A stretch of 64,000 nucleotides of DNA from Xenorhabdus bovienii. Lineage in GTDB: Bacteria; Pseudomonadota; Gammaproteobacteria; Enterobacterales; Enterobacteriaceae. The stretch lies in contig NZ_JANAIF010000019.1 of NCBI RefSeq assembly GCF_024721015.1, positions 1 to 64,000 on the forward strand, read 5' to 3'. Within the stretch, counting starts at the first letter, position 1; each line of letters starts with the position of its first letter. This document shows, piece by piece, positions 1-64,000 of this stretch. The position numbers and the translations under genes are program-made. Under the pieces are notes generated by a model, which worked only from the letters and a program-made list of their open reading frames with translations, ran no database searches and had not been told where the DNA came from.

Positions 1-65
1 GAAACGCCGTAGCGCCGATGGTAGTGTGGGGTCTCCCCATGTGAGAGTAGGGCACTGCCAGACAC
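1..65 (+). rRNA. rrf: 5S ribosomal RNA, 3' part
   Basis: The first 65 bases match the 3' half of enterobacterial 5S rRNA from memory, including the stretch around positions 9-30 and the closing helix strand near 55-65. The 5' half lies outside the window. The spacer that follows carries a short hairpin (79-84 with 95-100) before the tRNA genes, as expected in a processed rRNA operon tail. Partial at the left edge. Confidence 0.95.
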
Positions 66-136
66 CTATTTAGCCAGTCCGGCTCATAAGCAGAAGCCGG
101 CTGAAGTTCCAGTCAAATGGATAAAAGAAATTCGGT

Positions 137-213
137 GGTGCGGTAGTTCAGTTGGTTAGAATACCGGCCTGTCACGCCGGGGGTCGCGGGTTCGAGTCCC
201 GTCCGCACCGCCA
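137..213 (+). tRNA. aspT: tRNA-Asp (GTC)
   Basis: A 77-nt cloverleaf with a perfect GGTGCGG/CCGCACC acceptor stem, anticodon GTC in the CTGTCAC loop, a GGTTCGAGTCC T-arm and an encoded CCA end. It sits directly after the 5S rRNA and before tRNA-Trp, as aspT-trpT do at the end of E. coli rrnC, and is probably co-transcribed with the rRNAs. Confidence 0.97.
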
Positions 214-221
214 CCGTATTT

Positions 222-297
222 AGGGGCGTAGTTCAATTGGTAGAGCACCGGTCTCCAAAACCGGGTGTTGGGAGTTCGAGTCTCTCCGCCCCTGCCA
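222..297 (+). tRNA. trpT: tRNA-Trp (CCA)
   Basis: A 76-nt cloverleaf that looks identical to E. coli tRNA-Trp: AGGGGCG/CGCCCCT acceptor, anticodon CCA, encoded 3' CCA. It lies 8 bases after tRNA-Asp and before a strong terminator, so it is the last gene of the rRNA operon. Confidence 0.97.
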
Positions 298-340
298 GTT
301 AACAACTAAGTAATAATTGATATAGCTTTCAGATTAATAG

Positions 341-366
341 CCCAGCTAAATTTAGCTGGGTTTTTT
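341..366 (+). terminator. rRNA operon terminator
   Basis: A perfect 20-bp palindrome (CCCAGCTAAA then TTTAGCTGGG, 341-360) is followed at once by six T. It closes the rRNA-tRNA transcript just before convergent hdfR. Confidence 0.9.
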
Positions 367-458
367 CTTGTTTGTAATTTACCTCGTGTTCATTGTCTAC
401 TTGTAGAAATTCTCTTTAAAATCCCAATTATTTTCACAATATGGTTCTTATATGGTTC

Positions 459-1295
459 TTAGCTTGTTATAGGCGCTTTTTCGACAGGAATTTTTAACAA
501 CTGCTGAATAAATGTTTGTTGATCACTGTTTTGTAACCATACCGCATATAATGGGCGTTTGATTTGTTCTCTATTAGGTGACGTCACCAGCTTAGGATAA
601 TCTTCCTGCCAATGAATAGGCAGAAAGGCTGCAGCATTTACGCTATTTAGCAATTCTCGGGCAATATGTGCTGATGTGGTTGTAATGATCGGCGGATAGT
701 CATTTTTTAAGATCTGTTGCTCTTGCTGGTGAAAATCAGCTCCCCACTCCAACTTGATGTAATTTTCTACGCCTTGTTTAAGATTATGTTGCGTTGTCAA
801 TAAAACGAGCTGGATGTTACCGATCAATTGACTTTGGAATTCATCCATCTTAGGCGGTTCTGTCGTGATTAAGAGATCTAATTCACGGGAGTGTAGCTGT
901 TTGACTAGAATTTGGCGTGTAGAAACGCGAGATTCAACTCTCATCCCTTGATGATGCTGATAAAAAGTATTCAGCCAAGATATCAGGTAGCCCTCCCATA
1001 GGGACGCAGTAGCACCGATAGAGAGTTCTGTATGCTGTGAGACATAACTGATTTCTTTCTTTGCTAACTGCCAAGTATTCATTAGTGATTCTGCATAGGG
1101 TACAAGACGTTCCCCTGCGGCTGTCAGGCGAATATTATTGCGATGCCGTGTAAATAAATTGGTACCCAGCTGATTTTCTAATTGGCGGATCCGAAAGCTA
1201 ACAGCGGATTGTGTTAGATAGAGTGATTCAGCTGCCCGACCAAAGTGGCGAGTCTTACTGACTTCCAAAAAGGTTTTCAGTAATTCAGTGTCCAC
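459..1295 (-). CDS. hdfR: LysR-type regulator HdfR
   Basis: A 278-residue LysR-family regulator. The N-terminal winged HTH (about residues 1-60) contains the typical [20 protein letters not shown] helix pair and is nearly identical to E. coli HdfR. The rest is the effector-binding domain. HdfR is known in E. coli as a repressor of flhDC and an activator of glt genes. I chose the GTG at 1293-1295, which has GGAG six bases upstream; the upstream TTG at 1305-1307 has no good site and the GTG agrees with the E. coli start. It is divergent from maoP, as in E. coli, so the short shared spacer probably holds both promoters. Confidence 0.93.
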
Positions 1296-1411
1296 ATGTA
1301 TCTCCAATAGTTTTTGTCGTTAAGATTTAAATATTTTGTTTTACAGAATGTCAAGCCTACCTAATACTCCGCGCCATAATTAGTATGACAGTAGAGTTAG
1401 GAGTGTGTCAG

Positions 1412-1750
1412 ATGGCTGAAAGCTTCATCACGACTAATCGTTTTTTTGATAATAGAAATTATCCACGCGGATTTTCCCGTCATGGTGATTTCACCATCAA
1501 AGAGGCCCAATTGCTAGAACGTTATGGCCATGCGTTCAATGAATTGGATCTTGGTAAACGTGAACCTCAAACAGAAGAAGAAAAACTGTTTGTTGCCGTT
1601 TGCCGAGGTGAGCGTGCCCCTGCAACGACAGAGGAAAAAGTATGGACAAAGTATTTGGCAAAAATCAGCCGTCCAAAACGTTTTCATACTCTTTCCGGCG
1701 GAAAACCGCAGATAGATTCTGCAGAGGACTATACCGATACTGATGATTAA
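1412..1750 (+). CDS. maoP: Macrodomain Ori organization protein MaoP (YifE)
   Basis: A 112-residue soluble acidic protein that aligns end to end with E. coli YifE/MaoP (MAESF start, [17 protein letters not shown] core, AEDYTD tail). MaoP works with the maoS DNA site in setting the long-range structure of the Ori macrodomain in E. coli. The ATG at 1412 is preceded by TAGGAG at eight bases and gives the family length; an in-frame ATG at 1385 would add nine unsupported residues. I did not try to locate maoS. Confidence 0.93.
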
Positions 1751-1777
1751 TATCATCATTGATAGTAATGATCCATC

Positions 1778-1801
1778 AAGAGGGGCGAAATAGTCCCTCT
1801 T
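1778..1801. terminator. Hairpin between convergent maoP and comM
   Basis: AAGAGGG (1778-1784) pairs with CCCTCTT (1795-1801) around a 10-base loop between two convergent genes. There is no long T run on either side, so it is a weak bidirectional terminator at best. Confidence 0.4.
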
Positions 1802-1806
1802 CTAGA

Positions 1807-3333
1807 TTACCCTGCTTGTTTCTGTAGTTGAATAAGTAACCTATCTATGCTCCGGTAGCTGAGTGCTTCCATAATATCTGGTCTTTCTATTCTTTTTTGT
1901 TCTTTCAGGTCTGCAATCGTGCGTGAAACTTTGAGTATTCGGTGCCAGGCACGAACAGATAAGCCTAATTTCAGTAGTGTATCTTCCAGAAAAATTGAAT
2001 CTTCCATCTTAAGTTTACAGGCGCTGTCAGTTTGTTTGCGATTGAGATAAGCATTCACATGTCCACATCGTTCTATTTGCACTTTTCTGGCGATTAGTAC
2101 CCGTTTTTTGACTTCATAGCTACTTTCGCCATGTTTTTCTGATGACTGGCTTAAGATACCTGGAGGAAGTAAGGGAACTTCAATTGAGAGATCAAAACGA
2201 TCTAGAAAAGGACCTGATAATTTGGAGAGATAGCGTAATATTTGCTGTGGGCTACTGCGATTGTGCAATCCTTGGTGATATCCCGTTGGGCTTGGGTTCA
2301 TGGCAGCAATTAGTTGGACTTGAGCAGGGAAACAGACTTTCGCTCTTGCACGGGATATGACTATTTCGCCGGATTCTAATGGCTCACGTAGCGCATCCAG
2401 GGCACCTCGGCTGAATTCAGGCAATTCATCCAAAAATAATATACCATTATGCGCAAGGGAAATTTCCCCTGGTTTAGGAATTGAACCTCCACCAACGAGA
2501 GCTGCCATTGATGAACTGTGATGAGGCGCTCTAAATGGGCGTGTATGCCATTTTTGAGGATTAACCGAGTTACCCGTTAGGCTGTTGATTGCAGCGACGT
2601 CTAGAGCCTCTAGATGCGTTAAGGGTGGTAGTAAGCCACACAATCGGCTGGCCAGCATAGTTTTACCTGTACCAGGAGGGCCAAGTAGAAGAAGATTATG
2701 ACCTCCAGCGGCGGTAATTTCCAGTGCACGCTTGGCTTGCTCTTGCCCGATAATATCCCGTATATCTAAAACAAGAGGGTCAGCCTGTAACGTAATGGGA
2801 GGTGGGGAGGATAAAATGGCGGTTTCTCCTCGCAGGAAGTGGCAGACTTGAAGTAAGTGATTGGCCACCAATGTTTCATTCTGGGATAAGATAGCCAGTT
2901 CAGCTTGATTTTCTATGGATAAAATCAATAGTCTTCCTGCTCTTTTCGCACTCAGTGCGGCGGGGATGGCACCCATGACTCGGCGTATTTCGCCAGACAG
3001 TGCTAACTCCCCTAAAAATTCATAATTATGCAGCTTATCTGTCGGTATCTGTTCTGATGCTGCCAAAATCGCGATGGCGATAGGTAAATCATATCTTCCT
3101 CCCTCTTTAGGGAGATCGGCAGGCGCCAGATTGACGGTGATCCTTTTTGGTGGATAAGTAAAACCGCTGTTGAGCAACGCGCTTCTGACCCGATCTCTCG
3201 CTTCCTTGACGGTGGTTTCAGGTAGACCAACAAGCGTTAAGCCAGGCAGGCCATTACTGATATGTGCTTCTATTGTGACAATGGGGGAATCAACGCCTAT
3301 TGTTGCTCGAGTATAAATGACGGCGAGTGTCAT
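1807..3333 (-). CDS. comM: ComM/YifB family AAA+ ATPase
   Basis: A 508-residue protein of the Mg-chelatase-like AAA+ family. The N-terminal lid domain (about 1-190) is followed by Walker A GPPGTGKT (218-225), Walker B ILFLDE (298-303) and a C-terminal helical domain. ComM is known as a hexameric DNA helicase that promotes branch migration during natural transformation; in non-competent enterics (YifB) its role is less clear. ATG at 3333 follows AGGAG with six bases of spacing. It is single and convergent with maoP; the full length and intact motifs suggest a working protein. Confidence 0.93.
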   Translation of the reverse strand: MTLAVIYTRATIGVDSPIVTIEAHISNGLPGLTLVGLPETTVKEARDRVRSALLNSGFTYPPKRITVNLAPADLPKEGGRYDLPIAIAILAASEQIPTDKLHNYEFLGELALSGEIRRVMGAIPAALSAKRAGRLLILSIENQAELAILSQNETLVANHLLQVCHFLRGETAILSSPPPITLQADPLVLDIRDIIGQEQAKRALEITAAGGHNLLLLGPPGTGKTMLASRLCGLLPPLTHLEALDVAAINSLTGNSVNPQKWHTRPFRAPHHSSSMAALVGGGSIPKPGEISLAHNGILFLDELPEFSRGALDALREPLESGEIVISRARAKVCFPAQVQLIAAMNPSPTGYHQGLHNRSSPQQILRYLSKLSGPFLDRFDLSIEVPLLPPGILSQSSEKHGESSYEVKKRVLIARKVQIERCGHVNAYLNRKQTDSACKLKMEDSIFLEDTLLKLGLSVRAWHRILKVSRTIADLKEQKRIERPDIMEALSYRSIDRLLIQLQKQAG

Positions 3334-3913
3334 GGTGCTCTCCTTAGCAAGAAAGTCGCTATCATGAATTGATAAAAAATAATAAAAAGTATTTTGTTGT
3401 TATTTTGCGAAGAGGCTCGTAAATATATTTACTGCTATTGGTATTTCGAAATTCATTCACTATTTGGTTTTTCTAATTAACATTTTGTTATATATGAATA
3501 ATTTAATATTTTTAGGTGCTTTTTATAAAGAGAGTGAATGAAATCTGTATGATATTATTCGTCAGTTATTATATATAATTTATATTAATGAATTATCTGT
3601 TGTCCCATTTGTTCATAATAATGGGCATAGATAAAAAATATCTGCTTGGATGTTACCCCCTATAGAAAGGTGATTAAGTCGAGTTTTTATTATTTCCTAT
3701 ATTAATTATTTTATTAAACATACAGATGGCAATGTTTTCTGATAGCAAAAAGTATAAATGCCAGTGTATTTATCTGTTTAAATATTTATCTATATGAAAA
3801 ATATAATTAAAATATTTTTTTGTGAAAAAAATAAAATTAATCGTTGTCAATAATCATGGAAAATGATAACTCTTAAAGATACGTTGAGCATACGAGTTAA
3901 AACGAAAAAAATT
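3334..3913. other. AT-rich control region upstream of ilvL
   Basis: A 580-base spacer between comM (minus) and the ilv leader (plus). No protein-like open frame is visible. A TTGTCA at 3844-3849 with GATAAC at 3865-3870 is a weak promoter candidate about 40 bases before the leader peptide, with a short 15-base spacer. Much of the rest is low-complexity A/T. Confidence 0.4.
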
Positions 3914-4012
3914 ATGAACACATTTGTCCTAGTGATTAGCCTAATTATCGTGAGCGTGGTGGTGATTATTATCCCACCGTGCGGGGCTGCACTTGGACGA
4001 AGGAAGGCTTAA
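3914..4012 (+). CDS. ilvL: ilvGMEDA leader peptide
   Basis: A 32-residue leader peptide. Its central VVVIIIPPCGAALG block matches the E. coli IlvL peptide, and it is packed with Ile, Val and Leu control codons. Ribosome stalling at these codons when charged Ile, Val or Leu tRNA is scarce is known to prevent formation of the downstream terminator. It begins at the ATG at 3914 and ends at TAA 4010-4012, 28 bases before the terminator stem. The N-terminal ten residues differ from E. coli while the control region is kept. Confidence 0.95.
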   Translation: MNTFVLVISLIIVSVVVIIIPPCGAALGRRKA

Positions 4013-4040
4013 ACAGAAAAATAGCCAGATTTCACAAAGA

Positions 4041-4072
4041 CCCCCGCACCGAAAGGCGCGGGGGTTTTTTTT
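4041..4072 (+). terminator. ilv attenuator
   Basis: A GC-rich stem (CCCCCGCACC, 4041-4050, with GGCGCGGGGG, 4055-4064) on a GAAA tetraloop, followed by eight T (4065-4072). One A-C mismatch interrupts the stem. Its position just after ilvL and before ilvG is that of the E. coli attenuator. Confidence 0.95.
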
Positions 4073-4145
4073 GACACGTAGAAACGCATAACAAAACAAC
4101 ATCACAGCAAGCCATTTACAAGCTAAATACAACAGGGGAATGACA

Positions 4146-5792
4146 ATGAACGGGGCGCAATGGGTTGTACAAGCATTACGAACACAGGGAGTTGAAAAGG
4201 TTTTTGGTTATCCTGGTGGAGCAATCATGCCGGTTTATGATGCGCTGTATGACGGGGGAATTGAACACTTGTTGTGTCGTCATGAACAGGGAGCGGTGAT
4301 GGCAGCAATCGGCTATGCAAGGGCGAATGGTAAACCCGGGGTTTGCATCGCGACATCAGGGCCAGGGGCAACAAACTTAATCACCGGATTGGCGGATGCG
4401 CTGCTGGATTCTGTCCCAGTTGTGGCTATCACCGGTCAGGTGAGTTCTGAATTGATTGGCACTGATGCCTTTCAGGAAATCGATATGTTGGGGCTTTCCC
4501 TTGCTTGTACAAAACACAGTTTTCTGGTCGATTCGCTGGATAAATTACCCCAGGTCATAGCTGAAGCCTTTACCATAGCAACAAGTGGCCGCCCCGGCCC
4601 TGTACTGATTGATTTACCGAAAGATATTCAGTTAGCTCAAAGCGATTTAGCGCCTTACCTGATACCTGTTGTGTCCGAATCTTTTTTCCCTGAACAAGAA
4701 TTGGAACAGGCTCGTCACATGATGGCCATGGCCCAAAAACCCATTTTGTATGTAGGTGGTGGTATTGGCATGGCTGATGCAGTACCTGAGCTGCGATGTT
4801 TTGTTACCGAAACGGGATTACCCGTTGTTTCCACGCTGAAAGGCTTGGGAGCTGCGGATGCCGAGCATGAATGCTATTTGGGGATGTTGGGGATGCATGG
4901 CACAAAGGCTGCCAATCTTGCTGTCCAATCCTGTGATTTATTGATTGCCGCTGGAGCCCGTTTTGATGATCGAGTGACAGGGAAATTAAATACTTTTGCC
5001 CCCCATGCCAAAGTGATCCATGTAGATATCGATCCTGTTGAATTCAATAAATTACGTCAGGCACATGTTTCATTACCGGGGAATTTAAAAACATTGTTGC
5101 CCCACTTACAGCAACCTTTATCGATCGAATCCTGGCAACAGGAAGTCAAAAAATTAAAAAACGAACATACATGGCGTTATGACTATCAAGGCGTAAGTAT
5201 TTATGCGCCATCACTATTAAAACAGGTGTCTGAACGCAAGCCATTCAACGCGGTAATCACAACTGACGTTGGGCAGCATCAGATGTGGACAGCGCAGCAC
5301 ATGACATTTGATGGGCCGGAAAATTTCATTACTTCCAGTGGATTAGGCACGATGGGCTTTGGCATTCCAGCGGCGATTGGCGCCCAGATGGCTCGTCCGG
5401 AAGATATGGTGCTCTGCATATCCGGTGATGGTTCTTTCATGATGAATGTACAGGAGTTAGGTACCATCAAACGTAAGCAGTTACCGATCAAAATTATTTT
5501 ATTGGATAACCAGCGTCTGGGCATGGTTCGGCAGTGGCAAGAACTATTTTTTGACAAACGTTATAGCGAAACGATCTTAAACGATAATCCTGATTTTATT
5601 ACCTTGGCAAAAGCTTTTGATATTCCTGGTCAGCAAATCACTGATGAAACCCAAATCAATGCAGCACTGGATGCTTTGTTCAGCAGCGAAGGTCCGTATT
5701 TATTACATGTATCCATTGACGAATTAGAAAATGTCTGGCCATTGGTTCCACCAGGCTCAAGCAATGCAACCATGTTGGAGAAGTCATTATGA
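4146..5792 (+). CDS. ilvG: Acetolactate synthase II large subunit
   Basis: The 548-residue catalytic subunit of acetohydroxyacid synthase II, which condenses pyruvate with pyruvate or 2-oxobutyrate in the first shared step of valine and isoleucine synthesis using ThDP, Mg and FAD. The ThDP fold is complete: the PYR domain with the RHEQGA glutamate near residue 45, the FAD-binding middle domain, and the PP domain with the GDGSF...NN/Q metal motif. The gene is intact, unlike the frameshifted copy of E. coli K-12. The second ATG (4146) is chosen because AGGGGA lies about six bases before it, while the ATG at 4140 would touch it. It overlaps ilvM by four bases. Confidence 0.96.
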
Positions 5793-6046
5793 TGCAGCAT
5801 CAACTTGCTATTCAGGCACGGTTTTGTCCTGAGATTTTGGAACGAATTCTGAGAGTTGCCCGTCATCGTGGATTTCAGATATGTGCTTTGAATATGGATC
5901 ATACAACAGATAGTGATAATGTAAGCATTGAACTCACAGTCGCCAGCCAACGCTCTGTAAATTTACTTTTTTCTCAACTGATGAAATTAGTCGATGTTGC
6001 TGGTGTTGAGATCCGAAACAAAGAATCACAATTAATAAGCGCATAA
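5789..6046 (+). CDS. ilvM: Acetolactate synthase II regulatory subunit
   Basis: An 85-residue small subunit with an ACT-type fold ([11 protein letters not shown]-like start, [17 protein letters not shown] core) resembling E. coli IlvM throughout. It stabilises and activates the IlvG subunit of the valine-insensitive isozyme II. The ATGA overlap with ilvG points to translational coupling and equimolar synthesis. Confidence 0.94.
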
Positions 6047-6070
6047 GGCGCAATTGAAGGAAATTGAAGA

Positions 6071-6997
6071 ATGACAAAGCAAGCTGATTATATTTGGTTC
6101 AACGGTGAAATGGTTCCTTGGGCCGATGCGAAAGTCCACGTTATGTCTCACGCCCTGCATTACGGAACTTCCGTATTTGAGGGCGTTCGTTGCTATAACT
6201 CTCACAAAGGGCCAGTTGTTTTTCGTCATCGTGAACATATGCGGCGTTTGCATGACTCAGCCAAGATTTACCGTATGCCCGTGAGCCAGAGCGTTGATGA
6301 ATTAATGGAAGCCTGTCGTGAAACACTCCGTAAAAATAAATTAGTCAGCGCTTACATTCGCCCATTGGTTTTTATTGGTGATGTTGGAATGGGGGTCAAT
6401 CCTCCAGACGGTTATAAAACAGATATCATTATTGCGGCTTTTCCATGGGGGGCTTATTTAGGAGAAGAGGCGCTGGATCAGGGTATTGATGCGATGGTTT
6501 CTTCATGGAATCGTGTGGCAGCAAATACGATCCCAACAGGGGCAAAAGCAGGTGGTAACTATCTTTCCTCTCTGCTGGTGGGCAGTGAAGCACGACGCCA
6601 TGGCTATCAGGAAGGTATTGCACTGGATGTTCATGGCTATATTTCAGAAGGTGCGGGGGAAAACCTGTTTGAAGTGAAAGATGGGGTGCTGTTTACGCCT
6701 CCATTTGCGTCATCAGCGCTGCCGGGGATTACCCGTGATGCCATTATCAAGCTGGCGCAGGATCTTGGTCTGGAAGTTCGTGAACAAATACTTACCCGTG
6801 AATCGCTTTATTTGGCTGATGAAGTATTTATGACGGGGACAGCGGCAGAAATCACGCCGGTTCGTAGTGTTGATGGCATTCAGGTGGGTATTGGTAAATG
6901 TGGGCCAATCACTAAAAAAATCCAGAATGCCTTCTTTGGCTTATTTGATGGTACGACAGAAGATAAATGGGGCTGGCTGGACGTCGTTAATCCTTAA
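6071..6997 (+). CDS. ilvE: Branched-chain amino acid aminotransferase
   Basis: A 308-residue fold-type IV PLP aminotransferase, near the E. coli IlvE length of 309. It performs the last step to Ile, Val and Leu using glutamate. The PLP lysine lies in the GAKAGGNYL segment near residue 159, and the conserved SEGAGENLF and GTAAEITPV motifs are present. It starts 24 bases after ilvM behind GAAGGAAA; ilvD follows after 86 bases, within the ilvGMEDA transcript. Confidence 0.96.
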   Translation: MTKQADYIWFNGEMVPWADAKVHVMSHALHYGTSVFEGVRCYNSHKGPVVFRHREHMRRLHDSAKIYRMPVSQSVDELMEACRETLRKNKLVSAYIRPLVFIGDVGMGVNPPDGYKTDIIIAAFPWGAYLGEEALDQGIDAMVSSWNRVAANTIPTGAKAGGNYLSSLLVGSEARRHGYQEGIALDVHGYISEGAGENLFEVKDGVLFTPPFASSALPGITRDAIIKLAQDLGLEVREQILTRESLYLADEVFMTGTAAEITPVRSVDGIQVGIGKCGPITKKIQNAFFGLFDGTTEDKWGWLDVVNP

Positions 6998-7083
6998 TAA
7001 AAAAGACAAAATGTAACAGGCGGCTCGTTCCCTGCCTGTTTTGATTGCTGATACTAATTAGATAAGACACGGGAGTGAAAACA

Positions 7084-8934
7084 ATGCCTAAATACCGTTC
7101 TGCCACGACAACTCATGGCCGTAATATGGCGGGAGCACGAGCCTTATGGCGTGCGACGGGTATGACCGATGAGGATTTTGGAAAACCTATTATTGCGGTT
7201 GTGAACTCATTTACTCAGTTCGTGCCCGGGCATGTTCACCTGAGGGATTTAGGAAAACTGGTAGCAGAACAGATTGAGGCATCAGGAGGCGTTGCGAAAG
7301 AGTTCAACACGATTGCAGTTGATGATGGTATTGCGATGGGGCATGGCGGAATGCTCTATTCCTTGCCTTCGCGTGAGTTGATTGCTGATTCTGTGGAATA
7401 TATGGTCAATGCCCACTGCGCGGATGCGATGGTGTGTATCTCCAACTGTGACAAAATCACGCCGGGCATGTTGATGGCATCAATGCGCCTGAATATTCCG
7501 GTTATTTTTGTTTCTGGCGGCCCGATGGAAGCCGGTAAAACCCGCCTGTCTGATCAGATCATCAAACTGGATCTGATTGATGCGATGATTCAGGGAGCCA
7601 ATCCCAATGTCAGTGATGAAGAAAGCAATCAGATAGAACGTTCAGCTTGTCCGACGTGCGGTTCCTGCTCAGGCATGTTTACGGCTAACTCCATGAATTG
7701 TCTGACTGAAGCATTGGGGCTTTCGCAGCCGGGTAATGGTTCACTGCTCGCCACTCATGCGGATCGCAAGGTGCTGTTTTTAAATGCGGGCAAACGCATC
7801 GTCGAGCTGACCAAACGCTATTATGAGCAAAATGATGATAGCGCTTTGCCTCGTAACATCGCGACCAAAGCTGCCTTTGAAAATGCGATGATACTGGATA
7901 TTGCGATGGGCGGGTCGACCAACACGGTACTGCATCTGCTGGCGGCGGCGCAGGAAGGCGACGTTGATTTCACTATGGCGGACATTGATCGTTTATCTCG
8001 TCTAGTACCTCATTTGTGTAAAGTGGCACCAAGCACCCAGAAATATCATATGGAAGACGTACATCGCGCAGGGGGAGTCATCGGGATCCTCGGTGAACTG
8101 GATCGTGCGGAGCTTTTGAATCGTGATGTGAAAAATGTTTTGGGGCTGGATCTGCCGCAAACATTGGCTCAGTACGACATCATGCTGACACAGGATGAAG
8201 GTGTTAAGAGCATGTATTCTGCGGGGCCAGCAGGTATTCGAACCACTAAAGCCTTTTCGCAGGATTGCCGTTGGCCGTCATTGGACACAGATCGCAAGGA
8301 AGGGTGTATCCGTGAACGCACTCATGCTTATAGCCAAGATGGTGGTTTGGCAGTGCTGTCTGGTAACGTCGCGGCTAATGGCTGTATCGTAAAAACCGCT
8401 GGGGTGGATGAAGGAAGCCTGACTTTTCGTGGCCCAGCCAAGGTTTATGAAAGTCAGGATGATGCAGTAGAGGCGATTCTGGGAGGCAAAGTCGTTGCGG
8501 GTGATGTTGTGGTTATCCGCTATGAAGGCCCGAAAGGCGGTCCCGGTATGCAGGAAATGCTCTATCCAACCACCTATTTGAAATCGATGGGACTGGGTAA
8601 AAGCTGTGCTCTTATCACTGATGGTCGTTTTTCAGGCGGAACATCAGGGTTGTCGATTGGGCATGTTTCCCCTGAAGCGGCCAGTGGTGGTGTGATTGGG
8701 TTGGTTTATGATGGCGATATCATCGACATTGATATTCCGAACCGTAAAATCCATCTGGATGTTAACGAAACAGAACTGGCAGTACGTACACAGGCTGAAC
8801 TATCTCGTGGAGATCAGGCATGGACACCTAAATCCCGCGATCGTCAGGTCTCTTTTGCCCTGCGTGCTTATGCTTTACTGGCGACCAGTGCCGATAAAGG
8901 CGCTGTGCGCGATAAAGCAAAATTAGGGGGCTGA
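7084..8934 (+). CDS. ilvD: Dihydroxy-acid dehydratase
   Basis: A 616-residue IlvD/Edd-family Fe-S dehydratase that converts the 2,3-dihydroxy acids to 2-keto acids in Ile and Val synthesis. The cluster-ligand cysteines sit in the SNCDKITPG and [18 protein letters not shown] segments, as in E. coli IlvD. The start at 7084 has GGGAG eight bases upstream and matches the E. coli N-terminus [10 protein letters not shown]; an upstream GTG at 7075 overlaps the ribosome site. The stop lies two bases before ilvA. Confidence 0.96.
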
Positions 8935-8936
8935 CT

Positions 8937-10484
8937 GTGGCAGTTTATCCTCTTAATGCTGAGCCAAAGGGAGCGGAATACCTCAAAGCCGCCTTGAGTG
9001 CACCGGTTTATGATGTCGCCCAAGTCACCCCGCTGCAAGAAATGGAAAAAATCTCTGCCCGTTTAGCGAATACCATTTTAGTTAAACGGGAAGATCGTCA
9101 GTTAGTACACAGTTTCAAACTGCGCGGTGCATACACGATGATCGCGGGTTTGACTGAGGAGCAGAAAGCTAAAGGCGTGATTACCGCTTCTGCGGGCAAT
9201 CATGCGCAGGGGGTGGCACTTTCTGCCAGCAAAGTGGGTACCAGAGCCATCATCGTCATGCCGATTGCTACAGCAGATATCAAAGTTGATGCAGTCCGCA
9301 GTTTTGGTGGTGAAGTCCTGTTATACGGTGCTAATTTTGATGAAGCTAAAGCAAAAGCCATCTCGGTGGCAAAAGAGCACGGTTATACCTTTGTACCGCC
9401 GTTTGATCACCCTGCCGTGATCGCGGGGCAGGCAACACTGGCAATGGAACTTTTACAGCAGGATGTCCACCTTGATCGCATTTTTGTGCCGGTTGGTGGT
9501 GGCGGTTTGATTGCGGGTGTTGCAGTACTGATCAAACAACTTGTACCGGAAATGAAAGTCATCGGAGTGGAGGCCGAAGATTCTGCGTGTCTGAAAGCGG
9601 CACTGGAAGCAGGGCGCCCGGTTGACTTACCGAGAGTGGGGCTGTTTGCGGAAGGCGTTGCAGTCAAGCGTATCGGTGATGAAACATTCCGTTTATGCCA
9701 GCAGTATGTCGATGATGTCATTACGGTGGATAGTGATGCCATCTGTGCCGCCATGAAAGATATTTTTGAGGATGTTAGGGCGATTGCCGAACCTTCCGGT
9801 GCTATGGCACTGGCGGGTTTGAAGAAATATGTACAGCAGCATCAGATTCAGGGAGAAAGGCTGGCGCATATTCTCTCAGGTGCCAACGTGAATTTTCATG
9901 GTCTGCGTTACGTTTCTGAACGCTGCGAACTAGGAGAACAGCGCGAAGCATTACTGGCTGTCACAATACCTGAGCAAAAGGGAAGTTTCTTGAACTTTTG
10001 CCAGACGTTGGGAACGCGTGTTGTGACCGAATTTAGTTACCGTTATTCGGATGCGACTAACCCTGCTGAAGCCTGTATTTTTGTTGGTGTACGGCTGAAT
10101 CGTGGCAATGCAGAACGTCTTGAAATCATCAATGAGTTGAAAGCATCGGGTTATCAGGTCGCTGACTTTACCGATGATGAAATGGCAAAACTGCATGTTC
10201 GTTACATGATCGGTGGCCGTCCTGCCAAGCCATTACAGGAACGGCTATACAGTTTCGAATTTCCTGAATCGCCGGGAGCTTTATTAAAGTTTTTGCAGAC
10301 ACTGGGAACACACTGGAATATCACACTATTCCATTACCGCAGCCATGGGATGGATTACGGTCGCGTATTGGCTGCCTTTGAACTTTCAGGTGCGGAAGTG
10401 CGTTTTGATCGCCATCTTGATGATTTGGGTTATGAATACCATGATGAAACGAATAATCCTTCTTTTAACTTATTGTTGAAATAG
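8937..10484 (+). CDS. ilvA: Threonine deaminase (biosynthetic)
   Basis: A 515-residue PLP enzyme that makes 2-oxobutyrate from threonine, the committed step to isoleucine. The PLP lysine is in HSFKLRGA near residue 60, the phosphate loop is VGGGGLIAG near 185, and two C-terminal ACT-like regulatory domains (about 330-515) confer isoleucine feedback, as known for the biosynthetic enzyme. It starts with GTG (8937), two bases after the ilvD stop. A bidirectional terminator follows. Confidence 0.96.
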   Translation: MAVYPLNAEPKGAEYLKAALSAPVYDVAQVTPLQEMEKISARLANTILVKREDRQLVHSFKLRGAYTMIAGLTEEQKAKGVITASAGNHAQGVALSASKVGTRAIIVMPIATADIKVDAVRSFGGEVLLYGANFDEAKAKAISVAKEHGYTFVPPFDHPAVIAGQATLAMELLQQDVHLDRIFVPVGGGGLIAGVAVLIKQLVPEMKVIGVEAEDSACLKAALEAGRPVDLPRVGLFAEGVAVKRIGDETFRLCQQYVDDVITVDSDAICAAMKDIFEDVRAIAEPSGAMALAGLKKYVQQHQIQGERLAHILSGANVNFHGLRYVSERCELGEQREALLAVTIPEQKGSFLNFCQTLGTRVVTEFSYRYSDATNPAEACIFVGVRLNRGNAERLEIINELKASGYQVADFTDDEMAKLHVRYMIGGRPAKPLQERLYSFEFPESPGALLKFLQTLGTHWNITLFHYRSHGMDYGRVLAAFELSGAEVRFDRHLDDLGYEYHDETNNPSFNLLLK

Positions 10485-10504
10485 GATTCTTTGATCATCG
10501 GCAT

Positions 10505-10534
10505 AAAAAATAGCACCTTGGCAGGTGCTATTTT
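10505..10534. terminator. Bidirectional terminator between ilvA and ilvY
   Basis: TAGCACCT (10511-10518) pairs with AGGTGCTA (10523-10530) on a TGGC loop. A run of A precedes it and a run of T follows, so it can end both the ilvGMEDA transcript and the opposing ilvY transcript. Confidence 0.85.
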
Positions 10535-10550
10535 CAGAATAAAGAATTTT

Positions 10551-11432
10551 TCACAACATCCCCCAAAATGCTTTAACCAATGGTTCCTGTAAGCGCTTAC
10601 TCAGCGTACAGACGCCTAACTCAAATGGTTCGACCAGCGCAATATTCTCTAATAGGGATATACGATTGCGTACAGGTTCTGGGCTATTTTCGACGACAAC
10701 CGCCGGGATCAGCGCGATACCGCAACCTAACGCGACCATCGAAACAATGGCTTCATGGCCTGAAACGGTAGCGTAAATCAAAGGATTAGGGATTTTATTC
10801 CGGCGGAACCACAGTTCGATGCGTGTACGTGAAGGCCCATGTTCCGGCAGAATAAAAGGAATGGCATTCCAGTCAGGTTGTTCCTGTGTGGCAAGTGTTC
10901 TCACAGCACAAGGCAGGGAAGGGGCAATCAATACCAAAGGGATTTCGCCTATCTTGGTAAAACTGACATTATGGGGCAGTTTCTCCGGTTTGCCTGCAAT
11001 GCCTAAATCGGCTTGGTCAGATTGGATCCTATCGACGGCATCAGCGGCATCTCCCGTTGTCAGTTTTATTTCTACCAAAGGGTGCTCTGCCCGAAATTTA
11101 TCCAGTACCTGCGGGAGATGGCTATAAGCCGCTGTAACTGAACAGAACAGGCGTAATTCACCGCTCAATGAGGGACTCTGGTGATTTAATGAGTGACGTA
11201 ACTGTTGATATTGCAGGAGCGTCTGCTGGGCAAATTGTTTTAGCTGTTCACCTGCGAAAGTGAGCTTGACTGTCCGGTTATCCCGCAGAAATAACGGATG
11301 CCCTAATAGTTCTTCAAGTCGTTGGATTTGGCGTGAAAGTGTGGATGGACTGACGTGTATAGCTTTGGCCGTGCGTCCAAAGTGACAACTTTCTGCAAGA
11401 TGTAAAAACAGTTTTAAATCGCGTATATCCAT
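10551..11432 (-). CDS. ilvY: LysR-type regulator IlvY
   Basis: A 293-residue LysR-type activator with an N-terminal HTH (AKAIHVSPSTLSRQIQRLEE, about 20-40) and a C-terminal inducer domain. IlvY is known to activate ilvC when its substrates acetolactate or acetohydroxybutyrate accumulate, and to repress its own gene. Identity is supported by divergence from ilvC and convergence with ilvA, as in E. coli. Start ATG at 11432. Confidence 0.94.
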   Translation of the reverse strand: MDIRDLKLFLHLAESCHFGRTAKAIHVSPSTLSRQIQRLEELLGHPLFLRDNRTVKLTFAGEQLKQFAQQTLLQYQQLRHSLNHQSPSLSGELRLFCSVTAAYSHLPQVLDKFRAEHPLVEIKLTTGDAADAVDRIQSDQADLGIAGKPEKLPHNVSFTKIGEIPLVLIAPSLPCAVRTLATQEQPDWNAIPFILPEHGPSRTRIELWFRRNKIPNPLIYATVSGHEAIVSMVALGCGIALIPAVVVENSPEPVRNRISLLENIALVEPFELGVCTLSKRLQEPLVKAFWGML

Positions 11433-11466
11433 CGAGTTCTGGCCTTCTTACCGTGACAAGTTTAAC

Positions 11467-11483
11467 GTTGCATAAAATGCAAC
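11467..11483. promoter_or_regulatory. Probable IlvY operator
   Basis: A perfect inverted repeat GTTGCAT-AAA-ATGCAAC lies in the ilvY-ilvC divergent spacer, 35 bases from the ilvY start. It contains the T-N11-A core of LysR-type sites. A less regular copy (GCAATGG..., then GATGCAAAC) continues towards ilvC and may be the second operator half. Confidence 0.75.
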
Positions 11484-11576
11484 ATAGTCTTGTTAATATA
11501 TCAATTTAAGCAATGGCTTTCATGGCATATATTGAAACGATGCAAACGACCTCACAACAATAATATCGGAGTCACC

Positions 11577-13055
11577 ATGGCTAATTATTTTGATACGTTG
11601 AACCTGCGCCAGCAATTAGCGCAGTTAGGCAAATGTCGTTTTATGGCGCGGGAAGAATTTGCTGACGAAGCAGGATATTTAAAAGGCAAGAAAGTGGTCA
11701 TTGTCGGCTGTGGTGCGCAAGGGCTTAATCAGGGTCTAAACATGCGTGATTCTGGTTTGGATATTGCCTATGCATTGCGTCAAGAAGCGATTGAAGAAAA
11801 ACGCGCATCATGGCGTAAGGCAACGGAAAACGGCTTCAAGGTCGGCACCTATGAAGAGTTGATCCCACAGGCCGATTTGGTCATTAACCTGACACCAGAC
11901 AAACAGCATTCTGCGGTGGTTCAGGCAGTTCAGCCTTTGATGAAAGAAGGTGCAGCACTGGGATATTCTCACGGTTTCAATATCGTGGAAGTGGGCGAGC
12001 AGGTTCGTAAAGACATCACCGTCGTGATGGTTGCGCCTAAATGCCCAGGTACGGAAGTTCGCGAAGAATATAAACGTGGTTTCGGTGTCCCTACTTTGAT
12101 TGCCGTGCATCCAGAAAACGATGTGAAAGGTGAAGGCATGGCCATCGCAAAAGCATGGGCTGCCGCAACGGGGGGTCATCGCGCTGGTGTGCTGGAATCT
12201 TCTTTCGTGGCTGAAGTGAAATCAGACTTGATGGGCGAACAGACCATTTTATGCGGTATGTTACAGGCAGGTTCTCTGCTTTGTTATGACAAGCTGGTGG
12301 CAGAGGGAACAGAGCCGGGTTATGCCGGTAAGCTGATTCAATTTGGCTGGGAAACCATCACGGAAGCACTGAAGCAGGGCGGTATAACATTGATGATGGA
12401 TCGCCTGTCCAACTCAGCAAAACTGCGTGCTTATGCCCTTTCCGAGCAGTTGAAGGTTATTTTAGCACCGCTGTTCCAGAAACATATGGATGACATCATT
12501 TCTGGAACGTTTTCTTCTACCATGATGGCAGACTGGGCAAATGACGATAAAAACCTGCTGACTTGGCGTGCAGAAACAGGCCAGACACCATTCGAAAACT
12601 ACCCGGATCACAGCGGCAATATCAGCGAGCAGGAATACTTTGATCATGGCGTGCTGATGATAGCGATGGTCAAAGTTGGGGTGGAGCTGGCGTTTGAAAC
12701 TATGGTGGATGCCGGCATTATTGAGGAATCAGCCTATTATGAATCGCTGCATGAACTGCCATTGATTGCGAATACCATTGCTCGTAAGCGTCTGTATGAA
12801 ATGAATGTGGTGATTTCCGATACGGCGGAATATGGTAATTATCTGTTCTCTCACGTTGCGGTTCCATTACTGAAAGAGAAATTTATGGCTACCTTGCAGG
12901 CAGGGGACATGGGTAAACCCGTGGCAGACAGCAGTATCGACAATGCCCAATTACGTGATGTTAACGAAGCGATTCGTCACCATCCGATTGAGACAATTGG
13001 TCGTACTCTGCGTGGTTATATGACCGATATGCAACGCATTGCAGTGGGTGGATAA
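11577..13055 (+). CDS. ilvC: Ketol-acid reductoisomerase
   Basis: A 492-residue class II (long, enterobacterial) KARI that isomerises and reduces acetohydroxy acids with NADPH and Mg. An N-terminal Rossmann domain ([17 protein letters not shown] near 45-60) is followed by duplicated knotted domains with the metal-binding [11 protein letters not shown] segment. The ATG at 11577 has GGAG five bases upstream and agrees with E. coli MANYF; an open frame runs further upstream to 11490 but through the operator region. Probably induced through IlvY. Confidence 0.96.
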
Positions 13056-13097
13056 TTTGCTCATCAGGCCGATCTGATAGAGATGGACTCCCATAAA

Positions 13098-13137
13098 ACA
13101 ACGCCCGATGAAATTCTCTCGGGCGTTGTTTTTTTAT
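13098..13137. terminator. Bidirectional terminator after ilvC
   Basis: AACAACGCCCGA (13098-13109) pairs with TCGGGCGTTGTT (13119-13130), followed by seven or more T. The flanking CCCATAAAA and TTTTATGGG extend the symmetry. It separates convergent ilvC and the deacetylase-like gene. Confidence 0.9.
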
Positions 13138-13143
13138 GGGGGT

Positions 13144-14259
13144 TTACAGGCTAAGCTGTTGTTTCAGATCATCGATTGCCTGACGCTGTAAAGTTTCAAA
13201 AGGCGCTCTTGGTTGCTGCAATTCAAGCATGGCAAGAGTCGGATCAATGACTTCAGTGCGAACGCCAGACAATTCTTCCATTACGGCCAAGCCACAGAAA
13301 GGCACATAAGCTTCGGAATAACCGCCTTCGTGCACCATCACCAGCTTGCCATGACAGAGTTCATCCGCCATTTGCTGCATCTTGCGGGTCATCTCGCGGA
13401 AACTGTCACTATGCAGCTGCATCCGTGCCAGCGGATCAAAGCCATTGGCATCATAGCCACAGGCAATGATAATCAACTCAGGCTGGTAGCGTCGCAGTGC
13501 CGGCATGACAATTTGATCCATGGCATACATGTAGCTGTCATGACCCGCCCCAGCCATCAGTGGAATATTGATATTGAACCCTTCACCCGGACCTTCACCG
13601 ATATCGCTTTCGCCGCTGTAACCTGCCGGATAGCAGCGATCCTGATGCAGTGAAATTGTCAGTACATCATCCCGTTGCCAAAAGATATGTTGTGTTCCAT
13701 TGCCGTGGTGCACATCCCAGTCGACGACTGCTACCCGGCCAAGGCCCAGTTGCTCTTTTGCTTTTTCAATCGCAAGAGAAATATTGGAGAGGAAACAGAA
13801 GCCCATGGCTTGATCGGGCAGGCAATGATGGCCAGGTGGGCGAGAAAGGCTGTAGGCATTATCCAGCTCATCCTGCAAGACGGCTTTTACTGCTGCATAG
13901 GTTAGCCCCGCGGACAGTTTGGCAATTTCATAACTGCCTGCACCCAGTGACGCTTCAGACCCCAATGTACCGCCACCGTTATCGCTCAGGTACTTAAAGC
14001 GCTGTAAATAAGATTCTGTGTGAACGAGCCTTAACGTTGCTTCATCAATAGGCTCTGCACTCATTAGCTCTAATGAGTGACTTAAACCGGAAACATCCAT
14101 TAAGCTTTTCATTCTGCGTTTGGTTTCTGGTGATTCGGCATGTCCTGCCCCGCACGGTGGCTGTATCCATCCACCTACGGGAAATATGAAGGTATGTTGG
14201 GAACCCGTATTGTGCCAGAAACAGAGTTCATCAAAGAAAAAACCAGTTTTACGTAGCAT
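13144..14259 (-). CDS. Histone deacetylase family (class II / acetylpolyamine amidohydrolase-like) hydrolase
   Basis: A 371-residue arginase-deacetylase-fold zinc hydrolase. Visible active-site features are the His pair in PPGHH (144-145), the zinc ligands in DWDVHHGNG (D182, H184) and GYD (D270), and the catalytic tyrosine in EGGY (Tyr324). All key residues are present, so it should be active on an acetylated amine such as acetyl-lysine, an acetylpolyamine or another small acyl-amide; the substrate cannot be read from sequence. No signal peptide. It sits alone between ilvC and rep, where E. coli carries ppiC. The nearest known relatives are bacterial class II HDAC-like amidohydrolases. Confidence 0.85.
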   Translation of the reverse strand: MLRKTGFFFDELCFWHNTGSQHTFIFPVGGWIQPPCGAGHAESPETKRRMKSLMDVSGLSHSLELMSAEPIDEATLRLVHTESYLQRFKYLSDNGGGTLGSEASLGAGSYEIAKLSAGLTYAAVKAVLQDELDNAYSLSRPPGHHCLPDQAMGFCFLSNISLAIEKAKEQLGLGRVAVVDWDVHHGNGTQHIFWQRDDVLTISLHQDRCYPAGYSGESDIGEGPGEGFNINIPLMAGAGHDSYMYAMDQIVMPALRRYQPELIIIACGYDANGFDPLARMQLHSDSFREMTRKMQQMADELCHGKLVMVHEGGYSEAYVPFCGLAVMEELSGVRTEVIDPTLAMLELQQPRAPFETLQRQAIDDLKQQLSL

Positions 14260-15059
14260 ATTGCACCCATTTTATTGCTTCGATGATAATAAGATTATAG
14301 TGCTAATTAAGTTAAACAGATATTATGTGTTACTGTAAATAGAGGTTCACTATTGCATAGAAGAAGGGAATAAATCTATTTTTATAGAAATAACTTTAAT
14401 CTTTATCACAAAATTAAATTATAAATAATAATGATCACGTGACTAATTAAAATTGTTACTAAATATGAAATTTTTGTATTAATTAATTTATTGATTTTTA
14501 AATAAAAACATTGAAATAAATATTTATTATCATGATTTGACAAGGTAATAAATAATATATAATCAGGATGTTTTTTCGCTAATATGTACGGATGTTAAAT
14601 AATAAGTGTTAAATAACAATAGGATATAAATTGTTATCGCTAAGGTTATGGTTGGTGTTTATTAATATTAAGATGAAGAATAATATTAATGAAAACAGAA
14701 TATCGTAAAAATTTATTTTTTCTTAATAATATAGTTACTGAAATAGAATAAATAATTTTAAAAAAGACTGGAGCGTATTTATGTATGATAAGTATCTGTA
14801 AATATTCTATTTTAGCTCATTTAGCTTTGTTAAGTTAATAATGAAAATCAATATTTAATTTGTTAATGGTTTATTATGAAAAACGTTTATTGTTTTTTAT
14901 TTAAATATAATTTGAAAAACAATTTTCATATAAATTAGGGTTAAAAAATAGAATGACTTAATTATTTTATCTCGTGATAACCAATTTATGTAAAGGAAAC
15001 TTCCTTTCTGCTACACTTCTTACCCCTGATGTTTATCCTGATATAGCCCTCTAAAGAGT
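14260..15059. other. Long AT-rich spacer upstream of rep
   Basis: Eight hundred bases without a convincing gene between the divergent deacetylase-like gene and rep. It is very AT-rich with many poly-A/T runs. A 7-bp inverted repeat AAAGGAA-AC-TTCCTTT (14992-15007) lies about 50 bases before rep and is a possible control site. No tRNA, small RNA or repeat family was recognised. Confidence 0.4.
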
Positions 15060-17090
15060 ATGCGATTAAATCCTAGTCAACAACAAGCGGTTGAATTTGT
15101 CACAGGGCCTTGTCTGGTTCTGGCAGGTGCAGGCTCCGGCAAGACCAGAGTGATCACCAATAAAATTGCCCACCTGATCCGTGCCTGTGGTTATCAGGCG
15201 CGTCATATTGCCGCAGTGACTTTCACCAACAAGGCGGCACGGGAAATGAAAGAACGTGTCGCTCAGACTTTGGGGCGTAAGGAAACCAGAGGGCTGATGA
15301 TTTCGACTTTCCATACTCTGGGCCTGGAAATCATCAAGCGTGAATATAAAGCGCTGGGCATGAAGAGTAACTTCTCGCTGTTCGATGATCAGGATCAGAG
15401 GGTATTGCTGAAAGATCTGACGGCGGATTTACTGGAAGAAGATAAAGATCTACTGCAAAAACTGAACTCCAGCATTTCCAACTGGAAAAATGATCTGATG
15501 TCACCAGAGCAGGTGATTAGACAGGCTCGTTCGGCGCAGGAGCATCAATTTGCGGAGTGTTATCGCCGTTATGATCTGCATTTGAACAGTTGCAACGTTC
15601 TCGACTTTGATGACTTGATTACCAAACCTACGTTGCTGTTAATGCAGAATGAAGAGGTTCGGGAACGCTGGCAAAATAAAATTCGTTATCTGCTGGTGGA
15701 TGAATATCAGGATACCAACACCAGCCAGTATCAATTGGTGAAACTATTGGTGGGCAATCGGGCGCGTTTTACTGTGGTGGGTGATGATGACCAATCCATC
15801 TATTCATGGCGTGGTGCTCGCCCACAAAACTTGATCCTGCTGAATGAGGATTTTCCTCAGTTGAACGTGATCAAACTGGAACAGAATTATCGTTCATCAG
15901 GACGGATATTGAAGGCCGCGAATATCCTGATTGCCAATAATCCCCATGTATTTGAGAAGAAACTGTTTTCAGAACTGGGCTATGGCGATCCGCTCAGGGT
16001 GATCGAAGCGAATAATGAAGATCATGAAGCGGAGCGAGTGGTGGGAGAATTGATCGCTCATCACTTTATTAATAAAACCGAATATAAAGATTACGCCATT
16101 CTATATAGAGGCAATCACCAGTCTCGTATTTTTGAAAAAATGCTGATGCAAAACCGTATTCCTTATCGCATTTCTGGGGGAACTTCATTCTTTTCCCGCC
16201 CTGAAATAAAGGACTTACTCTCTTATCTGCGGGTGTTGACCAATCCCGACGATGACAGTGCATTTCTACGGATCGTCAATACCCCACGTCGAGAAATCGG
16301 CGCGGTGACAATCCAGAAATTGGGCGAGTGGGCAAATCAGCGTAACAAAAGCTTGTATTACGCCAGTTTCGATCTCGGTCTGGAGCAGAGTCTTACAGGG
16401 CGCGGGTTGGCTGGCCTACAGCACTTTACCCACTGGATGGATGAAATTTCCCGCCAGGCCGAGCGTGAGCCATTGCTGGCAGTGCGGGATTTGCTGCGCG
16501 GTATGGACTATGAAAGCTGGTTGTATGAAACGTCACCTAGCCCAAAAGCGGCTGAAATGCGGATGAAAAACGTCAATCAGCTTTTTACTTGGATGAGTGA
16601 TATGTTTGAAGGGGATGATCTTAATGAGCCAATGACACTTCCGCAAGTTGTGGCGCGTTTTACCTTGCGAGACATGCTGGAACGCGGGGAGGAAGATGGG
16701 GAATTGGATCAGGTTCAGCTGATGACACTGCATGCCTCCAAGGGGCTGGAGTTCCCTTATGTTTTTCTGGTAGGCATGGAAGAAGGTTTGTTGCCGCATC
16801 AAAGCAGCATTGATGAAAATAATATCGACGAAGAGCGACGTCTGGCTTATGTCGGGATTACCCGAGCGCGACGGGAGCTATTTTTTACCCTCAGCAAAGA
16901 GCGTCGTCAGTATGGTGAGCTGATTCGGCCTGAACCGAGCCGATTTTTGCTGGAGTTGCCGCAGGATGATTTGCACTGGCCGAGAGGCAAAAAGATGATC
17001 AGTGCGGAAGATCGAATGAAGCAAGGGCAATCGCGTCTTACCGATATCAAATCCCGTTTGGGGCTTGGTCAAAAAAACAGCGGTAAATAA
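15060..17090 (+). CDS. rep: ATP-dependent DNA helicase Rep
   Basis: A 676-residue superfamily 1A 3'-5' helicase, close to the 673 residues of E. coli Rep. Motif I GAGSGKT is at 23-29, motif II DEYQDTN near 220, then [13 protein letters not shown], and motif VI near the C-terminus ([10 protein letters not shown]). Rep acts with the replisome to remove proteins ahead of forks and aids restart. It has the Rep-specific [14 protein letters not shown] start and the [13 protein letters not shown] tail. It is distinct from the uvrD paralogue at 50.4 kb. Confidence 0.96.
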
Positions 17091-17103
17091 AATCTGATGA
17101 ATA

Positions 17104-17128
17104 CCCTGTATTCGCGTTGAATACAGGG
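17104..17128. terminator. Hairpin between convergent rep and gppA
   Basis: CCCTGTATT (17104-17112) pairs perfectly with AATACAGGG (17120-17128) across a 7-base loop. It lacks a T run, so its strength as an intrinsic terminator is uncertain. Confidence 0.5.
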
Positions 17129-17137
17129 ATAGGTAGA

Positions 17138-18646
17138 TTATCCGAGATGGGAGTTATTCTGCTCTTCAAGGAACAATGTCCACTGAATATAACTTTGCAA
17201 CTGGATTTCCTGATGTAAGGCTTCAGCCCTGAGTGGATGCTGCATTTGCCACTGATAGGGCAGGGTGATGGTGAGCGTCTCATTTTCAACCCGCAGCCGC
17301 AAGGCCGGCAAAGTATCGTCTCGCCGACGGCTGGCCAAAATAATGGCCAGACGCAACAAGCGGCATAATTGCTGTGCCTGTAACGGTGGCAAGGCATTTT
17401 GCTGACTGAGTGAGGCCAGATCGACAGGGCCGCTTTGATTGTTCAACAGCGTTGCCAGCAATCGTTTTTGAGCGGGGGTATAACCGGGAAGATCCAAATG
17501 ACTGATGAGATACGCTGAATGAGCCGGGCCTTGGCGAAAATCGACACACAGGCCGATTTCATGAAGTAGACAGGCGCTGGTCAACAACTCGCGACATCGT
17601 GCATCCAGATTCCATACCGTGGCGACCTGCTGACAAAAATGTTCGGCCAGTTGTTTGACGCGCAGAGCTTGTTCAATATCCAGTTGAAAACGGTGTTGAA
17701 TATTGCACAGAGTTCTTGTACGGATATCCTGCTCAATGGGTAAATTCAGCATCCCATAAACCAGCCCCTCACGCAGTGCGCCCCCCGCAAGGATCATGCT
17801 TTCGATGTTCAGTGCCTGAAAGATGGCAATTAAAATTGCCAGCCCGCTAGGGAAAACTAATGCCCGCTCCAATGTCAGCCCGTCGATTTCAAGCTCTTCC
17901 AGCTTGCCGCATTCAATCGCCTTGTATTTAAGCTGTTGTAGCTTCGGCAGGGTGATAAGTTCATCCATTCCCTGTGCAATCATGATTTCCTGCAACGCCT
18001 GTACTGTACCGGAGGCACCAACACAAATCTGCCAACCCTGCTTAAGCAGGGTCGTGGTGATAGGGGCGAGAATATGATGGGCAGCGGATTCTGCCTGTGC
18101 AAAGTTTTCTTCTGTCAGGCTGCGATCATTGAAGTAGCGTTCCAGCCAAGTGACACAGCCCACTTCAAGGCTGAACAACAGATTGGCTTTTGCTCCGGTG
18201 CCTGTAACCAATTCTGTACTGCCACCACCAATATCCACCACAAGACGCTTTTCAGACCCACCTGTCGTGTGGGCAACACCTTGATAAATCAGCCGAGCTT
18301 CTTCTTCACCACTGATGACTTTGACTGGACTCCCCAATATTTCAGAGGCTTTCCCGACAAAATCAGCCGAATTTACAGCCAATCGCAATGTTGCCGTAGC
18401 GACAACGCGGATCTGCGAGGCAGGGATATCCTGTAAATATTCGGAAAATAGGCGAAGGCACTGCCATCCCCGCTCCATTGCCTGTTGTGATAAATGATTA
18501 TTTTTATCCAACCCGGTGGCCAGCCTGACCTTGCGCTTGATGCGGGTGACCACTTGAATGCTACCAGACACTTCACGGACAACCAGCATGTGAAAACTGT
18601 TTGAGCCTAAATCGATAGCGGCATAGAGCGAAGAAGAACTCAGCAT
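17138..18646 (-). CDS. gppA: Guanosine-5'-triphosphate,3'-diphosphate pyrophosphatase
   Basis: A 502-residue Ppx/GppA-family phosphatase with an actin-like ATPase fold: the phosphate-1 loop [13 protein letters not shown] (residues 9-21) and [11 protein letters not shown] (about 139-149), then a C-terminal HD-like helical domain. GppA converts pppGpp to ppGpp in the stringent response. GppA is preferred over Ppx because the gene follows rhlB directly (8-base gap, same strand), as in E. coli. Confidence 0.92.
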
Positions 18647-18654
18647 AGTATTAT

Positions 18655-19938
18655 TCAGCCTGGATGTTTACGGTTGCGAGTTGGATTTCCACGGCGCGAC
18701 ATATTGGTGCGGCGTGGGTGCCCTCCTGAACGAGCGCGGTTACGGCGCTTGGGTACAGGTAAATCCATCAGCAGTGCATCACTGTTATATTTGCTTACCG
18801 GGATCTGATGCTGGATATACTCTTCGATCGACGTTAGATTCAGAGCGTACTCTTCACATGCCAGACTGATTGAATGACCGCTTTCTCCTGCACGACCCGT
18901 ACGGCCAATGCGGTGGACGTAATCTTCACAGTCGTCCGGCAGATCATAGTTAAATACATGGGTTACCAAAGGAATATGCAGACCGCGGGCAGCAACATCA
19001 GTGGCGACTAGAATATCCAGATTTCCCAGACTGAACTCTTCCAGAATACGCAGACGTTTTTTCTGCGCAACATCACCCGTCAGCAGACCAACACGATGCC
19101 CATCGGCAGCCAGATGCGCCCAGATATCTTCGCAGCGGTGTTTGGTATTGGCAAAAATGATGCAGCGATCTGGCCACTCTTCTTCCAGCAGGGTCTGTAA
19201 CAGACGCATCTTTTCTTCATTGGAAGGATAAAACAGCTCTTCCTGAATGCGATGCCCCGTTTTCTGCAAGGGCTCCACTTCTACATATTCAGGGCTATTC
19301 ATCTGTTCAAAGGCGAGTTCACGCACTCGATAAGACAGGGTAGCGGAAAACAGCAGATTCATTCGCTGAGCGGCAACAGGCATCCGGCGGAACAGCCAGC
19401 GGATATCTTTGATAAAGCCCAAATCGTACATGCGATCTGCTTCATCCAGTACCACAACCTGAACCGCATTAAGATTGACATATCCTTGTTTGGTGTAATC
19501 GATTAAACGACCGGTTGTGCCAATCACGATATCGACGCCAGATTCCAGAACCTTAAGCTGCTTATCATAGCCGTCGCCACCGTAGGCGAGCCCCATTTTC
19601 AGTCCCGTGGCTTCTGCCAACTCCTCCGCGTCAGAGTAAATCTGGACGGCTAATTCGCGGGTGGGGGCCATAATCAGCGCCCTTGGCTGATTGGTTTTGT
19701 GATCTGCCGCAGCAGGATGGGTCAGTAAATAATGAAAAGTAGACGTCAGAAATGCTAGCGTCTTGCCCGTTCCGGTTTGTGCCTGCCCCGCAACATCTCG
19801 GCCTTCGACAGTAAAAGGCAAAGTTAGCGCCTGTATTGGCGTGCAGTTGGAAAAGCCCTTTTTATCAAGGGCTTCAATGACCTTGGGGTGCAATGCGAAG
19901 TCGGAAAACTTCTTTTCTGTCAAATGTGTTTTGCTCAT
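18655..19938 (-). CDS. rhlB: ATP-dependent RNA helicase RhlB
   Basis: A 427-residue DEAD-box helicase, the RNA helicase of the RNase E degradosome. It has a Q motif (FSNCTPIQ, 29-36), motif I AQTGTGKT (53-60), DEAD (165-168), SAT, and [10 protein letters not shown] motif VI. A basic Arg-rich C-terminal tail resembles E. coli RhlB. It is divergent from trxA and leads gppA. Confidence 0.95.
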
Positions 19939-20058
19939 AGTGTGGTAGAATATCAGTTAACTATTGCTTTAAGAAAGTGTATCCGCTGAAATAAAGACAC
20001 GTTTATGTTGGTTAATGTACACTGGGACCGTAAAAAATTTTACTTTGGAGCAAAAATA

Positions 20059-20400
20059 ATGAACGAGAAGATTATAAGTGATCGTATCATCCATTTGGCT
20101 GATGCGGATTTTGATGCAAAAAAATTAAACGTAAAAGGCGCAGTTCTGGTCGAATTCTGGGCTGAATGGTGTGGTCCTTGTAAAATGATTGCCCCTATTT
20201 TGGACGAAGTTTCCGAAGAATACGCAGGCAAGCTGACAGTTGCCAAACTGAACGTTGATGATCACGAACAAGCACCAAAAGCTCATGGTATTCGCGGTAT
20301 TCCAACACTGATCTTGTTTAAAGATGGTGAAAAGGCCGCAACGCAAGTAGGTGCTTTGTCAAAAACGCAACTGAAAGCGTTTTTAGACTCACATATCTAA
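20059..20400 (+). CDS. trxA: Thioredoxin 1
   Basis: A 113-residue thioredoxin with the WCGPC active site (W37, C38, C41), the cis-proline in GIPTL and the family-conserved [11 protein letters not shown] helix. It is a cytoplasmic disulfide reductase serving ribonucleotide reductase, PAPS reductase and others. The ATG at 20059 follows TTGGAG by eight bases; in-frame codons run upstream to 20005 but have no site. It is four residues longer at the N-terminus than E. coli TrxA. Confidence 0.96.
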
Positions 20401-20428
20401 TTTAGAGTCTGATCACAGTAATCACGGG

Positions 20429-20470
20429 CGTTTAGCGGATAAAGTGATTTATCTTACTGACCGCTAGACG
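20429..20470. terminator. Nested hairpin after trxA
   Basis: CGTTTAGCGG (20429-20438) pairs with CCGCTAGACG (20461-20470) with one wobble, and an inner GATAAA/TTTATC pair nests inside. No T run follows. It may be a trxA 3'-end structure, and it precedes the rho leader. Confidence 0.4.
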
Positions 20471-20552
20471 TCTGCAACGAAGCGTGGTAAGTTAGCAGTC
20501 ATGTGCTTGTATGAAGCATTGCATCAGTGGATTCTTCAATTTATATAAAGAA

Positions 20553-20581
20553 TTGACATTAAGCGTGTTACATACTAAACA
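20553..20581 (+). promoter_or_regulatory. Candidate rho promoter
   Basis: A consensus -35 TTGACA (20553-20558) is followed after 17 bases by TAAACA (20576-20581), a poor -10; TACTAA at 20573 is an alternative with a short spacer. It lies just ahead of the candidate rhoL frame and about 500 bases before rho. Confidence 0.45.
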
Positions 20582-20588
20582 ATCTGTA

Positions 20589-20693
20589 GTGTCTGATAAA
20601 TCTGTTATCTCTGGTTCATCTGAAGTATCTGATGGCATATCGCATTTGGCAAAGTATTTGAGAGCATATATACGGGAATCATTCGGTATATAG
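20589..20693 (+). CDS. rhoL: Possible rho leader peptide RhoL
   Basis: A 34-codon frame starting at GTG 20589 and ending TAG 20691-20693. Its length is close to the 33-residue E. coli RhoL as I remember it, and it shares the ISGSS block at about the same position, but little else. No good ribosome site is visible, and the frame is open upstream to an ATG at 20511 (60 residues). Its position between trxA and rho supports the call; a translated product is unproven. Confidence 0.4.
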   Translation: MSDKSVISGSSEVSDGISHLAKYLRAYIRESFGI

Positions 20694-20790
20694 CTTGGTG
20701 CTGACAGCGTCTCTATGTTAAGCATCTTTATGTCGCGATTTTTTATATCTCAATCGTTATTGAGATAGTATTTGCTGAAGTTGTGTTTAC

Positions 20791-20858
20791 TGAGACAGTA
20801 CTCACACTGAGATAATGCTTACGATAAGATAGTTTTTATGATGAGATAGTTCTTATAT
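20791..20858 (+). repeat. Degenerate 17-bp tandem repeat in the rho leader
   Basis: Four abutting 17-base units begin at 20791, 20808, 20825 and 20842, each opening with T(G/A)AGA(T/C)A(G/A)T. A further matching unit lies at 20761-20777. They sit between rhoL and rho, in what should be the 5' untranslated leader. Confidence 0.7.
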
Positions 20859-21083
20859 TTGAAATTAACTACGTTTCGTTACTATTCTCTCAGCCGTGTT
20901 TTGACAGTTTGTCAGCCTTATTTTGAAATCAATCTGAGTACTTCAAACTATTGCCTTGTAATATTAGTTAATATGTTAAAAGGTTTTATTCGTTTCTGGT
21001 ACAAATAAACAGGCACCGATAACGCTGCCATACCATTCACGTTCATAGTTCGAGATATACCCCGAGTTAAAGAACCCACCATT

Positions 21084-22343
21084 ATGAATCTTACCGAATT
21101 AAAGAATACGCCGGTATCTGAGTTGATTACTCTCGGCGAAAATATGGGGCTGGAAAACCTGGCTCGTATGCGCAAGCAAGACATTATTTTTTCTATTCTC
21201 AAACAGCATGCGAAGAGTGGAGAAGATATTTTCGGAGATGGGGTACTGGAGATATTGCAGGATGGATTTGGTTTCCTCCGTTCCGGAGACAGCTCCTACC
21301 TTGCAGGTCCCGATGATATCTACGTTTCTCCTAGCCAAATCCGCCGTTTTAACCTCCGTACTGGTGATACCATTTCAGGTAAAATTCGCCCACCAAAAGA
21401 AGGTGAACGCTATTTTGCCCTGTTGAAGGTTAACGAAGTTAACTTTGACAAGCCTGAAAACGCCCGTAATAAAATCCTGTTTGAGAACCTGACTCCACTT
21501 CATGCTAACAATCGTCTGCGCATGGAGCGTGGCAATGGTTCTACTGAGGATTTGACTGCCCGTGTTCTGGATTTGGCCGCACCTATTGGCCGTGGTCAGC
21601 GTGGCCTGATTGTTGCTCCGCCAAAAGCGGGTAAAACCATGCTGCTGCAAAACATTGCGGCTAACATTGCCAACAACTACCCAGACTGCGTCTTGATGGT
21701 TCTGCTGATCGATGAACGTCCAGAAGAAGTCACTGAAATGCAGCGTCTGGTAAAAGGTGAAGTGATTGCTTCAACCTTTGATGAACCTGCTTCCCGTCAC
21801 GTACAAGTGGCTGAAATGGTTATCGAAAAAGCAAAACGTCTGGTTGAACACAAAAAAGACGTTATTATCCTGCTGGACTCCATTACCCGTCTGGCTCGTG
21901 CGTATAACACTGTAGTTCCTGCTTCCGGTAAGGTACTGACCGGTGGTGTGGATGCTAATGCACTGCATCGTCCAAAGCGTTTCTTTGGTGCGGCCCGTAA
22001 CGTTGAAGAAGGTGGCAGCCTGACCATCATCGCGACTGCGCTGGTTGATACGGGTTCCAAGATGGACGAAGTTATTTACGAAGAATTTAAAGGTACAGGT
22101 AACATGGAACTGCACCTGTCCCGTAAGATCGCTGAAAAACGCGTCTTCCCTGCCATTGACTACAACCGCTCTGGTACACGTAAAGAAGAATTGCTCACTA
22201 CGCAGGATGAACTGCAAAAAATGTGGATCTTGCGTAAAATCATCCATCCGATGGGCGAAGCTGATGCGATGGAATTCCTTATCAACAAACTGGCTATGAC
22301 AAAAACAAACGAAGAATTCTTCGACTTTATGAAACGTTCATAG
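21084..22343 (+). CDS. rho: Transcription termination factor Rho
   Basis: A 419-residue hexameric RNA-DNA helicase, the same length as E. coli Rho and nearly identical. The N-terminal RNA-binding domain (GFGFLRS, about 61-67) precedes Walker A PPKAGKT (179-185), Walker [17 protein letters not shown] and the Q-/R-loop segments. It ends untranslated transcripts and is autoregulated in E. coli through its leader. ATG at 21084. The leader here is long and contains tandem repeats; a strong intrinsic terminator follows. Confidence 0.97.
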
Positions 22344-22371
22344 TTTGTAAATGATAAATAGTCATTTCGTC

Positions 22372-22401
22372 AAAACGCCACATTCTTGTGGCGTTTTTTT
22401 T
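22372..22401 (+). terminator. rho terminator
   Basis: AAAACGCCAC pairs with GTGGCGTTTT on a short loop (22372-22397), followed by a run of T to 22401. A typical strong intrinsic terminator 30 bases after rho. Confidence 0.9.
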
Positions 22402-22674
22402 ATCAAGGGATTAACTTGTTCGCCTGAAATGGTACATATTTTGCATCTTTTTCATCAGATTAAGTGAGTGTTTTCTGGGCGCAGCCATTTACAAATGCTT
22501 AGGAAACCATTATTAATCACGCTCTACAGCTTACGTTGTCTATTTGCTTTATTTTTATACATAGCAGAATGTCTTCTTTTTAATAGGGAGCTTATGGATT
22601 TGGTGTCGAATGGAACATCCATAAGCCAATGAATAATAGATGATCCATCATTATTTTTACAGAGAGTTGTTATT

Positions 22675-23763
22675 GTGAATATTCCCAGTATGAGTGTCGA
22701 AATTTTTTGCATATTTATATTTTCATCCGTGTTTCTGTTTCTGGCACGCAAGGTGGCAAAAATTATCGGCCTTGTTGATAAGCCGAATTACCGCAAGCGT
22801 CACCATGGATTAATCCCTCTGGTAGGTGGTATCTCTGTCTTTTTTGGCGTTTGCTTTGCTTTTGCTATAACAAAAGAATTTATACCTCATAAATGGTTAT
22901 ATCTGGCTTGTGCGGGAATATTGGTTTTTGTCGGCGCGTTAGATGACCGTTTTGATATCAGTGTGAAAATTCGGGCAGCAATTCAGGCACTGGTTGGGAT
23001 CAGCATGATGTATTTTGCTGATCTCAAAATTGAAAGTTTGGGCAGTGCTTTTGGCCCATGGGAAATGACATTGGGCCCATTCAGCTACGTTGTTACTCTG
23101 TTTGCTGTCTGGGCTGCCATTAACGCCTTTAACATGGTCGATGGGATTGATGGCTTGTTGGGAGGTCTGTCCAGTGTTTCTTTCGGGGCATTGGGAATTT
23201 TGCTATATGCAAACGGTAATACGGCACTGGCATTCTGGTGTTTTGCGTTTATCGCGGGGATATTACCGTATATTTTTCTCAATCTGGGGCTACTCGGGAA
23301 GCGCTTCAAAGTATTTATGGGAGATGCGGGAAGCACTCTGATCGGCTTTACCATTATCTGGTTGCTGACCGAAACGACTCAGGGCGAACACAGTTCGGTT
23401 AATCCAGTGACTGCATTGTGGATTATCGCGATCCCATTAATGGATATGGTTGCCATTATGTATCGCCGACTGCGCAAGGGCATGAGTCCGTTTTCGCCCG
23501 ATCGCCAGCATATTCACCACTTGATCATGCGTGCGGGTTTCACTTCCCGTCAGGCATTTATCTTAATTACTGTGGCCGCTGCTTTATTGGCATCGATAGG
23601 GATCATTGGTGAACAACTGAGTTTTGTGCCCGAGTGGGTCATGTTGGCATTGTTTTTGCTTGCATTTATGTTGTATGGCTATTGCATCAAACGAGCATGG
23701 CGGGTGGCCCGTTTTATTAAACGGTGCAAGCGTCGTATGCGCCGGGCAGTCAGCCATCACTAA
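22675..23763 (+). CDS. wecA: UDP-GlcNAc:undecaprenyl-phosphate GlcNAc-1-phosphate transferase
   Basis: A 362-residue polytopic membrane enzyme that starts ECA (and often O-antigen) synthesis by moving GlcNAc-1-P onto undecaprenyl phosphate. The catalytic aspartates D90, D91 (GALDDRFD), D156 and D159 (NMVDGIDG) fall at the same numbers as in E. coli, and the cytoplasmic HIHH motif (RQHIHHLI) is present. About eleven hydrophobic segments are visible. Start is GTG 22675 with GAGAG upstream. First gene of the wec operon; no clear promoter was identified in the 270 bases before it. Confidence 0.95.
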   Translation: MNIPSMSVEIFCIFIFSSVFLFLARKVAKIIGLVDKPNYRKRHHGLIPLVGGISVFFGVCFAFAITKEFIPHKWLYLACAGILVFVGALDDRFDISVKIRAAIQALVGISMMYFADLKIESLGSAFGPWEMTLGPFSYVVTLFAVWAAINAFNMVDGIDGLLGGLSSVSFGALGILLYANGNTALAFWCFAFIAGILPYIFLNLGLLGKRFKVFMGDAGSTLIGFTIIWLLTETTQGEHSSVNPVTALWIIAIPLMDMVAIMYRRLRKGMSPFSPDRQHIHHLIMRAGFTSRQAFILITVAAALLASIGIIGEQLSFVPEWVMLALFLLAFMLYGYCIKRAWRVARFIKRCKRRMRRAVSHH

Positions 23764-23795
23764 AAACATTTGACTTATCAAAGAGGTTTTGGGCA

Positions 23796-24851
23796 GTGAT
23801 AAACTCAGAAACGAAATCTAAGCAGGATCAATCTGTTATAGAGCATGAGTTGGATATTCGTGCACTGTGTCATGCTCTGTGGCGCGGAAAGATATGGATT
23901 ATCGCACTGGCAATGATTTTCGCTGCCGTTGCTTTAGGTACATCGTACCTGATGCAGCAGAAATGGAGCGCAACCGCGATTGTGGATTTACCGACGACCA
24001 ATGATCTGGGGAGTTATTATTCACAACAACAATTTCTGCGCAACCTGGATACCCACATCAATGCCTCTCCAGAGGCACAACTGCCGACTATTTCAGATGG
24101 TGCATACAAAGAATTCATCACACAGGTGGTGGCGTATGATACCCGCCGCGAATTCTGGCTTCAGTCTGATTATTACAAACAGTACAGGGAAGGTAATGAG
24201 AAAGCAGATGCGGTATTGCTGGAAGAGTTAATTAATACGATTCAAGTGTTACGGCGTGATGATAAAAAATTACCGAATGAAGTCATAAAATTGACGGCAG
24301 AAACGGCAGTGAATGCCAATCAGTTCCTGCGAGAGTATATGGCGTTTGCTAATCAACGTGCGAGTACTCACCTGAACAATGAGATTAAAGGTGCGTGGGC
24401 AACCCGTATCCAGTCGATGAAAGCGCTGGTCAAGCGTCAGGAAATGGTCGCCAAGGCGATGTACAGCCGCAAATTGAATGTCTTGCAGCAATCATTGAAA
24501 ATAGCTGAAAAACAAGGCATCAACCGTAATCAAACAGACACTCCCATTGAAGAATTACCTGAATCCCAGATGTTTATGATGGGGGCGCCATTACTGCAAT
24601 CACAAATTGAAACCTTGGAAGTCACTGGGCCTAATTACAGCATCGATTATGATCAAAACATAGCGATGTTGGCTACATTGAATGTTGGCCCGACTCTGCA
24701 AAATACTTTCCAGACCTACCGTTACCTCAGAACCCCTGAGGTGCCTGTCAACCGAGACACCCCCCGCCGTGTATTCATGATGATTATGTGGGGAGCTATT
24801 GGTCTGTTAGTTGGAGCTGGAGTCGCGCTGACAAGGCGTTCGCACACATAA
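23796..24851 (+). CDS. wzzE: ECA chain-length determinant WzzE
   Basis: A 351-residue polysaccharide co-polymerase with two transmembrane segments, near residues 35-55 and at the C-terminus (MIMWGAIGLLVGAGVALT), around a large periplasmic coiled-coil domain. It sets the modal length of ECA chains made by WzyE. I chose the GTG at 23796 (AGAGG nine bases upstream), which gives the E. coli-like length; the frame is open upstream into wecA. Confidence 0.93.
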   Translation: MINSETKSKQDQSVIEHELDIRALCHALWRGKIWIIALAMIFAAVALGTSYLMQQKWSATAIVDLPTTNDLGSYYSQQQFLRNLDTHINASPEAQLPTISDGAYKEFITQVVAYDTRREFWLQSDYYKQYREGNEKADAVLLEELINTIQVLRRDDKKLPNEVIKLTAETAVNANQFLREYMAFANQRASTHLNNEIKGAWATRIQSMKALVKRQEMVAKAMYSRKLNVLQQSLKIAEKQGINRNQTDTPIEELPESQMFMMGAPLLQSQIETLEVTGPNYSIDYDQNIAMLATLNVGPTLQNTFQTYRYLRTPEVPVNRDTPRRVFMMIMWGAIGLLVGAGVALTRRSHT

Positions 24852-24891
24852 AATCAGCTCAAATAAGTTTTATTCAGGGAAATATAAATTA

Positions 24892-25049
<158 letters not shown>

Positions 25050-25053
<4 letters not shown>

Positions 25054-26180
25054 AAGTGTTGACTGTGTTTGGTACTCGGCCGGAAGCTATCAAAATGGCT
25101 CCTTTGGTACACGCATTGGCCAAGGATGCTGCCTTTGACGCAAAAGTGTGTGTGACTGCACAGCATCGGGAGATGTTGGATCAGGTACTGCATTTGTTTG
25201 AGATCACGCCAGATTTTGACCTCAATATCATGAAAAAAGGGCAGGATCTCACGGATATCACGTGTCGTATTCTTGAAGGCATGAAGCCAGTATTAGAAGA
25301 GTTCAAACCAGATGTAGTGTTGGTGCATGGTGATACCGCGACTACAATGGCGACCAGCTTGGCCGCTTTCTATCAGCGCATTCCGGTAGGCCATATTGAA
25401 GCGGGCTTGAGAACCGGCGATCTTTACTCCCCGTGGCCGGAGGAGGCCAACCGTAAAATCGCAGGTCATCTGGCGATGTATCATTTTGCACCGACAGAAA
25501 ACTCTCAAAATAACCTCTTGAAAGAATCCATTGCCGGAAGCTCTATTTTTGTGACGGGCAATACGGTTATTGACGCTCTGCTGTGGGTACGTGATCGCAT
25601 TGTGAGTGATGACGCGCTGAGTGGTCAGCTTGCTAAACTTTACCCCTTTATTGACCCGAATAAAAAAATGATTCTGGTGACAGGTCACCGCCGTGAGAGC
25701 TTTGGGGGTGGGTTTGAGCGTATTTGTGAAGCGTTGGCACAGGTAGCCAGAGCGCACCCTGAAGTTCAGGTCGTTTATCCTGTTCACTTGAACCCGAATG
25801 TGAGTGAGCCTGTTAAACGTATTCTGCATGACATTGATAACGTTATTCTCATTAATCCACAGGACTATCTGCCATTTGTCTACTTAATGAATCATGCCTA
25901 CATGATTCTGACAGACTCTGGTGGTATTCAGGAAGAAGCCCCTTCTCTAGGTAAACCCGTTCTGGTCATGCGCGACACCACGGAGCGGCCAGAAGCCGTT
26001 GATGCGGGTACAGTGCGGCTGGTGGGAACAAAAACGCAGACCATCGTTGAGGAAGTCACGCGCCTATTAACGGATGACATCGCTTATCAGCAAATGAGCC
26101 GCGCTCATAACCCTTATGGTGATGGTCAGGCTTGCCAGCGAATTCTTGAAGCATTGAGGAAAAATCAGGTGACATTATGA
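25050..26180 (+). CDS. wecB: UDP-N-acetylglucosamine 2-epimerase
   Basis: A 376-residue GT-B-fold non-hydrolysing epimerase, the same length as E. coli WecB and similar throughout ([16 protein letters not shown] start, [20 protein letters not shown]). It makes UDP-ManNAc from UDP-GlcNAc for ECA. Start is GTG 25050, overlapping the stop of the upstream small frame; the stop overlaps the wecC ATG by four bases. Confidence 0.96.
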
Positions 26181-27439
26181 GCTTTGAAACAATTTCTGTG
26201 ATCGGCCTTGGTTATATCGGTTTGCCAACTGCTGCGGCATTCGCTTCCCGCAAAAAAAACGTCATCGGTGTGGATGTCAACCAACATGCGGTAGAGACAA
26301 TTAACCGTGGTGCGATTCATATTGTTGAACCTGATCTGGACAAAGTGGTGAAAACCGCTGTTGAAGGCGGTTACCTGAAGGCCGTGACTTGTCCGCAGCC
26401 TGCGGATGCTTTCCTGATTGCAGTACCAACGCCGTTTAAGGGCGAGCATGAGCCTGACATGGCCTATGTGCGTTCTGCGGCAGAATCGATAGCGCCAGTT
26501 TTGAAAAAAGGGGATTTGATCATTTTGGAATCCACTTCTCCTGTTGGTGCGACCGAACAGATGGCAGAATGGCTAGCAGCGGCACGTCCTGAGCTCTCAT
26601 TCCCACAGCAGGCAGGCGAAAATGCAGACATTGATATCGCGTACTGTCCTGAGCGTGTTTTACCGGGTCAAGTCATGGTGGAATTGATCAAGAACGATCG
26701 CGTAGTGGGCGGCATGACACTAAAATCGTCCCGTAGGGCGAGCGAGCTGTACAAAATTTTCCTTGAAGGCGAGTGCGTTGTCACTAATGCCAAAACGGCA
26801 GAAATGTGCAAATTGACTGAAAACAGTTTCCGTGATGTCAATATTGCCTTTGCCAACGAACTTTCCCTGATCTGTGCCGAACAGGGGATCAATGTCTGGG
26901 AACTAATCAGTCTGGCAAACCGCCATCCACGCGTCAATATCCTGCAACCCGGCCCTGGCGTAGGCGGGCACTGTATCGCGGTAGATCCGTGGTTTATCGT
27001 ATCCCAGAACCCGGCACAATCTCGCTTGATTCATACCGCGCGTCTGGTTAATGATGGCAAGCCGCTTTGGGTGGTTGACCAAGTGAAAGCCGCAGTCGCG
27101 GACTGTCTGGTGGAGAGTGGTAAACGGGCGGATGAAATTAAAATAGCCTGTTTTGGTCTGGCTTTTAAACCAAACATTGATGACTTACGGGAAAGCCCGG
27201 CTGTTTATATCACGAAGATGGTGGCACAGTGGCATGTTGGTCAAACTGTAGCGGTTGAACCGAATGTTCATCAATTGCCTAATTCGCTGAAAGATCGTGT
27301 GGAATTAGTTGATATACAACAAGCATTGAATGAAGCTGACGTTGTTTTGATGCTGGTGGATCACAGCCAGTTCAAGGCAATTGCCGGCAGAGAAATAAAA
27401 CAAAAATGGGTTGTTGATACAAAAGGAGTTTGGCGTTGA
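26177..27439 (+). CDS. wecC: UDP-N-acetyl-D-mannosamine dehydrogenase
   Basis: A 420-residue UDP-sugar 6-dehydrogenase that oxidises UDP-ManNAc to UDP-ManNAcA, the acidic sugar of ECA. The N-terminal Rossmann GLGYIGLP motif is at about 10-17, the catalytic cysteine lies in [13 protein letters not shown], and a C-terminal UDP-binding domain follows. ATGA overlap with wecB and a TTGA overlap with rffG indicate tight coupling. Confidence 0.96.
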
Positions 27440-28506
27440 AACGTATTCTGATTACGGGTGGTGCAGGTTTCATTGGTTCTGCTGTTGTTCGCCATATTAT
27501 CAATCATACCGAAGACAGCGTTGTTGTGGTTGATAGTTTGACTTATGCGGGTAATCTTGAGTCACTGTCATCGGTGGTTGATCATCCACGCTATGCCTTT
27601 GAGCAGGTTGATATCTGCCAGCGTGATGCATTAGATCGTGTATTTCAGCAGTATCAACCGGATGCCGTCATGCACCTTGCGGCCGAAAGTCATGTGGATC
27701 GCTCCATTGATGGGCCTGCTGCCTTTATCGAAACCAATATCATTGGTACCTATGTTTTGCTGGAAGCATCCCGCGCATTCTGGCAGCAACTGGATCAGGA
27801 AAAGCAGGCTGCATTCCGTTTCCATCACATTTCAACCGATGAAGTGTATGGCGATTTGCATGGCGACGAGGGTTTCTTCACAGAAAATACGCCTTATGCA
27901 CCAAGTAGCCCTTATTCCGCGTCGAAAGCATCCAGTGACCATTTAGTCAGGGCCTGGCGTCGTACTTATGGCTTACCGACCGTGATCACCAACTGTTCGA
28001 ATAACTATGGTCCTTATCACTTTCCGGAAAAATTGATCCCTCTGATCATCTTGAATGCATTGGCAGGAAAGCCATTGCCTGTCTATGGCAAAGGAGAGCA
28101 GATCCGTGACTGGTTGTATGTGGAAGACCACGCGCGCGCGCTGCATCTCGTCGCTACCACGGCAGAACCGGGTGAAACTTATAACATTGGTGGTCATAAC
28201 GAGCGCAGAAATATTGATGTCGTAGAGACCATCTGTGAACTGCTGGAAGAGCTGCGTCCTATAAAACCCGCAGGTATTGTCTGTTACCGTGACCTGATTA
28301 CTCATGTGGCTGATCGTCCGGGGCATGATATGCGTTATGCCATTGATGCGGCGAAAATTGAGCGCGAATTGGGCTGGACTCCGCAGGAAACCTTCGAATC
28401 CGGTATTCGCAAGACCGTGCAATGGTATCTGGAGAATGAGAATTGGTGGCGGAGAGTTCAGGACGGTTCTTATGCGGGTGAACGTCTTGGTCTGGCGAAT
28501 GAATAA
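27436..28506 (+). CDS. rffG: dTDP-glucose 4,6-dehydratase (ECA)
   Basis: A 356-residue extended SDR enzyme, one residue longer than E. coli RffG. GGAGFIGS near the N-terminus binds [11 protein letters not shown] and YSASK hold the catalytic residues. It makes dTDP-4-keto-6-deoxyglucose for the Fuc4NAc branch of ECA. Start is TTG 27436, with AAGGAG seven bases upstream and overlap with the wecC stop; a TTG at 27430 is too close to that site. Confidence 0.94.
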
Positions 28507-28524
28507 ACCTGTCTGGGGGATAGT

Positions 28525-29400
28525 ATGAAAGGAATTATACTCGCGGGAGGCTCCGGCACCCGTCTGTATCCAATAACACGCGGCGTCTCAAAGCAGTTAT
28601 TGCCCATTTATGATAAGCCGATGATCTACTATCCACTGTCAGTCTTAATGCTGGCAGGGATACGCGATATCCTGATTATTTCCACGCCGGAAGACTTGCC
28701 TGCTTTCAAACGCTTATTAGGCAGTGGTGAACAGTTTGGTATTCGCCTGAGCTATGCCGTGCAGCCTTCTCCCGATGGTTTGGCACAGGCATTTATCATT
28801 GGTGAAGAATTCATTGGCAATGATGCCTGCTGTCTGGTGCTCGGAGATAATATCTACTTTGGTCAGGCGTTTAGTCCGAAACTGCAAAGTGTCGTTGCCC
28901 GTCAGACTGGAGCAACGGTATTCGGTTACCAAGTGATGGATCCTGAACGGTTTGGTGTCGTGGAGTTTGATGAGCAATACCGCGTACTCTCGATTGAGGA
29001 AAAACCAGCCCAGCCGAAATCAAACTGGGCAGTCACCGGGCTCTATTTCTACGACAACAAAGTGGTGGATTTAGCTAAACAAGTGAAGCCTTCTGTCCGT
29101 GGTGAGCTGGAAATCACCAGTATTAACCAGATGTATCTGGAATGCGGCGAATTGAACGTTGAACTATTGGGACGCGGGTTTGCGTGGCTGGATACCGGCA
29201 CCCATGACAGCCTGATTGAAGCCAGTACTTTTGTGCAGACCGTCGAAAAACGACAGGGATTCAAAATTGCCTGTCTAGAAGAGATCGCATGGCGTCACGG
29301 TTGGTTGAATGATGAACAGTTAAAAGCCGCTGCTGCCAACTTGGCAAAAACGGGTTACGGTAAATATCTGATGGACTTGCTCCATGTCTATTCGCGCTAA
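28525..29400 (+). CDS. rffH: Glucose-1-phosphate thymidylyltransferase (ECA)
   Basis: A 291-residue RmlA-type nucleotidyltransferase ([11 protein letters not shown] at 8-18, then PMIYYPLS and EKPAQPKS motifs). It forms dTDP-glucose, the substrate of RffG. Its place between rffG and wecD makes it the ECA copy rather than an O-antigen rmlA. The 3' end overlaps wecD by 17 bases. Confidence 0.94.
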
Positions 29401-30112
29401 TATTGAATCACTGGCATGGGATAGCCAATTTTTCGGTTTGCCCACTGCCCGTTTGAACTTTTCACTGCAGGCATCAGTGCTGACGACGGCTCAGTTAGAT
29501 GAGTATGCACTGGTGCAGGCGAAAGTCCCTGCCCAGCAGATGGACACCATTGACGGTTTATCTGCCTTGGGGTTTTCATTGGTGGAAGGTGAAGCAGATT
29601 TTTTGCTGCCGGTGGATTCTGGCGCGATGCGTTGTAGGAATGCGACCGGAATTCAGTCGAAACAAGCGCTGATTTCCGCAACACCGCAGGATATACCTGT
29701 ATTGACGGCAGCAGCAGCCAGTGTATTCAAGGCCAGCCGCTTTCGGGCACCTTGGTATCAGCCTGATGATAGCGGCCGGTTTTATGCGGCTTGGGTTGAA
29801 AAAGCAGTTTTGGGTACTTTTGACCATGAATGCTTGCTCGTCAACGATGAGTACGGTCAAATTATCGGCTTTGTCACCCTGAGAGATATCGGTAGCCATG
29901 AAGCCCGTATTGGCTTACTGGCAGCCCTTCCGGGCAATTATCACCGGGGCATTGGTAAAAAATTAATGTCGGCGGCGCAGCGGTGGTGTGAAAACCACCA
30001 GATACAGCGGCTGAGAGTGGCAACACAAATCAGCAACATCACTGCCTTGCGTCTTTATACACGTAGTGGTGCAACCATTGAGAGCACCGCATATTGGTTA
30101 TACAGAGGATGA
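29384..30112 (+). CDS. wecD: dTDP-fucosamine (dTDP-4-amino-4,6-dideoxygalactose) acetyltransferase
   Basis: A 242-residue GNAT-family N-acetyltransferase, somewhat longer than E. coli WecD (224). The acetyl-CoA site is near the C-terminus ([19 protein letters not shown]), with [11 protein letters not shown] and ESTAYWLYR as family hallmarks. It makes dTDP-Fuc4NAc, the third ECA sugar donor. It overlaps rffH by 17 bases, and wecE starts one base after it. Confidence 0.93.
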
Positions 30113-30113
30113 G

Positions 30114-31244
30114 ATGATTCCATTTAACAAACCACCAGTAGTCGGCACGGAACTGGAATATATGCAACAGGCGATGGGCAGTGGCAAATTATGCGGCGAT
30201 GGCCACTTCACTAAACGCTGTGAAGAATGGATGGAGCAGCATTTTAACTGTCTGAAGGTGTTGCTGACGCCCTCTTGTACAGCAGCATTGGAAATGGCGG
30301 CCATTTTGTTGAATATCCAGCCGGGTGATGAAATCATCATGCCGAGCTACACCTTTGTTTCGACCTCCAACGCCTTCGTCCTGCGTGGTGCAACCATCGT
30401 TTTCGTGGATATCCGCCCAGACACGATGAATATGGATGAAACCAAGATTGAAGCAGCCATTACAGACAAAACCCGTGCCATTGCGCCAGTGCATTATGCG
30501 GGTGTTGCCTGTGAAATGGATGTCATCATGGCGCTGGCGGAAAAATATAACCTGTATGTGGTGGAAGATGCCGCCCAAGGCGTGATGTCCACCTATAAAG
30601 GCCGCGCACTCGGTACTATTGGCCATATCGGTTGTTTCAGCTTCCACGAAACCAAGAACTACTCTTCCGGCGGTGAAGGTGGTGCGATATTAATCAACGA
30701 TGAATCGATGATTGCCCGTGCCGAAATTATTCGTGAAAAAGGAACCAACCGTAGCCAATTCTTCCGTGGACAGGTGGATAAATACACGTGGCGTGATATT
30801 GGCTCCAGTTATTTGCTGTCTGATCTGCAAGCTGCATACCTTTGGGGGCAGCTGGAAATTGCTGAGAATATCAACCAGCGCCGCTTATCCCTGTGGGATA
30901 ACTATTATCAGGCCTTGCAGCCATTCGCAGAAGCGGGACATCTGACCTTGCCAGTTGTGCCGGAGGGTCTGGAACATAATGCTCATATGTTCTACATCAA
31001 ACTAAAAGGTGTCGAGGAGCGCGGCGCATTCAACCGCTACATGCAAGAAGCAAATATTCTGACAGTGTTCCATTACGTAGCATTGCATACGAGTCCGGCT
31101 GGCGAAAAATGTGGTCGTTTCCATGGAGAAGATCGTTTTACGACCAGCGATAGTGAGCGGTTGGTGCGTTTGCCAATGTTTTACAACATTACTGATGAAG
31201 AGCAGCAGGTAGTTATCAACCGTATCAAGGAATTTTTTGCCTGA
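30114..31244 (+). CDS. wecE: dTDP-4-amino-4,6-dideoxygalactose transaminase
   Basis: A 376-residue DegT/DnrJ/EryC1-family PLP aminotransferase, the same length as E. coli WecE. The PLP lysine is in SFHETKNYSSGGEGG, with VVEDAAQG upstream. It adds the amino group to dTDP-4-keto-6-deoxyglucose before WecD acetylates it. The ATG at 30114 lies just past the wecD stop and gives the conserved MIPFN start. Confidence 0.95.
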   Translation: MIPFNKPPVVGTELEYMQQAMGSGKLCGDGHFTKRCEEWMEQHFNCLKVLLTPSCTAALEMAAILLNIQPGDEIIMPSYTFVSTSNAFVLRGATIVFVDIRPDTMNMDETKIEAAITDKTRAIAPVHYAGVACEMDVIMALAEKYNLYVVEDAAQGVMSTYKGRALGTIGHIGCFSFHETKNYSSGGEGGAILINDESMIARAEIIREKGTNRSQFFRGQVDKYTWRDIGSSYLLSDLQAAYLWGQLEIAENINQRRLSLWDNYYQALQPFAEAGHLTLPVVPEGLEHNAHMFYIKLKGVEERGAFNRYMQEANILTVFHYVALHTSPAGEKCGRFHGEDRFTTSDSERLVRLPMFYNITDEEQQVVINRIKEFFA

Positions 31245-31245
31245 T

Positions 31246-32496
31246 ATGTCACTTGCTAAAGCTTCTGTATGGACGGCGGGTTCCACACTAATCAAAATCG
31301 GTGTGGGGCTGCTGGTCATTAAACTTCTGGCGGTGTCCTTCGGCCCAGCGGGTGTTGGGCAGGCGGGCAACTTTCGCCAACTGATTACCGTACTGGGCGT
31401 GCTGTCTGGTGCGGGGATTTTTAACGGTGTCACCAAATATGTAGCGGAACACCATCAGCAGCCGGAAAAACTCAGGGCGATACTGGGTACTTCGTCTTCG
31501 ATTATTCTGGGGTTTTCCACCCTGTTGGCGGTTATTTTTCTCTTGTTCACTGACGCCATCAGTATCGGCCTGTTTGGTCACAATAACTACAAAACAGTTG
31601 TACAGGCGCTCGCATTTATCCAAATGGGTATTGCTTACGCCAACTATTTTCTGGCCATCCTAAAAGGTTTCAGGGATGCTCAGGGCAACGCACTGTCGAT
31701 TATTCTGGGTAGCCTGACAGGAATGATTGCCTATGGCCTCTGTTATTGGCTGGGAGGCTATGAAGGCGCGCTAGCGGGCTTGGCTTTGGTACCGGCTTTG
31801 GTGGTTCTGCCAGCGGGGTTGATGATCCTGCGCAGTAAGGTGATTACGTTTTCAGCATTAAAGCCCATGTGGGATCGCGTGATTGCCAGCCATCTGGGGA
31901 AATTCACGCTGATGGCGCTTCTGACTTCTATGACGCTACCAGTGGCTTATATCATGATGCGAAATCTGATGGCAGAGCGTTATAGCTGGGAGGAAGTCGG
32001 AATCTGGCAGGGTGTGAGCAGCATTTCGGATGCCTATTTGCAGTTTATCACCGCCTCTTTCACCGTCTATTTGTTGCCGACACTTTCCCGATTGGAAAGT
32101 AAGCAAGAAATTACTGGCGAAATCGTCAAGGCGCTGAAGTTTGTGTTACCTGCCGTTGCCGCAGCCAGCTTTTCAGTTTGGCTGTTGCGTGATTTTGTGA
32201 TTTGGCTGCTGTTTTCAGATAAATTCACCGCGATGCGGGATCTATTCGCATGGCAGCTGGTGGGCGACGTTTTGAAAGTTGGCGCTTATGTTTTTGGTTA
32301 TCTGGTGATAGCGAAAGCGGCGCTGCGTTTTTATGTACTGACTGAAATCAGTCAATTTCTGCTGCTGACAGGCTTCTCTCATTGGCTGATACCCGAAAAT
32401 GGAGCGTTGGGGGCGGCGCAGTCATACATGGCAACTTACATTATTTATTTCATCCTTTGTTGTAGTGTATTTATTATTTATCGCAGGCGAGCATGA
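31246..32496 (+). CDS. wzxE: ECA lipid III flippase WzxE
   Basis: A 416-residue MOP-superfamily flippase with about twelve hydrophobic segments, the same length as E. coli WzxE. It moves undecaprenyl-linked ECA trisaccharide to the periplasmic side. The ATG at 31246, one base past the wecE stop, gives the conserved MSLAKAS start. The stop overlaps wecF. Confidence 0.95.
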
Positions 32497-33572
32497 CAAC
32501 CCTAATTCACGTCTTGGGATCGGATATTCCACATCACAATCAAACGTTATTGCGTTTCTTTAATGACGTCTTGGCTCAGGAAATGATTTTTCCAGCTAAA
32601 CCGTGTTTTATGGTGGTGTCCAAAGACCACACATGGCTATCTAATTACCCGGCCTTGGCGATCACGGTTTATGGCAGCAAAGCTGCTTTGGCACGGGCTG
32701 TGATAGAGAAAGCGCAGGCAGACAGAAAGACCCGTTTCTTTTTCCACGGCCAGTTCAATGCGGCTTTGTGGCTGGCTTTACTGGTTGGCAAAATCAAACG
32801 CCATCAATTCTGGTGGCACGCTTGGGGGGCTGACTTATATGAAGACTCCCGCCAGCTAAAATTCCGTTTGTTCTATCAGCTTCGTCGTTTGGCACAGAAA
32901 CGGGTAGGGCAGGTTTTTGCCACGCATGGTGATCTCCAGTATTTTAGCCAGTCCAACCCCAATGTACCGTCAACACTGCTCTATTTTCCAACGCGTATGG
33001 AGCCATCACTAACCGTAACGGAAAAGACATGCCCGTCAGAGGGGATCACCATTCTGCTGGGGAATTCCGGTGATCAATCTAACCGCCATATTGAAGCGTT
33101 AAACAAGATTCACGGTCAATTTGGTGATGAAGCACGAGTGATTATGCCAATGGGTTATCCCGGCGATAATCAAGCCTATGTACAATGTGTGGAGCAAACC
33201 GCATTGTCGCTGTTTCGGGCGGAAAACGTCCATATTTTGAAAAATAAAATGGCTTTTGACGACTATCTGTCATTGCTGCGTCAATGCGATTTAGGCTATT
33301 TCATTTTCAATCGCCAGCAGGGAGTCGGAACTCTTTGCCTGTTAATTCAATTTGGTATTCCGTTTGTCCTGAGCCGTCAGAATCCATTCTGGCACGATCT
33401 GACAGAACAGCAGATCCCCGTACTGTTTGATGGAGATGAACTGAATAAACACTGGGTGCAGGAAGCACAGCGTCAAATGCTGTCCCTCGATAAAAAGGCG
33501 ATTGCCTTTTTTGATCCCAATTTCATTGAAGGGTGGAAAGCCGCCCTGTCGGCTGCATTGGGAGAGTATTAA
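32493..33572 (+). CDS. wecF: TDP-Fuc4NAc:lipid II Fuc4NAc transferase
   Basis: A 359-residue GT-B glycosyltransferase matching E. coli WecF/RffT ([16 protein letters not shown] start, [19 protein letters not shown]). It adds the third sugar to complete ECA lipid III on the cytoplasmic face. ATGA overlap with wzxE and a one-base overlap with wzyE. Confidence 0.94.
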
Positions 33573-34990
33573 TGACTTTGACGCAATTCAGCGGGTTATT
33601 TGTTGTTTACGTGATCTCGCTGTTCTTTATCCTAACCCTGACATATCAAGAGTTCCGGCGCGTTCGCTTTAACTTTAATATCTTTTTTTCACTGCTTTAT
33701 TTGCTGACATTCTATTTTGGCTTTCCGTTGACCTGTATGTTGGTGTTCCATTTTGAGGTGCAGATAGTCCCTGTAGACTCATTGTTGTACGCGATGCTGG
33801 CTTCTGGCTGTTTTTATGCTATTTATTATGTCAGTTATAAAACACGTCTCAGTTATAAGACGCCAGCCCGTAAGACAGCCTCGTTTAGCACACCATCTTC
33901 TGTCGTGTCTCGCCGGCCGCTGTTCACCATGAATCGGGTGGAAACTAACCTGACGTGGCTGTTGTTGGCCAGCATTGCTATCTTTACAGTTGGCTCGTTC
34001 TTTATGCAGAACGGCTTCTTGCTGTTTAAGCTACAGTCGTATAGCCAGATATTTTCCAATCAAGTTTCCGGCGTGGCACTCAAGCGGTTTTTCTACTTTT
34101 TTATTCCTGCCATGCTGGTGGTGTTTTTCCTGAAACCCACTAAAACCCGCTGGTTGTGCTTTTTGGTGGCGACAGTCGGGTTTGGCATACTGACTTATGT
34201 GATAGTTGGGGGAACACGGGCTAACATTATTCTGGCTTTTGCATTATTTCTGTTTATTGGAATTGTCCGTGGCTGGATCACTTTGTGGATGCTACTTTTG
34301 GCGGGTGTCATCGGGATCGTCGGCATGTTCTGGCTGGCATTGAAACGTTATGGGCTTGATGTGAGCGGTTCGGAAGCATTTTATACTTTCCTGTACCTGA
34401 CGAGGGATACCTTTTCTCCGTGGGAAAACCTCGCTTTGCTGCTGGATAATTACGGCAAAATTGATTTTCAGGGACTGGCGCCGATTGCCCGTGATTTCTA
34501 TGTTTTTATTCCAAGTTGGATGTGGCCGGACAGACCTAATCTGATATTGAACACGGCAAATTACTTTACGTGGGATGTGCTGGATAATCACTCTGGTCTG
34601 GCGATCTCTCCAACCTTGATAGGCTCATTGGTGGTAATGGGCGGCGTATTTTTTATCCCCTTTGGCGCGATTGTTGTCGGATTGATTATCAAATGGTTTG
34701 ACTGGGTCTATGAAGCGGGAAAACAGGAAGTTAATCGCTATAAGGCAGCAATTTTGCAGGCTTTCTGTTTTGGGGCGATTTTTAACATCATTGTCCTTGC
34801 CCGTGAAGGAATGGATTCTTTTGTTTCTCGAGTGGTGTTTTTTTGCCTCATTTTTGGTTTGTGTCTGGTGGTCGCAAAATTGTTTTATTGGTTGTTTGAA
34901 AGCGTGGGGCTGGTTCGAAAATTTGTCATCAGTAATGTGCCTGCGTCGCAGAAAATATCCACTATTGCGGATGTTAAGGAAGAAAAATGA
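33572..34990 (+). CDS. wzyE: ECA polymerase WzyE
   Basis: A 472-residue polytopic inner-membrane polymerase with about eleven hydrophobic segments, roughly 20 residues longer than E. coli WzyE. Conserved blocks include [23 protein letters not shown] and [16 protein letters not shown]. It links ECA repeats in the periplasm, with length set by WzzE. The ATG at 33572 overlaps the wecF stop by one base; the frame is open further upstream inside wecF. Confidence 0.94.
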
Positions 34991-35724
34991 CACTGAATAA
35001 CATTCCAAAATACCGTATCCGTGGCCTCAGTCTCTGGGGCTTTCGTGGAATGTCGCATTTCCTCGATCATCTTTTTCAGGATGGGCAGGTAAAAACAGGT
35101 ACATTGGTTGCGATTAATGCAGAAAAAGTCCTCACTGCGGAAAAAGACAATGCGCTGAACATATTGCTGGATGAGGCTGAATACTTATATGCCGATGGCA
35201 TTAGTATCGTGCGCGCCATTCGCCGCAAATATCCCGATGCGCAGGTGTCCCGCATTGCGGGGGCGGATTTATGGGAAGCTTTGATGGAACGGGCAGGTCA
35301 GGAAGGTACGCCGGTATTTCTGGTGGGTGGAAAACCTGATGTTCTGGCGCAGACAGAAAACAAACTGCGTAGTCAGTGGAACGTTAATATTGTCGGCAGT
35401 CAGGACGGTTATTTTACCCAGGAAGGGCGTGATGCGGTGTTTGAGCGTATCCATGCCAGTGGTGCCGCCATTGTCTCGGTAGCCATGGGATCGCCTAAAC
35501 AGGAAATTTTCATGCGTGATTGCCGTAAAGTGTACTCTGGCGCACTGTATATGGGCGTAGGAGGAACGTATGATGTCTTTACCGGACATGTCAAACGTGC
35601 ACCGAAAATTTGGCAAAATTTGGGATTGGAGTGGCTTTATCGTCTGTTATCGCAGCCAAGCCGCATCCGGAGGCAAATCAAGCTATTGAAATTTCTGGGC
35701 TATTATTACGGTGGTAAGCTGTAA
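34987..35724 (+). CDS. wecG: UDP-ManNAcA transferase WecG
   Basis: A 245-residue WecG/TagA/CpsF (GT26) glycosyltransferase with [23 protein letters not shown] and [19 protein letters not shown] motifs. It adds ManNAcA to GlcNAc-PP-undecaprenol to form ECA lipid II. The last gene of the operon, with an ATGA overlap with wzyE. No clear intrinsic terminator follows; 35725-36000 holds only AT-rich sequence and the ribosome site of the next gene. Confidence 0.95.
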
Positions 35725-36000
35725 ACCCGTTATTTAGCTACCCACTGTATCAACATCAGTGATTAGGATGGATATCGTGGGTTTGACCTGCCTCGCTAAT
35801 TTCTTTTCATTCCATACATCCATTGTGTCTGTTATTCACTATGCATAATGAAACAGGCTTTGACTCGATTTTATAATTTTTTATTTCACTGATGGGCAAA
35901 ACGTGTTTTGATCCCTGCCTTTTTTTACAATGATTGATTATCAATTCCTGTAATTTTCTGCTTGCAAATAGAGACATCATAAAAATGGATAGGGAGTTTT

Positions 36001-37386
36001 ATGAGTGATTCAAAACAAAGCCTGCAAAGGGGACTTGAGGCACGTCATATTGAGCTGATTGCGCTAGGTGGCACAATCGGCGTTGGACTGTTCATGGGAT
36101 CTGCCAGCACATTGAAATGGGCGGGACCTTCGGTTCTGTTGGCTTACATCATCGCTGGGATTTTTGTTTTTTTCATCATGCGTTCGATGGGGGAAATGCT
36201 GTTCCTTGAACCCGTCACTGGCTCATTCGCCGCGTTTGGACATAAGTACCTCAGTCCTTATTGGGGATGTCTGACGGCTTGGGGCTACTGGTTTATGTGG
36301 GTTTCAGTGGGGATTTCAGAAATCACCGCTGTGGGGGTCTATGCAGAATTCTGGTTCCCAGATCTGCCCCAATGGGTTTCTGCATTGGTTGCTGTCGGGT
36401 TGGTTGCCCTAGCGAACTTGGCGGCCGTGCGTTTGTATGGGGAGCTGGAATTCTGGTTTGCCATGATCAAAGTGACCACGATTATCGTAATGATCCTGAT
36501 TGGTATCGGTTTGATCTTTTTCGGACTGGGTAATGACTGGCAGCCTATTGGCTTGGATAATTTGACCGCGCATGGCGGCTTTTTCTCTGGTGGCTGGAAA
36601 GGGTTCTTGTTTGCCCTCTGTATCGTGGTGGCCTCGTATCAGGGAGTGGAGCTGGTTGGCATTACAGCAGGGGAAGCCAAAAACCCACAGGTAACACTTA
36701 AAAAGGCCATTAACAATATTCTGTGGCGTATCCTGATCTTTTATGTCGGTGCGATTTTTATTGTTGTGACCCTGTTCCCGTGGACAGAAGCTGGCACGCA
36801 TGGCAGCCCGTTTGTTATGGTTTTTTCCAAAGTAGGGATTGCTTCTGCCGCAGCGGTCATTAACTTTGTGGTGCTGACTGCTGCGCTTTCGGGATGTAAT
36901 AGCGGCATGTACAGTGGTGGCAGAATGCTGTATGCCTTGGCGAAGAATCGCCAGTTACCGGCTTCATTGCTGAAATTGTCAAAAAATGGCGTACCTGTGA
37001 GATGTATTGCGATCACCATTGGCTGCCTGATTGTAGGTTCCACCCTGAACTACCTGATCCCAAATCCACAGTCGGTATTCGTTTACGTTTATAGTGCCAG
37101 CGTATTGCCCGGTATGGTACCGTGGTTTGTCATTCTGGTAAGCCAGTTGCGTTTCCGCCAGCAGAATCAGGAAGCATTGAAACAGCATCGGTTTAAGTCG
37201 CTCCTTTTCCCTTACGTCAATTACCTGACTCTGGTATTTCTGAGTTGTGTTCTGATAGGGATGGCGATTAACCCGGATACGCGTTTTTCACTGATGGTAG
37301 GTGGCGCATTTTTACTATTTGTGTCACTGGCTTATTGGCTGGGGAAATTTATTTGCGGCAAAACGCAAAATAGTTCGTTAGATTAA
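36001..37386 (+). CDS. thrP: Threonine/serine permease ThrP (YifK)
   Basis: A 461-residue amino acid-polyamine-organocation (APC) permease with twelve hydrophobic segments, equal in length to E. coli YifK. The [20 protein letters not shown] signature is at residues 10-29, and [14 protein letters not shown] is present. YifK has been reported as an H+-coupled threonine/serine importer. It lies between the wec operon and the tRNA cluster, as in E. coli. AGGGAG precedes the ATG. Confidence 0.92.
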
Positions 37387-37484
37387 TTATTGACCAAATA
37401 AACCCTTTGCGGTGGAAATATGCTGGCTTTATCAACGAAGTGATTGAAGTGCAATCAAACAAATCATTTCCTTAAAAAAAGCAC

Positions 37485-37513
37485 TGGACAGTTCGACATT
37501 AAATCCGTACTAT
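37485..37513 (+). promoter_or_regulatory. tRNA operon promoter
   Basis: TGGACA (37485-37490) and TACTAT (37508-37513) are separated by exactly 17 bases. A C/G-rich stretch follows where transcription should start, as is usual for stringently controlled stable-RNA promoters. The first tRNA begins about 20 bases on. Confidence 0.7.
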
Positions 37514-37534
37514 CCTCCACCGCAACGGCGTTAA

Positions 37535-37611
<77 letters not shown>

Positions 37612-37706
37612 TTTAAAGCGTGCGAGAGCAGTGGCAGTGGGTTATCGTGGTGAACGACGTTGTAAGCAGTTTATGAAAAGATAACTTTCGAAAAGATAGT
37701 TGTTAT

Positions 37707-37783
37707 GGTGGCTATAGCTCAGTTGGTAGAGCCCTGGATTGTGATTCCAGTTGTCGTGGGTTCGAGTCCCATTAGCCACCCCA
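37707..37783 (+). tRNA. hisR: tRNA-His (GTG)
   Basis: A 77-nt cloverleaf including the extra 5' G (G-1) that pairs with the discriminator C, an identity element of tRNA-His. The anticodon is GTG in the ATTGTGATT loop, and the CCA end is encoded. Confidence 0.97.
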
Positions 37784-37798
37784 TCTTTTTTATGACAC

Positions 37799-37885
37799 GC
37801 GATGGTGGCGGAATTGGTAGACGCGCTAGCTTCAGGTGTTAGTGTCCTTACGGACGTGGGGGTTCAATTCCCCCCCTTCGCACCA
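37799..37885 (+). tRNA. leuT: tRNA-Leu (CAG)
   Basis: An 87-nt class II tRNA with a long variable arm (GTCCTTACGGAC), anticodon CAG and encoded CCA. The acceptor stem GCGATGG/CCTTCGC has an apparent U-U mismatch at pair 5-68; everything else pairs, so the gene is likely functional. Confidence 0.96.
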
Positions 37886-37915
37886 TAAAAAAGAGATTGT
37901 AGAAGAAGTACATTT

Positions 37916-37992
37916 CGGCGAGTAGCGCAGCTTGGTAGCGCAACTGGTTTGGGACCAGTGGGTCGGAGGTTCGAATCCTCTCTCGCCGACCA
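37916..37992 (+). tRNA. proM: tRNA-Pro (TGG)
   Basis: A 77-nt cloverleaf: CGGCGAG/CTCGCCG acceptor, anticodon TGG in the TTTGGGA loop, encoded CCA. Last of the cluster, ten bases before its terminator. Confidence 0.97.
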
Positions 37993-38001
37993 AATTCTGA
38001 G

Positions 38002-38034
38002 AAAGCCCTGCTATTTTTGCAGGGCTTTTTCTTT
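38002..38034 (+). terminator. tRNA operon terminator
   Basis: AAAGCCCTGC (38002-38011) pairs with GCAGGGCTTT (38019-38028), followed by a T-rich tract. It ends the Arg-His-Leu-Pro tRNA transcript. Confidence 0.92.
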
Positions 38035-38226
38035 TTGTATCTCTGGGAGAGATGCTATTTCTAATCGTTATTTCCCAACTATCAAAAAGCCCTTCATTTC
38101 TTTTTGTCATTTCCCACTTGTAGCTTGAAATCTATTATTTTTGCACTTTTATAGGTGTTATAACTATTTGTTTTTAAATGTCTTTTATGTATGGTGTTGT
38201 ATTTCCGCGACAAACATACTATTGAA

Positions 38227-38244
38227 TGTCTCGGTTTGGAGACA
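38227..38244. promoter_or_regulatory. GlrR-type activator site 1
   Basis: An exact TGTC-N10-GACA dyad, the consensus reported for GlrR sites at glmY/glmZ promoters. It lies about 200 bases upstream of the glmZ start, a usual distance for a sigma54 enhancer. Confidence 0.75.
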
Positions 38245-38290
38245 TTTAACTCATTGATTATTATCTTCTATATGTAAACAGCTGAAAGGG

Positions 38291-38308
38291 CGTCTCAAAT
38301 GAGAGACG
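38291..38308. promoter_or_regulatory. GlrR-type activator site 2 (variant)
   Basis: CGTC-N10-GACG, a dyad with the same spacing whose outer bases are changed together so the symmetry is kept. The arms extend to CGTCTC/GAGACG. Confidence 0.55.
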
Positions 38309-38348
38309 GTATTGTTCGATTATTCTTAGTGAGAAGTCGAATGCCTGT

Positions 38349-38366
38349 TGTCGGGTATCTGATACA
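38349..38366. promoter_or_regulatory. GlrR-type activator site 3
   Basis: TGTC-N10-TACA, one base from the TGTC-N10-GACA consensus, about 80 bases upstream of the predicted glmZ start. Confidence 0.55.
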
Positions 38367-38402
38367 TCTTGAGTAAGAGAGAATTAACCTGATGACTAAA
38401 AG

Positions 38403-38419
38403 TTGGCACGAAACGTGCT
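38403..38419 (+). promoter_or_regulatory. sigma54 promoter of glmZ
   Basis: TTGGCACGAAACGTGCT fits the sigma54 consensus: GG at 38405-38406 and GC at 38417-38418, ten bases apart, with one mismatch in the -12 element. The -12 position puts the start at 38430-38431, where the GlmZ sequence begins. A TATAAA at 38420-38425 could serve a weak overlapping sigma70 promoter. Confidence 0.85.
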
Positions 38420-38430
38420 TATAAAGAATT

Positions 38431-38640
38431 GTAGATACTCATCCCACTCCTTATGACAGCACAGACTTCATAAACCTCGGGATGATGTAGAGCTGATTAT
38501 CAGTGCCTATGGTCCACGTTATAGATGAATAAGCATTTAGTCTTTTCATCACCAACCGGACACAACGTTGAGTGAGGCACTATCCGTCTGTAGACCTGAT
38601 TGTATTTATACACCTGTCTTTTTTGATAGGTGTTTTTTTT
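38431..38640 (+). ncRNA. glmZ: Small RNA GlmZ
   Basis: About 210 nt, close to the 207-nt E. coli primary transcript. The 5' end GTAGATACTCATCCCACTCC and the glmS-pairing segment GGACACAACGTTGAGTGAGGC (near 38557-38577) closely match E. coli GlmZ, while the middle has diverged. It ends in its own terminator. GlmZ activates glmS mRNA translation with Hfq, is cut by RNase E guided by RapZ, and is protected by GlmY when glucosamine-6-P is low. It sits upstream of hemY (convergent), as in E. coli, although aslA and aslB are absent. Confidence 0.92.
38610..38640 (+). terminator. glmZ terminator
   Basis: ACACCTGTC (38610-38618) pairs with GATAGGTGT (38625-38633) with one wobble, followed by seven T. 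Confidence 0.9.
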
Positions 38641-38666
38641 GCTTGTATCCTGAGATTTGCATGATG

Positions 38667-38722
38667 CACCAAGGTTAACGATTCAATAGTATCGATAGGT
38701 ATTGCAACCGTTAACCTTGGTG
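38667..38722. repeat. Long inverted repeat downstream of hemY
   Basis: CACCAAGGTTAACG (38667-38680) and CGTTAACCTTGGTG (38709-38722) are perfect 14-bp inverted copies. The 28-base interior has a further CAATA/TATTG pair. It lies between convergent glmZ and hemY. No T run follows on either strand, so it may be a bidirectional terminator or a 3'-end stabilising structure. Confidence 0.85.
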
Positions 38723-38747
38723 AATTTTCATCTAACATGAAGGTGTT

Positions 38748-39953
38748 TTATTCTTCTGCATCACTTTCGCGCTTCAGAGTCAGCATAAAGCCTTTGCTAC
38801 GTGTTTGAGCGGCTTCTTCACGCTTATGCTGTCTATCGAACGCATCGGCAAGCCAAGCATAATCATGGGCGTCAGGACGCTGTGCAAGAGCCGTCTTGAA
38901 TGCGGTTTCAGCCTCAGCCCACTGACCGTGGTGTAAGGCTACCTGCCCAAGTGTACTGTTCAGTAATGGTGTCGCTCCATGCTGCTTTAATAAATACGCC
39001 AGTGATTTTTGCACGGCTTCGGCATCATCTGTCTTTAAGTGTGGAATTAACAGCAGCAGGCGTTCGTCATATTGCTGCTTTAACCCATTGAGGACAATCT
39101 GCTGTGCAGTGTCGTGATCATTACACTCAATCAGATGTTCGGCCATGGCGACTTGTAGCACGATATCATTGCGGAGTTTGCGACTCTGATCTTTCCACCA
39201 TGCCTTCAATCCCGTACTGCCTTTTTCTGCCATGATCTGATTCATCAACCCGATGTAGGCTTGCTGGCGCAATTGATGAATATGTTCTTCATCACACAAA
39301 CCAACCTTTATCAGAGAAGGCAGGATATCGATGAGGGATTGGTAGGCTCCTGACTGCGTATAAGCCTGCTCCGCCAGTCGCAGTACTTCAGGATGGCGCG
39401 GTGCGTGGTTCAGTAGCTTATCCACACCATTGCGGGCGGCATGAACTTCGCCTTGTGCCAGTTGGATACGGACTCGGGTAATATCGACAGGCAACTGATC
39501 TTTATCGGCGACTTCTGCGGCACGTTCAATATACTGGTTGGTACGGAGGTAATCGCCACGCTGCTGGGCGGCTTCTGCGGCCAGTAAATAGTTGACGACG
39601 GGGTTTTCCGCATGGTCAGCATTACGGGTCATCAAATGTTCAACCTGCTTGAAGTCCCCTTCGGCCAATTTGAGCAGGGCCTGTTTGGTCTGCAAACGTG
39701 CCCGGCTGCGTTTGTATCCGCCAAAGAGCCAACTGTGGGTGAACGTACTGGTACGTATCAACCTGCGGTAACACCAGCCGATTAAAATCAGCAGGAACTG
39801 TAACAGAACAAATATAATCACCATCGCAGTGACGCTGGTGGTGATATTGTGATTGTCTGTTTGGATCAAAACGTACCCCTGATGCCCGGACAACAGAGGG
39901 CCGAGTACAACACCTACTATGAGGATAATGAACAGCAATAATACTTTCAGCAT
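38748..39953 (-). CDS. hemY: HemY, TPR-containing protein of the hem operon
   Basis: A 401-residue inner-membrane protein with two N-terminal hydrophobic segments (about 1-25 and 40-65) and a long helical TPR-like domain. The conserved EQALLKLAEGDF and NPVVNYLLAAEAAQQRGD-type blocks match E. coli HemY. Its exact role is unsettled; the operon links it to tetrapyrrole metabolism. The ATG at 39953 has GGAGG seven bases upstream, while an upstream TTG at 39959 lies within that gap. Last gene of hemCDXY, two bases after hemX. Confidence 0.92.
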   Translation of the reverse strand: MLKVLLLFIILIVGVVLGPLLSGHQGYVLIQTDNHNITTSVTAMVIIFVLLQFLLILIGWCYRRLIRTSTFTHSWLFGGYKRSRARLQTKQALLKLAEGDFKQVEHLMTRNADHAENPVVNYLLAAEAAQQRGDYLRTNQYIERAAEVADKDQLPVDITRVRIQLAQGEVHAARNGVDKLLNHAPRHPEVLRLAEQAYTQSGAYQSLIDILPSLIKVGLCDEEHIHQLRQQAYIGLMNQIMAEKGSTGLKAWWKDQSRKLRNDIVLQVAMAEHLIECNDHDTAQQIVLNGLKQQYDERLLLLIPHLKTDDAEAVQKSLAYLLKQHGATPLLNSTLGQVALHHGQWAEAETAFKTALAQRPDAHDYAWLADAFDRQHKREEAAQTRSKGFMLTLKRESDAEE

Positions 39954-39955
39954 GT

Positions 39956-41143
39956 TCAACCCTCCTGAACAGGCGTTTCTGCCTGACCAGATGTTTCTGG
40001 GGGTTTCGGCTGGGGTTGAACCTCTGATTGAGGCTGAACTTGAGTGTCTGACTGATGTGGCAAATTGTAGATACGCTTGCGCACTAAGTCTGCCAGTATT
40101 GGCTGACTGCTCAGGTGTTCAGGGAGTTCAATAGAAAGCGGTTTCTGCGCCAGCGAATCAATATCCTGCAAAAAGGCTTTTGTATCTGGGGAAGCAGTAT
40201 CGAAATAAGACCTCACCCAACTTGAAACGGCTTCCAATGATTGTTTATAGACTTCATTCTGGTGACGGGGAACCGCTTGGGCTGCCACCAGTAGTTTGGA
40301 GCGGATGTTTTCACGCAGGTAAACGTCTTGGTTCGGAGCCAATAATGGTACTACGGAGCTGTCACGACGTTTGATAGTAATGAAATTCTCCATAAAGCTG
40401 TCCCAGCTCTTACTCAGGTTTTTACGCCAGTCAGAGAGTGAAGCACTGATTCCTCCATCGTCTTCATCCATTGGCGCTTCTTGTTCTCCATTATCTTCCA
40501 GCCGTAAATTATCGATCTGATTTGATAAGCGATTCAGAGTAAGAATAATGCCATCTAAATCAAGCTGATTAATTTTAGAGAGCGTATTGATATCTTCCAT
40601 GATGGCTTGGCGGATGTGTAGCAGGCTGGGATCATCCATCTCGGCAAGGCTTTGGTCGGCATTTTTCAGCAGTGCGATTGCGGTAGTCGTATCTTGTTCA
40701 GCCCATATTTTGCGGCCAGCCATCTTCACGAGATAATTTGCTTGTGCCAGGTGCCAGTTTTCGAGATCCGTATTTGAAATTTCTGATAAGCGGGTCTGAA
40801 GCTCCAACATGTGGCTGTCTGTTTGTTTATTTTGCAGTTTGGCCTGTTGCAAGTTGCTCTCTAGCTTCCGAAACTGGGTAGCGAAACCTTGTTTGTCGCT
40901 AGACTGTTGTTGTGCGAGAGAGGCAACCTGCTGCTGAAGAGCGAGGTTTTCGGCTGTTAATATTGCATTTTGTTGCTTGCCATAATGGTAAAGGTAAATG
41001 GCACCTGCACCGATCGCCAGCGTAATGGCAATTGAGAGTGTATTTCCCACCGATCCATAACGTTTGGGTTTATGGGGAGCCGTTTCAGGCTGCTGAGGGT
41101 ATTTTGTCTCAACCGCATCAGTGGATTGCTTTTGTTCCGTCAT
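39956..41143 (-). CDS. hemX: HemX, membrane protein of the hem operon
   Basis: A 395-residue single-pass membrane protein: a cytoplasmic N-terminus rich in Lys and Pro, one hydrophobic segment (near 35-52), a coiled coil (about 60-115), then a conserved domain (LAQANYLVKMAGRKIW, LLAPNQDVYLRENIRSKLL). It resembles E. coli HemX, whose function is not settled. The second ATG (41143) is chosen, with GGGA eight bases before it; the ATG at 41152 touches that site. It follows hemD after 20 bases. Confidence 0.92.
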   Translation of the reverse strand: MTEQKQSTDAVETKYPQQPETAPHKPKRYGSVGNTLSIAITLAIGAGAIYLYHYGKQQNAILTAENLALQQQVASLAQQQSSDKQGFATQFRKLESNLQQAKLQNKQTDSHMLELQTRLSEISNTDLENWHLAQANYLVKMAGRKIWAEQDTTTAIALLKNADQSLAEMDDPSLLHIRQAIMEDINTLSKINQLDLDGIILTLNRLSNQIDNLRLEDNGEQEAPMDEDDGGISASLSDWRKNLSKSWDSFMENFITIKRRDSSVVPLLAPNQDVYLRENIRSKLLVAAQAVPRHQNEVYKQSLEAVSSWVRSYFDTASPDTKAFLQDIDSLAQKPLSIELPEHLSSQPILADLVRKRIYNLPHQSDTQVQPQSEVQPQPKPPETSGQAETPVQEG

Positions 41144-41163
41144 AATGGACATCCCATATTGGT

Positions 41164-41904
41164 TTATTCTAGTGCCTGCATTAAGGCGTCATTATCTGCA
41201 CTCTTGGCTATTTTTATTGCCTGCCAGCCCAGTGTTTGGGCAATATCGGCAAGGCGTTCGCTGACCACAATCAAGTCGCAACTCAATAACCACGTTTTGC
41301 CATCACCATCAGTGACTAAGTTATATAACAGTTGCAGCATTTCGCCACTGGTAACAACGAGGGTTTTTATACCATATTGTTGCCAATGGTGATTGAAATC
41401 AGCGACATGATATTTGATAGGCTGGCGTGAATAACACTCACAATAATCGACTTCCCCTCCCCGGTTTCTCAATGTTGAAGCGATAACTTCACGACCTCCA
41501 TTGCCCCGGAGCAATAAAATCTTTTTATCATTCACCCGCTGCAAAATGGGGAGTTGCAGTAGATCTTCACTTGTTTCACCTTGTTCAGGCCAGAGGATCT
41601 CCAACCCGGTTTTTTGATAAAACATCAGGGAAGTTGATTTGCCGATACCATAATAGGATAGCTTATCAGGCCATGATAGACCTTCTTGCATAAGCTGTTC
41701 ATTGGCATAGTGAACGGCGTTTTTTGATAACAGGAAGACTAAATCACCCGCCGATAGCCGTTGGAGTTTCTGTGACAGCAACGGCAAATCGCCGCCCGGA
41801 TAAATCGCAATGAGTGGCGCACTGAATGCCATTTTTCCTATAGCCCTTAGTCGTTTGACTAACTGCTCTCCTGCGGGATTTGGGCGGGTGATCAAGATGC
41901 TCAT
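41164..41904 (-). CDS. hemD: Uroporphyrinogen-III synthase
   Basis: A 246-residue two-domain enzyme, the same length as E. coli HemD, that closes and inverts ring D of hydroxymethylbilane to uroporphyrinogen [18 protein letters not shown] at the N-terminus and [12 protein letters not shown] in the second domain are typical of the family, whose sequence is otherwise poorly conserved. It overlaps hemC by four bases. Confidence 0.93.
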
Positions 41905-42842
41905 TCAGGTGAGTTCCTCTGGTAGACGTCAGCCAGAATCTGGCGTGCGCCTTTCTCCAATAATTCTTCCGCCAATTCTACACCCGCTCGACAGGCCTCT
42001 TCTGGTGATACGGTTTTTTCACCACGTACAGTCATGCTGCCATCGGGAGCTCCGACAAGCGCGCGCAGCCAGATAGTGTTTCCCTGCCAGATAGCATAGC
42101 TGCCAATTGGCACCTGACAGCCTCCCTCAAGGTGGGTATTCATGGCGCGTTCAGCCAGAACGCAGATTTCTGTTCCTGTATGGTTTAAGGGAGCCAGTAA
42201 CTCACGGGTTTGCTTATCATCAAGGCGGCACTCAATACCGACTGCACCCTGACCGACTGCGGGCAGCAGTAACTCCGGTGTCAACGGCATACGAATGCGA
42301 TCTTCCAGCCCTAACCTTTTCAGACCCGCCGCTGCAAGGATAATGGCATCATAATCGCCGTTATCAAGCTTGCCCAGACGGGTACCTACATTGCCACGCA
42401 GGTCACGGACCACCAGATCAGGACGTAACTGACGAAGCTGGCATTGGCGGCGTAAACTGGATGTACCGACGACACTGCCAATGGGCAGCTCATCAAGCGA
42501 GGCGTATTTTACTGAAACAAAGGCATCCCTTGGATCACCCCGTTCACAAATTGTGACCAACCCCAAGCCGTCAGGAAATTCCACAGGGACATCTTTCATG
42601 GAGTGGACGGCAATATCAGCCCGATTTTCGAGCAGTGCCAACTCCAGCTCTTTCACAAATAACCCCTTACCACCCACCTTTGCTAGTGGAGTATCGAGGA
42701 TCACATCCCCGCGTGTCACCATTGGAACCAGTTCCACTTTCAGTTCTGGATGAAACTGTTCCAGTTGCTTTTGGACATATTGAGCTTGCCACATAGCCAG
42801 TGGGCTTTGGCGGGTCGCGATACGAATGATTTTCATTGTCAT
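41901..42842 (-). CDS. hemC: Hydroxymethylbilane synthase (porphobilinogen deaminase)
   Basis: A 313-residue enzyme that joins four porphobilinogens. The dipyrromethane cofactor cysteine in EGGCQVPIG is residue 242, the same number as in E. coli, which supports the start at 42842. Catalytic [11 protein letters not shown] and substrate-binding [10 protein letters not shown] and SSLRR motifs are present. First gene of hemCDXY, divergent from cyaA across a 638-base spacer. Confidence 0.96.
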
Positions 42843-43480
42843 TGATAATTATATTGGGTAATCGTATTAATAACGGTATTTAGGGGCTTTTGAGCCGCTA
42901 AATCGCGAGAAAATAGAGTCAGTTTTAACATTTCAATACGTTTTTTTCCAGTTAGGTAAAAGCCAAAAAAAACCTGAATAGATTATAGATATACAGGTGG
43001 TGAGATAAAAATAATTTTAAATATTAAAATAATATTTTATTTAAATAGAGAAAATAAACAAACAGATTGATTTAAAAGCAGATTACTATTTGAAATTTAT
43101 CCTGATGGAAAAAACCGAAGGAGAGGTATTTACTAATTAAAAATATTATTAGTTTAAGCACTTATGTAAACCTTCTGGCATTACAATGCTTTACATAACC
43201 TATATATAAAATAATCAACTATAATCCCTTTTTCAAAAAACATATTATTATGTCTATTTTGTGATTAATGTAATATTTTACAATGAGTTAGTTGATCATT
43301 GACTGTTGCGGAGAAGGCGGAAAGGTGGTAGTGCGTACTTTACGCTTCGACCGCAAGGTGTTAAATTGATCACGTTTCCGACAATAATTTTGTAAAAATT
43401 TTTAAAAGTCATCTTGCAATACGATGCTTTATCGGAAACGGGGGCTACTTTAGGCACTGGAACTCAATCAGGCGAAACTC
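42843..43480. other. hemC-cyaA divergent control region
   Basis: A 638-base AT-rich spacer holding promoters for both directions. Only one site could be assigned with confidence, the CRP site near 43366. No gene-like frame is visible; an 11-codon frame at 43105 is probably chance. Confidence 0.5.
43356..43377. promoter_or_regulatory. CRP-cAMP site upstream of cyaA
   Basis: The core TGTTA-AATTGA-TCACG (43359-43374) is a good CRP half-site pair, and the surrounding bases match what I recall of the E. coli cyaA CRP site almost exactly. CRP is known to repress cyaA there. It lies about 105 bases before the start codon. Confidence 0.8.
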
Positions 43481-46081
43481 TTGTATCTCTATATTGAAAC
43501 GTTGAAGCAGCGACTGGATGCAATTAACCAGCTTAAGTTAGAGCGTGCGACCAGCTCAATGAGTCCCGTTTTTAAGCAGGTTTATAATTTAATTCCGGTA
43601 TTATTGCATTATCATCATCCAATGATGCCAGGCTATATCAAAAGCAACGTTCCTCATGGCGTTTGCTTTTTCACGTCTGATGAATCTCAGCAATTTTGGA
43701 TTAATGATCTGGCAGGCCAGCCTGCTGGTATTTTGTCACACACTCCCAACGGTGAGCTGCCGATTACGGGTATTTACTCGATGGGCAGCACCTCTTCTAT
43801 AGGGCAAAGCTGTTCCTCTGACTTGGATATCTGGGTCTGTCATCAATCCTGGCTGGATCATAGTGAAAAAGCGTTACTGGAACAGAAATGCACTCTGATA
43901 GAACAGTGGGCGGAGTCGCTGGGTATTGAAGTGACATTTTTTCTGGTTGATGAAAATCGCTTTCGTCATAATGCTTGTGGCAGCCTGAACGGGGAAGACT
44001 GCGGAACAACCCAGCACATTCTTCTGCTGGATGAATTTTATCGCACGGCGGTCTGCATGGCAGGTAAGCGCTTGTTGTGGATGATGGTTCCTGTGGAAGA
44101 AGAGGGGCAGTATGACGAATATGTGCTTTCTCTTTATGCCCAAGGTGTTTTGACGCCAAACGAGTGGCTGGATCTGGGCGGGTTGAGCGAACTGTCAGCA
44201 GAAGAATATTTTGGGGCAAGCCTGTGGCAGCTCTACAAGAGTGTTGACTCTCCTTATAAAGCAGTTTTGAAAAGTCTGCTGCTGGAGGCCTATTCATGGG
44301 AATATCCGAACGGAAAATTGCTGTCAATGGAGATGAAACAGCATTTCCATGATGGTTCTATTGTTTCCTTCGGCCTTGATTCTTATAGCATGATGCTTGA
44401 GCGTGTAACCCGTTATCTCACCGCAACGAACGATTTCACCCGTCTGGATCTGGCGCGCCGTTGTTTTTACCTGAAAGTTTGCGAAAAGATGCTGGGAAGC
44501 CACGAGGATAAAGGCTGTACAGGATGGCGCCATCAGGTCATGTCGCAGCTGGCGCATGAATGGGGTTGGGATGCCAGCAAATTGGCAATGCTGGATAACC
44601 GTAATTCATGGAAAATCGGGCTAGTGCGTGATGCTCATAATGAATTACTGGATACCATGATGATGAGTTATCGCAATTTGATCCGCTTTGCCCGGCGTAA
44701 CAATTTAAGTGTGAGTGCCAGCCCACAGGATATTGGCGTACTGACCCGTAAATTGTATGCAGCATTTGAAGCCTTGCCCGGTAAAGTCACTCTGGTGAAT
44801 CCACAAATTTCACCGGATCTGACAGAACAGGATCTGACATTCATCTATGTTCCGCCTGGGCGTGTAAATCGTAGCGGCTGGTATCTTTACAATCACGCGC
44901 CCACGATAGAAACGATCATCGGCCACCAGCCACTGGAATATAACCGCTATTTAAATAAATTGGTGGCGTGGACTTATTTTAACGGCCTGCTGACGAAAGG
45001 ATCTCGTATCCATATTCATCACGGGAAGTCGCAATGTGACTGGAATAACTTGTGTGATTTGGTGAGCGATATCGCTACCCATTTTCCAATCCGCCTGCCT
45101 GCACCGACGCCAAAAGCGTTATATAGCCCCTGCGAGATTCGCCATCTGGCGATTATTGTTAATTTGGAAAAAGATCCCACTACGGACTTTTCCAATCGGA
45201 TCGTGCATTTTGATTTCAGGAAGCTGGATGTTTTCAGTTTTGGTGAATTGCAGCAATGTTTGGTGGGGAGTATCGACCTGCTTTACCGTAACTCGTGGAA
45301 TGAAGTGAGGACATTGCATTTCAGTGGTGAACAATCCATGCTGGAAGCGTTGAAAACCATACTGGGCAAAATGCATCAGGATGCGGCACCACCCGCTGAG
45401 GTTGACGTATTCTGCTATAGCGAGCATTTGCGTGGATTGATCCGAACTCGCGTCCAGCAGTTAGTTTCAGAATGTATAGAGTTGCGTCTGTGTAGTAATC
45501 GTCAGGATCCCAATCGTTTTAAGGCGTTGCGCATTTCAGGCCAGACGTGGGGTTTATTTTTTGAACGGTTAAACGTTTCGGTACAGAAATTAGAAAATGC
45601 GATGGAATTCTATGGCGCGATTTCGAATACTAAATTGCATGGTCTGCCCGTTAAGATTGATCCTAAAGAAAAACACTTACCTCCCGTGATCGATGGATTT
45701 GCCTGTGAAGGGATTATTCAATTTTTCTTCGAAGATATTGAAAGAAGTCAGGGATTCAATATTTATATTCTTGATGAGTCAAATCGGGTAGAAATTTATT
45801 CCCATTGTGAGGGCAGTAAAGAAGAATTGGTACGTGACGTCAGCCGTTTTTATTCTTCATCGCATGATCGTTTTACTTATGGCTCCAGTTTCATCAACTT
45901 CAACTTACCGCAGTTTTATCAAATCATCAGGAAAGGTGAGCGTACCCATGTCGCTCCATTTAGAGATGGTGTGTTTCCACCGGATAATACGGAACATAAT
46001 GATACCGCGTGCAGTATTGATGTACATCTGGATGACTCGTGTAGGTCACACGATCCTTGTCATTCGTTGTATCCCTATTGA
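43481..46081 (+). CDS. cyaA: Class I adenylate cyclase
   Basis: An 866-residue class I enzyme that makes cAMP, slightly longer than E. coli CyaA (848). The catalytic N-terminal half carries [22 protein letters not shown] (about 100-121) with its acidic nucleotidyltransferase residues; the C-terminal half is the glucose-responsive regulatory domain with [21 protein letters not shown]. It starts with TTG, as the E. coli gene does, which is known to limit synthesis. The last 30 residues diverge from E. coli. The downstream spacer holds tandem repeats. Confidence 0.96.
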
Positions 46082-46240
46082 TATAAAGCGAATAATTTGC
46101 AAAATACGTGAATTTTCGGCATATCATCTATTATATTCCAAGCGTATTTTATTACTTGTTGAATTAATTAAATATAGATTTACACTGTATTTTACTATAA
46201 TTAAATATTGTTATTTAATTGAATTATAATATAAAAATAA

Positions 46241-46272
46241 TTCATTAATTCATTAATTCATTAATTCATTAA
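46241..46272 (+). repeat. 8-bp tandem repeat (TTCATTAA)4
   Basis: Four exact abutting copies of TTCATTAA in the spacer between cyaA and cyaY. Confidence 0.95.
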
Positions 46273-46334
46273 TAGTATTTTTCGTTAATATCTATATTTC
46301 AGATTTACATTAATTATTTCTTATATTATTTGTG

Positions 46335-46360
46335 ATATTTTATATTTTATATTTTATATT
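46335..46360 (+). repeat. 7-bp tandem repeat (ATATTTT)3.7
   Basis: Three exact copies of ATATTTT and a partial fourth, about 60 bases past the 8-bp array. Confidence 0.92.
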
Positions 46361-46390
46361 ATGGCGATTGGCTTTATGGCGATTCGGTTT
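46361..46390 (+). repeat. 15-bp tandem duplication
   Basis: ATGGCGATTGGCTTT and ATGGCGATTCGGTTT abut, and a third partial ATGG follows. This array directly continues the 7-bp array. Confidence 0.85.
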
Positions 46391-46401
46391 ATGGACGGTA
46401 A

Positions 46402-46428
46402 TAAAAATGCCGTATTTTAATACGGCAT
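46402..46428 (-). terminator. cyaY terminator
   Basis: ATGCCGTATT (46407-46416) pairs with AATACGGCAT (46419-46428). On the minus strand the stem is followed by five T, 35 bases after the cyaY stop. Confidence 0.8.
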
Positions 46429-46463
46429 AAGCAGTAGATGGGTTGCGTAGTAGCAAAAAAATG

Positions 46464-46781
46464 CTAAAACTGAAATGATTCGCCGCTCTGTTCTGTGATC
46501 GCCTGTTCCAGCATAGATAGAAAATCGTTACCACTGCGGTCACAAATCCATCTGTTTTCCTGACAACCAAAGTGGTAGCCACCACTTTTGGTTGCCAACC
46601 AGATTTGATGAAAGGGTTCTTGGCGATTGATAATGATTTTGCTGCCGTTTTCGAAAGTCAGCGTCATTACGCCGCCGTTTGTTTCACAGTCAATATCGGC
46701 ATCGCCATCGTAGTTATCCAGTTGCTCTTCAATACGCTGCATCAATTGATCGGCCAATTGATGAAATTCGCTATCGTTCAT
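46464..46781 (-). CDS. cyaY: Frataxin homologue CyaY
   Basis: A 105-residue acidic frataxin-family protein ([14 protein letters not shown] start; acidic ridge with [29 protein letters not shown] core). It binds iron and regulates IscS-driven Fe-S cluster assembly. The ATG at 46781 has AGGAA six bases upstream; the one at 46787 touches it. Convergent with cyaA and divergent from lptM, as in E. coli. Confidence 0.95.
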
Positions 46782-46860
46782 GTTCATTTCCTATTTGCTT
46801 TTCAGGGTCTAACTGCGATTATAGAGAGTATTGGCGCATGAATTACAGGCATTAATTATT

Positions 46861-47046
46861 ATGATGAAAAAACAATTCCGTTGGTCACTGGCTATCATAA
46901 CACTACTTGCGGTTTCTGGTTGTGGCTTGAAAGGTCCTCTTTATTTCCCGCCGGCAGAGCCAACTGTGACACAACAGGCTCCAGCAGATCAGGCGAATAA
47001 AGCACAGCTAGAACACAATACACAATCGGATACTCAACAAAAATAG
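46861..47046 (+). CDS. lptM: LPS-translocon maturation lipoprotein LptM (YifL)
   Basis: A 61-residue small lipoprotein with an N-terminal signal, a lipobox ending SGC (Cys21) and the conserved CGLKGPLYFPP motif just after it. The Gln-rich tail is variable. LptM is reported to mimic LPS and help LptD disulfide maturation at the outer membrane. Start at 46861 or 46864 cannot be decided; no strong ribosome site is seen. dapF follows after 48 bases. Confidence 0.9.
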   Translation: MMKKQFRWSLAIITLLAVSGCGLKGPLYFPPAEPTVTQQAPADQANKAQLEHNTQSDTQQK

Positions 47047-47094
47047 AGCCGATTTATGTGGTTTCTCTTGGAGCAGTATATGTTGGAGTAGTAT

Positions 47095-47919
47095 ATGCAG
47101 TTCTCCAAAATGCATGGTCTTGGCAATGATTTTATGGTCGTTGATGCGGTGACCCAAAATGTTTATTTTTCGCCAGAATTAATCTGCCGTTTGGCCGATC
47201 GACGTACTGGCGTAGGCTTTGATCAACTACTGGTCGTTGAAGCTCCCTATGATCCTGACTTAGACTTTCACTATCGCATTTTTAATGCTGATGGCAGTGA
47301 AGTTGCCCAGTGTGGCAACGGGGCGCGCTGCTTTGCCCGTTTTGTTCGCTTGAAAGGGTTGACCAATAAGCGTGATATTAAGGTCAGTACGCAAGCAAGC
47401 CGTATGGTACTGAGCATCACCAATGATGATCAGGTCTGTGTCAATATGGGAGAACCGGACTTTGAACCACAGCATGTTCCTTTTCGTGCCAATAAGGCGG
47501 AGAAAACCTATATTATCCGTGCCATTGAACGCACCGTGCTCTGCGGTGTTGTGTCGATGGGAAATCCTCATTGTGTGATACAGGTTGAAGATGTCGACAC
47601 CGCAGAAGTGGAGATTTTGGGGCCAGTATTGGAAAATCATGAACGTTTCCCTGAGCGGGCGAATATTGGTTTCATGCAGATCATGAATCGTAGTCATATT
47701 CGATTGCGTGTCTTTGAGCGTGGTGCAGGAGAGACACGGGCTTGTGGCAGTGGTGCATGTGCAGCGGTCGCCGTCGGTATCCAGCAAGACCTGCTGGATA
47801 GCAAGGTTCGCGTTGATTTGCCGGGGGGTTCTCTGCAAATCTGTTGGGACGGGCCGGGCAAGCCGCTCTATATGACGGGGCCTGCAACTCACGTTTATGA
47901 AGGTACGATTCATTTGTGA
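47095..47919 (+). CDS. dapF: Diaminopimelate epimerase
   Basis: A 274-residue PLP-independent epimerase converting LL-DAP to meso-DAP for lysine and peptidoglycan. The catalytic cysteine pair is Cys73 (AQCGNGARC) and Cys217 (RACGSGACA), numbered as in E. coli. It heads a run dapF-DUF484-xerC-yigB-uvrD with short gaps or overlaps. Confidence 0.96.
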
Positions 47920-47967
47920 TTGATTCAGTTTTATCTGAGTCATTATTGAAATATGGGGCATTGGAAA

Positions 47968-48672
47968 ATGGGTAAAAATGACGATCCACTGCACTTGGAA
48001 AATTGGTTGAATGATCAGGCGGTAGTGGATTATTTGCTGAATAATCCTGAGTTTTTTATCCGCAATGCCAATAGGGTCGATAAGATACGAGTTCCTCATC
48101 CGGTGCGTGAATGTGTCTCCCTGATGGAATGGCACATGGATCGCCAGAGAAAGCGCATCTGTCATCTGGAAGACGATTTGATACATTTGGTGGAGCAGGC
48201 GAAACAGAATGAAATACTGTTTTGCCGTCTGCTGCAATTACTCGCTGATCTCTCCGCTGCCAAAAGTTTGCAGGACTTTCTTTCCCGTTTGAGTTCATGG
48301 TCGAAAACCCTTGGGTTGAGTAATAGTTATGTTCGGTTATTCAGTGATAAATGGCGTCTTGGTGCGCCGCTGAATTCGCCGGAACTGGCTATCTCGCGTA
48401 ATTTTTTTGAGCCTGTCCGCATTCAGCGATTTGGTGACAGTAACCATTATCTTGGCACACTGTATGGTCCAGAAATTTTACTGCTGATACCACAGGCTCG
48501 CTATGTAGGTTCAGTCGCTATCTCCCTTTTGGGTTCACAGGGGGAGCTGGGCATGGTGATTTTCAACAGCCGCGATAAACAGCACTATCATGAAGGTGTG
48601 GGAACCGATCTACTTGATCATCTGGCGAAATTGCTACCGAGATTATTGTCCCGCTGGGTAGAACGAGTATGA
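47968..48672 (+). CDS. yigA: DUF484 family protein YigA
   Basis: A 234-residue cytoplasmic protein aligning with E. coli Yig[13 protein letters not shown] and [16 protein letters not shown] near the N-terminus, a predicted coiled coil, then a GAF-like domain ([31 protein letters not shown]). Function unknown. ATG 47968 fits the E. coli N-terminal length and has GGGG at nine bases; ATG 47953 is an alternative. It overlaps xerC by four bases. Confidence 0.9.
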
Positions 48673-49583
48673 CTCAGCCGATTGACTTGCTGCTTGAACC
48701 AGTAGAAACCTTTTTGCATTATCTGCGGGTTGAGCGTCGTTTAAGCCCATTGACGATCACTAACTACCGTCGTCATTTGGTGGTTCTGGCGTCGATGTCA
48801 CTGGATATGGGGATACATGAGTGGCAGGCACTTGATCCGGCTAAAGTCAGAATGTTTGCCTCCCGCAGCCGTCGGTCGGGGTTACAGTCTGCCAGCCTGG
48901 CCCTGCGTCTTTCTTCCCTGCGCACTTTCCTTGATTGGATGGTGATACAGGGAAAACTGGATGCCAATCCTGCCAAAGCCGTTAGTGCACCACGTAAAAA
49001 GCGCCATTTGCCCAAAAATATGGATGTGGACGAAGTCAACCAGTTACTCAATATCAACCTGAATGATCCATTGTCCGTTCGTGACCGGGCGATGATGGAA
49101 GTGATGTATGGTGCAGGTTTGCGTTTGTCAGAACTGGTTGGTCTGGATTGTCGGCATCTGGAGTTGGAAAGTGGTGAAGTCTGGGTGCATGGCAAGGGCA
49201 GTAAAGAACGTAAAGTACCCGTGGGTCGTACAGCACGGGAATGGCTCCAGCGCTGGCTTGAAATGCGGGAATGGTTTGAGCCGGAAGATAATGCCGTTTT
49301 CATTTCTACCAAAAGCGGAAAACGGATCTCTGCCCGTAACGTACAAAAACGATTTGAACAGTGGGGCGTTCGCCAAGGGGTCAACAGCCATATCCATCCC
49401 CATAAACTACGCCACTCTTTTGCCACGCATATTCTGGAATCCAGTGGTGATCTCCGTGCAGTGCAGGAGTTACTGGGTCATGCGAACTTATCGACGACCC
49501 AGATCTATACCCATCTGGATTTCCAGCATCTGGCCAAAGTCTATGATGTGGCCCACCCCAGAGCCAAACGAGGAAAATCATAA
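48669..49583 (+). CDS. xerC: Site-specific tyrosine recombinase XerC
   Basis: A 304-residue tyrosine recombinase that with XerD resolves chromosome dimers at dif. The N-terminal core-binding SAM-like domain (about 1-100) is followed by the catalytic residues R152, K176, H245, R248, H271 and Y280, all present. In the dapF-yigA-xerC-uvrD context of E. coli, so XerC rather than XerD or a phage integrase. ATGA overlap with yigA. Confidence 0.96.
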
Positions 49584-50299
49584 TGCGTTTTTATCGGCCT
49601 CTCGCGCCGTTTGCTGCGATGACATTCGATCTGGATGATACGCTTTACGATAATCATCCTGTAATCGATAAAACCGAAAAAGAAGTGTTGTGTTTTATCA
49701 GGCAGTACGATGTCAAGTTCAATCATTTTGAGAGAGAAGATCTGTATGTGTACCGTCAGGCGGTTCTTGAGTCGGAGCCTGAAATTTACCATGACGTGAC
49801 ATCTTGGCGCCGCCAGTCAGTAGAACTGATGTTCAGCCACCACGGTTTCAATCGTGAGGAAACCCTGCGTGGTGCGGATGAACTAATGTCCTGCTTTACT
49901 TATTGGCGTAATCAGATCATCGTGCCGGAATCCACCTATAATACTTTATCTGTACTGGCGAAAAAAATGCCGTTGGTGGCGATCACTAATGGGAATGCCG
50001 AACCTTCTGCGTGTGGGCTTGAGCCTTATTTTGAGTTTGTCCTCAAAGCGGGTGTGGACGGGCGAGCCAAACCTTACCCAGATATGTATCATCTGGCGGC
50101 TGAACGGCTGAACCTGCCAATAAGCCAGATCCTGCATGTTGGCGACAATCTGAAAACTGATGTGGAAGGTGCTCTGTGCAGTGGCATGCAGGCCTGCTGG
50201 ATTAATATCGAAAATAGAAATCTGATGCAGGAGCCGGAGGGGCGTCGGGTTCCACATGTTGAGATTTCTGATTTGGCTTCTTTGATCGCACTGATATAA
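49583..50299 (+). CDS. yigB: HAD-family FMN phosphatase YigB
   Basis: A 238-residue haloacid-dehalogenase hydrolase with the FDLDDTLYDN motif I (D16, D18), motif II AITNGNA and motif IV HVGDNLKTDV. E. coli YigB dephosphorylates FMN to riboflavin and related sugar phosphates. It starts on the last base of the xerC stop. Confidence 0.93.
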   Translation: MRFYRPLAPFAAMTFDLDDTLYDNHPVIDKTEKEVLCFIRQYDVKFNHFEREDLYVYRQAVLESEPEIYHDVTSWRRQSVELMFSHHGFNREETLRGADELMSCFTYWRNQIIVPESTYNTLSVLAKKMPLVAITNGNAEPSACGLEPYFEFVLKAGVDGRAKPYPDMYHLAAERLNLPISQILHVGDNLKTDVEGALCSGMQACWINIENRNLMQEPEGRRVPHVEISDLASLIALI

Positions 50300-50313
50300 T
50301 TTCAGATTGTAAT

Positions 50314-50329
50314 CTGTATAAAAAAACAG
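50314..50329. promoter_or_regulatory. LexA (SOS) box upstream of uvrD
   Basis: CTGT-ATAAAAAA-ACAG is a perfect CTGT-N8-ACAG SOS box, 35 bases before the uvrD start, as expected for this DNA-damage-inducible gene. Confidence 0.88.
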
Positions 50330-50363
50330 TGACAAAAGTGACTGTTCTCAATTGATGGTAATT

Positions 50364-52529
50364 ATGGACGTTTCTTATCTGCTCGAAAGCCTGAATGATA
50401 AACAACGCGAAGCTGTTACGGCATCGCGTACCAATATGCTGGTGCTGGCCGGGGCTGGCAGTGGCAAAACGCGCGTGCTGGTTCACCGGATCGCCTGGTT
50501 ACTGTCAGTTGAAAATGCGTCACCTTTTTCCATCATGGCGGTGACCTTTACCAATAAGGCGGCGGCTGAAATGCGCCATCGGATTGAAAACCTGATTGGC
50601 ACGAGCCAAGGGGGAATGTGGATCGGAACATTCCATAGTCTGGCTCATCGCCTGCTGCGTTTTCATCACCTTGACGCCAATCTGCCGCAGGATTTCCAGA
50701 TCCTCGATAGTGAAGATCAGCACCGACTGATCAAGCGTATCATCAAGGCGATGAATCTGGATGACAAACAGTGGCCAGCCCGTCAGGGCATGTGGTACAT
50801 CAACGGTAAAAAAGATGAAGGATTGCGCCCTCAGCATATCGAAAGCTACGGCAATCCGGTAGAAGCGACATGGATGAAAATTTACCAAGCCTATCAGGAA
50901 GCGTGTGACCGCGCCGGGTTGGTGGATTTTGCCGAATTGCTGCTGCGTGCCCATGAATTGTGGCTGAACAAACCGCAGATCCTGCAACATTATCGTGAGC
51001 GCTTCACTAATCTTATGGTGGATGAATTTCAGGACACCAACAGTATTCAATACGCTTGGATCCGCCTGCTGGCAGGGGATAGCGGCAAGGTGATGATTGT
51101 CGGCGATGATGACCAGTCGATTTACGGCTGGCGTGGGGCGCAGGTGGAAAATATCCAGCGTTTTCTCAGGGATTTTCCCGCCGCAGAAACCATTCGTCTG
51201 GAACAGAATTATCGCTCCACCAGTAATATCCTCAAAGCGGCTAACGCCCTGATTGCTCATAACAGCGACCGATTGGGTAAGAGTCTGTGGACAGAAGGCG
51301 GGGAAGGCGAGCCGATTGCACTTTACTGTGCTTTCAATGAGCTGGATGAGTCGCGTTATGTCGTCAGCCGTATCAAGCATTGGTTGGACAACGGCGGCGC
51401 ACTGAAAGAGTGTGCGATCCTGTATCGCAGCAATGCCCAGTCCCGTGTGCTGGAAGAGGCGTTATTGCAGGTCTCCATGCCTTACCGCATTTATGGCGGC
51501 CAGCGTTTCTTCGAACGTCAGGAAATCAAGGATGCTTTGTCCTACCTACGTTTAGTATCGAACCGTTATGATGATTCCGCCTTCGAGCGCGTGGTCAACA
51601 CGCCGACGCGGGGTATCGGAGATAGAACGCTCGATGTTGTGCGTCAAGTGGCGCGTGATCAGCAGAAAACGCTATGGGAAAGCTGTCTGCTGTTGCTTCA
51701 GCAAAAAGTATTGGCGGGGCGTGCCGCATCCGCATTGCAGCGTTTCATTGAATTGATTGACGCGTTGGAAACGGAAACGCAGGAGATACCGCTGCACGTA
51801 CAGACCGACCGCATTATCCGTGACTCCGGCCTGTGGGCGATGTATCAGCAGGAAAAAGGCGAAAAAGCACAGGCGCGTATCGAAAACCTTGAAGAACTGG
51901 TTACTGCGACCCGCCAGTTCAGTTATAAGGATGAAGATGAAAACTTGATGCCATTGCAGGCCTTTCTGTCCCATGCGGCACTCGAAGCGGGGGAAGGGCA
52001 GGCGGATGTTTATCAGGATGCCGTACAGTTGATGACCTTGCACTCTGCGAAAGGGCTGGAATTTCCGCAAGTTTTCATCGTCGGCATGGAAGAGGGAATG
52101 TTCCCCAGCCAAATGTCTCTTGACGAAGGCGGGCGATTGGAAGAAGAACGTCGTTTGGCCTACGTGGGCGTGACAAGGGCGATGCAAAAACTGACACTGA
52201 CCTATGCCGAAACCCGTCGTTTATATGGCAAGTCAGTGTATCATCGCCCGTCTCGTTTTGTCGGGGAATTGCCGACGGAATGTGTTGCTGAAGTTCGCCT
52301 GCGGGCAACCGTATCACGTCCGGTCAGCCATAAGCAGCTGGGAACACCTATCAGTGCCGACGACAGTGGTTACGCACTTGGTCAGCGTGTACGTCATCCG
52401 AAATTTGGTGAAGGGACAGTTATCAATATAGAAGGCAGTGGAGAACATTGCCGCCTGCAAATCGCGTTTCAAGGTGAAGGTATCAAGTGGCTGGTTGCCG
52501 CTTATGCCAGGCTTGAAACAGGCCAATAA
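50364..52529 (+). CDS. uvrD: DNA helicase II UvrD
   Basis: A 721-residue superfamily 1A helicase for nucleotide excision and mismatch repair. Motif I is GAGSGKT (30-36), then [20 protein letters not shown] and VGVTRAMQKL; the C-terminal Tudor-like RNA polymerase-binding segment (GQRVRHPKFGEGTV...) is present. ATG 50364 gives the conserved MDVSYLL start; an upstream TTG at 50352 is less likely. The LexA box indicates SOS control. Confidence 0.97.
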   Translation: MDVSYLLESLNDKQREAVTASRTNMLVLAGAGSGKTRVLVHRIAWLLSVENASPFSIMAVTFTNKAAAEMRHRIENLIGTSQGGMWIGTFHSLAHRLLRFHHLDANLPQDFQILDSEDQHRLIKRIIKAMNLDDKQWPARQGMWYINGKKDEGLRPQHIESYGNPVEATWMKIYQAYQEACDRAGLVDFAELLLRAHELWLNKPQILQHYRERFTNLMVDEFQDTNSIQYAWIRLLAGDSGKVMIVGDDDQSIYGWRGAQVENIQRFLRDFPAAETIRLEQNYRSTSNILKAANALIAHNSDRLGKSLWTEGGEGEPIALYCAFNELDESRYVVSRIKHWLDNGGALKECAILYRSNAQSRVLEEALLQVSMPYRIYGGQRFFERQEIKDALSYLRLVSNRYDDSAFERVVNTPTRGIGDRTLDVVRQVARDQQKTLWESCLLLLQQKVLAGRAASALQRFIELIDALETETQEIPLHVQTDRIIRDSGLWAMYQQEKGEKAQARIENLEELVTATRQFSYKDEDENLMPLQAFLSHAALEAGEGQADVYQDAVQLMTLHSAKGLEFPQVFIVGMEEGMFPSQMSLDEGGRLEEERRLAYVGVTRAMQKLTLTYAETRRLYGKSVYHRPSRFVGELPTECVAEVRLRATVSRPVSHKQLGTPISADDSGYALGQRVRHPKFGEGTVINIEGSGEHCRLQIAFQGEGIKWLVAAYARLETGQ

Positions 52530-52620
52530 TAATCCGGTCGAATGTTGACAGGCTTTTTCGTCTAAGCGTAACATTCGCGCCTTACGATAAACGTAGGGAG
52601 TATAAGGAGACTTATGGTAC

Positions 52621-53571
52621 ATGCTGAACGCATTTAAATTAGAGAATAATCGCCTGCTCCGTCTTGAGCTTGAAAACGGTGATCAGTTATCTGACTCCAT
52701 GTGGGTAGATTTAGTCGGTCTGGGAGATGAAGATCGTCTCCGTGTTCAGAATGAACTGGGGCAAGTACTGGCAACCCGCACTGAATTGGATGATATTGAG
52801 GCATCGGCACGTTTTTTTGAAGATGAAGATGGTCTGCACGTCCATTCATTCTTCTACTTTGAAGACGCCGAAGATCATGCTGGTAACTCGACAGTGGCAT
52901 TTACCATCCGTGACAGTCGTCTCTACACATTGCGAGAGCGTGAACTTCCTGCATTTCGATTATACCGAATGCGCGCCCGCAACCAGACTATGGTTGACGG
53001 GAATGCCTATGAGCTACTGTTGGATTTGTTCGAAACTAAGATCGAACAGTTGGCAGATGTGATTGAAAATATCTACAGCGTACTGGAATCCCTGAGTCGA
53101 GTTATCATGGAAGGCAAACAGGGGGATGAATTTGACTCAGCGCTTTCAAACCTTGCCGAGCAGGAAGATATCGGCTGGAAAGTCCGTCTGTGTTTGATGG
53201 ATAGCCAGCGTGCTCTTAACTTCCTCGTGCGTCGCGCCCGCCTGCCCGCTAATCAGCTTGAACAGGCCCGTGAAATCCTGCGAGATATCGAATCTCTGTT
53301 ACCGCATAACGAATCTCTGTTCCAGAAAGTCAACTTTCTGATGCAGGCGGCTATGGGTTTCATCAATATCGAACAGAGCCGCATTATCAAAATCTTCTCG
53401 GTTGTTTCCGTCGTATTCCTGCCTCCAACGCTGGTGGCTTCCAGCTACGGTATGAACTTCGAATTTATGCCGGAATTGCACTGGACATTCGGTTACCCTG
53501 CGGCTATTGGTGTGATGATTGCAGCGGGGCTAGCACCTTATCTTTATTTCAAGCGGAAAAACTGGCTGTAA
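52621..53571 (+). CDS. corA: Magnesium/cobalt channel CorA
   Basis: A 316-residue pentameric divalent-cation channel, the same length as E. coli CorA. A large cytoplasmic domain precedes two C-terminal transmembrane helices joined by the [10 protein letters not shown] selectivity loop, and a basic KRKNWL tail. The AAGGAG site is 11 bases before this ATG and only four before an out-of-frame ATG at 52614 that opens a 7-codon frame, so two starts may compete. Confidence 0.95.
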
Positions 53572-53577
53572 TAATCC

Positions 53578-53595
53578 CCGCCCACTGGTGGGCGG
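53578..53595. terminator. Hairpin between convergent corA and rarD
   Basis: CCGCCCAC (53578-53585) pairs with GTGGGCGG (53588-53595); a minimal loop means the inner pairs probably open. No T run, so a weak or Rho-assisted terminator. Confidence 0.5.
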
Positions 53596-53608
53596 AGGGA
53601 TAATTCGG

Positions 53609-54499
53609 TTACTTGCGCAAGCGGTGCTGGGTGTACAGAGCATCCAGCGTAAACAGGATCAATGCAGCCCAGATAAAACCAAACGTGATCAGGCGCTCCG
53701 GACCAATCTGTTCGCCATAAACCAGCGTTGCCAGCAAAAACATCAGCGTTGGGCCAAGATACTGGAAAAATCCCAGTGTGGATAAACGCAGATGAGCAGC
53801 GGCTGCGGTGAAAAACAGCAGCGGTACAGTGGTAATGATACCTGCGGCAATCAACAACATGTTCAGTGATAGCGTGTTATCTAGCATATTACTGGTTGGG
53901 CTGCTGGTAAAACAGAAAAGATAGATCATCGCGACCGGAAATACCCAGACAGTTTCAATCATCATGCCGGTTTGGGAATCAACGCCCAATTTTTTACGGA
54001 TCAACCCATAAACGGCAAATGTCATGGCCAAGTACAGTCCAACCACGGGGATAGAGCCAAATTGCCATAACTGAATCAATACGCCGGTGAAGGCCAGCCC
54101 TACCGCGATCCATTGCATCCGGCGGAAACGCTCGCCAAGAAATATCATGCCGAACAGTACGTTAACTAATGGATTGATAAAATACCCGAGGCTCGCTTCC
54201 AGCAGATGTCCATTATTAACCGCCCAGATATAGACGAGCCAGTTACTGGCAATCGTAAAAGCGGTGATGCCTAACAGCAGCAGTTTTTTCGGTTGACGCG
54301 CAACGACCCACACTTTACGCCAGTGGCGTGTCAGTGTTAGCAGTAGCACCATAAAGAACACAGACCATATAACACGGTGCGACACAATTTCATCGGGCGG
54401 TACCTGTTGTATGGTCTTGAAGTAGATGGGAGCCAGCCCCCAAATAAGATAAGCGCCTAAGGCATATAGAACGCCTTTGGCAGTCTGTTGGTCAGTCAT
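53609..54499 (-). CDS. rarD: EamA-family transporter RarD
   Basis: A 296-residue drug/metabolite (DMT) superfamily protein with ten hydrophobic segments in two EamA halves, equal in length to E. coli RarD. It was named for a chloramphenicol-sensitivity link; its substrate is unknown. It follows corA convergently; yigF and yigG, which lie here in E. coli, are absent. Confidence 0.92.
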   Translation of the reverse strand: MTDQQTAKGVLYALGAYLIWGLAPIYFKTIQQVPPDEIVSHRVIWSVFFMVLLLTLTRHWRKVWVVARQPKKLLLLGITAFTIASNWLVYIWAVNNGHLLEASLGYFINPLVNVLFGMIFLGERFRRMQWIAVGLAFTGVLIQLWQFGSIPVVGLYLAMTFAVYGLIRKKLGVDSQTGMMIETVWVFPVAMIYLFCFTSSPTSNMLDNTLSLNMLLIAAGIITTVPLLFFTAAAAHLRLSTLGFFQYLGPTLMFLLATLVYGEQIGPERLITFGFIWAALILFTLDALYTQHRLRK

Positions 54500-54834
54500 A
54501 ATATCCCTGAATGTAAAAGAAAATCAGAAGAGCTTGTGAATCGTTAGCACTCATACAATGTGTCACTGGGATGAATGATTTACAAGGGGTTAATGCCGTG
54601 AGGGATGAATAAAATTTTGCCACTCATTTTAATGGCGTTTTATGCTTAATTTGTATTTGTTAATAACATAATTCACTATATTTATACAACCTAACTCATT
54701 TTTCATCTCAAAGCTTGTGTGTTCAGGAGTGGATTAAAAAATGAACTTTCGTGGTTGATGGACTAAACGTAACTTATCTAGAAATTAGTTTGTTCTAATC
54801 TTATACAATCAATGTAACTGGCTATTTTTTATAA
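54500..54834. other. Spacer upstream of rarD
   Basis: A 335-base AT-rich stretch holding the rarD promoter on the minus strand. No gene, hairpin terminator or repeat stands out. Confidence 0.4.
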
Positions 54835-55119
54835 TTAAATTATCTTCTTCCCGGATATATATTCTGAGTCATCAGGCTCAAGATCACCTCCTGTAGTATC
54901 TTCTCCTGCACCAATAAATATTTCTCCCGATGGAGACTTTATACATACTTCAACATCGGGGTTTCTATATAAAAAAAGGTGGGTTTGGAAATAGGGATGT
55001 TTGTCTGTTATCGGGTAATATTGGAATCCATTATTTATCGGAGACGGACAGGAATATTTATTCTGCTGAATTGAGCTGCGAAATTGTCTAGGTAAATAAA
55101 GTGATATGTTGAATGGAAT
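54835..55119 (-). pseudogene. Protein-like open frame without a start codon (possible gene remnant)
   Basis: A 94-codon stop-free minus-strand frame ending TAA at 54835-54837 and bounded upstream by TAA at 55120-55122. It has no ATG, GTG or TTG in frame. The translation looks protein-like rather than random: Pro- and Tyr-rich at first (SCPSPINNGFQYYPITDKHP), then VCIKSPSGEIFIGAGEDT and an acidic tail ending SGKKII. I do not recognise the family. The simplest reading is the 3' end of a lost gene inserted between rarD and yigI. Confidence 0.35.
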
Positions 55120-55241
55120 TTAGGAAGAGTGAACGACTTGGGCTCACTCATAATCCAATGATTGGCGTACTTATCCTGTAAAAAAGGAATGTGTTTTTAT
55201 GGCACATTCCCTTATTTTGGCTTTTGGGAGTCAATAAAGTA

Positions 55242-55727
55242 TCACCCAACCAAATACGTTGCCATTGCGCTGGCGATATGCACCTGCCGCTCATTGTGCA
55301 GTTCAACTCTGGCCACTGACACTTTGTTGCCACTACGGACGATATTGCTGCTGGCGGTGAACACTTCACCGCGTCCCGGACGCAGGTAATCAATACGCAA
55401 ATCAATAGTACCGATGGTCGGCAGGCGTTTTTCCATCTCTGCTATCGTGATGGTTTCCATTGCAGTCAGAGCGTTGCCTGCGCAAATCAGGCCACCGGCA
55501 ACATCCAATATTGAGGCAATCACGCCACCGTGCAGGATTTTCTGGGCCATGTTGCCGACCAGCTTATCTTGATTGCGAAATCGAAGCTCTGCATAGTCGT
55601 GATCAAAGCGGAGTAATTCGAACCCCAGCAATTGGTTGAATGGCATGTGATAAACAAATAACTCACCAATAATCTTACGGGCTTCTTCCTGTGTTAATGG
55701 CTGGGTTGATCGCTGTATTGTTTCCAT
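55242..55727 (-). CDS. yigI: Hotdog-fold acyl-CoA thioesterase YigI
   Basis: A 161-residue PaaI-like hotdog protein with the [16 protein letters not shown] active-site helix, and [17 protein letters not shown] and VARVELHN strands, as in E. coli YigI, which has been described as a long-chain acyl-CoA thioesterase. Soluble. It is divergent from the pldA remnant and recQ. Confidence 0.92.
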
Positions 55728-55898
55728 GTCGGATTTCCTGATGTTAAAAAGTCAATAAGCTGATATTGAACAGAACCTTATGGTTAATAATTTGTTAAGT
55801 TTATGCTTTTATAACTCATCTTACCAGTTTGCGAAGCACCTCGGAAAACAATTTATTGAAGGAAAACTTACTACAGAAAATTACCATTCAGTGTGTAG

Positions 55899-56051
55899 AA
55901 TAAACAGGTGACTTTTTTGTTTTGGGATAGCCGTTTTTATACGCAGCTATTCAGTGGATATGGAGAATCCATGATCGATGATGATTTCGGGAAGATCCGT
56001 TTTGGCATCGGCACCATGCTGAATGATATGCTGTCATTGTTTCAACAGTGA
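55899..56051 (+). pseudogene. pldA: pldA (outer-membrane phospholipase A) C-terminal remnant
   Basis: A 50-codon open frame ending TGA 56049-56051, preceded by an in-frame TAG at 55896. Codons from about 55935 read RFYTQLFSGYGESMIDDDF...GIGTMLND, which matches the last beta-strands of E. coli PldA (RLYTQVYSGYGESLIDYNF, VGVMLNDLF). Only about 40 of some 290 codons remain; the 170 bases upstream to yigI hold no other recognisable part. It lies between yigI and recQ, exactly the pldA locus of E. coli. The active-site Ser/His/Asn region is gone, so it cannot be functional. Confidence 0.82.
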
Positions 56052-56129
56052 GATAGCATAATATGTACAGGCGCCTGAATCGCGTCTGTATTTTTTACTG
56101 CCTGTTTTTTTAAATGATTGAGGGAAGGC

Positions 56130-57956
56130 GTGTCTACCGCAGAAGCCATCAGCACGGCATCGCTGGCTGAACAAGTATTACGAAAAACATTCGGATATCA
56201 GCAATTTCGTCCCGGACAGCAGCAGGTTATTGATGCTGTTCTCGATGGGCGTGATTGTCTGGTAGTCATGCCAACCGGTGGCGGTAAGTCGCTGTGTTAC
56301 CAGATCCCTGCCCTGATCAACAATGGGCTGACGTTGGTGGTTTCGCCATTGATCTCGCTGATGAAAGATCAGGTTGATCAATTGAGGGCGAACGGCGTAG
56401 AAGCGGAATGTTTGAATTCAACCCAAAACCGTGAGCAGCAGATTGATATCGTTCAACGCTGCCGTCAAGGAAGCATCAAGCTTCTCTATATCGCACCTGA
56501 GCGGCTGGTGACGGATAATTTTCTCGATCAACTGCATGATTGGCACCCTGTGCTGCTGGCTGTTGATGAAGCACACTGTATTTCTCAATGGGGGCATGAC
56601 TTCCGGCCAGAATATCGCGCGCTGGGGCAATTTCGTCGACGCTTTCCTGAACTTCCATTTATTGCACTGACAGCAACGGCGGACAAAACAACCCGTCAGG
56701 ACATTACTCGCCTGCTGGAACTGCACGATCCGCTTATCCACCTCAGCAGTTTTGATCGTCCCAACATCCGTTACACATTGGTTGAGAAATATAAACCTCT
56801 CGATCAGCTATGGTCATTTGTGCGTGGTCAGCAGGGAAAAAGTGGGATCATTTACTGCAACAGTCGAACCAAAGTGGAAGAAACTGCTGAACGCTTGCAA
56901 AAGCGGGGGCTGAGTGTTGCCCCTTACCATGCTGGGCTGGATAACAATCAACGGGCATGGGTGCAGGACGCTTTCCAGCGTGACGATTTGCAGGTCGTTG
57001 TGGCAACCGTCGCTTTTGGTATGGGGATCAACAAACCTAACGTGCGTTTTGTAGTGCATTTCGATATTCCGCGCAATATCGAATCCTATTATCAGGAAAC
57101 TGGCAGGGCGGGGAGAGACGGCCTACCGGCTGAAGCGATACTGTTTTACGATCCGGCGGATATGGCATGGCTGCGTCGTTGTCTGGAAGAAAAACCAGCA
57201 GGTGAGCAACAGGATATTGAACGGCACAAATTGAATGCCATGGGCGCATTTGCGGAAGCCCAGACTTGCCGTCGGCTGGTACTACTCAACTATTTTGGTG
57301 AAAGCCAGCAGACATCATGCGGCAACTGCGATATTTGTCTTGATCCACCAAAACGTTACGATGGTCTGGTGGATGCGCAAAAAGCGCTTTCCTGCATTTA
57401 CCGTGTTGGACAACGTTTTGGTATTGGCTATATTGTAGAAGTATTGCGCGGTGCAAATAACCAACGCATTCGTGATTTTGGCCATGACAGACTGCCCATT
57501 TACGGTATCGGTAAAGAACAGAGTCAGGAACATTGGATGAGCATCCTGCGTCAGCTCATTCATCTGGGATTGATTAGCCAAAATATTGCCAATTATTCTG
57601 CGTTGCAGCTCACAGAGGCGGCGCGGCCTGTTTTGCGGGGAGAAGCGTCTTTACAACTTGCTGTGCCACGCATTCAAAGCCTGAAAAGCCGGAATCAGCA
57701 AAACAAATCATACAGTGGCAATTATGATCGCAAATTATTTGCCAAATTGCGCAAATTGCGTAAATCCATTGCGGATGAAAATAACATTCCGCCTTTTGTG
57801 GTTTTCAATGACGTTACGCTGATTGAAATGGCAGAACAATGTCCAATAACACCTAATGAACTTCTGCTGATTAATGGTGTTGGGCAGCGTAAACTGGAGC
57901 GTTTTGGCGATGTTTTCATGGCGCTCATCCGTGATCATTTCGAAGGGTCAGAATAA
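56130..57956 (+). CDS. recQ: ATP-dependent DNA helicase RecQ
   Basis: A 608-residue RecQ helicase of the RecF recombination pathway. Motif I is MPTGGGKS near residue 50 and DEAH is in [14 protein letters not shown]; the four-cysteine zinc domain (CRR...CGNCDIC, near 375-400) and a C-terminal HRDC domain are present. GTG 56130 is chosen with GAGGGA upstream; TTG 56118 would add four residues. It heads recQ-pldB-yigL; rhtC and rhtB, which separate recQ from pldB in E. coli, are missing. Confidence 0.96.
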
Positions 57957-57983
57957 CCAAAGGATATTAACCGAGGATGATGA

Positions 57984-58994
57984 ATGGCGCCTGAGATATT
58001 GAAAGCAAGCTGGTTAAACCGCGAACCTCAGTTCTCTGCGTTTACGAATGGACTATTACTGGATTTCTGGAAAACCAGAGACGAACGGGAATTTATGGGC
58101 GTTGATGATATCCCCATTCGTTATGTCTCCTTCCGTTCTCTCCATCACGATAAAACGCTGTTGATCCTGCCGGGCCGCAGTGAAAGTTATGTGAAATATC
58201 CTGAAATAGCCTACGATTTTTACCACTTGGGCTACGACATTTTTATTATTGATCACCGTGGGCAGGGGCGTTCAGGGCGAATGCTTGATGATCCCCAAAA
58301 AGGCCACGTTGAAAAATTTGATCACTATGTGGATGATTTGGCCAAATTTGTTGAATTGGAAATTACCCCGCGTCAGTCCCACCGTTGTTATGCGTTGGCT
58401 CACTCAATGGGAGCCGCGATCCTCAGCCGTTTTCTATTACGGCAAGAACTCGTACGTCAAGAACCCGATTTTCGGGCGGTAGCTCTGTGTGCGCCGATGT
58501 TTGGCATCAACTTACCGATGCCTCGCTGGTTGGCAAATTTTCTGGTCAATCAGGCTGAACCTTATCCTAAAAGGCGTAACAGTTACGCGGTATCAACGGG
58601 GCAGTGGCGTCCGTTGCCCTATCTTATCAACCTGTTAACTCACAGTTATGCACGTTATCAGCGCTATTTACGCTATTATGCCGATTATCCTGAATTGCGC
58701 CTCGGAGGGCCGACTTACCATTGGATGCGTGAAAGTATGCAAATGGGAGACGAACTGATTGAAAATGCAGGGGTAATTCAGACTCCGCTCATTGTTTTAA
58801 AAGCAAGTGAAGATAAGGTCGTTAATAATCGGGAGTTACTGGCATTTTGTGAATCTCGACAAAAAGCCAGAACAGGAAAAGCAGAAAAAAAACCTCTGGT
58901 CATCCAAGGGGCACATCACGAAATCCTGTTCGAAAAAGATGCATTACGGGCGCAGGCTCTCAATGCAATTTGTGATTTTTTTGACCAGCACTGA
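57984..58994 (+). CDS. pldB: Lysophospholipase L2
   Basis: A 336-residue alpha/beta hydrolase, close to the 340 residues of E. coli PldB. The nucleophile elbow is AHSMG (Ser141), with IDHRGQGRS before it and the acid (KASEDKV) and histidine (QGAHHEILFE) downstream. It degrades lysophospholipids at the inner membrane. GAGG lies eight bases before the ATG; 27 bases after recQ. Confidence 0.94.
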   Translation: MAPEILKASWLNREPQFSAFTNGLLLDFWKTRDEREFMGVDDIPIRYVSFRSLHHDKTLLILPGRSESYVKYPEIAYDFYHLGYDIFIIDHRGQGRSGRMLDDPQKGHVEKFDHYVDDLAKFVELEITPRQSHRCYALAHSMGAAILSRFLLRQELVRQEPDFRAVALCAPMFGINLPMPRWLANFLVNQAEPYPKRRNSYAVSTGQWRPLPYLINLLTHSYARYQRYLRYYADYPELRLGGPTYHWMRESMQMGDELIENAGVIQTPLIVLKASEDKVVNNRELLAFCESRQKARTGKAEKKPLVIQGAHHEILFEKDALRAQALNAICDFFDQH

Positions 58995-59015
58995 TTTAGC
59001 TTAGGAATTATAACC

Positions 59016-59816
59016 ATGTATCATGTTGTTGCTTCAGACTTGGATGGCACATTATTGTCTCCTGACCACAAATTAACGCCGTATACCAAAGAAACGCTGA
59101 ATTTACTGACGAATAAAGGGATTCACTTTATTTTTGCGACAGGCCGTCATCATATTGATGTAGGGCAGATCCGCGATGGTTTGGGCATTGATGCTTATAT
59201 GATTACCTCTAACGGGGCGAGGGTGCATAATACTCAGGGAAAATTGGTATTCAGCCATAACCTGGCGCCTGATATTGCTCTTGATTTGTGCTTAATGGAG
59301 TTCGATAACCCTAATACCCTCACCAATTATTACCGTAATGATGATTGGTTCATTAACCGTGAAAGTCCTGAACAGAATGAGTTTTTTCAGGAATCTGTTT
59401 TTCAGTATCAGATTTTTCCGCGTGATAACTTCCCTACGGATGGCGTGTGCAAGGTCTATTACGTCAGTGAAGATCATGACTATTTGGAACAGTTGGAAGA
59501 AACGATTAAAGCGCGTTGGGGAGATAGCGTTAATGTCAGCTTTTCACTGAGAAATTGTCTGGAAGTGATGGCGGGTGGTGTATCTAAAGGCCATGCGCTG
59601 GAACAAGTCTGTCAGGCCATCGGATATCAATTGAGTGACTGCATTGTCTTTGGTGATGGCATGAATGATCAGGAAATGTTGTCTGTGGCGGGTAAAGGCT
59701 GCATTATGCAGGGCGCACACCAACGCCTGAAAGACATTTTGCCGGAAATGGAAGTGATTGGCGCTAATGCTGATGATGCCGTTTCATATTATTTGCGGAG
59801 CATGTATCAAGTCTGA
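59016..59816 (+). CDS. yigL: HAD-family phosphatase YigL
   Basis: A 266-residue Cof-type HAD phosphatase, the same length as E. coli YigL. The nucleophile aspartate is in SDLDGTLL (D8, D10), with GVSKGHAL and GDGMNDQEML for motifs III and IV. E. coli YigL is a pyridoxal phosphate and sugar phosphatase. It is 21 bases after pldB and ends at a strong terminator. Confidence 0.94.
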   Translation: MYHVVASDLDGTLLSPDHKLTPYTKETLNLLTNKGIHFIFATGRHHIDVGQIRDGLGIDAYMITSNGARVHNTQGKLVFSHNLAPDIALDLCLMEFDNPNTLTNYYRNDDWFINRESPEQNEFFQESVFQYQIFPRDNFPTDGVCKVYYVSEDHDYLEQLEETIKARWGDSVNVSFSLRNCLEVMAGGVSKGHALEQVCQAIGYQLSDCIVFGDGMNDQEMLSVAGKGCIMQGAHQRLKDILPEMEVIGANADDAVSYYLRSMYQV

Positions 59817-59845
59817 TGGTAATGGTTCGGAATGTTGATTGAGAG

Positions 59846-59872
59846 CAGCACCTGATGGGGTGCTGTTTTTTT
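59846..59872 (+). terminator. recQ-pldB-yigL operon terminator
   Basis: CAGCACC (59846-59852) pairs with GGTGCTG (59859-59865), followed by seven T. Confidence 0.9.
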
Positions 59873-60185
59873 ATAGGTAATGTTAATTATAATAATTGAT
59901 TATATTATCTATTTTTCATTTTTATATAAATAAATCTGTTTGTTTTAGAGGGTTATTACTTCGGTAAAGATGATTGTATTATTTATTTGATTTTATGACG
60001 GGTTAAATATAAGAAGTTATTTTCTTATTTTTTAATCTTATTTACTAACTTACCCTTAAAACTAATATTTAGCTCTTTGTGTCTTTATTTCAGTGATTTG
60101 ACATAATCAGGTAACAATATCAAGGTCATCATTTATAGATATACTATAATTTCTGATTAAAAATCAATCTATCAAGGAGGTTCAT

Positions 60186-60332
60186 ATGCTGATTTTATTA
60201 AAATTTTTTATTTTTAATAGGTTGGTTGAAATTATTTCATTATGTGATAATTTTATTAGTTTTAATATTTACCAATTAAGAGATGTTATATATAGTAAAC
60301 AGAGTAAAATATATGTTTATATATTGCTTTAA
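60186..60332 (+). CDS. Candidate 48-residue hydrophobic small protein
   Basis: ATG 60186 to TAA 60330-60332, with a perfect AAGGAGG five bases upstream. The product is hydrophobic and aromatic-rich (LILLKFFIF near the start, IYVYILL at the end) with a polar middle, so it could be membrane-associated. A TATAAT lies at 60145-60150, without a clear -35. It sits alone in a 680-base AT-rich spacer, where chance frames are common; the ribosome site is the main argument. Confidence 0.35.
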   Translation: MLILLKFFIFNRLVEIISLCDNFISFNIYQLRDVIYSKQSKIYVYILL

Positions 60333-60436
60333 AATAAATTTTGATAGAGTGATTTTGTTTTTATGGATTGAAAATTTTTATTTTTTTACTATTATTTGTG
60401 ACTGAGGTGCAATTGTTATTTTCAAGATTTGTGAAA

Positions 60437-60452
60437 ATCTACTCGAGTAGAT
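60437..60452. promoter_or_regulatory. Palindromic operator candidate for the LacI-type regulator
   Basis: ATCTACTCGAGTAGAT is a perfect 16-bp palindrome with the central CG step typical of LacI-family operators. It ends four bases before a candidate -35 element of the transporter promoter. Confidence 0.6.
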
Positions 60453-60455
60453 AAG

Positions 60456-60484
60456 TTGAAAAATAAAAACTATAAAAATATAAC
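60456..60484 (+). promoter_or_regulatory. Candidate promoter of the transporter gene
   Basis: TTGAAA (60456-60461) and TATAAC (60479-60484) are separated by exactly 17 bases, about 75 bases before the MFS start codon and just after the palindrome. Confidence 0.5.
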
Positions 60485-60557
60485 TATAAAAAATTATTTT
60501 TCCGGTTTATAACATCGGAATTGATAATTTACTGTTCCAATACTCAGGGAACATTTT

Positions 60558-61955
60558 ATGCAGTTTGGAAATGTCATGGTGCCCCTAACGAGAAAACGAC
60601 ATACATCCGAAGTGTGTCCGGTGGCTCGGAAGGGGCATAAGGATTTTTGTCGAACCGCTTTTTCTTGTTGGTTAGGCACAACAATGGAATATGCCGATTT
60701 TGCACTTTATGGTTTAGCAGCAGGGATTGTTTTTGGTGATATATTTTTTCCTGATATGACACCAGCGACTGCTCTGCTTTCCAGTTTTGCAACTTATTCT
60801 GTTGGATTTATCGCTCGGCCTATTGGCGCTTTATTGTTTGGATGGTTGGGTGATCGTAAAGGGCGAAAGCTCGTTATGGTAACGACTATTACTCTTATGG
60901 GAGTCTCTACAACACTTATTGGATTGATTCCTAGTTATGCTCAAATTGGTATTTTGGCCCCTATTTGTTTAGTCATTTTACGATTCTCACAAGGGCTGGG
61001 TGCGGGCGCTGAACTTTCTGGTGGGACGGTGATGTTAGGAGAATACGCTCCTCCAGAAAAACGGGGTTTGGTTTCTTCTATCATTGCACTTGGCTCCAAT
61101 AGTGGAACATTGCTGGCATCATTGATTTGGCTGCTGGTATTGGCGATGGATCAAGAAAGTTTACTTGCATGGGGATGGCGTATCCCATTCTTATCTAGTT
61201 TCTTACTCGCTGTGGTTGCTTTGTTTATTCGTCGACATGTGAGTGAAAGCCCTGTATTTCAACGTCATAAAATGGAACTAGAGGCTCGAAATCTACAAGT
61301 ATTGCCTAGGGAATATAGCGATAAAGAAGAGCGTGAGTGTACGAATATTTGGAAACGAACAAAAGCCTTTTGGATCATGGTTGGCCTGCGTATTGGTGAA
61401 AATGGCCCATCTTATCTTGTTCAAGGTTTTATCATTGGCTATGTTGCAAAGGTGTTGATGATAGATAAATCCATACCTACGATAGCGGTCTTTATTGCTT
61501 CAATTTTCGGTTTTTTTATTGTTCCATTGGTGGGATATTTATCTGATCGCTTTGGGCGCCGAATTATCTACCGTTGGCTTTGTCTATTGTTAATTCTGTA
61601 TATTGCCCCTGCGTTTCTCTTGCTGGAGAGCAGTAAACCCATCATCGTTATTTCAACAATTGTTGTAGGGATGGTACTGGCCTCTCTAGGAATCTTTAGT
61701 GTTCAGGCCGCATGGGGAGTTGAACTGTTTGGAGTGACAAATCGCTACACGAAGATGGCTTTTGCAAAAGAATTGGGCTCCATTTTATCTGGTGGTTCTG
61801 CACCATTAGTTGCATCAGCTCTGTTGTCTTTTTTTGGGCATTGGTGGCCTATCGCATTTTATTTTGCATTTATGGCAGGAATTGGGTTTATAACAACATT
61901 CTTTGCGCCAGAAACCCGCGGCAGAGATCTGAATTTGCCCGAAGATGCTATTTAA
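60558..61955 (+). CDS. MFS transporter, metabolite:H+ symporter type
   Basis: A 465-residue twelve-helix major facilitator. The loop 2-3 signature is GWLGDRKGRK (95-104), repeated as YLSDRFGRR between helices 8 and 9; RFSQGLGAGAELSGG and the wide spacing fit the ShiA/ProP/KgtP-like symporter group. The first 30 residues are a basic cytoplasmic extension. The substrate is unknown; the downstream nucleoside hydrolase suggests a nucleoside or related metabolite, by context only. GGGA lies seven bases before the ATG. Confidence 0.85.
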   Translation: MQFGNVMVPLTRKRHTSEVCPVARKGHKDFCRTAFSCWLGTTMEYADFALYGLAAGIVFGDIFFPDMTPATALLSSFATYSVGFIARPIGALLFGWLGDRKGRKLVMVTTITLMGVSTTLIGLIPSYAQIGILAPICLVILRFSQGLGAGAELSGGTVMLGEYAPPEKRGLVSSIIALGSNSGTLLASLIWLLVLAMDQESLLAWGWRIPFLSSFLLAVVALFIRRHVSESPVFQRHKMELEARNLQVLPREYSDKEERECTNIWKRTKAFWIMVGLRIGENGPSYLVQGFIIGYVAKVLMIDKSIPTIAVFIASIFGFFIVPLVGYLSDRFGRRIIYRWLCLLLILYIAPAFLLLESSKPIIVISTIVVGMVLASLGIFSVQAAWGVELFGVTNRYTKMAFAKELGSILSGGSAPLVASALLSFFGHWWPIAFYFAFMAGIGFITTFFAPETRGRDLNLPEDAI

Positions 61956-61984
61956 TACCTAGCAAGATAACTCATTATTAATAA

Positions 61985-62022
61985 CTTTGGCATGAATTAA
62001 CATTATTTAATTCGTGCCAAAG
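61985..62022. terminator. Inverted repeat between transporter and regulator genes
   Basis: CTTTGGCATGAATTAA (61985-62000) pairs with TTAATTCGTGCCAAAG (62007-62022) with one wobble. There is little T after it, so it may terminate the transporter transcript weakly or act as a second protein-binding site before the regulator gene. Confidence 0.5.
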
Positions 62023-62103
62023 GTTTATTACATTCCAAAGCATGGTATTTTATCCCCTAAACTATTTAAATTATAACCTTTTCCTACACACTAAATTAAT
62101 ATC

Positions 62104-63120
62104 ATGAAGTTACATTCTAAACGAGTGACTCGTACTGATGTCGCCAGAGAAGCAGGCACATCAGTGGCTGTAGTCAGTTATGTTGTTAACAATGGCCCGA
62201 GGCCCGTTGCAGAAGCGACACGCCAGCGTGTATTAGCGGCTATAAAGAAAACAGGCTATCGTCCAAACGGTATTGCAAGAGCACTGGTTTCTGGGAGGAC
62301 CCAAACTTATGGGCTTGTTGTACCAAATATATCTAACCCATTTATTTCCTCTATGGCTCACGCGTTACAGCAAGAAGCGTTCAAACATGGGCAAGTATTG
62401 CTATTGGGGGACTCAGGAGATGATCGAAAACGTGAAAAAGAATTGATCAACAACCTATTGCATCGTCAGGTTGATGGGTTGCTATACACCAGTATTGATC
62501 GTCATCCTTATATCGAACTGATCCAAGAAAGTGGAACACCTTGTGTCATGTTAGATCGAGTTGATGCAAAGCTAAATGTTAGTGCAATCATTGTCAATGA
62601 ACGGCTTGCTGCATTTAAAGTTACTCAACATCTAACTCGGCATGGTTATCGTGATATAGCCATTATCTGTGGACCACGTGATATGTTAAATACGCAGGAT
62701 CGTATTGCTGGTTGGTGTGATGCATTACAACAGGCGAATTTGACTGTGCATGAAGAGTGGATCTTTTCTACAGACTATACCCGAATGGGAGGCTATGAGG
62801 TGACATTGCAAATGTTAAAAGGAAAATGGCCTCGTGCATTGTTTGCCACCAATGAGTTACAGGCATTCGGGTGTCTTCGTGCACTGTCTGAACATGGAAT
62901 AAAGGTACCTGATGACATTGCGTTGGTTTGTTTCAACGCTACACAACAATCGCAATTTAATGTGCCTTCTTTGACAGCAGTACGTCAGCCAGTTAATAAA
63001 ATGGCACAAACAGCTATTGAAATGCTGAAAACATGGAATGGAGAAACTCGTGAATGTGAATTTGAATTTGATTTACAGATCGGAGAATCCTGTGGTTGTA
63101 CATCTTTTGTAAAAGAATAA
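62104..63120 (+). CDS. LacI-family transcriptional regulator
   Basis: A 338-residue LacI/GalR regulator. The N-terminal HTH (TRTDVAREAGTSVAVVSYVVN, about 9-29) and hinge helix (RPNGIARALVSGRT) precede a periplasmic-binding-protein-like effector domain (TYGLVVPNISNPFISSM) that ends with the family's ESCGC. It probably controls the adjacent transporter and hydrolase in response to a sugar- or nucleoside-like ligand. The hydrolase begins two bases after its stop, indicating one transcript. Confidence 0.9.
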   Translation: MKLHSKRVTRTDVAREAGTSVAVVSYVVNNGPRPVAEATRQRVLAAIKKTGYRPNGIARALVSGRTQTYGLVVPNISNPFISSMAHALQQEAFKHGQVLLLGDSGDDRKREKELINNLLHRQVDGLLYTSIDRHPYIELIQESGTPCVMLDRVDAKLNVSAIIVNERLAAFKVTQHLTRHGYRDIAIICGPRDMLNTQDRIAGWCDALQQANLTVHEEWIFSTDYTRMGGYEVTLQMLKGKWPRALFATNELQAFGCLRALSEHGIKVPDDIALVCFNATQQSQFNVPSLTAVRQPVNKMAQTAIEMLKTWNGETRECEFEFDLQIGESCGCTSFVKE

Positions 63121-63122
63121 GT

Positions 63123-64000
63123 ATGCGTTTAATTATTGATTGTGATCCAGGGAACGGTATAGCAGGAGCTAATATTGATGATGGTCTTGCATTAGCTCTT
63201 GCCATAGCAGCCCCACAAATTTCCCTTGAATTAATTTCTACTGTTTCGGGCAACACTCCCAGTGAAATTGGGTATTCTGTTGCAAAATCACTTTTACAGA
63301 GATTAGGTGAAAATATTCCTGTATTGCGTGGTGCTTCTCAAGGATTCTTGGAACCCATGAACATTTGGCGTGAGAAACTTGATTATGGTGTTGATCAAAA
63401 TGACCTACGTGATTTATGGGAATATGTTGCGCCTCCGAAACAATTTCCTATAGTTGCTCCATCGGCGTCTCAGGGAATGGGGGAGCTTGTATGTCGTAAT
63501 CCAGGAGAGGTTACGCTAGTGGCGATTGGTCCTTTGACTAATGTTGCTCATGCTATGCAGTTATATCCTGAGTTTGCTAAATCCGTGGCTGAAATTGTCA
63601 TCATGGGGGGAGTGTTTAACGTTCCTGGTTATCAAAAAGATACCAATTTCGGTATTGATCCAGAAGCAGCACATCTTGTGTTAACAAGTGGTGCAAATAT
63701 TACTTTGGTGCCGATGGATGTGACGACGCAGACCCAGATGCTACATTCTGATTTGGATTATTTATCCACATTTAATAATCCTCTTTGTAGGTTTTTGGTT
63801 GATACGATTCGCCCTTGGATGAATTATTCAATAAAAACAAGAGGGCTAGAGGGGTGTTGGATACATGATGCGCTCACGGTTGCTTGGTTAATTGATAGAA
63901 CAATAGTAACTAGCACACAAAATTATGTGGATGTTGTTTTAGAAGGAGCTGATCGTGGAATGACCTGCTTTTATGAACCAGAATCAGCATCGTTTAATAT
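63123..64000 (+). CDS. Inosine-uridine-type nucleoside hydrolase (3' truncated by window)
   Basis: At least 292 codons from ATG 63123, open to the window edge. It is an IUNH-family protein: an N-terminal DCDPG (D6, D8) and DD (D19, D20) pair that should bind calcium, then VAIGPLTNVA, VIMGG, FGIDPEAAH and HDALTVAWLI with the catalytic-type His-Asp. Six residues (NGIAGAN region) separate DPG from DD, where the classic motif has them adjacent; that longer form exists in a subgroup of the family. It splits N-ribosyl bonds; specificity is unknown. Confidence 0.88.
   Translation, partial: MRLIIDCDPGNGIAGANIDDGLALALAIAAPQISLELISTVSGNTPSEIGYSVAKSLLQRLGENIPVLRGASQGFLEPMNIWREKLDYGVDQNDLRDLWEYVAPPKQFPIVAPSASQGMGELVCRNPGEVTLVAIGPLTNVAHAMQLYPEFAKSVAEIVIMGGVFNVPGYQKDTNFGIDPEAAHLVLTSGANITLVPMDVTTQTQMLHSDLDYLSTFNNPLCRFLVDTIRPWMNYSIKTRGLEGCWIHDALTVAWLIDRTIVTSTQNYVDVVLEGADRGMTCFYEPESASFN

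Follow-up and report, generated by a model that had tools for sequence, protein, structure and literature searches.

Sequence evidence for a probable sigma54-dependent, GlrR- and IHF-assisted glmZ promoter in Xenorhabdus

By which type of promoter is the small RNA GlmZ transcribed in Xenorhabdus? A sequence-only reading of the locus had stated that E. coli glmZ uses sigma70 and that some other enterics use sigma54 with GlrR. The available text of PMC4585118 agrees on both counts, describing a single sigma70 promoter for E. coli glmZ and, in Yersinia pseudotuberculosis, sigma54 promoters for both small RNAs, GlmY and GlmZ, with GlrR upstream and putative IHF sites. As described in the accessible parts of the respective papers, E. 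coli glmY has three TGTN12ACA sites to which GlrR binds, with IHF (PMC6075780), glmY of Proteus mirabilis combines three putative sites with two IHF sites and an overlapping promoter (PMC8745638), and expressed RNAs homologous to glmY and glmZ were reported in Photorhabdus asymbiotica (PMC4683029). In the literature on GlmZ and Xenorhabdus, as far as its accessible text extends, we found no treatment of glmZ control in this genus. We analysed the glmZ locus of X. bovienii in a window of 64,000 nucleotides (NZ_JANAIF010000019.1, positions 1 to 64,000) and compared it with related genomes. The glmZ promoter is very probably, on the sequence features described below, of the common enterobacterial form that depends on sigma54 and is assisted by GlrR and IHF. 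The case would thus be an ordinary one, sigma54–GlrR control of glmZ having already been described for Yersinia and Salmonella.

The GlmZ small RNA was located by a covariance-model match to RF00083, with a score of 143.6 bits against a gathering score of 60, and its first bases, GTAGAT, line up with the 5' end that is annotated for glmZ in E. coli K-12. The gene is flanked on one side by a tRNA cluster and on the other by a hemY-type gene on the opposite strand. The latter was named from its relatives, the nearest named ones being Xenorhabdus proteins of 80–89% identity, with a MAG at 86% among them. A terminator-like stem that ends the tRNA cluster is likely to separate glmZ from tRNA transcription. 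The features of the locus are collected in Table 1.

Table 1. Features at the glmZ locus (positions in the window)
Feature	Position	Strand	Sequence	Description
Intrinsic-terminator-like stem	37999–38031	+		Ends the tRNA cluster; terminator scan
GlrR-type site A	38195–38212		TGTTGTATTTCCGCGACA	Distal site; 1 mismatch to TGTC-N10-GACA
GlrR-type site B	38227–38244		TGTCTCGGTTTGGAGACA	Exact TGTC-N10-GACA
IHF-type word	38247–38259	−	TAACTCATTGATT	Exact match to YAANNNNTTGATW; between B and C
GlrR-type site C	38291–38308		CGTCTCAAATGAGAGACG	CGTC-N10-GACG; 2 mismatches, symmetric
Sigma54 −24/−12 element	38404–38419	+	TGGCACGAAACGTGCT	GG 38405–38406, N10, GC 38417–38418
Possible weak overlapping sigma70 −10	38420–38425	+	TATAAA	5/6 of consensus
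GlmZ small RNA	38431–38639	+		RF00083
GlmZ terminator stem	38610–38633			T run after the stem

An exact GG-N10-GC element with its predicted start at the 5' end of GlmZ had been proposed for this locus, and the proposal held up. The sequence TGGCACGAAACGTGCT differs by one base from TGGCACGN4TTGCW and is the sole match at this level in the window. Since about 0.95 matches with at most one mismatch are expected by chance per 64 kb, the weight given to this element rests on its position and not on the motif alone. Its TGG lies approximately 27 bases, and its end approximately 12 bp, before the 5' end of GlmZ, and the distance from the GG-N10-GC core to the 5' end is within 1–2 bases of that at most other GlmZ loci.

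Upstream of this element, three sites of the TGTC-N10-GACA (TGTN12ACA) type are present, of which site C does not follow TGTN12ACA letter for letter. Sites A and B are 32 bp apart and sites B and C 64 bp apart (about three and six turns), instead of the spacing of about 60 bases throughout that had been described. Only one triple in the 64 kb, starting at 38195, 38227 and 38291, fits these spacings with at most two mismatches per site. The window as a whole is not enriched in single dyads with at most one mismatch (15 found, 22.6 expected by chance); the significance of the three dyads lies in their fixed spacing and their conservation. The latter was assessed in an alignment of 16 Xenorhabdus-clade loci, taken from the genome of the window, a second genome of the same genus, 13 named Xenorhabdus genomes and a MAG placed among Xenorhabdus in the HemY tree. 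Sites A, B and C form conserved blocks in this alignment, the 15 other loci keeping 5–7, 7–8 and 6–7 of the eight motif letters, respectively. The B–C pair is kept in all 16 loci, and site A is found within two mismatches in 15 of them. Of the three dyads listed in the sequence-only reading, those at 38227 and 38291 are thus conserved, the one at 38349 is not, and site A had been missed.

The form CGTC-N10-GACG of site C is found in 13 of the 16 Xenorhabdus-clade loci and in 4 of 72 glmZ loci with a B–C pair, among which TGTC-N10-GACA is the commonest form (43 loci). The changes on both arms of this dyad, noticed earlier as compensating, amount to a symmetric change of a DNA dyad and are common to 13 of the 16 loci. 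The affinity of site C for GlrR may be low, because the site differs from TGTN12ACA at both outer bases. Directly after it, the hexamer GGTATT or a near form (the site and the hexamer together spanning 38291–38314) is kept in the Xenorhabdus-clade loci.

A putative IHF site upstream of the glmZ promoter is present as an exact consensus word. It was identified with WATCAANNNNTTR (complement YAANNNNTTGATW), which we take to be the IHF consensus. Words of this degenerate consensus with at most one mismatch were found 20 bp after the start of site B in 16/16 Xenorhabdus-clade loci, 52/72 paired glmZ loci and 57/65 paired glmY loci. When any position between B and C was allowed, 54 of the 72 glmZ loci contained an IHF-type word, compared with 10 on average when a slightly shorter stretch was shuffled. 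A promoter-proximal IHF-type word, common at glmY, was not found when the glmZ of the window was scanned for it.

The wider comparison was based on 149 searched genomes, 90 of which gave any match; 82 of these provided the glmZ loci, mostly one per genus and including two from Xenorhabdus (G000 and G012), and the other eight, with a single weak match each, were not counted as glmZ. GlmZ and GlmY were assigned by score and start sequence, and not by neighbourhood in every case. GlrR-type sites with at most one mismatch numbered 188 upstream of the 82 glmZ genes and 185 upstream of 67 glmY genes, against means of 8.5 and 6.9, respectively, in mononucleotide shuffles, which preserve base composition only. 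Six scrambled control dyads gave between 2 and 28 matches at glmZ and between 1 and 43 at glmY. The spacings of site pairs upstream of glmZ genes peak at 32, 63 and 95 bp. With 62–65 bp allowed, 72 of the 82 glmZ loci have a B–C pair, 61 of them with a spacing of 63 bp and 11 with one of 64 bp; at one of the ten loci without it (L087) the upstream DNA ends at 238 bp. Site A accompanies the pair at 54 of the 72 loci, and its distance from B is 32 bp in 41 of these 54. At glmY, the pair is present in 65 of 67 loci, with a spacing of 63 bp in 63 of them.

The distance from the start of site C to the TGG of the promoter varied at glmZ from 69 to 235 bp over the 72 loci, and from 108 to 204 bp within the Xenorhabdus clade. 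Helical phasing between site C and the promoter gave R values of 0.12 at 10.5 bp, 0.06 at 10.0 bp and 0.26 at 11.0 bp for glmZ (n=72), and of 0.52 at 10.5 bp and 0.65 at 10.0 bp for glmY (n=65); these values are not independent tests, because the loci are related. GlrR, IHF and the three dyads, in the arrangement A-32-B-63/64-C with the IHF-type word fixed at 20 bp into the module from where B begins, may form a rigid nucleoprotein unit at both glmY and glmZ, its distance to the glmZ promoter being free, GlrR acting as one preformed higher-order complex and not at three separate sites; we consider the chances of this proposal to be evenly balanced. In Xenorhabdus innexi, the spacer that separates site C from the glmZ promoter holds a tandemly repeated 9-base unit (CATCATCGC-like), which lengthens the stretch from C to the TGG to approximately 204 bp, compared with approximately 111 bp in most Xenorhabdus, with the A–B–C spacing unchanged.

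The second RF00083 match of the genome (contig C299, 35603–35794) is followed by genes for a kinase, QseG and GlrR, and was identified as glmY. It carries the same A–B–IHF–C module as glmZ. Three exact TGTC-N10-GACA sites (positions 1257–1369 of locus L002) and an extra promoter-proximal IHF-type word (position 1445) were observed there, so that the control elements of glmY are nearer to the consensus than those of glmZ. GlrR and QseG were recognized with scores of 936 and 305 bits against NCBIfam cut-offs of 763 and 234, respectively, and the kinase of the cluster from its HisKA and HATPase domains and its position, not from a GlrK-specific model. The genome also encodes RpoN, RapZ and four proteins of the HU/IHF family, which were not told apart. 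The genes for GlrR, QseG and the kinase beside glmY, and that for RpoN, are all present. The earlier impression that glmZ control looks like the sigma54 form is well supported at the level of sequence by the −24/−12 element, the GlrR-type sites, the IHF-type word, GlrR, RpoN and the module at glmY.

When the whole genome was searched for B–C pairs of 63 or 64 bp with at most two mismatches, one pair was found at 63 bp, at glmY, and one at 64 bp, at glmZ. With up to three mismatches, the 64-bp pair gave 13 matches, fewer than the 27 of the reversed control, and such weaker pairs are therefore indistinguishable from chance. A wider GlrR regulon was not obtained: single dyads, of which there are 38 in the genome and 74 for the reversed control pattern, were uninformative, and the paired pattern (at most two mismatches, 63 or 64 bp) led to glmY and glmZ alone. 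The strict spacing offers a simple means of recognizing GlrR targets, and in this genome it points to these two genes.

The sequence shows the elements, how they are spaced and conserved, and that the genome encodes the proteins. A mechanism can be proposed in which binding by GlrR, activation, bending by IHF and the consequences for glmS are modelled on studies of E. coli, Salmonella and Yersinia. Phosphorylated GlrR (QseF) would bind dyads A, B and C, which lie between about 240 and 120 bp before the start, and IHF would bend the DNA between B and C, helping GlrR to reach the RNA polymerase–sigma54 complex at the −24/−12 element. ATP hydrolysis by GlrR would then open the promoter, and GlmZ would be made from about 38431. 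Because glmY shares the A–B–IHF–C module, GlrK/GlrR would raise both small RNAs together, and GlmZ would be both protected by GlmY against RapZ-guided decay and newly made.

Fully overlapping sigma54 and sigma70 promoters are described for Salmonella glmZ in the available text of PMC3844500. Dual control of this kind, with a real sigma54 promoter and an overlapping sigma70 promoter at TATAAA supplying much of the transcription, appears unlikely in Xenorhabdus. The hexamer agrees with the sigma70 −10 consensus at five of six positions, and L038, L044 and L047, three of the other 15 Xenorhabdus-clade loci, have a different 5-of-6 hexamer near its place. However, TATAAA itself is not kept in those 15 loci, the best −35 sequence at 16–18 bp, CTAAAA, matches at three of six positions, an extended −10 is lacking, and a sigma70 scan reported no promoter at the GlmZ start. 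An extended TGCAATAAT is found at the place of TATAAA in many loci of the wider set. Low sigma70 activity at glmZ is conceivable alongside the sigma54 promoter.

Two other readings concern the dyads themselves. Were the set at 38227, 38291 and 38349 the working one, the dyad TGTCGGGTATCTGATACA (38349–38366, TGTC-N10-TACA) would have to be a lineage-specific GlrR site; it has only one mismatch, but 0–5 of its eight letters are kept in the 15 other Xenorhabdus-clade loci, and no pair of sites with at most one mismatch at the 82 glmZ loci shows its 58-bp spacing from C. Site A, in contrast, is both conserved and at the usual 32 bp. We regard this reading as highly improbable, and the dyad was rejected; on these comparisons it looks like a chance match outside the system. 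Slightly less probable still is that the dyads act as transcription terminators or form other hairpins instead of binding a protein. A terminator scan did list the dyad at 38291–38308 as terminator-like, yet the tRNA cluster already closes with a longer stem of this type, and the dyads recur with unchanged spacing upstream of glmY and glmZ across many genera. The reading of A, B and C as GlrR sites is preferred, and this corrected site map serves anyone testing glmZ control in Xenorhabdus.

A sigma54 core (at most three mismatches) was found at 73 of the 82 glmZ loci, the exceptions being L003, L007, L010, L017, L019, L021, L023, L024 and L081. In the same scan, no sigma54 core was found in the 320 bp upstream of E. 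coli K-12 glmZ, which is known to use sigma70, and no GlrR-type site with two mismatches or fewer. A HemY tree was built from 99 of 109 rows, the 10 left out including the core-less L017, L021 and L024. In it, the eight rows without a core all fall within one 17-row clade that includes E. coli K-12, and five changes are counted. This quickly built tree has an arbitrary root, and 36 of its 94 inner branches are open, so that loss rather than gain of the sigma54 form is not proven by the tree alone. Judged from these loci, sigma54–GlrR control of glmZ appears to be the common state among the sampled relatives, and its wide spread makes E. coli the exception. The abstract of Goepel et al. (2011) reportedly states both this exception and three conserved GlrR sites.

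The Xenorhabdus glmZ locus shares with glmY and glmZ of Y. pseudotuberculosis, as far as the accessible account goes, sigma54 promoters, upstream GlrR sites, putative IHF sites and, by prediction, the placing of both genes under GlrK/GlrR; it differs in genus and in having CGTC-N10-GACG as its promoter-proximal conserved site. The B–C spacing, 64 bp, also differs from the commoner 63 bp. Salmonella glmZ has a −24/−12 element of the same kind (TGGCACGTTATGTGC in a table within the available part of PMC3844500), whereas a good overlapping sigma70 promoter was not seen at Xenorhabdus glmZ. Three GlrR/QseF sites, sigma54 and IHF are likewise features of P. mirabilis glmY in the accessible text of PMC8745638, but the present gene is glmZ, at which a single IHF-type word was found, located between B and C. 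The glmZ gene of E. coli K-12 encodes the same small RNA next to hemY; unlike it, the Xenorhabdus gene has a sigma54 core and GlrR-type sites.

Finally, GlmZ was compared with the leader of glmS (L215), and a perfect match of 10 bases (ACCTGATTGT/ACAATCAGGT) was found about 60 bases before the glmS ATG. The energy of the GlmZ–glmS duplex was reached by 22 of 300 shuffled leaders for the 3' part of GlmZ and by 173 of 300 for the whole RNA. The ACCTGATTGT match is a predicted target site of the kind expected for GlmZ.
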